Positions 1 to 28,290 of a stretch of DNA of 28,290 nucleotides are shown piece after piece (positions within the stretch are counted from its first letter, which is position 1; each line of letters begins with the position of its first letter). Origin of the DNA: a virus; IMG/VR virus record IMGVR_UViG_3300048028_000325, positions 1-28,290 of that record; one strand, given 5' to 3'. The notes under the pieces were generated by a model. That model was not told where the DNA came from, did not search any database, and saw nothing but the letters and a program-made list of their open reading frames with translations. Made by a program: the position numbers and the translations under genes.

Positions 1-1434
1 AGGGTCTTTATATCTAAGTGGTTGGTTTCCTGTAACTTTAAGTTCACCTCCTAATGTAAACTCACCTAAATGGCTAAAGGTGTCTGCCTCAGAGTCTATA
101 TCTGTAACGCCTCCACGCAAATAAACTGTACTTGTATTATATGTTTTACCAATAGAAAATACGCCAACGCCTCCGATAAGTGGGTTAAAAAATCTAATGT
201 TCGGTAATGCGCCTGTAGGGTTGCTTATAAAGTCATTGTTTATGTAATTCCCTTGAAATACATGAAATCTGTAGTTTCCGTAAACAGTATTTCCTACTCT
301 GATGTTCTGCGCACCTTGATTGTATCCTAAATACGTTGTACCTTGAGTTTGCAAAAGAGAATGAGTATAGGTTGAATTAAAAAAGTCATTCGTGCCTGTA
401 TACCCCGTTATTAGTTCATTTGCTATAACCTTGTCTCCTTGAATCGCTTCAGCGGATACAGGGTTACTAAATCTTATCGCCTCGGATATAATTACCTCAT
501 AAGCAAAGTCAGAACTTCTACCACATATAAATCCTTTTTGCTCAGTTTCATTGTAGTAAAACCCTGAGCCTGTTCCTTCTAGAGTTCTAATAAATGAAGT
601 TGTCCTTTTAACAAAAGAAGCGGTGGTTACGTCCCAAGCGGTTGACAAATTATATTGAAGGATTGCATCAGTGCTATAACCCATGATGTACATTACTGTA
701 CCGTCATTATTAAACTGAACAGCATTTGGCGTTCCTTCTATAGAAACATCAATAGACGTTATTGTACCGTGTGTAGATATATCCCAAGCGGTAGATAAGG
801 GTATTTGAAAAACGTCATCTGTAGAGTACCCTACAATGTACATTATAGTGCCATCGGGTTTAAACGTCATCCCCATTGGGTTACCCTCACCTGTAACAAA
901 CCCTGCAACCCCTCCACTAAGACTCGTAGAGTTTAAATGCACGTCTTGTACAAATGTAATATCTGATATGTCCCAAGCGGTATTTAGGGTAAACTGACCT
1001 ACGCTATCCGAACTTCTTGATAGCACATACATTCGTGTACCACTTGAGTCAATAAAGAAATCTTCCTGTGTGGCAGCTAAATTGTTTTGAACAAGGTACT
1101 CGCTTTCAGTTGGGCTACCTGCTGTCGTTAAATCCCAAGCAGTTGACAAGTCATAAGACTGCACTCTGTTACGGCTATAACCTATTGTAAACACCCTTGT
1201 ACCATCGGGTTTAAATGTTATACCTGTTGGGTTTGATTCGGGAGGGTTTAGGTCAAGTTTGTTTGTATTGCTTAAATACCAAGTGTCTATGTTAGACACA
1301 GTAGGGACTTTAGTAACTTCGCCATCATCTGCGACATTAAGCATACCTGAAGATCCTTTCAGATTCTCAAAGTATACTTTATTTCTAAACTTAGAAGCAA
1401 AGTCAAAGATATGTTGTCCTATGTATGTTAACAT
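1..1434 (-). CDS. Tail fibre/adhesin-like protein with beta-propeller repeats (partial)
   Basis: The frame is open from an ATG at 1434 to the window edge (478 codons, no stop), so the C-terminus is missing. After about 60 residues there are four repeats of 50-63 residues. Each has an FKPDGT-type turn, a short MYIxGYSxD strand and a closing LSTAWD; the AWD triplets fall at residues 99, 153, 216 and 266. This layout is that of a beta-propeller, known from many environmental phage and bacterial surface proteins. Residues after about 300 are a different, Gly/Asn-rich sequence resembling a fibre or receptor-binding region. The start directly abuts the TAG of the DUF5675 gene, so the two are probably translated from one message. 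A role as a distal tail or host-recognition protein is inferred from repeats and position at the end of the tail block. Confidence 0.75.
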   Translation of the reverse strand, partial: MLTYIGQHIFDFASKFRNKVYFENLKGSSGMLNVADDGEVTKVPTVSNIDTWYLSNTNKLDLNPPESNPTGITFKPDGTRVFTIGYSRNRVQSYDLSTAWDLTTAGSPTESEYLVQNNLAATQEDFFIDSSGTRMYVLSRSSDSVGQFTLNTAWDISDITFVQDVHLNSTSLSGGVAGFVTGEGNPMGMTFKPDGTIMYIVGYSTDDVFQIPLSTAWDISTHGTITSIDVSIEGTPNAVQFNNDGTVMYIMGYSTDAILQYNLSTAWDVTTASFVKRTTSFIRTLEGTGSGFYYNETEQKGFICGRSSDFAYEVIISEAIRFSNPVSAEAIQGDKVIANELITGYTGTNDFFNSTYTHSLLQTQGTTYLGYNQGAQNIRVGNTVYGNYRFHVFQGNYINNDFISNPTGALPNIRFFNPLIGGVGVFSIGKTYNTSTVYLRGGVTDIDSEADTFSHLGEFTLGGELKVTGNQPLRYKDP

Positions 1435-1908
1435 CTAGTCCAGACTATCAAAATCTGTATATGTAATTGTTACATCTTCACCTGCTACTAACGCTGCAGC
1501 AATTTTTGGATATACCCTTTTATACGCAATAGCAGAACGACCAACGAATCCATCACTCCACTCAAAATTTGTTTGTTGAGTATCACCAAGAAGTAAGCAC
1601 CCAGCAGTATGTTCATCTGTATTACCAGTGTGAATAAGGATATACTCAAAATTAGGAACCTTACGTACCCACAACATGCCTTTGTGCATCTCCCCATACT
1701 TCTTTAAATATCTACCATGAAATCCTCCCACCGTCCGGAGAGTAATGTCATATGTTCCTGCAGGTACTCTGGTTTCACCGTACTTTTTAACGTCCCTATG
1801 TTCGTCTTCAAGTGTGTAGCATAAGAATTTTCTTCCCTCTGTAATGTCAAATAATAATCCATTTGTGCTGTCACTTTCACTGCTAAACCTTAATACTTCT
1901 AATTTCAT
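1435..1908 (-). CDS. DUF5675 family protein, lysis-gene candidate
   Basis: This 157 aa protein matches my memory of DUF5675: an N-terminal LEVLRF strand, the FxCYTLEDE segment (residues 28-36), a VPAGTYDITLR strand (48-58), and the signature IHTGN (92-96) followed by HTAGCLLLG (100-108). The His/Gly/Thr/Cys arrangement (H93, T101, G103, C104) resembles the His...(S/T)xGC motif of YkuD L,D-transpeptidases, which suggests a cell-wall enzyme fold, but no activity is established to my knowledge. Its ATG overlaps the TGA of the 52 aa membrane protein upstream by 4 nt, an arrangement seen in holin/endolysin pairs. There is no signal peptide. The family call is fairly secure; the lysis role is inference. 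Confidence 0.8.
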   Translation of the reverse strand: MKLEVLRFSSESDSTNGLLFDITEGRKFLCYTLEDEHRDVKKYGETRVPAGTYDITLRTVGGFHGRYLKKYGEMHKGMLWVRKVPNFEYILIHTGNTDEHTAGCLLLGDTQQTNFEWSDGFVGRSAIAYKRVYPKIAAALVAGEDVTITYTDFDSLD

Positions 1909-2063
1909 TCTTTTTTACTTTTATGCAATAACCACCAACGTTGTGCAGTGTATCCTATAGATACTGCAAGCAAAGATATTTTGAGTATCATCTCTACTTG
2001 CGCCATGCTTATACCCATGGCTGTTGTGTTTAGTAACAATACTCTAATATCTTGCTCATTCAT
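1905..2063 (-). CDS. Small single-TM protein, possible holin
   Basis: This 52 aa gene begins at an ATG overlapping the TAA of the upstream gene (TAATG) and ends in a TGA overlapping the ATG of the DUF5675 gene (ATGA). Tight coupling on both sides strongly suggests a real gene. The protein has an N-terminal segment MNEQDIRVLLLN, a hydrophobic helix at about residues 16-40 (MAQVEMILKISLLAVSIGYT), then a short basic tail QRWWLLHKSKKE. One membrane helix, a cationic C-terminus and a position directly before a candidate lysin fit a small holin or pinholin, but such short proteins lack diagnostic motifs. It could also be a membrane-anchored virion or accessory peptide. Confidence 0.6.
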   Translation of the reverse strand: MNEQDIRVLLLNTTAMGISMAQVEMILKISLLAVSIGYTAQRWWLLHKSKKE

Positions 2064-2497
2064 TATTGTGCAAGTTCAAATATGTAAACTTCTAAAAACG
2101 TAGCTGTATCTACTGAAACCATGTTTGCCCACAGATCTTTTGTAGCATTCCAAGGAAAAAATGCAAAATCATTAACAGCTAGTCTCAAAATAATATCACC
2201 AGAATTTTGTGCAGTTCTAATATACACATGAGCCGAGGTATTATTTTTATCTACATTTTTTAGATATACATATGTTTTTCCTGAATAGTAGGAAGCGTCT
2301 AAAATCTTCAGCCCATTAGCTCCTGAAATATTACTAATATGAGCTTTTCTTTTACGTACATCTCCTTGTATATTCTTAGTTATTTGATTAACTACTTTTA
2401 TGCCTCCAGTAACTCCTCCTTGAGCATCAGTGTTAAATTGTACATCAGACTCTATTACTGGACCTGCTAGAGATAAATCTATTTTTAAGTTTGCCAT
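2063..2497 (-). CDS. Structural-like protein, tandem paralogue A
   Basis: A 144 aa protein, predicted mostly beta, with no signal peptide or cysteines. Its C-terminal two-thirds shares a pattern with the 127 aa product encoded just upstream: a YVYLK strand, an AHVYI strand, then VNDFAFFPWNATKDLWA near residues 107-123, where the neighbour has NEVALLPWNGTLDLYA, then a final hydrophobic strand (LEVYIF versus LEIAIF). The shared (F/L)PWN loop makes duplication likely. The gene ends in TAATG, overlapping the 52 aa membrane gene. Position between tail proteins and the lysis candidates suggests a small virion component such as a tail-tip or decoration subunit; this is inference. Confidence 0.65.
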   Translation of the reverse strand: MANLKIDLSLAGPVIESDVQFNTDAQGGVTGGIKVVNQITKNIQGDVRKRKAHISNISGANGLKILDASYYSGKTYVYLKNVDKNNTSAHVYIRTAQNSGDIILRLAVNDFAFFPWNATKDLWANMVSVDTATFLEVYIFELAQ

Positions 2498-2502
2498 ATT
2501 AG

Positions 2503-2886
2503 TTATCTTTGAAAAATTGCTATTTCTAAAGTTTCTTCTTGAGCGGTTCCGCTAGCTACTGCATATAAATCTAGGGTGCCATTCCAAGGCAGTAAAGCCA
2601 CTTCGTTCTGTAACATTTTTAAATAAACATTACTCCCACCTGAGTCTTGTATTAAAACATGCTGGTTTGATCCTCCTGCTATAAATTTAATAAATATGTA
2701 CGCAGGAGGGTTAGATCCTACAAATGCACTTTTATCAAATATTATTTCTGCAGAGTCACTTACTTGAATTCTGTCAATTATAACATCACCTGTTATACCA
2801 ACAGTTCCTGAATTTCCTACAATGTTTAAATTATCTTGTAAACTACTATCACTAGATATATTTGCTGATACGTTTATAATTGCCAT
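2503..2886 (-). CDS. Structural-like protein, tandem paralogue B
   Basis: A 127 aa beta-rich protein starting MAIINVSANISSDSS, with the same C-terminal architecture as the downstream 144 aa protein: PPAYIFIKFI, NQHVLIQ, VYLKMLQNEVALLPWNG, LDLYAV and LEIAIF. Only 5 nt separate the two genes, so they are surely cotranscribed. The ATG lies in AT-rich sequence (ATTAGAATATGGC) with no Shine-Dalgarno sequence, as usual for Bacteroidota. The two copies share little in their first 40 residues, so they may bind different partners through the same C-terminal fold. Virion role inferred from position; I do not recognise a named family. Confidence 0.65.
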   Translation of the reverse strand: MAIINVSANISSDSSLQDNLNIVGNSGTVGITGDVIIDRIQVSDSAEIIFDKSAFVGSNPPAYIFIKFIAGGSNQHVLIQDSGGSNVYLKMLQNEVALLPWNGTLDLYAVASGTAQEETLEIAIFQR

Positions 2887-2927
2887 ATTCTAATAATTTT
2901 AAGGTGCTTGTTCAAATATCCCAACCT

Positions 2928-3080
2928 CTAAATTTCAAACCCTAGGTTACAAAGCATAAATCTAAACTTGCCGTCTTCTTTCTTTACATCAATCAATGTA
3001 AATGTACCTATTCTACACTCTAGGTAGTACTTAGGTTTTTTGTTCTTAGCTTTAAAGCTGTTGATCCAATTAATTTTCAT
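2928..3080 (-). CDS. Small basic hypothetical protein
   Basis: A 50 aa frame whose ATG overlaps the TAA of the preceding gene (TAATG at 3082-3078) and which ends in TAG. The product starts MKINWINSFKAKNKKPKYY, is Lys-rich in its first half and contains the strands ECRIGTFTLIDV and FRFMLCNLGFEI. The overlap with the upstream stop is the main evidence that it is translated. No known motif; it could be a small virion-associated or nucleic-acid-binding protein. The 41 nt between its stop and the next gene hold nothing recognisable. Confidence 0.55.
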   Translation of the reverse strand: MKINWINSFKAKNKKPKYYLECRIGTFTLIDVKKEDGKFRFMLCNLGFEI

Positions 3081-3484
3081 TACTCAATAATTTTATCAAT
3101 GTTCATAATCTGCTCTCCTGTAATATCTGCAGGTAAGCAACTTTCTGTAATGGGAAACAAATTCATACTTGTCTCTTCTACCATTAACTTTTCTATCTCA
3201 GCCAACTGATCTTTACGATCTTGGATAAGTTTTGCGTTATCGCTTTCCAAAGCCTTGATGCCTTCATCATCTTTGTTGTTCATGAGCTCATTAATCTTTG
3301 CAGATAGCTCCATAAACTCTTCACTAGGCTTACTAGCGTTTTCTAAATGGTCAAGCTCTTCTTGTATTACTCTAACATTTTTTGCTACTAGTAATCCAAA
3401 CTTAACTCCTTTTAGTCCTTGTACTGCTACAAGTCCGTTAAACAAATCAACAAACTCAGAGTTTGCCATTGTCATCTTTTTCAT
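3080..3484 (-). CDS. Helical hypothetical protein (phage DUF1617-like)
   Basis: A 134 aa, largely helical protein. After an N-terminal helix (NSEFVDLFNGL) comes GVKFGLLVAKNVRVIQEELDHLE (residues 26-48), a strongly charged middle (60-105) likely to form a coiled coil, and a terminal ITGEQIMNIDKIIE helix. The order of a xVKxxxxxAKNxxxxxEEL helix, a Lys/Glu-rich middle and a hydrophobic-acidic end is reminiscent of DUF1617-type small proteins in phage tail regions; this is a weak resemblance by eye. A second possible start is MTMAN at codon 4-6. It sits between the large fibre-type gene and small structural genes, so a tail-assembly or chaperone role is conceivable. Confidence 0.6.
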   Translation of the reverse strand: MKKMTMANSEFVDLFNGLVAVQGLKGVKFGLLVAKNVRVIQEELDHLENASKPSEEFMELSAKINELMNNKDDEGIKALESDNAKLIQDRKDQLAEIEKLMVEETSMNLFPITESCLPADITGEQIMNIDKIIE

Positions 3485-3505
3485 AGTCTATATATTTATT
3501 TTGGT

Positions 3506-5026
3506 TTATGAAATTCTATACATCGTCACTGCACTAGATCCAGTTCGTCTAATTCTAAATCTACCTACACCTGCATATCCCGCATCGTCAGCATTGTCCT
3601 GAGACTTTACTATCATATTACCTACTAAAGTAACTCCTGTGCCTCCTGTAAGCGTTACATCAGATGTTCCGTCGGTAGCTAAGTTAAGCAAACTAAAATC
3701 AAAACTATCATTGTCTGCTGTTAGAGACAGTCCTGATATTAAATTACTAGCAGTATCTGTAGCTTTACTTCTGTCTGCAGTAGGCGTACACTTTACAATA
3801 CCTGTCAAAACATTTGCAGCAGATACCGCAGTTGTTCCGTCGTCAGTAGTAGCTTCTGCACCTTGGTACTGTACAATTGCAGGAGTAGTAGACGCTCTTG
3901 CATAAATAGGCTTAGCAGATACAAATAGATTACCTGTTTCTACTGTTACATCTTGTGAGCTATCTACTGTAATTGCAGTTGTAGCAGATCCACCAGCTGT
4001 GTAAGTTCTTAAAAGTACACTACCTGGCGTCCCTGACGCTGCATCACCTGCTAACAACTGTAATGCACCCCCTGCGCCTGATCCTGTACCAGAACCTGCG
4101 TATAGTTGTAAATCACCACCAGCCATGTTTCCTCCACCTGCTGTTGCTGCGTATATTCTTAAGTTTGCTCCAGCTGTACCAGAAGAAGAGTCAGTTCCTA
4201 TAATGTCATAGTTAGCTTGGTATGCACCAGAGTTACCTATCTTAATTGCAGTAGTAGTTGTACCCTGTATATTTAACTGTCCTGTAGCATCACCTGTAGT
4301 AAGAGAAGATCCTGAATCGTTTAGAATAGTCTTACCGTTAGTGTGTACATATATACCTCTATCAGACCCATCATCACTAATATAGTTAGTATTTAGGTCA
4401 ATGTTATAGCTTCCTGTGTCTAAGTTAGCTGCCAAACTTGCTAAGCTTGCTGCAATACTAATAGATCCTGCACCGTTAGTAATAGTTATGTTACTACCTG
4501 CAGTAAGTGTTGCTACAGATGGGTAACCGTTTGTTGCATTACCAATAAGTAAATGTCCATTTGTAGACATTGCTGTACTAGCTGAAAGAACGTTTGTATC
4601 ACTTGCATATAGGATTGCGCCCTTAGCAACAGCAGATAAACCAGTACCACCGTTAGTTACTGCTAAATCTGCACCACTCCAGTTAGAGTTGTTTATAGAT
4701 GTCAAAAACCCAGATGAAGAGTTATTACAGTTACTTAAATCAATCTGTGCCTCTACAAGTGTAAGTACAATATTATCACTTGCTGTAGTTACTGTCATCT
4801 TTGCATCTGCAGACTTAATGCCTTTAAATACAATTTGGTTTTGATTAGTTAGCGTTGCGCTAGTGTATATAGTCTGTGAACCTGTTCCTGCAGTAGATAC
4901 TGATGGGAACAAAGTCTGCATCTGAAATTTCTTAGCTGTTTTTGAGCTAGAGTTTGCAACCAGCAAAAAATCTGTGGCTGCTACTGCACTTTTAGACAAT
5001 GTACTCAGAGATGTTATTTCTGCCAT
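3506..5026 (-). CDS. Tail fibre/virion surface protein
   Basis: A 506 aa protein rich in Ser, Thr, Gly and Ala with few charged residues, typical of an extended beta-structured fibre. It opens with a short conserved head, MAEITSLSTLSKSAVAATDF, likely the virion-attachment segment. A Gly-rich middle (about residues 250-345) repeats a pattern of hydrophobic strands separated by AGSGTG-like turns (LQLYAG, LQLLAG, VLLRTY). The C-terminal domain (about 425-506) contains FDFSLLNLATDG, VTLTGGTGVTLVGNM and GVGRFRIRRTGSSAV, a compact beta module I associate with marine phage structural proteins. The next upstream gene ends 4 nt away. Function as fibre or adhesin is inferred from composition and position. 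Confidence 0.75.
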   Translation of the reverse strand: MAEITSLSTLSKSAVAATDFLLVANSSSKTAKKFQMQTLFPSVSTAGTGSQTIYTSATLTNQNQIVFKGIKSADAKMTVTTASDNIVLTLVEAQIDLSNCNNSSSGFLTSINNSNWSGADLAVTNGGTGLSAVAKGAILYASDTNVLSASTAMSTNGHLLIGNATNGYPSVATLTAGSNITITNGAGSISIAASLASLAANLDTGSYNIDLNTNYISDDGSDRGIYVHTNGKTILNDSGSSLTTGDATGQLNIQGTTTTAIKIGNSGAYQANYDIIGTDSSSGTAGANLRIYAATAGGGNMAGGDLQLYAGSGTGSGAGGALQLLAGDAASGTPGSVLLRTYTAGGSATTAITVDSSQDVTVETGNLFVSAKPIYARASTTPAIVQYQGAEATTDDGTTAVSAANVLTGIVKCTPTADRSKATDTASNLISGLSLTADNDSFDFSLLNLATDGTSDVTLTGGTGVTLVGNMIVKSQDNADDAGYAGVGRFRIRRTGSSAVTMYRIS

Positions 5027-5030
5027 TTTT

Positions 5031-6350
5031 TTAAATTTTAAAGGTTGCCCCGTTTACTGTAATAATACTACCACCTGCTGTAAATACGTTTTGAATTTTT
5101 ACAGCTTTTCTAGCCTTCCCTCGCAAGTATGGCTCTATACCACAATCTCTACAGTATTGCTGCACGTATGCTAAAAAGTTAGGTAGATATTCTTCTCTTG
5201 TTTCTGTTATAACCAAACTTGAACATTTTCTCCAAGGGTTATCTAATCTTTTACTTATCGGATCTATATTAAGGTCTGTACTAGATGTTGCTGAATATAT
5301 ACTTAGACTGCCATCTAAATTTTTACGTTTTACAATAGTATTTATATTATAACGTCCTGAGTCATCATAGTTCCAATATCTGCTGCCGGCACTTGCCCAG
5401 TCTGCTTCACAATCATTACTTGCATCTAATATAGCAGGTGTATTCTGATCAGTACAGTTAAATAAACAAGGTAAGCCTTTTCTAGACATTAGATCATCTA
5501 TAATTAAAAGCTTCCAAGTGTCCATGGTAGAACATGTATCTGATATTCCAGTTATCTGCTTTGTCCAAACTCTACTACCAGATCTTATAATACACTCTTT
5601 ATTATATGCTAACAGCGCATCTATATCATTAGGTATACAAGCTGGTACAACTGTATTAACTATTTCACAGTCTGATAAACAGCTATTAATTTCGTACTGA
5701 CAATTACCACTATCTACAGATGCTACACTATTGTAATTTGTTGCATTTGGATCTGTACATCCAAATACAGGCTCTGCAGGACAACAATCTCTACTTAGTT
5801 TTATATTACCATTTTTATCTGGAGGACAGGCACATTGAATGTCTCTAACGTTTACTCCATCTAAACCTGGATATAGACATGACCCATCATCTACTACTGC
5901 ATTGTCTACACTATTTTTAGCTGCAGGGTCTGTACATCCATATATATTACTATCACAGCTTGTTAGATTAACAGCAGCGTCTATAACTGTAACTGCTGCG
6001 TATTTCTCAATATCAGGAACATTTAATAAGTTTCCGTCTAGAAAAGCATCATCGTAATATCTTACGCTTATCTCGTAAGTTCCTGCAGTCACATTCTTAA
6101 AGCTAAAGCTTTGTTCTGAAGCAGATATAAGTTGTATAAAGTTACCTGCTTCAGCTGATGGAATAGTTGCTTGAAACGTTTGATTATAGTTTACAGCTAC
6201 AAAATTATCATAGTTTCTTTTTAATACTATCATAACTACTATACCATCAGGATTACTGATAGCCGGCAACAAAGTTGTAGTATCAGGTAAAGTTATAGTA
6301 ACTATACCTGTAGCTTGATCATCACACCCTATTCCTTGTACTAGTGGCAT
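5031..6350 (-). CDS. Cys-rich virion protein with two GCTD repeats
   Basis: A 439 aa protein. Residues 1-125 are beta-rich and end in an AGTYEISVRYYD strand pair like an Ig/SprB-type module. Two cysteine-bounded repeats follow: GCTDPAAKN...DDGSCLY (138-160) and GCTDPNATNYN...DSGNCQY (197-219), separated by a CxCPPD...CCP segment. The C-terminal 200 residues contain further cysteines (for example QQYCRDCG near 398-404) and end in a basic, hydrophobic tail (VKIQNVFTAGGSIITVNG). GCTD repeats are common in secreted flavobacterial proteins. Three nucleotides separate it from the larger repeat protein upstream, and both carry the same repeat, so they probably assemble in the same tail or adhesion structure. 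Confidence 0.75.
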   Translation of the reverse strand: MPLVQGIGCDDQATGIVTITLPDTTTLLPAISNPDGIVVMIVLKRNYDNFVAVNYNQTFQATIPSAEAGNFIQLISASEQSFSFKNVTAGTYEISVRYYDDAFLDGNLLNVPDIEKYAAVTVIDAAVNLTSCDSNIYGCTDPAAKNSVDNAVVDDGSCLYPGLDGVNVRDIQCACPPDKNGNIKLSRDCCPAEPVFGCTDPNATNYNSVASVDSGNCQYEINSCLSDCEIVNTVVPACIPNDIDALLAYNKECIIRSGSRVWTKQITGISDTCSTMDTWKLLIIDDLMSRKGLPCLFNCTDQNTPAILDASNDCEADWASAGSRYWNYDDSGRYNINTIVKRKNLDGSLSIYSATSSTDLNIDPISKRLDNPWRKCSSLVITETREEYLPNFLAYVQQYCRDCGIEPYLRGKARKAVKIQNVFTAGGSIITVNGATFKI

Positions 6351-6353
6351 ATA

Positions 6354-8615
6354 TTAACTTTGTGTTTTAGAACTTGAGTTAGTAGTAGCTATTGTAAATC
6401 TATTTGCGCTAAAATCTCTTAATCTGGTTTCGTCTGTTTCTTTCCCACTACATCCTTTACTAGTACATTCTTGTAAAGTTTTAGATCCTGTAAAATTGTT
6501 TTCTATAAACGTGCAAATTCCTTTAACACACTTATAACTACCTTGAGATGGGAATATACAACTACCATCATCTATTGTTGCACTAGGATTAAAGTTGTCC
6601 GCAGAGGGGTCAGTACACCCTATAATATCTTCTCGACCTTCTTCAAACTCACAACTGCCGTCGTCAAAAATTGCTGAAACATTATAGTTACTAGCAGTAG
6701 GATCTGTACAGCCTTTTAAATTGTCTGGAAATACACAAGATCCATCGTCAATTGTAGCATCGCTATTAAAATTATTAGCTCTAGTGTCTATACAGCCTGT
6801 TTGCTGAATTACAAATGGGCCAAATATTTCGTAACATTTTTCTTCTTCAGGACTATCGTTAACAGTACCGTCAGAATCCCAGAATACAAGAATAGAATAT
6901 ACGCCAGAAGCTAGGCCTGAGAATATATGTGGAGTTCCTATACTATGAGCTGATGCTCTATTAACTGAGTTGTCAGTTATGCGAGTTTTACCGTCAAGGT
7001 TATCTAAAGCCATTTGTTTAGCGGAATTCACTAGATCTATCCCTATCTTTCCTGACTCGTTCATCTGTCGTAGGTTGTAATCTACAGGATCAGACTGGCT
7101 GCTTATAAACTCTTCAAATACTTTAAACTCTAATAAATTAGGTTTAGCTAATACTGTATAGGCATCAGGGTAAAGTATACCAGCAAAATTAATTTTACCT
7201 ACACTAAGACTAGTACCATCAGGATCTGATGTAGTGTTTACAATTGTAGAGTTACCTGTATCTAAAACCCAAGGACCTAGCACTGGCCCGTTATTATCAA
7301 CATCTGCCTGCAGTTTACCGCCTTCGTTACAGAAAACACAGCCTGAAGCAATATGATTTGTTACAGTTGTGTCGTAATTAATTGCTAAACTTGTAGACTT
7401 ACATCCGTATAAACCGTCAAATGTTGCTCCTTCTGAGCTAATTACAAAAGATAATGTTTGACTACATGCATTAACTCCTTCACTTTGATCGCTTACAGTA
7501 ATTGTATATCCTCCTGGAAATAGTCCTGTAACTGTAATCTCAGCTGTGCCTATACCTGTAGTAGTTGCTGTTGAGTACGATACATCTGTACTGTCTAAGC
7601 CAACTAAAGGATTTACGTTAACAACAGTTTTGTAGTTAGCAGCCCCGCCAAAAACTTCAAAGGTTGCTGTACCACCATTGTCAACTGCAGAGTCTGCTTT
7701 TGTTGTAGATTTAAGAACTACATTATATTCATCACATTGTGTCGTAAATGTACAACAACCTCCGTCAACAGTTGGGTGCTCATTAAGCCTTTTGGCTGTA
7801 AGTGCAACTCCATCACAATCATTTATAGGAGCACCTGTTTGTACACAAGGTAACTGCTGGTCTACACATTGTTTTAGATAATAGTTTGTGGATCTAGGAT
7901 CTAGACAGGCTCTGTTTACAAGAGATGTTCTTACAGCTAGTGACACTGCTACAAATCCCCCAAATACTCTTGGAGATATAATATCTGGGTCAATACTACT
8001 AGTACAACTAAAGCTTAACTCTGTTCCTTTATCTACACCTCTAGGCTTACCAATATCTTCAGCACTAGATCCTACATTAGTGTACTCTATTTGGTTTAAA
8101 AAATCGTTTTGCAATTCTGAAGAGCCTATATATGCAGCTACACCCTCTGCAGTATAGTAAAATTCTTCTACAGTGCTAGCACTAAGATGTCTGTTGTTAG
8201 ATGTAGGAAATATAAAAAGATCTCTATATTGATTACCCTCTGAGTAGAATAAAGAGTCTGAAAAAGTGTACCCTACATCTGAATCTTCATTTACCCCAAA
8301 TACAAAAGACCTTATAAGTGAATTAAAGTCTTGTTTTAAAGATTCGTCAGCCTTTGCCTCTTTTATGTAAATTTGAGTTTGAAGGGTAGAATCAAATACT
8401 ATATCTAAGTTACCAAAACCTTTGTATTCTATTACAATTTCTTGGGTACCGTCTAATTTAATCTCTACTCTTTCTGTTAAAATAGCAAGATTACTATCCT
8501 CTCCTACTTTTACAGATCCAATCTTATCAGAATTATGAGAGTTTAGAACTGCATAGTTAATCCCTGCAGAATCTTTAAAATACTTGTAGGATACAAATGT
8601 TTGCCTAGTTGCCAT
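6354..8615 (-). CDS. Large virion adhesin-like protein with GCTD and SprB-like repeats
   Basis: A 753 aa protein. Residues 1-220 form an N-terminal domain (MATRQTFVSYKYFKDSAGIN start) probably used for virion attachment. A SprB-like module spans about 297-392, with the ITVTGLFPGGYTITVSDQSEG hallmark and a paired Cys; a second, shorter one covers 566-604. Three regular GCTD repeats lie at 607-629, 635-657 and 666-688 (GCTDPxAxNxNxxAxxDDGSC), and degenerate copies at 236-257 and 403-429. SprB repeats occur in flavobacterial gliding adhesins. No signal peptide is present, as expected for a phage particle protein made in the cytoplasm. Role in host binding is inferred; it is also possible that it forms a tail hub or appendage. 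Confidence 0.75.
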   Translation of the reverse strand: MATRQTFVSYKYFKDSAGINYAVLNSHNSDKIGSVKVGEDSNLAILTERVEIKLDGTQEIVIEYKGFGNLDIVFDSTLQTQIYIKEAKADESLKQDFNSLIRSFVFGVNEDSDVGYTFSDSLFYSEGNQYRDLFIFPTSNNRHLSASTVEEFYYTAEGVAAYIGSSELQNDFLNQIEYTNVGSSAEDIGKPRGVDKGTELSFSCTSSIDPDIISPRVFGGFVAVSLAVRTSLVNRACLDPRSTNYYLKQCVDQQLPCVQTGAPINDCDGVALTAKRLNEHPTVDGGCCTFTTQCDEYNVVLKSTTKADSAVDNGGTATFEVFGGAANYKTVVNVNPLVGLDSTDVSYSTATTTGIGTAEITVTGLFPGGYTITVSDQSEGVNACSQTLSFVISSEGATFDGLYGCKSTSLAINYDTTVTNHIASGCVFCNEGGKLQADVDNNGPVLGPWVLDTGNSTIVNTTSDPDGTSLSVGKINFAGILYPDAYTVLAKPNLLEFKVFEEFISSQSDPVDYNLRQMNESGKIGIDLVNSAKQMALDNLDGKTRITDNSVNRASAHSIGTPHIFSGLASGVYSILVFWDSDGTVNDSPEEEKCYEIFGPFVIQQTGCIDTRANNFNSDATIDDGSCVFPDNLKGCTDPTASNYNVSAIFDDGSCEFEEGREDIIGCTDPSADNFNPSATIDDGSCIFPSQGSYKCVKGICTFIENNFTGSKTLQECTSKGCSGKETDETRLRDFSANRFTIATTNSSSKTQS

Positions 8616-8617
8616 AA

Positions 8618-9127
8618 TTAACAGTTACAACCGCAATGTCCTCCACACATGTCGAGTGCAGTTATATATTTTTCTTGAGCATTGTCTATTACAGCTTGTA
8701 TTTGCTGAACAGTTCCTGCTTCATCTGCAGTTGCGATTTCAGATTCTGCAGTCTTTAATAATAAAAATATTTTTTGAGCTTCTGCTAATTGGTCTGCACA
8801 TTTTGTACAGTCACAATCGCAATCTAAAAGCTCATTCATTTTACCAGCCAAACAACATAAAACGTCACAAGATAATAATGCAGCTGTTCTGCTTTTTAAA
8901 TCACCACCTTCGTAGTAATTAATTATAAAAATACCATTGCTGTTGTCCTCTGCAAAATCAGAAACTGTTACAACTCTAGTGTTGGTAGAATCCCCAGTAA
9001 AAGAATATCTAAAAGAGTAGTCGTCGTTAGCTATTTGAACTTCTTTAATGTCTGAGCCAACTGTAGGGACAACAGTAATAATAATTTTGTTACAGTCTGC
9101 AGTATTTGATACGTTTAGTGTTGCCAT
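8618..9127 (-). CDS. Cys-cluster structural-region protein
   Basis: A 169 aa protein with a beta-rich N-terminal domain (1-80) and a helical C-terminal half. Twelve cysteines are clustered: C87, C91 and C92 (SCDVLCC), C103, C105, C107 and C110 (CDCDCTKC), and C161, C165, C167 and C169 at the very end (CGGHCGCNC), plus C12. A helix of about 50 residues (Ala/Glu/Gln-rich) separates the two clusters. The spacing suggests metal binding or an intertwined disulfide-bonded assembly. It lies immediately before the Cys-rich repeat proteins (2 nt gap) and just after an intrinsic terminator, so it begins the tail/adhesin block. I know no named family. Confidence 0.65.
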   Translation of the reverse strand: MATLNVSNTADCNKIIITVVPTVGSDIKEVQIANDDYSFRYSFTGDSTNTRVVTVSDFAEDNSNGIFIINYYEGGDLKSRTAALLSCDVLCCLAGKMNELLDCDCDCTKCADQLAEAQKIFLLLKTAESEIATADEAGTVQQIQAVIDNAQEKYITALDMCGGHCGCNC

Positions 9128-9141
9128 TTGTCTAATATAAT

Positions 9142-9180
9142 AAAAAAGACCAGTAGGGGGACAAGCCCCCTAGTAGTCTT
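9142..9180 (-). terminator. Intrinsic terminator after the small structural gene
   Basis: Read on the minus strand, a 15 bp stem (9180-9166 with 9160-9146, one wobble and one mismatch, five G-C pairs at the top) closes a 5 nt loop and is followed by a run of six T. It begins 15 nt after the stop of the 125 aa gene, ending the head/structural block before the adhesin block. Confidence 0.88.
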
Positions 9181-9195
9181 AAATTAAATACCTAG

Positions 9196-9573
9196 TTACG
9201 CAGATTCAGGTGCGAAATAGTACTCAACGTATACATCAACTACACCAGCAGTTAAAGCTGCTGTTGCAATTACAAATTGTATACCTGTTGAAGATGTAGT
9301 CTTGTCTGTAACAGCATGTTCTGTTACGTCTTCATCATCAAAAGCTCCGTTATCAAATGCTGTTGCAGCTTTTAAAGTAACTCCTCCCGCAGTAAGAGCT
9401 AATGTAGCTGAACCACCACTTGCCATTGCTGTAGTAACTACAGAATAACATCTAACAATAACTGCATTATCAGGGATAATTGCAGAATTGCTTGGTACAA
9501 TCGTACTTGCTGCACCGCCATCAACTGCAAAGTCGTATCTAGCATGTGCTGACATTAATTTAGGGTTTGCCAT
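9196..9573 (-). CDS. Small capsid/virion decoration-like protein
   Basis: A 125 aa, cysteine-poor protein (one Cys) dominated by Ala, Thr, Val and Gly. The order is an N-terminal KLMSAHARYDFAVDGG segment, an IPDNAVIVRCYSVV strand pair (about 32-45), an ASGGSATLALTAGGVTL hairpin (50-67) and a closing AGVVDVYVEYYFAP strand (109-122). This is a compact beta-sandwich pattern that I have seen in small structural proteins of marine phages. It lies 27 nt after a 313 aa structural gene and is followed by a strong terminator, consistent with high expression as a head decoration or tail component. Exact location in the particle is unknown. Confidence 0.65.
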   Translation of the reverse strand: MANPKLMSAHARYDFAVDGGAASTIVPSNSAIIPDNAVIVRCYSVVTTAMASGGSATLALTAGGVTLKAATAFDNGAFDDEDVTEHAVTDKTTSSTGIQFVIATAALTAGVVDVYVEYYFAPESA

Positions 9574-9600
9574 GTTTTCTTAAAATTTAAAAGTTAATAA

Positions 9601-10542
9601 TTATAAAGTAACAGGAGCTAACCCCGCAGATCCTAAATAACCATTTAGTTTATTCTCAAAAGCAGCTTTGTTTGCAGCATCTGCACCATCAGCTAAAGCA
9701 ACAGTAATTTCTATTAGATTATCTACACCTTTGATAGCAGACATAGTGCTGCCGTCTTTTGTAGCTGCAATAGAATAAATATCGTAATCTGTGCCAGCCA
9801 CTGCGTTTACTGCAGGCTTGTTAGGCATTTTCAAACGATCATAGAATCCGTGGCTTACACCATGCAATGATTCTTCTAAAGCAATAATTGCAGAACCCTC
9901 ACCAACACCTGGATCAGCTCCAGACTCAGCAGCAACAGTAACTGTTAAACCAGTAGGTACTAGCTCAGTGTCTATAGGCATTTCAAAGTTAGATGGTTCG
10001 TAATCCCAGCTGTCACCACCTTTGGTAGTAGCGCCTCGTAGGATACCTGAAAATACAACTTGATCAGTGCTAGATACAGAAACACTTGCTGGACTTAACC
10101 AATCTGGCAAGCTACTTAAAGCATTGTAAGCAGCTACAACATCTGCAGCAGCATTAGCAGCAGAACGACCGCTAGCAATCTCAGTGCTAAACTGGAAAAA
10201 CTCTGGACGTGGTCCGCCTTTTCGTACAAACTTAAGAGTTAAATCTCCTTTTGCAGTAGAAGCATTTGCAATATCAATAGTTACTGTAGCAGCACTTTGA
10301 TCTGCAGATTCTTTACCTGAAAACGAAATTACGTTTCTACCATAGAACCATGGAGATACGATGTTGTTTCCAGATGTACCTTGAACAATACGAATTTGTT
10401 CGCTATCAGCGATAGTGTCACCAACAACTAATTCTGTTGGCCCGTTATCGCTTAATTTTTCAATAGAGAGTGCACCCGCAGCTACTAAACCACTTGCTGA
10501 GCTGTATGCAGTGCCATCTCCTACAAATAAATGTCTTGACAT
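9601..10542 (-). CDS. Virion structural protein, tail-tube or head-decoration candidate
   Basis: A 313 aa protein with a soluble, Ala/Ser/Gly/Asp-rich composition and no cysteines, typical of abundant phage structural subunits. It starts MSRHLFVGDGTAYSSASGLV, a form often seen in phage proteins that assemble in many copies. A central segment (about 100-175) alternates strands with a SGRSAANAAADVVAAYNAL helix, and the C-terminus carries IYSIAATKDG and IEITVALADGADAANKAAF. Located downstream of the putative adaptor and upstream of the decoration-like gene. It may be a major tail or appendage subunit, or a cargo protein; I cannot distinguish these by eye. Confidence 0.6.
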   Translation of the reverse strand: MSRHLFVGDGTAYSSASGLVAAGALSIEKLSDNGPTELVVGDTIADSEQIRIVQGTSGNNIVSPWFYGRNVISFSGKESADQSAATVTIDIANASTAKGDLTLKFVRKGGPRPEFFQFSTEIASGRSAANAAADVVAAYNALSSLPDWLSPASVSVSSTDQVVFSGILRGATTKGGDSWDYEPSNFEMPIDTELVPTGLTVTVAAESGADPGVGEGSAIIALEESLHGVSHGFYDRLKMPNKPAVNAVAGTDYDIYSIAATKDGSTMSAIKGVDNLIEITVALADGADAANKAAFENKLNGYLGSAGLAPVTL

Positions 10543-10572
10543 GATGTCTCGATTTATAAATTAATAATAAAA

Positions 10573-11745
10573 CTATTCATTCTTTGTAACCTCTACTAAC
10601 GAAGATTGGTATCTAGGATCAGAAGTGGCTTCCAAAATACTGCTTACTGTCATCGCAACGATCTCTTGATGAGTGTGTTCAGGCAGTTCGCAGTTTACCC
10701 CCAAAGATAAGGAAATCTCTTTCGGCTTTCTTATATAGGTTATTTTTACAGAATCTATTATAAATATATCACTCGTGTACACATCTAGGGATCTACCACG
10801 CATAGTTGTCAATGGTGACGTATGCTTTGTAGTATTAAATGGATCATTGAGTAATGCAAAAATATCATCCTGTTGTGAAAACCTATTGCCTTGTGTAAGT
10901 AAGTCTGTAAAAACTATTGGTTGTCTTTTTTCAGAGTAGCTAGAGTCTAGTATACGCCCAGCTTGTGGTGTTGGTGGCTCTATATTATTAATGCCGTCAT
11001 TGTAAGGTATACCATGCGCAAAAGAAACATCGCCTCGAGACAGGTCCCAGTTAAACCAAGGGTGAAACTCTGTATCTACAGCTACAATAAAACTTCCTGG
11101 CTCATACAAAGTTTCAAACTCTTCCCAGTAAATTTTAAAACCTGCTCCTGGGTTATTAAGTATATCTTGTTTAACAGCCTCTATGTTTGAAGGGTACGAT
11201 GTAGGTAACCATCCTGAAGTTAGTAAGTTAGCTGACGGTCCCCATATTTGAGCAGTATCATAATTTAGGTCACCCTCTAACTGCATTTCTATCCCATTTA
11301 TAAATGCAGTAGAATTACCACTCTCGTTGTTAAGTACAAAAGTGTCAAAGTCTAACACAAAATAAGATATGTCTGGTAGATTCACTAGCTGATAATCTAT
11401 AGGAACACACTTGTTAATGTAAACCCTAGATACTTGATTTACTAGATACATATAGTCAGCTGGTAACCTAAATGTGTCTACAAATATTTTAGTTTGTAAC
11501 CTTTCCTTAAAAGATACACTTGACTCATACTCGCGCACTAGCGTGCGTAAGTCATCAATTCGCTTTTGTGATTCTTCAAAACCTTTACGGTAAGTGTTGT
11601 TTCTACCATATTTAGTATTTATAAATCTAAAAACGTTTTTATTTAATTCTAAGTCTATCTCTTCGGATAGCAAGCTGTCAGCCTGGAGTGAATTAATCTT
11701 ATCCACTCCTTGCTGTACAGCAATATGCATTTCAGTTACATTCAT
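10573..11745 (-). CDS. Head-tail adaptor/ring-type structural protein
   Basis: A 390 aa protein. Its N-terminus, MNVTEMHIAVQQGVDKINSL, followed by LLSEEIDLELNKNVFRFINTKYG (about 24-46) and the FEESQKRIDDLRTLV helix (56-70), recalls adaptor/ring proteins just downstream of the capsid gene in Bacteroidota podoviruses. Residues 85-115 have FVDTFRLPADYMYLVNQVSRVYIN, a further conserved-looking segment; the end has VKITYIRKPKEISLSLGVNCELPEHTHQEIVAMTV-type features in short form, with an ELPEHTHQEIV helix near 358. Only one nucleotide separates it from the preceding gene, so the two are translationally coupled. The adaptor call rests on recalled family shape and gene order. Confidence 0.62.
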   Translation of the reverse strand: MNVTEMHIAVQQGVDKINSLQADSLLSEEIDLELNKNVFRFINTKYGRNNTYRKGFEESQKRIDDLRTLVREYESSVSFKERLQTKIFVDTFRLPADYMYLVNQVSRVYINKCVPIDYQLVNLPDISYFVLDFDTFVLNNESGNSTAFINGIEMQLEGDLNYDTAQIWGPSANLLTSGWLPTSYPSNIEAVKQDILNNPGAGFKIYWEEFETLYEPGSFIVAVDTEFHPWFNWDLSRGDVSFAHGIPYNDGINNIEPPTPQAGRILDSSYSEKRQPIVFTDLLTQGNRFSQQDDIFALLNDPFNTTKHTSPLTTMRGRSLDVYTSDIFIIDSVKITYIRKPKEISLSLGVNCELPEHTHQEIVAMTVSSILEATSDPRYQSSLVEVTKNE

Positions 11746-11746
11746 A

Positions 11747-12559
11747 TTAAGTCAATGCCAACTCTTTAAGTTTGGCTCGTAGTACTGTCAACTTACCTGA
11801 ATTTTTCTTGTCTTTTAGATAAACAACTGTATCATCAATTGTTTCTCCTAAGACCTCGTCAATAAAGATAACTTGGTTTCCAATTTTTCTAAGAACTCCT
11901 GCAGATACCATTTCATCGATTTCTGCTTTTAGTTCTAAGTTCTTATCAGTGGCAATACGTAAGAATTTCTTTGGGTTTTTGTTTTTCAACTCATATAGTG
12001 AGTTTTCTACTTGCTCCTCTGTCATTCTATCAGGATTGCTACTTGCCATCAAACGTAATACACGCTTCATGTTTGGTAAACTAGAAGAAAGTTTGATAAA
12101 CGCTTTGTCTGCATCTTTCTTAAGTTTGATTTCGTTGTTCTTAACCTTGTCCTCTCTTCCGAGATCTTGGATATAGAATCGCTTGTTAAAGTTGCCATCC
12201 ATCTCCTCTTTGGTCAGTGCTACATGTGGATGTTTAAGTGCAAAATTGTACTTAATGTAATCCATTATGTTTATTGGGGTATTACTACCATCTAAACCTA
12301 CCTCTAGTTCAACTCCTGTAAATCCTACAGGAATAGTAAGATCTGCATAGAATTGTTTTACATGCTTTGGCCAGTCAACATGTTCTGGCGTTACATCTAA
12401 AATACCATCCAGATACTTCTTGTTATCCTCAGCACTAAAACCGTGCAAAGGTTGTCTATTTACATAGATACTACTGAGTTTCATAGTTGCCTCAGCTCGT
12501 ACTTGTTTAGGTAAGTGACCATCAATGTCCTTTCTCCTAATAAATACTTTTTTACTCAT
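11747..12559 (-). CDS. Unknown protein between capsid and adaptor genes
   Basis: A 270 aa, lysine-rich mixed alpha/beta protein. It begins MSKKVFIRRKDIDGHLPKQV; residues about 80-110 carry a strand-rich VGFTGVELEVGLDG and a helix IMDYIKYNFALKHPHVAL. Residues 140-215 are charged helices (LMASSNPDRMTEEQVENSLYELK fits a three-helix bundle), and the end has a GVLRKIGNQVIFIDEVLGETID hairpin like a small winged domain, followed by a basic helix. I know no family. Its place directly downstream of the capsid gene and one nucleotide before the adaptor suggests a head-completion or assembly factor; a hairpin upstream probably reduces its transcription relative to capsid. Confidence 0.6.
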   Translation of the reverse strand: MSKKVFIRRKDIDGHLPKQVRAEATMKLSSIYVNRQPLHGFSAEDNKKYLDGILDVTPEHVDWPKHVKQFYADLTIPVGFTGVELEVGLDGSNTPINIMDYIKYNFALKHPHVALTKEEMDGNFNKRFYIQDLGREDKVKNNEIKLKKDADKAFIKLSSSLPNMKRVLRLMASSNPDRMTEEQVENSLYELKNKNPKKFLRIATDKNLELKAEIDEMVSAGVLRKIGNQVIFIDEVLGETIDDTVVYLKDKKNSGKLTVLRAKLKELALT

Positions 12560-12624
12560 AATTCAGTTCTTTTTAGTTAATTGTTATAGGGTGGAAAGAA
12601 TAACTCTCCTATATTTTAAAGTAA

Positions 12625-12653
12625 GGATGTGAGGAGCAAAGCTCCCCACAACC
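12625..12653 (-). terminator. Hairpin after the capsid gene, probable partial terminator
   Basis: A stem (12629-12637 with 12641-12649, 9 bp with one wobble, 3 nt loop, extendable to 13 bp with a mismatch) lies 40 nt past the capsid stop. The following sequence on the minus strand is AT-rich but lacks a clean T run, so partial termination or 3' end protection of the capsid message is more likely than full termination. Confidence 0.55.
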
Positions 12654-12692
12654 TCAACCAAACCAATATATAGACCGCGTTACACGCCTTTA

Positions 12693-14147
12693 TTAAGAAG
12701 CGATACACTCAATGTCTAATGACGTGTCAAAACGCTTAAGCGCTAGACCAGCCGTCTTCAACATGTGTACGCTTGCCCCGTCTACATCAGATGCTCTTGC
12801 AGAAGTCGATTCGAATCCTTTTGGAACAACTGAACCAGCTACACACCAACGCATCATCTCACGACCTTTCTTAGAGATCATTTGTAAGTTGTTCTGACCG
12901 TCGTAGTTAGACTGATCAACGAACACCATACGGTAAGACTCAAGTGAGTAACCTGTAACAGGGTGTTTAGCACGAGCTTGAGCAACAGCACCGTGATCAA
13001 ACAATGGAAGTTTGACTACGTTTACTACGTGCCCGTCTACGTGCTCGTAAGTAGTGAAGTAACCAGTTAATCCTAAGTTACGTCCGCTACCTGTGATGAA
13101 TCGGCTATCGCCGCTTGACACTTTAAAGCTGTTACTGCCTCCAAAGTGAGCTTTAAGAGCTTCATCAAACTCTCGTGCACCACCCGTACCAGTGTATAGA
13201 GTAATTTGCTTTTGAGCAGCATCAGTCATTCCGTAGAACAAGTCACCAATGATGTTTTTAAGCTTAGACTCTGTCATAGTAGAGTAAGTGTCTTTATTTA
13301 CAATCTGCTGGAATAGACCAGGACCTACGATTACAGGCTGACCATTTTCATCTTTCATGAAAGTGTGACCGTTGCTGTCGTAAGTTTTCTCTCCGTACCA
13401 GTAGTACATTTCACATTCTTCTTTGAAGTCTAGCATGTGTAAGTACTCTTCGTAATCCATCCACAACTTAGTAGTAGAACCACCTTTTGTTGGTAGAGCA
13501 AACTCAGCTACAAATTCTTTAGCGTTACCAGACATGTGGTAAGACTTACGTACTGTAGTTAATTTGTTACGTACCAAACCTGGAGATTCCCAGTTAGATG
13601 CGTTACCACGAGAGAAGTCAACACCTACAGGTGCGAACATCTGAGCCCACAATGCACCAACTGCAACGTCAGCTGCAGGTACAGTAGCAGTGCTAGAAGG
13701 ATTTACAATCTGAAGAGTGTATTTCCAACCAGACCCGCCAGCTACTTGCTGTGGTTCTTTCATGATACGAGCTTGCGCACCTGATTGAGATACAAGTACG
13801 TAAGGGAATACAAAGTGTTTGTCAGGAAACTCAATCTCAAAAGAAGAGCCACCAAGACCAACATTAGAAGTACTGCTAGGTGCTCCTGAAACTGGACGAG
13901 TTCTCAAACGATGTGTTGCCACACGATATTCATACTCAAGACGGTCGATAGACTGTACGTTACCTACACCTTCTGTTAAGAAAGATAATGGGAAACGCTT
14001 GTCATCTTTACCTGCTAGGTGAGTGATGATTGGAGATAACTCAGATGGTTTCGAGAGCAAAGCATTTGCCAGACTGTTCATGTCTGTCATTTGTGCATCG
14101 TTGTAAAACGTTTTCTGCACAGAAATGTTTGTTCCGTTAATTGCCAT
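12693..14147 (-). CDS. Major capsid protein (HK97-fold, crAss-like type)
   Basis: A 484 aa protein of the size of crAss-like capsid subunits. It is evenly mixed alpha/beta with a Ser/Asn-rich N-terminal arm (1-45), a segment of alternating strands (FEIEFPDKHFVFPYVLVSQSGAQARI, about 103-128, in which EIEFPDKHF could be an E-loop strand), a central aromatic region (DFKEECEMYYWYGEK) and a helix-rich segment (SKLKNIIGDLFYGMTD, about 292-308). Codon use here is more GC-balanced than that of the neighbours, which suits a highly expressed gene. It is flanked by a scaffold-like acidic gene upstream and a hairpin downstream, as expected for the capsid gene. The fold is inferred from gene order, length and remembered family look. 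Confidence 0.8.
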   Translation of the reverse strand: MAINGTNISVQKTFYNDAQMTDMNSLANALLSKPSELSPIITHLAGKDDKRFPLSFLTEGVGNVQSIDRLEYEYRVATHRLRTRPVSGAPSSTSNVGLGGSSFEIEFPDKHFVFPYVLVSQSGAQARIMKEPQQVAGGSGWKYTLQIVNPSSTATVPAADVAVGALWAQMFAPVGVDFSRGNASNWESPGLVRNKLTTVRKSYHMSGNAKEFVAEFALPTKGGSTTKLWMDYEEYLHMLDFKEECEMYYWYGEKTYDSNGHTFMKDENGQPVIVGPGLFQQIVNKDTYSTMTESKLKNIIGDLFYGMTDAAQKQITLYTGTGGAREFDEALKAHFGGSNSFKVSSGDSRFITGSGRNLGLTGYFTTYEHVDGHVVNVVKLPLFDHGAVAQARAKHPVTGYSLESYRMVFVDQSNYDGQNNLQMISKKGREMMRWCVAGSVVPKGFESTSARASDVDGASVHMLKTAGLALKRFDTSLDIECIAS

Positions 14148-14194
14148 TTTTTTATCTAATTATTAAAGTTAGCGCATTTTAAAATTGCCATTTA

Positions 14195-15304
14195 TCATAT
14201 ATCAAGATCTAGAGCATCTAAGTCAATAGCTGAAGATGGTCGTCTAGAGGCCTTTCTTGCACTCTTAACTCTTTCTTCATTCTTAGAGATTCTATCTCTC
14301 AATGATGTTGTTGCTTTTGTCTTTGCTTTTGTATTGATGATTTTGTCTAGATTAAAACCCTTGTACATCAAGTAGTCAATCGCTAGCTTTACATCCATCT
14401 GCGCCTCTCTATGGTCTAGGTCACGTTGTGTAAACCCTTCCTTAGTTATTGGCTTCGATACATAATCAAAGAACTTAGCCTTATCTTTTTTAGGAACTGT
14501 AATACCTGCAAACTCGTCTGTATTACTAATTGTTTCATAAACACCGTTCCAAAATTGTGTCTGTTCTTCTTCTTTCTGGGCTCGCTGTTGTTTTTGCTGC
14601 TCTAACAACTGCTGTCTTTGTGTGCCCTGTGACTTAGCTAAAGCTTTTCTAGCAGCTTCTGATTTTTGGAACAGTTTACCTGTATCCTCATAATCATCTA
14701 GCATCTCCTCAATAAATTCGTTGTCGTGGCCTTTTGCAGCAAAGTAATCCGCTAAGATTCCTTTTTGGCTTCTGACATCGTCTTCATCAAGTTCAATCTG
14801 GTCATAGTCCAAGTTAGGATCGTATGCCTGCATAAACTCTTGCGAGTCACCTCCGTTAAGAACGTACTCAAGATGGTTTTTAATCAGTGGGAACTTTTCA
14901 AACAGATTATCTAATTGATCTTCTGCCATCTTAGAACTCATATCTTGAGTTAACTGTAATAAGCCATCAGTAGTATCCTCGTATTCGTCTTCTACTTCGT
15001 ATCCTAACTTAGATAGAATTTCTCCTACAAGTGTGCCATCTTCTGAGGCTTCTTCTGTAACATTCTCCTGCTCTTCTACTTCATCTAGCTCGTCTTCTAG
15101 CTCCTCGTCATTTTCTTCTACCTCTTCTTCAGGTTCTTCTGACATAAGAGCTGCGTCTTCGTCTAGCTCTGCAGCTTCAGGGGTCTCATTTGTTGGTTCT
15201 TCTGCAACTTCCTCAGTATTGGTCTCTGAGTCCATTGACACACCGTCAAACATATCATCAAAAGATATGTCGTCTAATGCAATTTTTTCTTGTGCGTCAC
15301 TCAT
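14195..15304 (-). CDS. Acidic scaffold-like protein
   Basis: A 369 aa protein. Residues 20-110 are a disordered, extremely acidic stretch of Glu/Asp with Ser/Thr (for example EEVEENDEELEDELDEVEEQ, about 58-77). Residues 110-220 are helical. A Gln/Lys/Arg-rich coiled coil (QRQQLLEQQKQQRAQKEEEQ) lies near 229-248, and the C-terminal 60 residues are basic (TSLRDRISKNEERVKSARKA). An acidic N-terminus, coiled-coil middle and basic C-terminus next to the capsid gene is the usual layout of a scaffolding protein, where the basic tail binds the capsid. A perfect TAATTTTG box lies 22 nt upstream of the ATG. An alternative is an ejected internal virion protein. Confidence 0.65.
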   Translation of the reverse strand: MSDAQEKIALDDISFDDMFDGVSMDSETNTEEVAEEPTNETPEAAELDEDAALMSEEPEEEVEENDEELEDELDEVEEQENVTEEASEDGTLVGEILSKLGYEVEDEYEDTTDGLLQLTQDMSSKMAEDQLDNLFEKFPLIKNHLEYVLNGGDSQEFMQAYDPNLDYDQIELDEDDVRSQKGILADYFAAKGHDNEFIEEMLDDYEDTGKLFQKSEAARKALAKSQGTQRQQLLEQQKQQRAQKEEEQTQFWNGVYETISNTDEFAGITVPKKDKAKFFDYVSKPITKEGFTQRDLDHREAQMDVKLAIDYLMYKGFNLDKIINTKAKTKATTSLRDRISKNEERVKSARKASRRPSSAIDLDALDLDI

Positions 15305-15325
15305 TGTCTATAAAATTAATCTTTA

Positions 15326-15333
15326 CAAAATTA
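15326..15333 (-). promoter_or_regulatory. Bacteroidota -7 box before the scaffold/capsid genes
   Basis: On the minus strand this reads TAATTTTG, an exact TAnnTTTG match, 21 nt from the ATG of the acidic protein. No clear TTG lies about 20 nt upstream, so it may be a weak or activator-dependent promoter. It would let scaffold and capsid be boosted independently of the upstream packaging genes. Confidence 0.5.
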
Positions 15334-15396
15334 TTTAAAATTAGTCTGGTTTAGTTGGTTTAATTATTTTTTCGTATATGCTTTATTGTATAACAC

Positions 15397-16914
15397 TTAG
15401 AAGCTTTTCTTAAGTCTTACGCCGAGCCTAGGCCCTTCATTTTCTAGTGCAACTACACCAGGAGCTGGGTACATACTGCCCTGATAAAGACTATTAGGCT
15501 TTGAATAGTAACCTTCAACAAAATCTCCGTCTCCCATATTATACTTTAGAGATAACCTACCTGCACCTCTACCCATACCAGAGTAGGCATCTCTTTGACT
15601 TAAAGGAGCTACAGTACCTGTGCCGGTGCTGCCGTATATAGGATTATTGCGGTTTTTATCATACCTACCTCTCATTTCATAACCTATACCAAGAGATAGA
15701 TTGTCATTTAGAGAAAAGTTAGTTTGAGGCGTTACGCTCATGTAAGGACTAACCGCACCGTTAGCATACGCAAGTCCTGCCTCGCCTTCAAAGCTACCTC
15801 TCACATTTACACCGCTTCTAGGAAACATATTTTCTAACACATTTCCTGGAACACCTTGCCAACTAGCTTGCCCCCTAATACCTGCTCTTAAGTTTTCACC
15901 TGCAGGTCTAAAACTTTTACCTTTACGATTTCCTACACCTATGCCGGCACTTCCTATCAAATCTGCACGGTATTTAATTTCATCTAGTATGTCAGTGCCT
16001 TGCAGACCTAATGAGAATCTAGACTCGTCATCTACTAGGTTTTTACCAAAAGTGTAATTAGTAACTGCATCTGGAGTTTGTGCCCAGTTAGGTCTAATAT
16101 TTTGGCCTGGCTTTATATAAGTATCTACTTCTTGGAATGTATCTCCTTGCCGTCCACCAAATTGATATTTATTTGGATATACGCTTTTATTAAATGCTGG
16201 AGCTACATCTTTATAGTTTTTAGCAAAGTACATAGCATCCTCAGGGCGATTAAAACGTATAGCTTCATTCATTCTAGGCCCAGTCATTTCTAGTTTACCA
16301 TTTACATCTTGAATCTCAGGGATAGCATAATTACCATAGCTGCCCATGTAATGCGTACCTGTGTCACCATTATCAAACTTATATGAATTATCAGGCGGTA
16401 CAATCATTCTCTGTATAGCAGGATTATTACCAAACTCATTTTCCAATGCAATACGAGCTTTCATCATGCCGTTCATACCATCTTTAAAACTGCCTGTTTG
16501 ATATTTAGCTCTATAACCGCCTTTCTTGTACGCGGGAGTCTCTATGACTGTGCCCTTGCCTGGGCCGGTAGGTAAACTCTCAATACCTGGTGGCACATTC
16601 TTAAACGATTGTACTAAATGCCCTTGTTCGTCAAACTTGCTGATGTTAATAGGCGCCTTCATACCCTTTGTGTTAAAAGGTGTGTTAGGGGGTGTGTCTG
16701 GGAATGCCATACTAGCTTGGGTGTTACCCATGGCATGCTGTTCTCGTAAACCTACTTGCTTCTGTTCAGGAGTTTGTGCAACCTGCATAGGCTGTAACAT
16801 TTGCATTACATCTTGACCTTGCCTAGCAGCATCGTAAAGATCCATAATGCTACCTTGATAGTCAGTTGCTTTAGCTGCTTCTAGAATTTCTCTACGACTC
16901 TTGTTGTCTAGCAT
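15397..16914 (-). CDS. Virion-associated protein with a beta-barrel-like C-terminus
   Basis: A 505 aa protein between portal and scaffold genes. Residues 1-60 are helical and Gln/Met-rich. Residues 125-260 have KKGGYRAKYQTG and NKYQFGGRQG, short aromatic-glycine motifs I associate with internal proteins of Bacteroidota phages. From about 300 to 505 the sequence turns into alternating polar/hydrophobic strands with Asn/Gly turns (FSLGLQG, LGIGYEMRGRYD, LSLKYNMGDG, LGVRLKKSF) and ends with a terminal Phe, the pattern of an outer-membrane beta-barrel. No signal peptide is present. The ATG overlaps the portal gene by 23 nt. It may be an ejected protein that helps DNA cross the outer membrane; this is inference. 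Confidence 0.6.
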   Translation of the reverse strand: MLDNKSRREILEAAKATDYQGSIMDLYDAARQGQDVMQMLQPMQVAQTPEQKQVGLREQHAMGNTQASMAFPDTPPNTPFNTKGMKAPINISKFDEQGHLVQSFKNVPPGIESLPTGPGKGTVIETPAYKKGGYRAKYQTGSFKDGMNGMMKARIALENEFGNNPAIQRMIVPPDNSYKFDNGDTGTHYMGSYGNYAIPEIQDVNGKLEMTGPRMNEAIRFNRPEDAMYFAKNYKDVAPAFNKSVYPNKYQFGGRQGDTFQEVDTYIKPGQNIRPNWAQTPDAVTNYTFGKNLVDDESRFSLGLQGTDILDEIKYRADLIGSAGIGVGNRKGKSFRPAGENLRAGIRGQASWQGVPGNVLENMFPRSGVNVRGSFEGEAGLAYANGAVSPYMSVTPQTNFSLNDNLSLGIGYEMRGRYDKNRNNPIYGSTGTGTVAPLSQRDAYSGMGRGAGRLSLKYNMGDGDFVEGYYSKPNSLYQGSMYPAPGVVALENEGPRLGVRLKKSF

Positions 16915-19150
16915 TCTCTCTCTGAATATCTGCGTTGTTTTCGTCTGCCTGTGACTTACGTTGTATTTCTTGCTCTGTTAAATCTAGCTCTCTCTGCTTA
17001 ACTTCAAAGTCTTGCATCATTTTCTGCAAGTTAAAGTTCTCTGCTGCAGGATCTCTACGTGCCTCTGCATTGATAAGAGCTACTTCTATCTTAGCTTGTC
17101 TGTCTTTATCTTTTTCTAAAGCCTCCATCTGCATTTGCTGCTGTTGGATCTGCATAGCTTGTTGCTGTTGCTGTTGTTGAGCTTGTTGTTGTGCTTGCTC
17201 TAATTCTTCTTGCGCTTTTTCTGCTGCTTTTAGCTTCTCTTTGATTTGTGGGAAACTTTCTGCATCTAACATCTCTGCAACTGTAGATGTCTTAGCACCA
17301 TTTTGAATCATAGCCTGTGTCAAGCCTTTGATCTGATCTAACTTGAGTTGATCTTTACCAGAGTCAGATACAAATATGCCGTACTCAGATTCTAAGTGCT
17401 CCATAGATTCTAAGTCTAAGAAATCTGTTGTACCATCTGGCATAACAAACTGTCCTTTCTTACCTGTCAACCATGCTTCTTTAGAATAGTCAAGCAGTGC
17501 TTGCATATCTCTCTGCTCTAGTCTAGCAAACTTGCGGAACATGTCTTCTGTAATGTGCGATGACTGTAAGATAGCTTGTTGACTAGATGCCTTGCCTTCG
17601 TATGCACCTATATCACCTTGTCGTTGTCTAGATACACCAGATAGTTTTTCCCACTCTTGTAAAATAGAGTCAAGCAACACAATGTACTGCTGTATAGTCT
17701 TAATTGACATATCTAGTACAGACTGGTGCTGTGGAGATAGCTGTATACCTTCTTTGTTGTAGTCAACCCATGCAATACCTGTACCTTCTACATAGTACAT
17801 AAACTTATCCATGTCCCACTTCTTAGGAATCATGTTAATGTCAAACTGTGCAATAATATCTTTACTTCTAGCAATAGCAAGCTCTAATCGATACTTGTAA
17901 ATATTATAATTTAACTGGTATGCAATACCCAAAGACACTAGAGATACATTTCTAGAGTTTATGTCAGAATATTTTCTACCGTTAATAGGTAATTTACACT
18001 TAGAAGGATTGTCAAGCGATATACGCTGATTTGCTAGTGGGTTTATGTTTATGTAGAACCTCCCGTCTATTCGGGTACCTTCCCATACTTCATTTACCCA
18101 CATGTATTTTACTTTTCCTCCTGCCTCTTTCATTTCTGCAGGCATTCTGAAAGTTTCGTCCACCTCTACAGTCTCAATAGACCCTGTTTCTGGATCAAGG
18201 TACTCTAAGAAACCAATACGCTTTCTAGATTTCCAATACACTGTAGTTACCTCAACTAATCTATTTCTATGTATGTTAGGGTCGGTAGTAGAAGATTTGT
18301 AAAATAAATGACTGTCAATATCGTGTTGTCTAGGCTCTTCTAGCTCTAGAACTTGTTGATCATTTAGTGCATCGTGGTAATGGTCAATAACTGTAGACGC
18401 ATGTACATACTTACGTACAAGTGCCCAGTCACCATCTTCTACAAACTCTAGATCAGGATCTTTATCGTAATCTACGTCTATCGGATTAAGTATTTCGTAA
18501 AATGGTTCTCTGTTACGCACACCTCTATGCGTGTACACCTCGCCTGCAACTAAGAAATGAAACCAAGCCTTTTGTAACTTGTCATATACTTCTTGATCTT
18601 GCATAATGTATGTCATAGCATACTGCCCTTTGATAGCTCTGTTGTCTACATAGTTGTTGTCAAACTGGCTAGCAATCTGCTCAGGCATAGGTATTTCTTG
18701 AGGAACCTGATTAGGGTCTACCATATCAGGAGCTTGCTCAGACATTACTTTTAAGAATTGCATTTGCAAATTCTGGTAGATAGCCTGCTGCTTTGCTTTT
18801 TCTTTCTCGGTTACTGCGTTTGCATTTTGTACTGTAACAGTATAATTGAGAGGTCTTTTAGACTTTTCGCCTAGGAGAAGATCCACAATGGGTTTAATAA
18901 TAGGATAGTTACGCATTTTAGAGGGGAAGTTCTTACGGCTTTTGCCATAAGGTTTTAGAACGTAACGATAGTCTTCCTCGTCAATTATACCGTTATAGTA
19001 ATCATACAATACACGCAAATCACTTTTGTGATCGTGTAAACCGTTATGTGATAAATTAATAAAAGCTTCAACGCACTCCTCGCGCCACTTTTTTGTTTTC
19101 TTTGATAAAGGCAGCCTTTGCTGCGGTATTTTCTCTCCCCCTAGATACAT
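16892..19150 (-). CDS. Portal protein, crAss-like
   Basis: A 752 aa portal. Key features are LYDYYNGIIDEEDYRYV, then NYPIIKPIVDLLLGEKSKRP (about 80-100), typical of crAss-like portals, followed by helix-rich wing and stem regions, a VSRQRQGDIGAYEGKAS loop near 495 and a Gln-rich C-terminal coiled coil (QQQQQQQAMQIQQQQMQ). It forms the dodecameric vertex through which DNA is packaged. I chose the ATG at 19150 over an in-frame TTG at 19159 because the TTG lies inside a perfect -7 promoter box. The terminase gene ends 78 nt upstream, and the C-terminus overlaps the next gene by 23 nt. Confidence 0.85.
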   Translation of the reverse strand: MYLGGEKIPQQRLPLSKKTKKWREECVEAFINLSHNGLHDHKSDLRVLYDYYNGIIDEEDYRYVLKPYGKSRKNFPSKMRNYPIIKPIVDLLLGEKSKRPLNYTVTVQNANAVTEKEKAKQQAIYQNLQMQFLKVMSEQAPDMVDPNQVPQEIPMPEQIASQFDNNYVDNRAIKGQYAMTYIMQDQEVYDKLQKAWFHFLVAGEVYTHRGVRNREPFYEILNPIDVDYDKDPDLEFVEDGDWALVRKYVHASTVIDHYHDALNDQQVLELEEPRQHDIDSHLFYKSSTTDPNIHRNRLVEVTTVYWKSRKRIGFLEYLDPETGSIETVEVDETFRMPAEMKEAGGKVKYMWVNEVWEGTRIDGRFYININPLANQRISLDNPSKCKLPINGRKYSDINSRNVSLVSLGIAYQLNYNIYKYRLELAIARSKDIIAQFDINMIPKKWDMDKFMYYVEGTGIAWVDYNKEGIQLSPQHQSVLDMSIKTIQQYIVLLDSILQEWEKLSGVSRQRQGDIGAYEGKASSQQAILQSSHITEDMFRKFARLEQRDMQALLDYSKEAWLTGKKGQFVMPDGTTDFLDLESMEHLESEYGIFVSDSGKDQLKLDQIKGLTQAMIQNGAKTSTVAEMLDAESFPQIKEKLKAAEKAQEELEQAQQQAQQQQQQQAMQIQQQQMQMEALEKDKDRQAKIEVALINAEARRDPAAENFNLQKMMQDFEVKQRELDLTEQEIQRKSQADENNADIQRENARQQES

Positions 19151-19156
19151 AGAATA

Positions 19157-19164
19157 CAAAGTTA
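19157..19164 (-). promoter_or_regulatory. Bacteroidota -7 box directly before the portal ATG
   Basis: The minus strand reads TAACTTTG, an exact TAnnTTTG match, ending 6 nt before the portal ATG. Transcription would start at or within a few bases of that ATG, so the portal message could be leaderless or nearly so. No convincing TTG is visible at the -33 position. The rest of the 78 nt gap to the terminase stop shows only AT-rich sequence. Confidence 0.55.
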
Positions 19165-19228
19165 ATTAATGCACAGCCCTGTATACTGCACATGTGTTAT
19201 TTTAAAGGTGCTCTTATTGGTATAGCAC

Positions 19229-21208
19229 TTAATGGTAGTTATTGTCAAACCAGGAGTCTACTGATCTGTCCTCTAATACCTCTTTTACTTCTGCATTATA
19301 CAACTCTCGCGTGTGGTACATACCAATCATAAGTGCCATAACGCGGTCAAAGTTGCCCTTGTAGTTAAACTTTATCAGTTCTTGTAACAAGGCTAAGTCA
19401 TATATCTTGTGCAGGTTTAGTGTAGTTGTCCCGTCCTCTTTTACACTCCTAACTGTATTCAACCAATCACGTATGTACAACTCGCCTTGTCTTTTCCTAG
19501 CTTCTGTTGTGTGCATACCGTATTGTCTCTTTACATTTTTAGAGCGTAAGTCTTTTTTGTCAAGCATCTCAAACTCTACCTGTAGTTTGTGTAGCTTTCT
19601 GTGTTGTTTTGCATATTGTATTACAGCACCACGGTCATTCTCAAACCCAATCTTGGCATTGTAATAATCGGCTAGCATAAACAAGTTTCTGTTGTACTCG
19701 TCCTGTGTTTGTGGTCTACCTATATAGCTAGCAACAATTATATCGTCTGGTTGTGATATATTGTTGACTCTTTTTATTACATATGCAGCACCTAACGAAG
19801 TAGAATCTGCGCTTTTATTCTGCCCATAGGGGTCATGACAAACTAAATACAAGTTATGTGGCGTTTGTCCTTCTTGGTTTTTGTACGGCCCTTCATAAAT
19901 TACAACTGCGCCAGACAAATCATCTTCTTTCCTGTGTGGGAATCTAGATATAGGCCGTAAATCACCATCTAGCTTAAACTGTATCTTGTTCTCTTTGCCA
20001 TAGTATAACTTACCGGCTGTACCTACACTTTGCAAGTTGTTTACCTTAACTTTATTGTATTGTTCTTGTAAAGATGCAATGTCAAAAAGGTTAGATGACA
20101 CTTGCAGTGTAGCTTCCCTAGGATTATTAGGATGTTCTGCTATGTATTGGTCGTATGCTTTAGGATCGTTAGTGCCTTTCTTCTTGTTTCTATTTTCTTG
20201 CTCAAAAGCTTTTGCAGTTTCTGTGTCAGAGTTACCATCAAGGTCAATAAACCCATCTAAGTTTTCGTAGATAGGTACAAAGTGTCCACACTGTGTGCCC
20301 ATAGCACCGTCATCCCACACATTGTCAAAAGCCATGCAGTCATACGATTCAGGATTGTAGAACAACTCCTCCATACCCTCAAAGTCAGCACCCTCTGTAC
20401 CACCTGTACCAAAAGCCACCATTGTACCTAAAGTTTTACTACCCTGACGCATTGTAGGCATAGCAACCTCCCATGCTTTTAGCAGTCCTGGGAATGCACC
20501 TGCCTCTTCAAAGAATATAAGCTCGCCTGCTTTACCACGTACTTTGTCAGGTGCGTCTTTTAGTGATACCCCCATAATCATTGACTTCATACCTAGCTCT
20601 ACATCAGACCCGTTTACATTTTTCTTGTACCCAGACATCTTGTTCATCTCCCTATCACGTAACCTAGGCTGTGTCCAAGCTGTATTGTCGTCAACAAAAG
20701 ACAATATCTCCCATGCCTTTGACAATAGACCGTCCCCAATCAAGTATTCTTTCTGCCCAGCAAATACATAGTTCTTACTGTTGCGTATATGGAAATAATT
20801 ACGTGCAAGCATAGCTGCTGCCTTGTAAGAGTAGCCTTTACGTCTTGCTTTTAGTACAGTCATGTGCTTGTTAGTCTTACGACATGTATCTATAGCTGTA
20901 AAATACTTGTAGTCCCCGTCATAGAATGCAGGAAACGTGCGCTCACGTTTTGCAATCACTGTACCGTCTGGTAACTCTTCGTCTACAGATCTATCTATAG
21001 GACAATAGTTAAGATAGAAGTAATGATTGCCTGTAATTGTAATTTCTTGGTCAGTGTCCTCGCCCACAGTGTATCCATACATACATCTGTGCTGTTCATT
21101 GTCCCAAAACTCGTAGTAATCCTTTGTACCTACTAGGGCATTTGTGTAATAGCCATGCTCTATAAACTTTAGAGCGGCTGGTCTTAGTCGATCTGTGTTT
21201 TTAAACAT
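19229..21208 (-). CDS. Terminase large subunit
   Basis: A 659 aa packaging motor. A crAss-like N-terminal region carries ITGNHYFYLNYCPID (58-72). The ATPase has a Walker A-like ARRKGYSYK (121-129, a degenerate Lys-rich form), Walker B LIFFEE (230-235) with the catalytic Glu pair, and coupling motif TMVAFGTGG (262-270). The C-terminal RNase H-like nuclease shows HDPYG (D459), GFENDRG (E523, D525) and FDRVMAL (D621), the acidic residues expected to bind metal. It cuts and translocates phage DNA into the head through the adjacent portal. The ATG overlaps the stop of the upstream 92 aa gene by 25 nt. Confidence 0.92.
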   Translation of the reverse strand: MFKNTDRLRPAALKFIEHGYYTNALVGTKDYYEFWDNEQHRCMYGYTVGEDTDQEITITGNHYFYLNYCPIDRSVDEELPDGTVIAKRERTFPAFYDGDYKYFTAIDTCRKTNKHMTVLKARRKGYSYKAAAMLARNYFHIRNSKNYVFAGQKEYLIGDGLLSKAWEILSFVDDNTAWTQPRLRDREMNKMSGYKKNVNGSDVELGMKSMIMGVSLKDAPDKVRGKAGELIFFEEAGAFPGLLKAWEVAMPTMRQGSKTLGTMVAFGTGGTEGADFEGMEELFYNPESYDCMAFDNVWDDGAMGTQCGHFVPIYENLDGFIDLDGNSDTETAKAFEQENRNKKKGTNDPKAYDQYIAEHPNNPREATLQVSSNLFDIASLQEQYNKVKVNNLQSVGTAGKLYYGKENKIQFKLDGDLRPISRFPHRKEDDLSGAVVIYEGPYKNQEGQTPHNLYLVCHDPYGQNKSADSTSLGAAYVIKRVNNISQPDDIIVASYIGRPQTQDEYNRNLFMLADYYNAKIGFENDRGAVIQYAKQHRKLHKLQVEFEMLDKKDLRSKNVKRQYGMHTTEARKRQGELYIRDWLNTVRSVKEDGTTTLNLHKIYDLALLQELIKFNYKGNFDRVMALMIGMYHTRELYNAEVKEVLEDRSVDSWFDNNYH

Positions 21209-21462
21209 TGGTTTTTAATATCTAGTAATTTCTGGCACTTTTCATACTCTTCCATAGACTCCATAAATGTTATAACTATGTCTATTGTGCCTGGATCTCG
21301 ACCGTCACTCTCTAACGGGTCAAATGGTAGGTATAGTTCTGATAATTCTTGTGTGTTAGAATATTCATCAAAAAAATCATCAAGAGTCATGTCTTTTACA
21401 ATTAACTTGTAAGCATTGTACATCGCTCTTTCGTATTTTTCTATGTCTTCTAAAAAGTCCAC
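21184..21462 (-). CDS. Small acidic hypothetical protein before terminase
   Basis: A 92 aa acidic, mainly helical protein (MDFLEDIEKYERAMYNAYKL start) with a second half of EDLYLPFDP-like spacing around ELYLPFDPLESDGRDPGT (43-60) and a terminal helix of Glu/Lys (MESMEEYEKCQKLLDIKNQC). It overlaps the terminase start by 25 nt and its ATG touches the stop of the upstream gene (1 nt overlap), so all three are coupled. Position immediately before the large terminase makes it a candidate packaging helper or small-terminase-like factor, though no helix-turn-helix is obvious. I recognise no family. Confidence 0.6.
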   Translation of the reverse strand: MDFLEDIEKYERAMYNAYKLIVKDMTLDDFFDEYSNTQELSELYLPFDPLESDGRDPGTIDIVITFMESMEEYEKCQKLLDIKNQCLKTQID

Positions 21463-22001
21463 TACTGACTATACTTGTTTACCTCTACACCACCTCGGTT
21501 ACTAGATTGCACTTGCTCTTCTTTCTTAACAAGATCTTCTAATTTACTAATTCCATTTATAACATCCCCCATCTTAGATAAATTAGCTACTAAATCTTTT
21601 GCTGAAAAGATTGGTTTGCCGTTATCATCTGCTAGGGTAAGATCTATGTCTTTAAAATAATTTTCTAGTTTTACAACCGACTCTCTAGCTGCTACTAACA
21701 GTCGTACTGCTGAGGTCTCTTTTAGTTTCTTGTATTTTTCACAAGCTGCTTCTATGGCAGAGTCTGGTTCCCATTTTGTTTCCCCAAACACGCTAAGCTT
21801 TACTTCTTCTCCACGTTTGTCCTCACCATATACAGCAAATGGTGACGCATGATCACAAACAAAGTACACATATGCTAGCTCTTTGCTAGATCTGTCCTTT
21901 GACTTAGTCTTATCTCTACTTACAAGCTTTGCAAACTCTTCTATAGTCAGCGTGTAAGCAGATGGCATTGCAACATTATCTGTTATTGTTAGTAGTTGCA
22001 T
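21462..22001 (-). CDS. Hypothetical protein, small-terminase candidate
   Basis: A 179 aa protein. It begins MQLLTITDNVAMPSAYTLTI with the LTIEEFAKLVSRD helix (18-30), followed by the LAYVYFVCDHASPFAVYGED strand region (42-61), then a helix-rich C-terminal half (DSAIEAACEKYKKLKE, about 79-94, and LSKMGDVINGISKLEDLV) ending in a polar tail. The helical middle with a two-gene step to the large terminase fits a small-terminase or packaging adaptor role, but I see no clear DNA-binding motif. It overlaps the IHF/HU-like gene by 26 nt. Confidence 0.55.
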   Translation of the reverse strand: MQLLTITDNVAMPSAYTLTIEEFAKLVSRDKTKSKDRSSKELAYVYFVCDHASPFAVYGEDKRGEEVKLSVFGETKWEPDSAIEAACEKYKKLKETSAVRLLVAARESVVKLENYFKDIDLTLADDNGKPIFSAKDLVANLSKMGDVINGISKLEDLVKKEEQVQSSNRGGVEVNKYSQ

Positions 22002-22206
22002 CTTTTTTCTTATTTACATTTTTTAGTCTACCTGGTTTTACAGAGAACTTACCAAAGTATGGTAATCTTACAGCCTCAAAGTTACCCTGGCCCATAATCT
22101 TAGCCACATACTTAAACTGGTGCTCTACAATGTTGGATACGGTCTTAAGTGGTAGGTTATGCTTACTCGCTAGCTCCTGTATCAGGGCTTTTTTCGATTT
22201 TGCCAT
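21976..22206 (-). CDS. IHF/HU-like DNA-binding protein
   Basis: A 76 aa basic protein with an HU-type helical start (SKKALIQELASKHNLPLKTVSNIVEHQFKYV in outline, residues 4-34) followed by the strands EAVRLPYFGKFSVKPGR (44-60), where LPYFGKF corresponds to the conserved IxxFGxF beta hairpin. The end is Lys/Asn-rich and lacks a full second beta arm, so it is shorter than the usual 90 aa. HU/IHF-family proteins bend DNA, and crAss-like phages carry such genes. It overlaps genes on both sides (26 and 44 nt). Its place before the packaging genes suggests a role in DNA packaging, replication or promoter architecture. Confidence 0.78.
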   Translation of the reverse strand: MAKSKKALIQELASKHNLPLKTVSNIVEHQFKYVAKIMGQGNFEAVRLPYFGKFSVKPGRLKNVNKKKDATTNNNR

Positions 22207-22465
22207 GCTTTTTTATTTGTGGTCCCCATTTATGCTTTGGGCAAGAAGATGTTTTCCATTTTGCTTTATGCTCTAGTAAACATCCGCAGGCAGCACACCT
22301 TGTACTATCAGCTAGATAAAACTCACAAGAGGCACAAGTCTCTAGTCTCTTTTTATACTCAGCTTCCGATACATTAGGTAACCCTTCTGATACATACTTT
22401 GCAACTTCTTTGCTAAAGTTTTTAGTCATCTGCCAAATACTCGGCAATTCTTTGTCCTGGCTCAT
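22163..22465 (-). CDS. Cys-rich putative zinc-binding protein
   Basis: A 100 aa protein with a helical N-terminus (about 10-40) and a compact metal-site region: C44-x2-C47, C57-x2-C60-G-C62, then C75 followed by PKHKW. The order CxxCxFY, RCxxCGC, KxxW and CPxxKW is one I recall from small phage proteins annotated as zinc ribbon-like. It is probably cytosolic and binds one or two zinc ions; partner unknown. The gene overlaps its neighbours by 44 nt on each side. A regulatory or assembly function is possible, but nothing shows which. Confidence 0.65.
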   Translation of the reverse strand: MSQDKELPSIWQMTKNFSKEVAKYVSEGLPNVSEAEYKKRLETCASCEFYLADSTRCAACGCLLEHKAKWKTSSCPKHKWGPQIKKHGKIEKSPDTGASE

Positions 22466-22610
22466 ACTCTAGTTCAATAATTTCTAAGTCTAATAAATTT
22501 CCATAACCATCTTGTATAATTCCAACATATATTTCGTCTACGAGATACTGAGTTATTACATAATTAGGATTCTCGTTTAATGTTGACTTTAACTCCTGTG
22601 GTTTTAACAT
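22422..22610 (-). CDS. Small acidic hypothetical protein
   Basis: A 62 aa protein with two short strands (YVITQYLVDEIYVGIIQDGYG, 18-38 in outline) and the acidic ending LEIIELEYEPGQRIAEYLAD. It overlaps the winged-helix gene by 47 nt and the Cys-rich gene by 44 nt, so the whole run is compressed and coupled. The strand-rich core with acidic surface resembles a small protein-interaction domain, but I do not recognise it. Confidence 0.5.
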   Translation of the reverse strand: MLKPQELKSTLNENPNYVITQYLVDEIYVGIIQDGYGNLLDLEIIELEYEPGQRIAEYLADD

Positions 22611-22896
22611 TTAGCAACTGATTTAGCACGTAATTTTTACCAACTTTACGGATTGCTCTCTTATCCTTAAACTTCTTTACGTAATTGTTTAAGGTATTAA
22701 AATCACTGATACCTAAAGCTCTTGCAGCTTGTTTTTTATTGTCAGATGCACACAAATTTTTTGTGCCCTCTTCCAACTGCAAATCTACTAACGTAGATAA
22801 CACTTTAAGCTCCATGTCTGTAAGATTAAAAATACCGTTCCAAAGTTGCAAGTACTTGTAGGTAGAATTTACCTTAATCGTTATTTTCTGCTCCAT
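22564..22896 (-). CDS. Winged-helix DNA-binding protein
   Basis: A 110 aa basic protein. The sequence LTDMELKVLSTLVDLQ (25-40) is a first helix, KKQAARALGISDFNTLNNYVKKFKDK (54-79 in outline) is a helix-turn-helix with AARALGIS at the turn, and AIRKVGKNYVLNQLL (81-95) is the wing. Together this is a winged helix like those in regulators and replication initiators. Its operon position, ahead of packaging and capsid genes and close after the GroES-like gene, suits a late-gene regulator, but its target is unknown. It overlaps the adjacent genes by 23 and 47 nt. Confidence 0.65.
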   Translation of the reverse strand: MEQKITIKVNSTYKYLQLWNGIFNLTDMELKVLSTLVDLQLEEGTKNLCASDNKKQAARALGISDFNTLNNYVKKFKDKRAIRKVGKNYVLNQLLNVKTTGVKVNIKRES

Positions 22897-23152
22897 CTAT
22901 TTTCTCTTTTATTTCTGCTACTATAGCATCTGCAAAAGGTAATTGCATGCAATATTTATATAACACTTCTTCTATATGAGATTTGTCATTATCATTCTTA
23001 ATATGAATCTCAACATAGTTATACAGCGCTAATGTGTGATTACTAAGCTGGCTTTCTAATTGGTGTACTAAGTCATAAACTGGTTTTTCCACTTTGTGTA
23101 TAGCACCGTCTATTGTAAGCTTACGCTTATTTGGTTTTTTTGTCTTCATCAT
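22874..23152 (-). CDS. Small helical hypothetical protein
   Basis: A 92 aa protein with a basic N-terminus (KTKKPNKRKLTI) that could bind nucleic acid, then amphipathic helices (about 20-45, and HIEEVLYKYCMQLPFADAIVAEIKEK in outline, 58-83). One Cys only, no membrane segment. ATG overlaps the preceding gene by 26 nt, stop overlaps the winged-helix gene by 23 nt. No family is recognised. Confidence 0.55.
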   Translation of the reverse strand: MMKTKKPNKRKLTIDGAIHKVEKPVYDLVHQLESQLSNHTLALYNYVEIHIKNDNDKSHIEEVLYKYCMQLPFADAIVAEIKEKIDGAENND

Positions 23153-23318
23153 CTTCTACAGTAACTTCTATAATGTACTCTCCTTCTCCTATTAAAATCC
23201 GCACATCCCATGTTGCGGTAATATTCTTTTCTGACCACATTGTTAACTTTTCTTCAAATTCTACCATTAGATGCACAAGCTCTGTTAAATCTTTTGTAGC
23301 AAATCTTGTTCTAAGCAT
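23127..23318 (-). CDS. Small hypothetical protein
   Basis: A 63 aa protein (MLRTRFATKDLTELVHLMVE start) with a helix, a Trp-containing strand (MWSEKNITATWDVRIL), a closing strand (EYIIEVTVED) and an acidic-then-basic tail. The alpha/beta order is like a small ferredoxin-like or dodecin-like fold, but the resemblance is too short to name. Overlaps on both sides (26 and 8 nt) support it as a coupled gene. Confidence 0.5.
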   Translation of the reverse strand: MLRTRFATKDLTELVHLMVEFEEKLTMWSEKNITATWDVRILIGEGEYIIEVTVEDDEDKKTK

Positions 23319-23556
23319 CTTTAAATTTTATTCTAGCCCTACTACCTTCTATAACTATCTCAGAAGAAGTAGCCTGCCTGTTAAATTCTTGCACATACGG
23401 CTCTATATCTTTACGTGTCGCCATAAAACTCAAAAAGACTGCTATTTCTTTAGCAGCCCTTTGGGTGTCATCTCGAAGAGTCTCGGATTTCTCTTTACTT
23501 TCTAGTAAATCGTGGTAATCCTTTAGAGATATAGTTACTGTACCTGCAGGAATCAC
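23311..23556 (-). CDS. Small hypothetical protein after the GroES-like gene
   Basis: An 81 aa protein with a helix at ISLKDYHDLLESKEKSETLRD (9-29 in outline), a second helix rich in Ala/Phe (RAAKEIAVFLSFMATRKD) and a final strand pair ending in SRARIKFKDA. The ATG overlaps the stop of the GroES-like gene (4 nt, ATGA), so it is translationally coupled to it. The opening TVTISLKDYHDLLE is a form seen in many short phage proteins of unknown role. Confidence 0.5.
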   Translation of the reverse strand: MIPAGTVTISLKDYHDLLESKEKSETLRDDTQRAAKEIAVFLSFMATRKDIEPYVQEFNRQATSSEIVIEGSRARIKFKDA

Positions 23557-23834
23557 AAGAATCTACCTAAAATTTGGAATTCGTTAACAAATAAGTACGA
23601 TACCTCATTGATATGTACAATCATTGCCTCTGAACTAGGATCTACCATAACAGTATCCCCAACTTGTGTCTGTCTACAATCTGGTCCTACTGCTAATACT
23701 TCTAGAACATTAGTACGCAGCTTGTTTGCTACGTCATCTTCTAGAATAATTCCTGACTCTCGCTTTTTTGCTGCAGGATTGGGTAATATAACCCATCCAC
23801 CGTAAGGTTTAAAATCTAATTTAGTGTCTGCCAT
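23553..23834 (-). CDS. GroES-like co-chaperonin (Cpn10 family)
   Basis: A 93 aa protein of typical Cpn10 length. The N-terminal strand FKPYGGWVILPNP (8-20) matches the PLGDRVLVKP start of GroES; KKRESGIILEDD (23-34) corresponds to the mobile loop that contacts GroEL; VLEVLAVGPD (43-52) is the conserved GxVLAVGxG strand, VGDTVMVDP (58-66) the VGDKVLF strand, and NEVSYLFVNEFQILGRF the C-terminal strand. Phages such as T4 use their own co-chaperonin (gp31) with host GroEL to fold capsid protein, so a role in capsid assembly is likely. It is the first gene after a good promoter. Confidence 0.85.
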   Translation of the reverse strand: MADTKLDFKPYGGWVILPNPAAKKRESGIILEDDVANKLRTNVLEVLAVGPDCRQTQVGDTVMVDPSSEAMIVHINEVSYLFVNEFQILGRFL

Positions 23835-23856
23835 TGCCTATATATTTAGTTATAGA

Positions 23857-23888
23857 CAAAGTTATAATAAAATAATTTACACTTACAA
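23857..23888 (-). promoter_or_regulatory. Bacteroidota-type promoter for the GroES-led operon
   Basis: On the minus strand a TTG (23888-23886) is followed 21 nt later by TAACTTTG (23864-23857), matching the Bacteroidota -33/-7 arrangement. The -7 box ends 22 nt before the GroES-like ATG. This would start a long transcript through the small genes toward the terminase, separate from the two-component operon. Confidence 0.65.
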
Positions 23889-23900
23889 GAAAAATGTAAG
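23882..23900 (-). repeat. Inverted repeat over the -33 element, operator or terminator stem
   Basis: A perfect 6 bp inverted repeat (23882-23887 CTTACA with 23895-23900 TGTAAG, 7 nt loop) begins 4 nt past the stop of the single-TM gene and overlaps the TTG of the GroES promoter. It may be a weak transcription stop for the upstream operon, or an operator for the next promoter. Confidence 0.4.
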
Positions 23901-23904
23901 ATTT

Positions 23905-24237
23905 CTAAACATTTTTACCAATGTCCTCTAGAATAGAGTCAGTTCTTTTGGTAGTTAGGGCTATCTTATTGTCTCTGTACAAGATAAAAGCAAATATGAT
24001 AAGAGCTATCATAATAGCAAAAAATGTAGGTACCATCCAATACTGCCAATTTGTTGCAGCTAAGCTATCCTGACTGTCAGTGTTTCTTTTCCAGCTATCC
24101 GCATGGTCTTTGTGTACATAGATATTTTCAAACCCAGTCTTATTGTCGTAGTGCATATCTACTATCACACTATCCTTGTATCCACTTGCCCAAGTTCTAA
24201 CGCTATCTCCCCAACTACTTACCTTCTCCTGTGGCAT
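23905..24237 (-). CDS. Single-TM membrane protein in the two-component operon
   Basis: A 110 aa protein. A polar N-terminal domain (1-60) carries SVIVDMHYDNKTGFENIYVHK, then a hydrophobic helix (about 68-87, VPTFFAIMIALIIFAFILY), then a short tail (RDNKIALTTKRTDSILEDIG). The basic residues after the helix favour a cytosolic C-terminus and an exposed N-terminus, without a cleavable signal peptide. It is the last gene of the cluster, overlapping the coiled-coil gene by 23 nt. It may form a complex with the two-TM protein, for instance as a sensor, spanin-like or holin-related subunit. No family is recognised. Confidence 0.6.
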   Translation of the reverse strand: MPQEKVSSWGDSVRTWASGYKDSVIVDMHYDNKTGFENIYVHKDHADSWKRNTDSQDSLAATNWQYWMVPTFFAIMIALIIFAFILYRDNKIALTTKRTDSILEDIGKNV

Positions 24238-24763
24238 ACTTCACTCCCATTATTGTTCCTATGATGCTAAAGCTATTGGTAAGGAGGATACCAAATAGGT
24301 TGCTCCACGCATTACCAAGCAATGTGGTGTCTTTTCCCATCATTATTGCCATAGTATATAGTATAGTGGTGGTTATTCCCACCATAACTATAACTATCAA
24401 TGCCACCCTTACAATGAGTCCTATCAACTCAAACTGGGTGCGCTTTTGTAAGGTATCTAGATCCTCTACAGCTTTATCTCTTAGTTTCTCCGCTTCATCC
24501 TTTTCATTCTGAAGCTCTATAACAAGAGCCTTATTTACTGTGGCCGCTTCTTCAAGCTCTTTGTTCTGAGCCTGTACTTGCTTAGTAACATCAAGCCTTT
24601 TTCTACGGGCATTCTTATCCCTAGCTTTGCACTCTTCAACATACTCCTTGACATCGGCAGGTAAAGTTTTTGAAAGTATCTTTACGAAGTTCCCCTCCAA
24701 GTAAACCTTCTTAGCTTTTGCTTTACGCAATGCTTCCTCTACCGTGTCTTTAGAAGTTATCAT
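24215..24763 (-). CDS. Coiled-coil protein with C-terminal two-helix membrane hairpin
   Basis: A 182 aa protein. Residues 1-55 are basic and helical (VEEALRKAKAKKVYLEGNFV start), 55-108 form a strong heptad-rich coiled coil (QVQAQNKELEEAATVNKAL and LQNEKDEAEKLRDKAVEDL), and two membrane helices follow at about 112-140 and 152-175 (FGILLTNSFSIIGTIMGV). The N-terminus is predicted in the cytosol. Its ATG overlaps the response-regulator stop by 4 nt (ATGA), so it is coupled to it. It is the best candidate for the regulator's output partner: a membrane channel, holin-like pore or scaffold driven by the receiver domain. The C-terminal hairpin also fits a holin. Confidence 0.6.
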   Translation of the reverse strand: MITSKDTVEEALRKAKAKKVYLEGNFVKILSKTLPADVKEYVEECKARDKNARRKRLDVTKQVQAQNKELEEAATVNKALVIELQNEKDEAEKLRDKAVEDLDTLQKRTQFELIGLIVRVALIVIVMVGITTTILYTMAIMMGKDTTLLGNAWSNLFGILLTNSFSIIGTIMGVKYATGEGK

Positions 24764-25197
24764 TTGTACACTTTGAACGGATTTTCTTTGTTCTTATAAC
24801 CTTCGTAGTCCTTAACAAAGTCCTCAAGGCGTGGCTCTATCTCATCACTCTTGATGATCCAAAACTGGGCACCTACTCCCTTCGCTTTATCAATTTCTTG
24901 GTTGTCATCAGAGCTAGAAATAATACCAATAACCACTCCGTTTCCATAATCTGTATTTATTTTTCTGATAAGTTCAATGCCGTCAAAGCTTGAACCAATG
25001 ATGTTGAGGTCCACGAATACACACTCTGGTCTTTCGTCGATAGGGCCCTCAACAAACCATTTCTTAAATAATTTGTCTGCTTCATCTGAACTGTCTAGGG
25101 CTTGTAAGCTTAATGTCATATCAAGGAGGCTGCATGCATCCTCAAACACTAAGTGGAATAGATCCTCATCATCAACTAGTAGTATACTATCTATCAT
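24760..25197 (-). CDS. Stand-alone receiver-domain response regulator
   Basis: A 145 aa CheY-like protein consisting of a receiver domain and a short tail. The acidic pocket is D9-D10 (LLVDDED), the phospho-acceptor D63 (CVFVDLNI), the switch serines at S94-S96 (GIISSSDD) and the invariant Lys K116 (WIIKSDE). There is no DNA-binding or enzymatic output domain; only about 25 polar residues follow. The D+2 region (LNIIGSSFDGIELI) has a short insertion as in rcp1/CheY-like single-domain regulators. ATGA overlaps join it to the kinase before it and the coiled-coil membrane protein after it, so it is expected to be phosphorylated by that kinase and to act by protein contact. Confidence 0.9.
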   Translation of the reverse strand: MIDSILLVDDEDLFHLVFEDACSLLDMTLSLQALDSSDEADKLFKKWFVEGPIDERPECVFVDLNIIGSSFDGIELIRKINTDYGNGVVIGIISSSDDNQEIDKAKGVGAQFWIIKSDEIEPRLEDFVKDYEGYKNKENPFKVYK

Positions 25198-26423
25198 TTC
25201 AATTTTATTATCATCATTGTACCATTCTCCAGTTTCTCAGCCCTCATTGTAAAGCCATGCTCCTTAATAATAGCTACACAGATATTTAATCCTAATCCGG
25301 TGCCTTTATGTTTAGTGTTGCCGCGGGTATACGGCTGAGAAAGTCTTAAAAAATCCTCTTGACTTATACCAGTCCCATTGTCCTGGATAGCAATAGTATT
25401 TTCAACTCTAAAGATCGTTACTTTTTTCGTACCGCTATTATTATACTTTAATCCATTTCGAATCAAGTTATCCACAGCAGTACAGAAGAGTGCAGGGTTA
25501 ATTTCTAACTCTCCCAAGTCCTTGATTACAACCTGCTTACTGTAAGATGTTGAAGATAGATAGTTTTTAAGAATATCCTTTACATTTACAAGCTGCATAT
25601 CAAGTTGTGCATCTTCCTTTACTAGGTTAGTGAATTCTTTTACGCCAGTGTATACTTTTTGTGTGTGGTTTAGTCCCTCCTGTATCATTCTCAAGGGGGC
25701 TGTAATTTTTAGATCTTCTATTTGCTTTTCTGTCAGTCTACGCTTTAGGCTTCTTAGTCCTCGTGGTATGTATGTGTTGATGCCTGAGTGCATATCGTGC
25801 CTTAGGATCTTAGCAGCGTGCTCCAAGTATCCATTCTTCTTATGCATCTCTTCCTCAATCTCTTTTGACTCAGTAATATCAGATGCAATCTTCAGAATCC
25901 TGTACACCTCTCCATAGGGATTCATAATAGGATTGTAGTTACCATAAATCCAAATATCATTACCATCCTTATCCACTCGTAGGAACTCACCGCTCTTTAC
26001 CTTGCCTTTACTCAAGTCATACCAAAAAGAACTGTAGGCTGCCTTATCAATATGCTTAGGCATAAATATCCTGTGGGGCATACCAATAATCTCCTCCTCT
26101 TGGTACCCAGTCAACTTACAAAACACATCATTGCAAGAAATAATAACTCCGGCCTTGTCAAACTCAACAAGTGCATTGGACTTATCAATAGCCGCTAGGG
26201 TATCATCAATACTCTGAAGCTTATACCTAACTCTCCTGACAAACTCTACAACAGTGTAGAAAAAAAATGGCATAAAAAGTACTACAGCCGCCCATCCTAT
26301 GACCACGCTCTGCCTTGTTAATTCTGCATAGCCGATCATAAGAGCCGTCTGGTAACTAAAAAACGCTAGCATAATTGCAACTGCAATACCTAGCGTTATA
26401 CGCGATACAATAGATAATTTCAT
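25194..26423 (-). CDS. Membrane PAS-domain sensor histidine kinase
   Basis: A 409 aa kinase. Two hydrophobic helices (about 8-32 and 38-60) with a very short loop anchor it, so sensing is probably intracellular or within the membrane. A PAS domain spans 75-185 (FCKLTGYQEEEIIG; FWYDLSKGKVKSGEFLRVDK; IWIYGNYNPI), of the Aer/BdlA type often linked to redox or small-ligand sensing. The dimerisation/phosphorylation helix has H209 in ILRHDMHSG. The catalytic domain has the N box DNLIRNGLKYN (318-328), the G1 box DNGTG (348-352) and the G2 box GTGLGL (374-379). All catalytic motifs are intact, so it should be active. It overlaps the response-regulator gene by 4 nt. Confidence 0.92.
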   Translation of the reverse strand: MKLSIVSRITLGIAVAIMLAFFSYQTALMIGYAELTRQSVVIGWAAVVLFMPFFFYTVVEFVRRVRYKLQSIDDTLAAIDKSNALVEFDKAGVIISCNDVFCKLTGYQEEEIIGMPHRIFMPKHIDKAAYSSFWYDLSKGKVKSGEFLRVDKDGNDIWIYGNYNPIMNPYGEVYRILKIASDITESKEIEEEMHKKNGYLEHAAKILRHDMHSGINTYIPRGLRSLKRRLTEKQIEDLKITAPLRMIQEGLNHTQKVYTGVKEFTNLVKEDAQLDMQLVNVKDILKNYLSSTSYSKQVVIKDLGELEINPALFCTAVDNLIRNGLKYNNSGTKKVTIFRVENTIAIQDNGTGISQEDFLRLSQPYTRGNTKHKGTGLGLNICVAIIKEHGFTMRAEKLENGTMMIIKLK

Positions 26424-26730
26424 CTCTACCCGTTTAGATACACCTTCCCCTTAGGGAATTTGTATTTCGATTGGAATTTTACCTCTTAGCAGTGCTACCA
26501 TTTCTGGTTACCTAGGGACACTAAAACTAGTGTTAATTCACCGCACCTACCTGTGTGCAATGTGCCCCAACTACAGGCTATATCCTCTCTTTTCGAAGCT
26601 ATTGGAGAAAACTCTGTTCCTTATTTAGGAACTACAATCCAACGTCTGACCCCATAACTACCTTTTGGCCCTCTGGGGTGATACACTTTCGTGTGCTTCT
26701 GGTGGTAAAGATATAAAAATTTATAAACTC
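26424..26730 (-). other. Non-coding, hairpin-rich leader region before the kinase gene
   Basis: All six frames of this 307 nt stretch are closed by many stops. Five short perfect or near-perfect hairpins lie within about 235 nt: 26649-26654/26674-26679 (6 bp), 26616-26621/26627-26632 (6 bp, 5 nt loop), 26518-26523/26528-26533 (6 bp, 4 nt loop), 26497-26500/26505-26508 (4 bp closing a GAAA loop on the minus strand) and 26445-26449/26454-26458 (5 bp, 4 nt loop). If transcription comes from the box near 26864, this would be the untranslated leader of the kinase message. It could be a structured regulatory RNA or attenuator. It matches no RNA family that I recognise. Confidence 0.45.
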
Positions 26731-26862
26731 CTAGCTACCGCAGTTTTCACAATCTGGATTATCAATGGAGCATTGAGCGTTATCGTTCTTTTCGTCACTC
26801 GTAAGTTCGTCAACAAAATCTTGGAAGTCGTCACTTAAATTAAAATCTTCGGTCATAGACAT
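26731..26862 (-). CDS. Acidic small peptide with CxxC-type end
   Basis: A 43-codon frame (or 41 from the second ATG at 26856) giving an acidic peptide, MSMTEDFNLSDDFQDFVDEL at the start, ending in C-x6-C-x2-C-GS (C31, C38, C41). The -7 box ends 1 nt before the first ATG, so transcription likely begins inside codon 2 and the ATG at 26856 would be the usable, leaderless start. It is the first gene of the transcript carrying the kinase. The Cys triplet may bind a metal or form a redox switch; it could also be a leader peptide for the structured region behind it. Not recognised as a known family. Confidence 0.5.
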   Translation of the reverse strand: MSMTEDFNLSDDFQDFVDELTSDEKNDNAQCSIDNPDCENCGS

Positions 26863-26863
26863 G

Positions 26864-26871
26864 CAAAGATA
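26864..26871 (-). promoter_or_regulatory. Perfect -7 box for the two-component operon
   Basis: Minus strand TATCTTTG, an exact TAnnTTTG match. The TTTTTTTC stretch about 18 nt upstream is a poor -33 element. The box ends 1 nt before an ATG, which suggests a leaderless start at the second ATG (26856). It would drive the small peptide, the structured region and the kinase operon. Confidence 0.55.
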
Positions 26872-26888
26872 ATCTAGTCTACACCCTT

Positions 26889-26917
26889 AGAAAAAAATTC
26901 TGGGAAAAAAATTTTTT
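26889..26917. other. A-tract/T-tract DNA between divergent transcription units
   Basis: Two A7 tracts start 14 nt apart (26891 and 26905), the second continuing into T6 to form an AAAAAATTTTTT palindrome (26906-26917). Such DNA is intrinsically stiff or bent and is a possible site for the phage IHF/HU-like protein, but no consensus is established here. Confidence 0.35.
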
Positions 26918-26937
26918 GTGGAGGATTTGTGAGCGTG

Positions 26938-26973
26938 TTGACCAACTACAACACAGACCCCCACTATACTTTG
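26938..26973 (+). promoter_or_regulatory. Putative promoter for the rightward genes
   Basis: A TTG (26938) is followed, after about 22-24 nt, by TATACTTTG (26965-26973), which matches the Bacteroidota -7 pattern except for a one-base spacing difference. It lies about 43 nt before the ATG at 27016 and supports that start over the GTG at 26929, which would lie upstream of the promoter. Confidence 0.4.
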
Positions 26974-27015
26974 GCGTTGGGAATAGTCCCACGTCAAATC
27001 CTAAAACATAAAAGT

Positions 27016-27249
27016 ATGGACTTATTAACATTTCTGCGCCAACAAGGTGCAACAACAGCAAGCAAGGTAGTAGGCCCTAAGGGAGCGTTCATCTCTTACG
27101 CAACCAAGAAGGGAACGTTCACGCTACCCGTTGGCAAGAAATCCCAAGCAGGGACATTGGCTGAGTTCAACATCGTGTTCGGCGAGAAAGACAATCAGCC
27201 TATTGCTACAATCAGCGACTATTCTGTAGAAGAAACGCTATCGTTGTAA
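27016..27249 (+). CDS. Small basic hypothetical protein
   Basis: From the ATG at 27016 it encodes 77 aa (MDLLTFLRQQGATTASKVVG start). An in-frame GTG at 26929 would add 29 residues, but it lies before the putative promoter and lacks the A-rich upstream sequence seen before the ATG. The body carries KGAFISYATKKGTFTLPVGKKSQAG in outline (residues 21-45), two strands with Lys/Thr faces, and a final NQPIATISDYSVEE. It is compact, probably cytosolic and possibly a nucleic-acid or protein modulator in an early region. Followed directly by a strong terminator, so it is a single-gene transcript. Confidence 0.55.
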   Translation: MDLLTFLRQQGATTASKVVGPKGAFISYATKKGTFTLPVGKKSQAGTLAEFNIVFGEKDNQPIATISDYSVEETLSL

Positions 27250-27255
27250 GGTTAC

Positions 27256-27282
27256 AGGACGCTTCGGCGTCCTTAGCTTTTT
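27256..27282 (+). terminator. Intrinsic terminator with UUCG tetraloop
   Basis: A perfect 7 bp stem (27256-27262 with 27267-27273) closes a TTCG loop and leads into TAGCTTTTT. It starts 7 nt after the stop of the preceding gene. The GC-rich stem and U-rich tail make a textbook terminator. Confidence 0.9.
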
Positions 27283-27309
27283 AGTTTTCCCTTAGGTTAA
27301 CTGATTACT

Positions 27310-27351
27310 GAGTGAGTGTGAGTGTGCGTTGTACATTCACTCTCTCTTTTT
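27310..27351 (+). terminator. Second terminator-like hairpin
   Basis: A 10 bp stem (27310-27319 with 27333-27342, one wobble) with a 13 nt loop, followed by TCTCTTTTT. It may back up the first terminator. The rest of the 153 nt gap to the next gene is AT-rich, and I see no clear promoter in it. Confidence 0.45.
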
Positions 27352-27402
27352 CCTTGCATTTTTATTTATCTCATTAATTATCTAATCTAATACTATAACA
27401 CA

Positions 27403-27639
27403 ATGGTTAAATTTATTTTCAAATGCGCAATCAAGTACGTTAGCTTGTTTGCTTTGTTCTTAGCTACATTTATAGCTATCAATTCATTGGCAGCAATTGT
27501 CTTTGGATTACTATCAGGCACTGGCTTCCAAGATTGGTTTGGGAGTGGTCTTGTTATCTTCTCAATGATTACTACTATTGCTTTCGCTGTTACTGCATCG
27601 CAAGAGTATGTCAGTAAGAAAGAGAATAGATATGTATAA
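27403..27639 (+). CDS. Small two-TM membrane protein
   Basis: A 78 aa protein with hydrophobic helices at about 8-36 (YVSLFALFLATFIAINSLAA) and 46-66 (SGLVIFSMITTIAFAVTAS), joined by a short GTGFQDWFGS loop, and a charged end (EYVSKKENRYV). The Lys-containing N-terminus suggests both ends are cytosolic. Small membrane proteins in phage early regions may alter the host envelope or exclude other phages, but nothing here proves that. ATG is clear, upstream is A/T-rich. Codon use resembles its neighbours. Confidence 0.6.
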   Translation: MVKFIFKCAIKYVSLFALFLATFIAINSLAAIVFGLLSGTGFQDWFGSGLVIFSMITTIAFAVTASQEYVSKKENRYV

Positions 27640-27662
27640 TCTGTTTGTAGGTATCAGATGAT

Positions 27663-27845
27663 GTGGATAAACCTTCCCTTACCAAAGCAACGCGTGGTAT
27701 TGTGATTAAAGAAGACGTTGCAGAGTTGTGTATTCTTATTGGTTTTCCAGGGGTAACGCACAACTCTTTGTTAATGCGAGCATTGCTTGGTCACAACCCC
27801 AAGATGAGAAACGCAGAGTGGCATATCATTAATAAACATCAATAA
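27663..27845 (+). CDS. Small hypothetical protein, uncertain start
   Basis: A 60 aa frame starting at GTG (27663) and ending 5 nt before the next ATG. Two ATGs just before (27658, 27661) are in a different frame that closes after 15 codons. The product is a mix of a basic N-terminus (PSLTKATRG), a helix (EDVAELCILIG) and a second half, GVTHNSLLMRALLGHNPKMR, which looks like a helix-turn-helix element. Tight spacing to the following gene supports translation. The start could be later, for example at the internal GTG of the GIVIKED segment. Confidence 0.4.
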   Translation: MDKPSLTKATRGIVIKEDVAELCILIGFPGVTHNSLLMRALLGHNPKMRNAEWHIINKHQ

Positions 27846-27850
27846 TCATT

Positions 27851-28183
27851 ATGAAACAGAAACTATTTATTGAACTCTACAATTTTGTAGATGACGTGAA
27901 CACTTTACTAAGCAATCTTAGTGCAGAAAACTTTGAGTCTGCTGATATTGCAGGCGTAGTTGAAGGTATGGAAAAGCTTTACAATATAGTAGAGCGTGAA
28001 GGACTGAGCAGACTTGAGCGAATCAAGATTGATAAAACTCCTGAAGACTATCATGATTCAGGTACTAACAGTCACTTTGATACACGTGAAACAATGGCTT
28101 TCTTTAAAGGAGGTAACATTGAAGATAATTTTCGTGAAGCACGTGATCAAATGTATGAGGATTTTCATGATGGAGAAATATAA
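27851..28183 (+). CDS. Acidic helical hypothetical protein
   Basis: A 110 aa acidic protein (MKQKLFIELYNFVDDVNTLL start) with three helices in its first 65 residues, then a flexible DYHDSGTNSHFDTRET segment and a C-terminal NIEDNFREARDQMYEDFHDG helix. No membrane helix or cysteine. It ends in TAA and is followed by two hairpins. The acidic character with His-rich spots is seen in many phage early proteins that inhibit host enzymes, but I cannot identify a target. Confidence 0.55.
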   Translation: MKQKLFIELYNFVDDVNTLLSNLSAENFESADIAGVVEGMEKLYNIVEREGLSRLERIKIDKTPEDYHDSGTNSHFDTRETMAFFKGGNIEDNFREARDQMYEDFHDGEI

Positions 28184-28205
28184 CTAACCATTACTGCCTG
28201 AGCAT

Positions 28206-28273
28206 GCAGTTCAAATACTGCTCGCTTTATTGGTTTGGTAGAGGGAGGCTGTGGTGGCTTCCCTCAAACCAAT
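28206..28273 (+). other. Two adjacent hairpins at the window edge
   Basis: The first (28206-28210/28217-28221, 5 bp, 6 nt loop) is followed by a large interrupted hairpin: an 8 bp outer stem (28229-28236/28266-28273), a 4 nt bulge on the left, and a 9 bp inner stem (28241-28249/28257-28265, one wobble) with a 7 nt loop. No T run follows, so it is not a typical terminator. It may be an RNA processing site or part of the leader of a gene beyond the window. Confidence 0.45.
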
Positions 28274-28290
28274 ACAAATACAAATCATTA

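Follow-up and report, generated by a model that had tools for sequence, protein, structure and literature searches.

The window, which is the whole 28,290-base stretch of IMG/VR virus record IMGVR_UViG_3300048028_000325, carries on its minus strand four genes in tandem, joined by overlaps of 4 nt (HK/RR), 4 nt (RR/CC), and 23 nt (CC/TM1). The open reading frame calls agree with the initial annotation on the genes, their place in the window, and all three overlaps. The features of the locus are as follows:

25194..26423, minus strand: HK, sensor histidine kinase with a PAS domain, 409 aa (ORF call and Pfam)
24760..25197, minus strand: RR, receiver-only response regulator, 145 aa (ORF call and Pfam)
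24215..24763, minus strand: CC, coiled-coil two-TM protein, the proposed output, 182 aa (ORF call)
23905..24237, minus strand: TM1, single-TM protein, optional fourth member of the cassette, 110 aa (ORF call)
23915..26427, no strand: mobile block found in the window but missing from sister phage L244/L245, with ends that coincide with the four genes
26501..26701, minus strand: candidate conserved structured RNA of the leader 5' of HK, found upstream of GroES in relatives that lack the cassette
23553..23834, minus strand: GroES-like co-chaperonin, the first of the backbone genes that follow the cassette (Pfam/PHROG search)

The GroES-like gene is followed by small genes and then by the terminase, the portal, and a Crassvirus capsid, and a gene between the GroES-like gene and the terminase reads as integration-host-factor-like. 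The capsid matches Crass_capsid (PF23898) in Pfam with E=6e-83, and TerL and the portal match PHROGs, with crAss phages giving the best TerL matches. Because the terminase, portal, and Crassvirus capsid are all present, the window is a crAss-like phage (Crassvirales). The earlier claim that a complete kinase-regulator pair lies in a real phage genome, joined to a membrane protein, is supported.

HK begins with two TM helices separated by a very short loop, followed by a PAS domain (about residues 83-187), a DHp domain with H209, and an ATPase domain. Pfam recognises PAS_9 (2e-12) and HATPase_c (2e-15) in the protein; HisKA was not recognised by Pfam. As had been proposed from the single sequence, the catalytic motifs are intact: the H-box LRHDMHSGIN with H209, the N-box (N319, N323), G1 (D348-G350), and G2 (G374-G378) show no variation across 22 divergent relatives. 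The best solved relatives of the PAS domain are the sensor protein 3ewk, which we take to be MmoS, and the aerotaxis receptor Aer; MmoS and Aer are FAD proteins. HK relatives are about 409 aa long where they have the PAS domain and about 300 aa where they lack it, and the two-TM segment is kept in every HK of the phage set examined except L084, whether or not PAS is present. At some loci (L104, L112-L114, L121, L123, L124, L126, L128, L129, L131, L133, L139, L146, L151, and others), a gene for a 62-82 aa two-TM protein that ends in ..FCPSKW(F/I/L)FEK(L/I)G.. directly abuts or overlaps HK on its upstream side. This protein, which presumably resembles DUF2892, is a possible extra sensor subunit.

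RR matches Response_reg in Pfam (2e-7), and its model has the canonical receiver fold with one extra C-terminal strand formed by a conserved C-terminal tail. In the alignment of relatives, the acidic pair D9/D10, the predicted phospho-acceptor D63, S95, and K116 are invariant, in line with the earlier description of RR as receiver-only. No DNA-binding output domain of the LytSR type is present, the protein consisting of the receiver and a 20-residue tail alone. The closest folds to the model are single-domain regulators such as RPA3017 and Rcp1, and EutV is also a fold neighbour. RR is the most constrained of the three conserved proteins, with a mean pairwise dN of 0.13 vs 0.34 for HK and 0.36 for CC, four-fold/synonymous sites being near saturation in all three alike. 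The acceptor His with the N, G1, and G2 boxes is found in HK, and the acidic pair, acceptor Asp, Ser/Thr, and Lys are found in RR. Because these motifs are intact, HK and RR are very likely active as a pair.

Neither CC nor TM1 belongs to a curated family in Pfam, PHROGs, PADLOC, or NCBIfam. The predicted structure of CC (mean pLDDT 79) comprises a small N-terminal helical part, a continuous helix (residues 36-142) that runs into the membrane, and a second TM helix (147-178) with an invariant polar/small face. The two TM segments are predicted by both hydropathy and the model, and the N-in/C-in topology is read solely by the charge rule; the amphipathicity of the second TM helix is suggestive and does not rise above the 95% null. 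CC has no holin-family match in Pfam, PHROGs, or NCBIfam. Its match to SLATT_fungal (E=0.08) is below the Pfam cut-off, and no SLATT or defence two-TM effector was matched in Pfam above cut-off or in PADLOC. No solved structure and no fold of known function matches CC, and its sole match in BFVD is an uncharacterised phage homologue, A0A6J5PRT3. Residues 1-90 form an N-terminal domain common with the N-terminus of a host histidine kinase, described below; this domain was not found in plasmids.

The four genes behave as a single unit of gain and loss. A terminase search identified two sister phages, L244 and L245, whose TerL is 98% identical to that of the window and which keep the leader and GroES but lack exactly HK, RR, CC, and TM1. 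The alignment between the window and these phages breaks exactly at 26427/23915, with flanks about 95% identical. Because this empty site is precise, it is near certain that the four genes were gained or lost as one block. Sequence reaching 6 kb or more upstream of TerL is available for 22 relatives, and just one of them has the cassette at the window's place. Comparison with another carrier, L001, points the same way: HK, RR, and CC are 98-99% identical in DNA (91-99% at four-fold sites), while the backbone genes are 69-82% identical, GroES 88% (39-76% at four-fold sites). Because the cassettes are so much more similar than the backbones, the cassette has moved between crAss-like phages, and recently, probably by recombination in the shared flanks. 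A 7-bp inverted repeat, TCTAAAC...GTTTAGA, brackets the cassette at about window positions 26436-26442 and 23904-23910, and in L244, whose site is empty, a gap of 8 nt separates its arms. The stop codon of TM1 is supplied by the right flank of the cassette.

The initial annotation had raised the concern that the contig might be a chimera of host and phage DNA. We rejected an assembly chimera because contigs of four other IMG/VR records carry the cassette with the same junctions as the window, and because the empty site is precise.

At least 597 IMG/VR stretches encode HK relatives, and the carriers are hundreds of aquatic bacterial viruses. HK, RR, and CC occur together and in the same order wherever the contig extends (148 HK-seeded plus CC-seeded loci kept), whereas TM1 is found in 30 of 80 loci. 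CC is thus the obligate partner and TM1 is optional, so that of the four-gene set first described, the linkage to CC holds throughout and that to TM1 does not. Because the HK-RR-CC order recurs and the empty site shows one block, the gene set is beyond chance. A crAss-type capsid scored over the cut-off in 5 of 33 carrier contigs, so carriers include phages with and without a detectable one. In one carrier (L030), TerL is 22% identical to that of the window, HK 64%, and RR 86%. Some loci (L050, L060, L061, L067, L069, L070, L072-L076, and L078-L080) carry, between RR and CC, an inserted gene for a 163-167 aa membrane protein with a C-terminal coiled coil (MIKKLGHILTYHDSEPTEVLQG...). Downstream of CC in L060, L067, L074, L076, and others lies a membrane/coiled-coil protein of about 350-415 aa with a weak EF-hand match (cluster c21).

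The set had initially been called unusual. This is true relative to cultured phages, since a tblastn search of 50,697 phage records (INPHARED) with RR and CC found nothing and HK has weak general matches alone there, but the cassette is widespread and mobile rather than a one-off. The papers that could be searched, which include few subscription papers or preprints, held nothing relevant on a phage-encoded histidine kinase or two-component system of this kind. Receiver-fold domains do occur in jumbo phages as cREC domains, which are reported never to be found with histidine kinases and to go with NAD+ systems (PMC7824862); RR shares the receiver fold but is a classical response regulator with its own kinase. 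Two-component systems are old; the searchable papers describe no complete one that travels as mobile phage cargo and has a membrane protein as its apparent output.

A scan of one genome per species across 84,980 species, which used exact peptide patterns and may miss distant cellular relatives, returned four loci: two chromosomal relatives of the HK-RR pair, one further locus (L084, below), and a weak match. The first relative (L083), on a 967-kb Bacteroidetes contig, pairs a multi-PAS HK with an RR that shares 61% identity with that of the window. The second (L082), on a Bacteroidetes MAG contig, encodes a soluble multi-PAS HK and, with a 4 nt overlap, an RR 69% identical. Its third gene matches CC over the first 90 residues and continues into HisKA and HATPase_c domains; the CC N-domain aligns with it at 39% over 92 aa (BLASTP E=7e-14; hhalign 98.9%). 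The L082 operon thus resembles the cassette in gene order, in RR, and in the homologous N-terminal domain of the third gene, but combines a soluble multi-PAS HK with a kinase output where the phage has a membrane sensor and a two-TM output. The two-TM CC is absent from both chromosomal relatives. The remaining locus (L084) has HK-RR-CC, with two TM helices in CC, and its contig appears to be of phage origin and to have been binned with a bacterium.

An RR-profile search in overlapping samples of 396, 391, 292, 247, and 247 Bacteroidota genomes found no close chromosomal RRs beyond the two seed genomes. The other possibility flagged at the outset, that the set is an ordinary host chromosomal operon, does not hold either: chromosomal relatives exist, but the host versions differ in architecture and are not found in the sampled Bacteroidota relatives. 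Together with the junctions in four other records and the empty site, these results make a host operon or an assembly artefact extremely improbable. The same search bears on a hijack of host signalling, in which RR would compete with or feed host kinases or targets and the membrane proteins would be secondary. The extreme conservation of RR, as if it bound an invariant partner, and the 61-69% identity of the chromosomal RRs would fit such a role. We nevertheless regard it as rather improbable, given that the phage invariably supplies a kinase and a CC of its own and that the scarcity of close chromosomal RRs in the five Bacteroidota samples indicates no common circuit to enter.

The fusion in L082 suggests that RR acts on the N-terminal domain of the third gene product, the output being a kinase in the host and a two-TM protein in the phage. 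Because the linkage of RR to CC is obligate and a host fusion exists, an action of RR on CC is quite probable, and the output is likely to be at the membrane. The phage form may have been derived from the host form by swapping the kinase output for a membrane output.

The leader upstream of HK contains a candidate new structured RNA (window 26701-26501, minus strand) of about 200 nt with seven predicted helices and strong covariation. In the alignment, 96.2% of cells pair and 86 cells have double changes, compared with a shuffled mean of 23.7 and with none of 500 shuffles as high; 16 pairs have double changes, and sliding the partners drops pairing to 34-46%. Rfam has no family match at that position. 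Most crAss-like relatives have a single copy of the RNA, whether or not they carry the cassette, and a distant crAss-like contig (G401) gives a weak match (E=7e-6). In the window, the structural operon opens with its leader and then the cassette, raising the possibility that RR controls phage or host transcription, for example of the late operon that it heads, through the leader RNA or RNA polymerase. Some receiver proteins do have RNA-binding outputs, EutV among them. However, RR has no output domain beyond the receiver and its short tail, the RNA is kept in phages without the cassette, and most carriers tested lack the RNA, which leaves transcriptional control a quite remote prospect.

We then considered the genes beside the cassette. 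Many phages have a Pfam holin (PF05105) as the gene upstream of HK, preceded by an amidase endolysin with a peptidoglycan-binding domain. An earlier test with HMMs seeded from the neighbourhoods found lysis genes in 8 of 15 contigs vs 2.8 expected; it was judged biased and was redone with independent Pfam models. With these, PF05105 or Amidase_2 is detectable in 11 carrier contigs, and in 8 of them it lies within the 1 kb upstream of HK (P=2e-5 overall, 4e-4 without short contigs, and 0.011 when related ones are dropped as well). L008 and L010 share the gene order DUF5675, a small 2-TM gene, a small 1-TM gene, HK, RR, CC, TM1, and a spanin-like gene; the product of the last, like a unimolecular spanin, combines a lipobox with a C-terminal TM helix. 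The recognised lysis genes of five carriers (G400, G404, G409, G411, and G416) lie 21-68 kb off the cassette, and none adjoins it in the window itself. The early guess of lysis control gains support from the holin, amidase, and spanin neighbours in other phages. A DUF5675 protein is encoded in the window (1435-1908) and in L008, L010, L011, L019, L020, and L030, and it adjoins the cassette in other carriers. It has a sub-threshold match to the peptidoglycan-directed Tlde1 domain and belongs to a PHROG of unknown function; it is possibly a cell-wall enzyme, and its identity as an endolysin is unproven.

These neighbours also bear on another use of the same relay, in which CC and TM1 would serve superinfection exclusion or membrane protection, triggered by depolarisation or stress from a second phage. 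Exclusion genes are typically accessory cargo that one of two near-identical phages has and the other lacks, and a small multi-TM effector and a sensor without a periplasmic domain would suit them. The neighbours elsewhere, however, are lysis genes rather than known exclusion or defence genes, and PADLOC gave no relevant match, so that we consider exclusion unlikely.

Our preferred reading, which has about an even chance of being right, is that the mobile cassette is a membrane-to-membrane phosphorelay, most likely for lysis timing. HK would use its two-TM sensor, which has almost no periplasmic domain, to detect a membrane-associated state, and its optional PAS domain resembles FAD redox sensors. 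Phosphate would pass from H209 of HK to D63 of RR, which would dock on the N-terminal domain of CC, and the signal would run along the continuous coiled coil to the two TM helices. CC would then be an RR-gated holin-like or antiholin-like protein beside the phage's own holin, endolysin, and spanin, with TM1 as an accessory partner. The strong constraint on RR and the conservation of the two-TM segment of HK with or without PAS support a relay, for which the anatomy of the cassette provides good support. We infer phosphotransfer, RR-CC binding, the sensed signal, and the role in lysis; that lysis timing is the purpose of the cassette is about evenly balanced. Because the cassette is accessory, it is unlikely to be the sole holin, and a modulator of timing fits better than an essential or sole holin. 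More tentatively, and somewhat doubtfully, phages may have captured a soluble HK-RR-HK relay from a host, turned its sensor into a membrane protein, and put a two-TM protein in place of the second kinase. The outcome would be a swappable circuit, with input and output both in the membrane, that sets when the cell bursts.

Phage lysis timing is usually pictured as a holin clock with a few accessory modifiers. Class II holins have two TM helices with both ends predicted inside, and T4 lysis inhibition provides accessory control of timing; CC differs in its 110-residue cytoplasmic coiled coil, its kinase-relay partner, and the lack of a holin sequence match. In LytS/LytR with LrgAB, a sensor kinase reports the membrane energy state and controls holin-like proteins. 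Whereas LytR binds DNA, the RR of the cassette is receiver-only and the membrane protein is its proposed direct target. Compared with two-component systems of the Rcp1/CheY/Spo0F type, the cassette has the same intact kinase motifs, intact receiver, and single-domain fold, but it is phage-borne, mobile, and tied to a two-TM protein rather than to a motor, a phosphorelay partner, or DNA. The pair of near-identical phages, one a carrier and the other not, offers a ready natural comparison, and the host operon hints at the source of the parts. If the proposal is true, many environmental phages would sense the membrane state by a true two-component system and act on it post-translationally, without transcription.

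Follow-up and report, generated by a model that had tools for sequence, protein, structure and literature searches.

Results

The DNA analyzed here, a 28,290-nucleotide stretch that we refer to as the window, is a 28.3-kb fragment of a crAss-like phage that encodes a major capsid protein (PF23898), TerL (phrog_6681) and a portal, with its structural genes on the minus strand. A non-coding gap at 26424-26730 separates a 43-aa open reading frame (ORF) from a PAS-histidine kinase gene, both on the minus strand. The features of the locus are:

23553-23834, minus strand: GroES-like gene (Cpn10; PHROG 3188), the next gene after the RNA in relatives that lack the kinase (L085- and L139-type contexts)
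25194-26423, minus strand: PAS-histidine kinase (Pfam PAS, HATPase_c), which comes next after the RNA in the window and is absent there in relatives
26433-26700, minus strand: whole structured RNA, about 268 nt (~270), 5' end at about 26700, boundaries shared by nhmmer homologues
26706-26713, minus strand: -7-like promoter box TATCTTTA, one mismatch to TAnnTTTG, 5 nt before the RNA (TATCTTTG in L085)
26731-26862, minus strand: 43-aa ORF preceding the RNA, its product with CSIDNPDCENCGS at the C terminus (ORF call)
26864-26871, minus strand: -7 box without mismatch, TATCTTTG, before the 43-aa ORF (read from the sequence)

An earlier note had described the gap as free of open frames, and this was borne out. 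No long frame is kept across relatives and length differences are not multiples of three, so a coding explanation was rejected. The note had also reported five hairpins. The region is indeed structured, but the helices are more numerous, six in a core and about nine in a 3' domain, and all are parts of a single multi-branched fold; the RNA itself spans about 26700 to about 26433. The hairpin that had been seen as closed by GAAA on the minus strand (CACAC-GAAA-GUGU at 26683-26695) is real and corresponds to helix P2. The parts of the RNA, all on the minus strand, are:

26590-26700: domain 1, a four-way-junction core of six helices (pair counts on alignments A4 and A5; alignment-free test of P1 and P2)
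26695-26699 with 26595-26599: core helix P1 (GAAGC/GCUUC), which closes the four-way junction
26691-26694 with 26683-26686: core helix P2 with its GAAA loop
26679-26682: AUCA between P2 and P3, in the core
26674-26678 with 26650-26654: core helix P3, with an inner CC-AAAA-GG and followed by UCAGAC
26638-26643 with 26601-26606: core helix P4
26628-26632 with 26616-26620: core helix P4b
26433-26589: domain 2, a branched 3' domain ending in ...CCCUAAGGGGAAGGUGUAUCUAA (RNAalifold on 20 homologues; covariation score)

A GAAAA tail after the 3' strand of P1 ends the core, and the covariance model matches the window RNA at 26590-26700.

Covariation identifies a structured RNA

Folding of the minus strand was better than that of shuffled controls (-87.9 versus -72.0 +/- 5.4 kcal/mol; z -2.95; 1 of 100 shuffles as low) and the plus strand was weaker (z -2.42). 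It was covariation in relatives, rather than folding energy, that proved decisive in confirming the observation. In an alignment-free test, five bases after a conserved CCRAUA motif were taken and their complement was sought upstream. P1 was complementary in 111 of 126 distinct copies, compared to 10.0 +/- 2.8 after strands were exchanged between copies, and in 121 of 126 compared to 27.0 +/- 4.2 when G-U pairs were included; 39 different P1 sequence pairs occur among the distinct copies. The strands of P2 were complementary in 100 of 121 copies (14.3 +/- 3.2 expected). Among 11 close relatives, 12 of 27 pairs carry double changes while 99.7% of cells are paired, and the covariance model derived from these 11 sequences matched all 70 diverse loci tested. 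In a core alignment of 71 sequences, which was fitted to the structure and of which the alignment-free test is independent, 96.1% of cells pair, double changes are found in 555 cells versus 158 in shuffles, and the covariation score is 0.645, versus 0.169 for shuffled sequences and 0.05-0.11 for slid partners. MAFFT misplaces the 5' strand of P1 when the length of P2 varies (alignments A2 and A3), and models were therefore built from alignment A4 and refitted (A5).

Pairing in the 3' domain was assessed within the crAss-like group. RNAalifold on 20 homologues predicted 36 pairs, 16 of which have changes on both sides, with a covariation score of 0.438 versus 0.224 shuffled and 0.07-0.12 slid. 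A closing stem GAUAUAG/CUGUAUC for this domain was poorly supported and was rejected, the alignment favoring GGA/UCC. Compensatory changes are already seen among the four close contigs L001-L004: UUCC/GGAA becomes UCCC/GGGA, and in two contigs near-identical to the window the GAAA-capped hairpin is exactly one A-U pair longer.

The consensus core is arranged as P1, the short hairpin P2 (often with a small loop), AUCA, P3, UCAGA, P4, the second strand of P1 and GAAAA. P3 is CCC/GGG, with an inner stem bearing a GNRA-like cap in many copies, P4 is GUYGGR/YCCRAU with an inner hairpin, and the junction nucleotides are strictly conserved. Taken together, the covariation is overwhelming: the stretch is a structured RNA, and the window holds one copy of a strongly conserved, elaborately folded RNA family.

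Distribution of the RNA family

Well over 100 contigs of uncultivated phages, both crAss-like and others, carry homologues, which also turn up sporadically in genomes of Bacteroidota. A TerL scan and two motif scans yielded at least about 330 viral loci, and nhmmer, started with the window RNA and continued with a profile, found at least about 230 places in 440 loci, many with little identity outside the core. Scanning 84,980 species genomes of bacteria and archaea with a pattern gave at least 85 matches, among which those backed by the profile or covariance model fall in Bacteroidota (Polaribacter, Flavobacteriaceae, Belliella, a Cyclobacteriaceae MAG, a Chitinophagaceae MAG and two rumen MAGs) and in one Endomicrobium MAG. 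Even near these genomes the RNA is sporadic, with matches in 2 of 41, 1 of 41 and 3 of 40 genomes of sampled relatives (starting genome counted) and in 1 of 395 phylum-wide, in large searches with strict filters. The covariance model found no copy in 11 named phages (gut crAss phages, Cellulophaga, Flavobacterium psychrophilum and Azobacteroides phages), and BLAST gave no real match, either for four representative copies in a collection of 50,697 phage records or for one of them in plasmids.

A search of Rfam 15 at the gathering threshold with the window RNA and diverse members returned no family, the only hits being tRNAs elsewhere in the loci, and permissive searches gave chance or unrelated matches alone (SNORD103, MIR5229). 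ARAGORN predicted no tRNA or tmRNA gene in the window. The weak MIR5229 match coincides with a long near-perfect inverted repeat (L222, 131-206) near a phage copy of the RNA. We found no description of the RNA in the literature, although PMC8040213 may list it as an unnamed entry. The best reading is that this RNA of about 270 nt is a new, previously uncatalogued RNA family that is absent from Rfam.

The RNA is independent of the gene behind it

The RNA had been noted as lying in front of a kinase gene. This holds for the window and four near-identical contigs, the only five in which a kinase follows the RNA, but elsewhere the RNA precedes groES, terminase or tail genes. Among close kinase relatives, only those four contigs (L001-L004) have the same gap, and in more distant ones coding genes occupy the site and the RNA is absent. 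Conversely, two contigs found with a 23-nt pattern from the gap (L085 and L084) lack the kinase module and keep the RNA; L085 has the order 43-aa ORF, RNA, groES. Because both retain the RNA without the kinase, and their identity with the window ends at 26427, at the start of the kinase module, the RNA is a unit of its own. A kinase-specific leader was rejected, since the RNA is present in relatives that lack the kinase and is missing beside other kinases. The kinase belongs to a phage two-component pair with a receiver-domain protein (window 24760-26423, minus strand); at least 597 viral contigs encode kinase relatives, and L085 and L084 are without the module at this place.

These results bear on whether the RNA could sense a ligand and act as a riboswitch or attenuator on the gene that follows. 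A structured RNA in leader position with strictly conserved junction nucleotides would suit such a role. However, the gene behind the RNA changes completely between phages, no terminator alternative was found, terminator-like hairpins were seen behind only 2 of 82 viral copies (shuffles predict 0.5), and no Rfam riboswitch matched. A riboswitch or attenuator for the following gene is thus very unlikely, and one specific to the kinase is not supported.

The RNA heads the late operon of phages

Downstream genes are co-directional with the RNA in 110 of 111 viral copies, and upstream genes run the opposite way in 64 of 74, compared to 59% in each case at random positions of the same contigs; the copies are related, and these counts are not independent events. 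The contigs, from IMG/VR, are fragments on which ORFs were called simply. The first gene behind the RNA, the kinase in the window, is groES in most crAss-like copies. In the L349 type the RNA is followed by a small peptide and then the small and large terminase, in L206 by PhoH, and in L191 and L286 by LamG- or tail-like proteins. Since the downstream genes differ, an effect is expected on the operon and not on one gene. The RNA heads the genes for the virus particle and probably helps to switch them on.

The pRNA of phage phi29 is a packaging RNA, and proximity to terminase genes raises the question of a similar role here. Like pRNA, the RNA is phage-encoded and lies near packaging genes in some members, close upstream of both terminase subunits in the L349 type and about 3 kb before TerL in crAss-like phages. 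Its size and fold are different, however, and it is not tied to packaging genes in all members: the bacterial copies have no phage packaging genes beside them, PhoH, tail or LamG-like genes follow it in other viral groups, and gut crAss phages with related terminases lack it. We therefore consider it improbable that the RNA works with the terminase in packaging.

Promoters and ends

TAnnTTTG is the -7 promoter element of Bacteroidota (PMC7366714). This element is found within 60 nt upstream of a conserved AUCACCC motif in 65 of 117 viral copies (TAnnTTT in 80 of 117), mostly 28-37 nt from it, and the usual promoter spacing would place the transcription start at the first base of P1. Some copies (L112, L118 and L266) have no box, and their RNA starts directly at the stop codon of an upstream CxxCGS peptide. 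A CxxCGS tail is encoded ahead of about 30 crAss-like copies; the short proteins that carry it (window, L310, L266, L291 and L319; for example CSIDNPDCENCGS) are otherwise different in sequence. At the 3' side, 29 of 81 viral copies have the next start codon within 45 nt and no intervening promoter, and a second TAnnTTTG, usually before groES, lies between the RNA and the next gene in 32 of 81. On the plus strand, the gene across the divergent promoter region (window 26929-27249) probably starts at ATG 27018 rather than GTG 26929, and its L085 homologue starts at the ATG corresponding to 27018.

Bacterial copies

The bacterial copies look like stand-alone genes, with co-directional genes downstream in only 5 of 21. 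Two rumen Bacteroidales MAGs (L378, L387, L413, L438 and other contigs) harbor 12 and 16 near-identical stand-alone copies of the core, scattered among unrelated genes, each with its own promoter box and several followed by a GC-rich hairpin; relatives of these MAGs in the same genus and family mostly have no copy. A guide RNA with a variable guide was rejected, as the multi-copy rumen sequences are nearly identical and have no guide-like variable segment. No consistent neighbor gene was found for the bacterial copies, with the exception of two near relatives that share a restriction locus and two that share a small upstream gene. In Belliella and a Cyclobacteriaceae MAG (L357 and L371), the RNA is arranged tail-to-tail with the genes for an Mrr-like protein and for a type IIG-like restriction enzyme, possibly a defense island.

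Multiple copies in two rumen genomes, sporadic occurrence among relatives and invariant core nucleotides might point to a ribozyme or a mobile RNA, either resembling an intron or self-cleaving. Against this, no group I, group II or self-cleaving Rfam model matched, the RNA is intergenic and interrupts no gene in the contexts inspected, and it is promoter-linked with fixed ends. There is thus little likelihood of such an element.

Discussion

We propose that the RNA, a new family at the 5' end of the late operon, stays on the late transcript and acts in cis, a tentative reading to which we assign a probability of about 0.42. The RNA, read on the minus strand, would often start at its own host-type promoter and remain attached to the late transcript. 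It would most likely bind RNA polymerase during transcription, by itself or together with a protein, and the long operon might thereby be transcribed to its end in the manner of the HK022 put RNA. The variants nearest to this would have the RNA protect the late mRNA or control its translation. Late genes of a cultured crAss-like phage probably require host RNA polymerase (PMC8375218), and a host-type promoter at the RNA fits this dependence. The cis reading is favored because of the operon position and the rarity of terminators. Against it, gut crAss phages do without the RNA, and the second promoter in many copies means that the operon can have its own start there.

Alternatively, the RNA could be a trans-acting small RNA, probably in a ribonucleoprotein, that is transcribed from a promoter of its own as the late phase begins and acts on host or phage targets, such as the host polymerase, the ribosome or a defense system; its place beside the late operon would then reflect shared timing. 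This explanation, although the less probable of the two, is a serious rival. The promoter box at the 5' end of the RNA and the second promoters before groES support it, and the stand-alone Bacteroidota copies, rarely followed by co-directional genes and numbering 12-16 in two rumen genomes, suit a trans-acting RNA and count against action in cis. Conversely, the RNA keeps its near-invariant place at the head of the operon despite different downstream genes, and terminators behind it are rare. The cis and trans readings remain close. The earlier note had suggested either a leader or a small RNA in infection. It was right in kind, as this is a structured non-coding RNA, while the link to the kinase was incidental.

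Among known systems, 6S RNA is a single long bulged hairpin, unlike the multi-branched junction RNA described here, and no Rfam 6S model matched. The 6S RNA described in Bacteroidota (PMC7366714) would nonetheless be a precedent for an RNA acting on the RNA polymerase of this phylum. In phage HK022, the nascent put RNA alone makes polymerase ignore pauses and terminators, a case of processive antitermination (PMC9378689). Both put and the new family are structured, phage-encoded and 5' in a long co-directional transcript, which for the 110 viral copies is judged from gene order. A mechanism without a dedicated protein, as that of put, would explain why the downstream genes are free to vary. 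The genes under the control of put are early ones, in a phage of E. coli, whereas the RNA family described here is about 270 nt long, has a four-way junction, heads late genes and occurs in Bacteroidota phages and genomes, and its polymerase binding is hypothetical. GOLLD and ROOL are large ornate RNAs, some of them in phages (PMC12286853); they share with the new family a large conserved structure, an occurrence mainly in metagenomic and phage DNA, and the lack of a clear gene partner. They differ in that the new RNA is smaller and heads a late operon, and the Rfam models of GOLLD and ROOL did not match it.

A bolder and rather doubtful idea, which extends the analogy with put, is that this class of RNA, present in unrelated phages of Bacteroidota and in some Bacteroidota genomes, might by itself reprogram the host RNA polymerase for the late stage. 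If true, it would be a put-like RNA for the phages of a whole phylum, with a new four-way-junction fold.

Bacteroidota phages, including the crAss-like phages, are abundant, but how they activate late genes is not well understood, and the phage RNAs known from this phylum are few. A highly covarying RNA at the early/late boundary of several unrelated phage groups is probably important to these viruses. The RNA provides a concrete object for work on late transcription, and its covariance model allows the family to be annotated in viromes.
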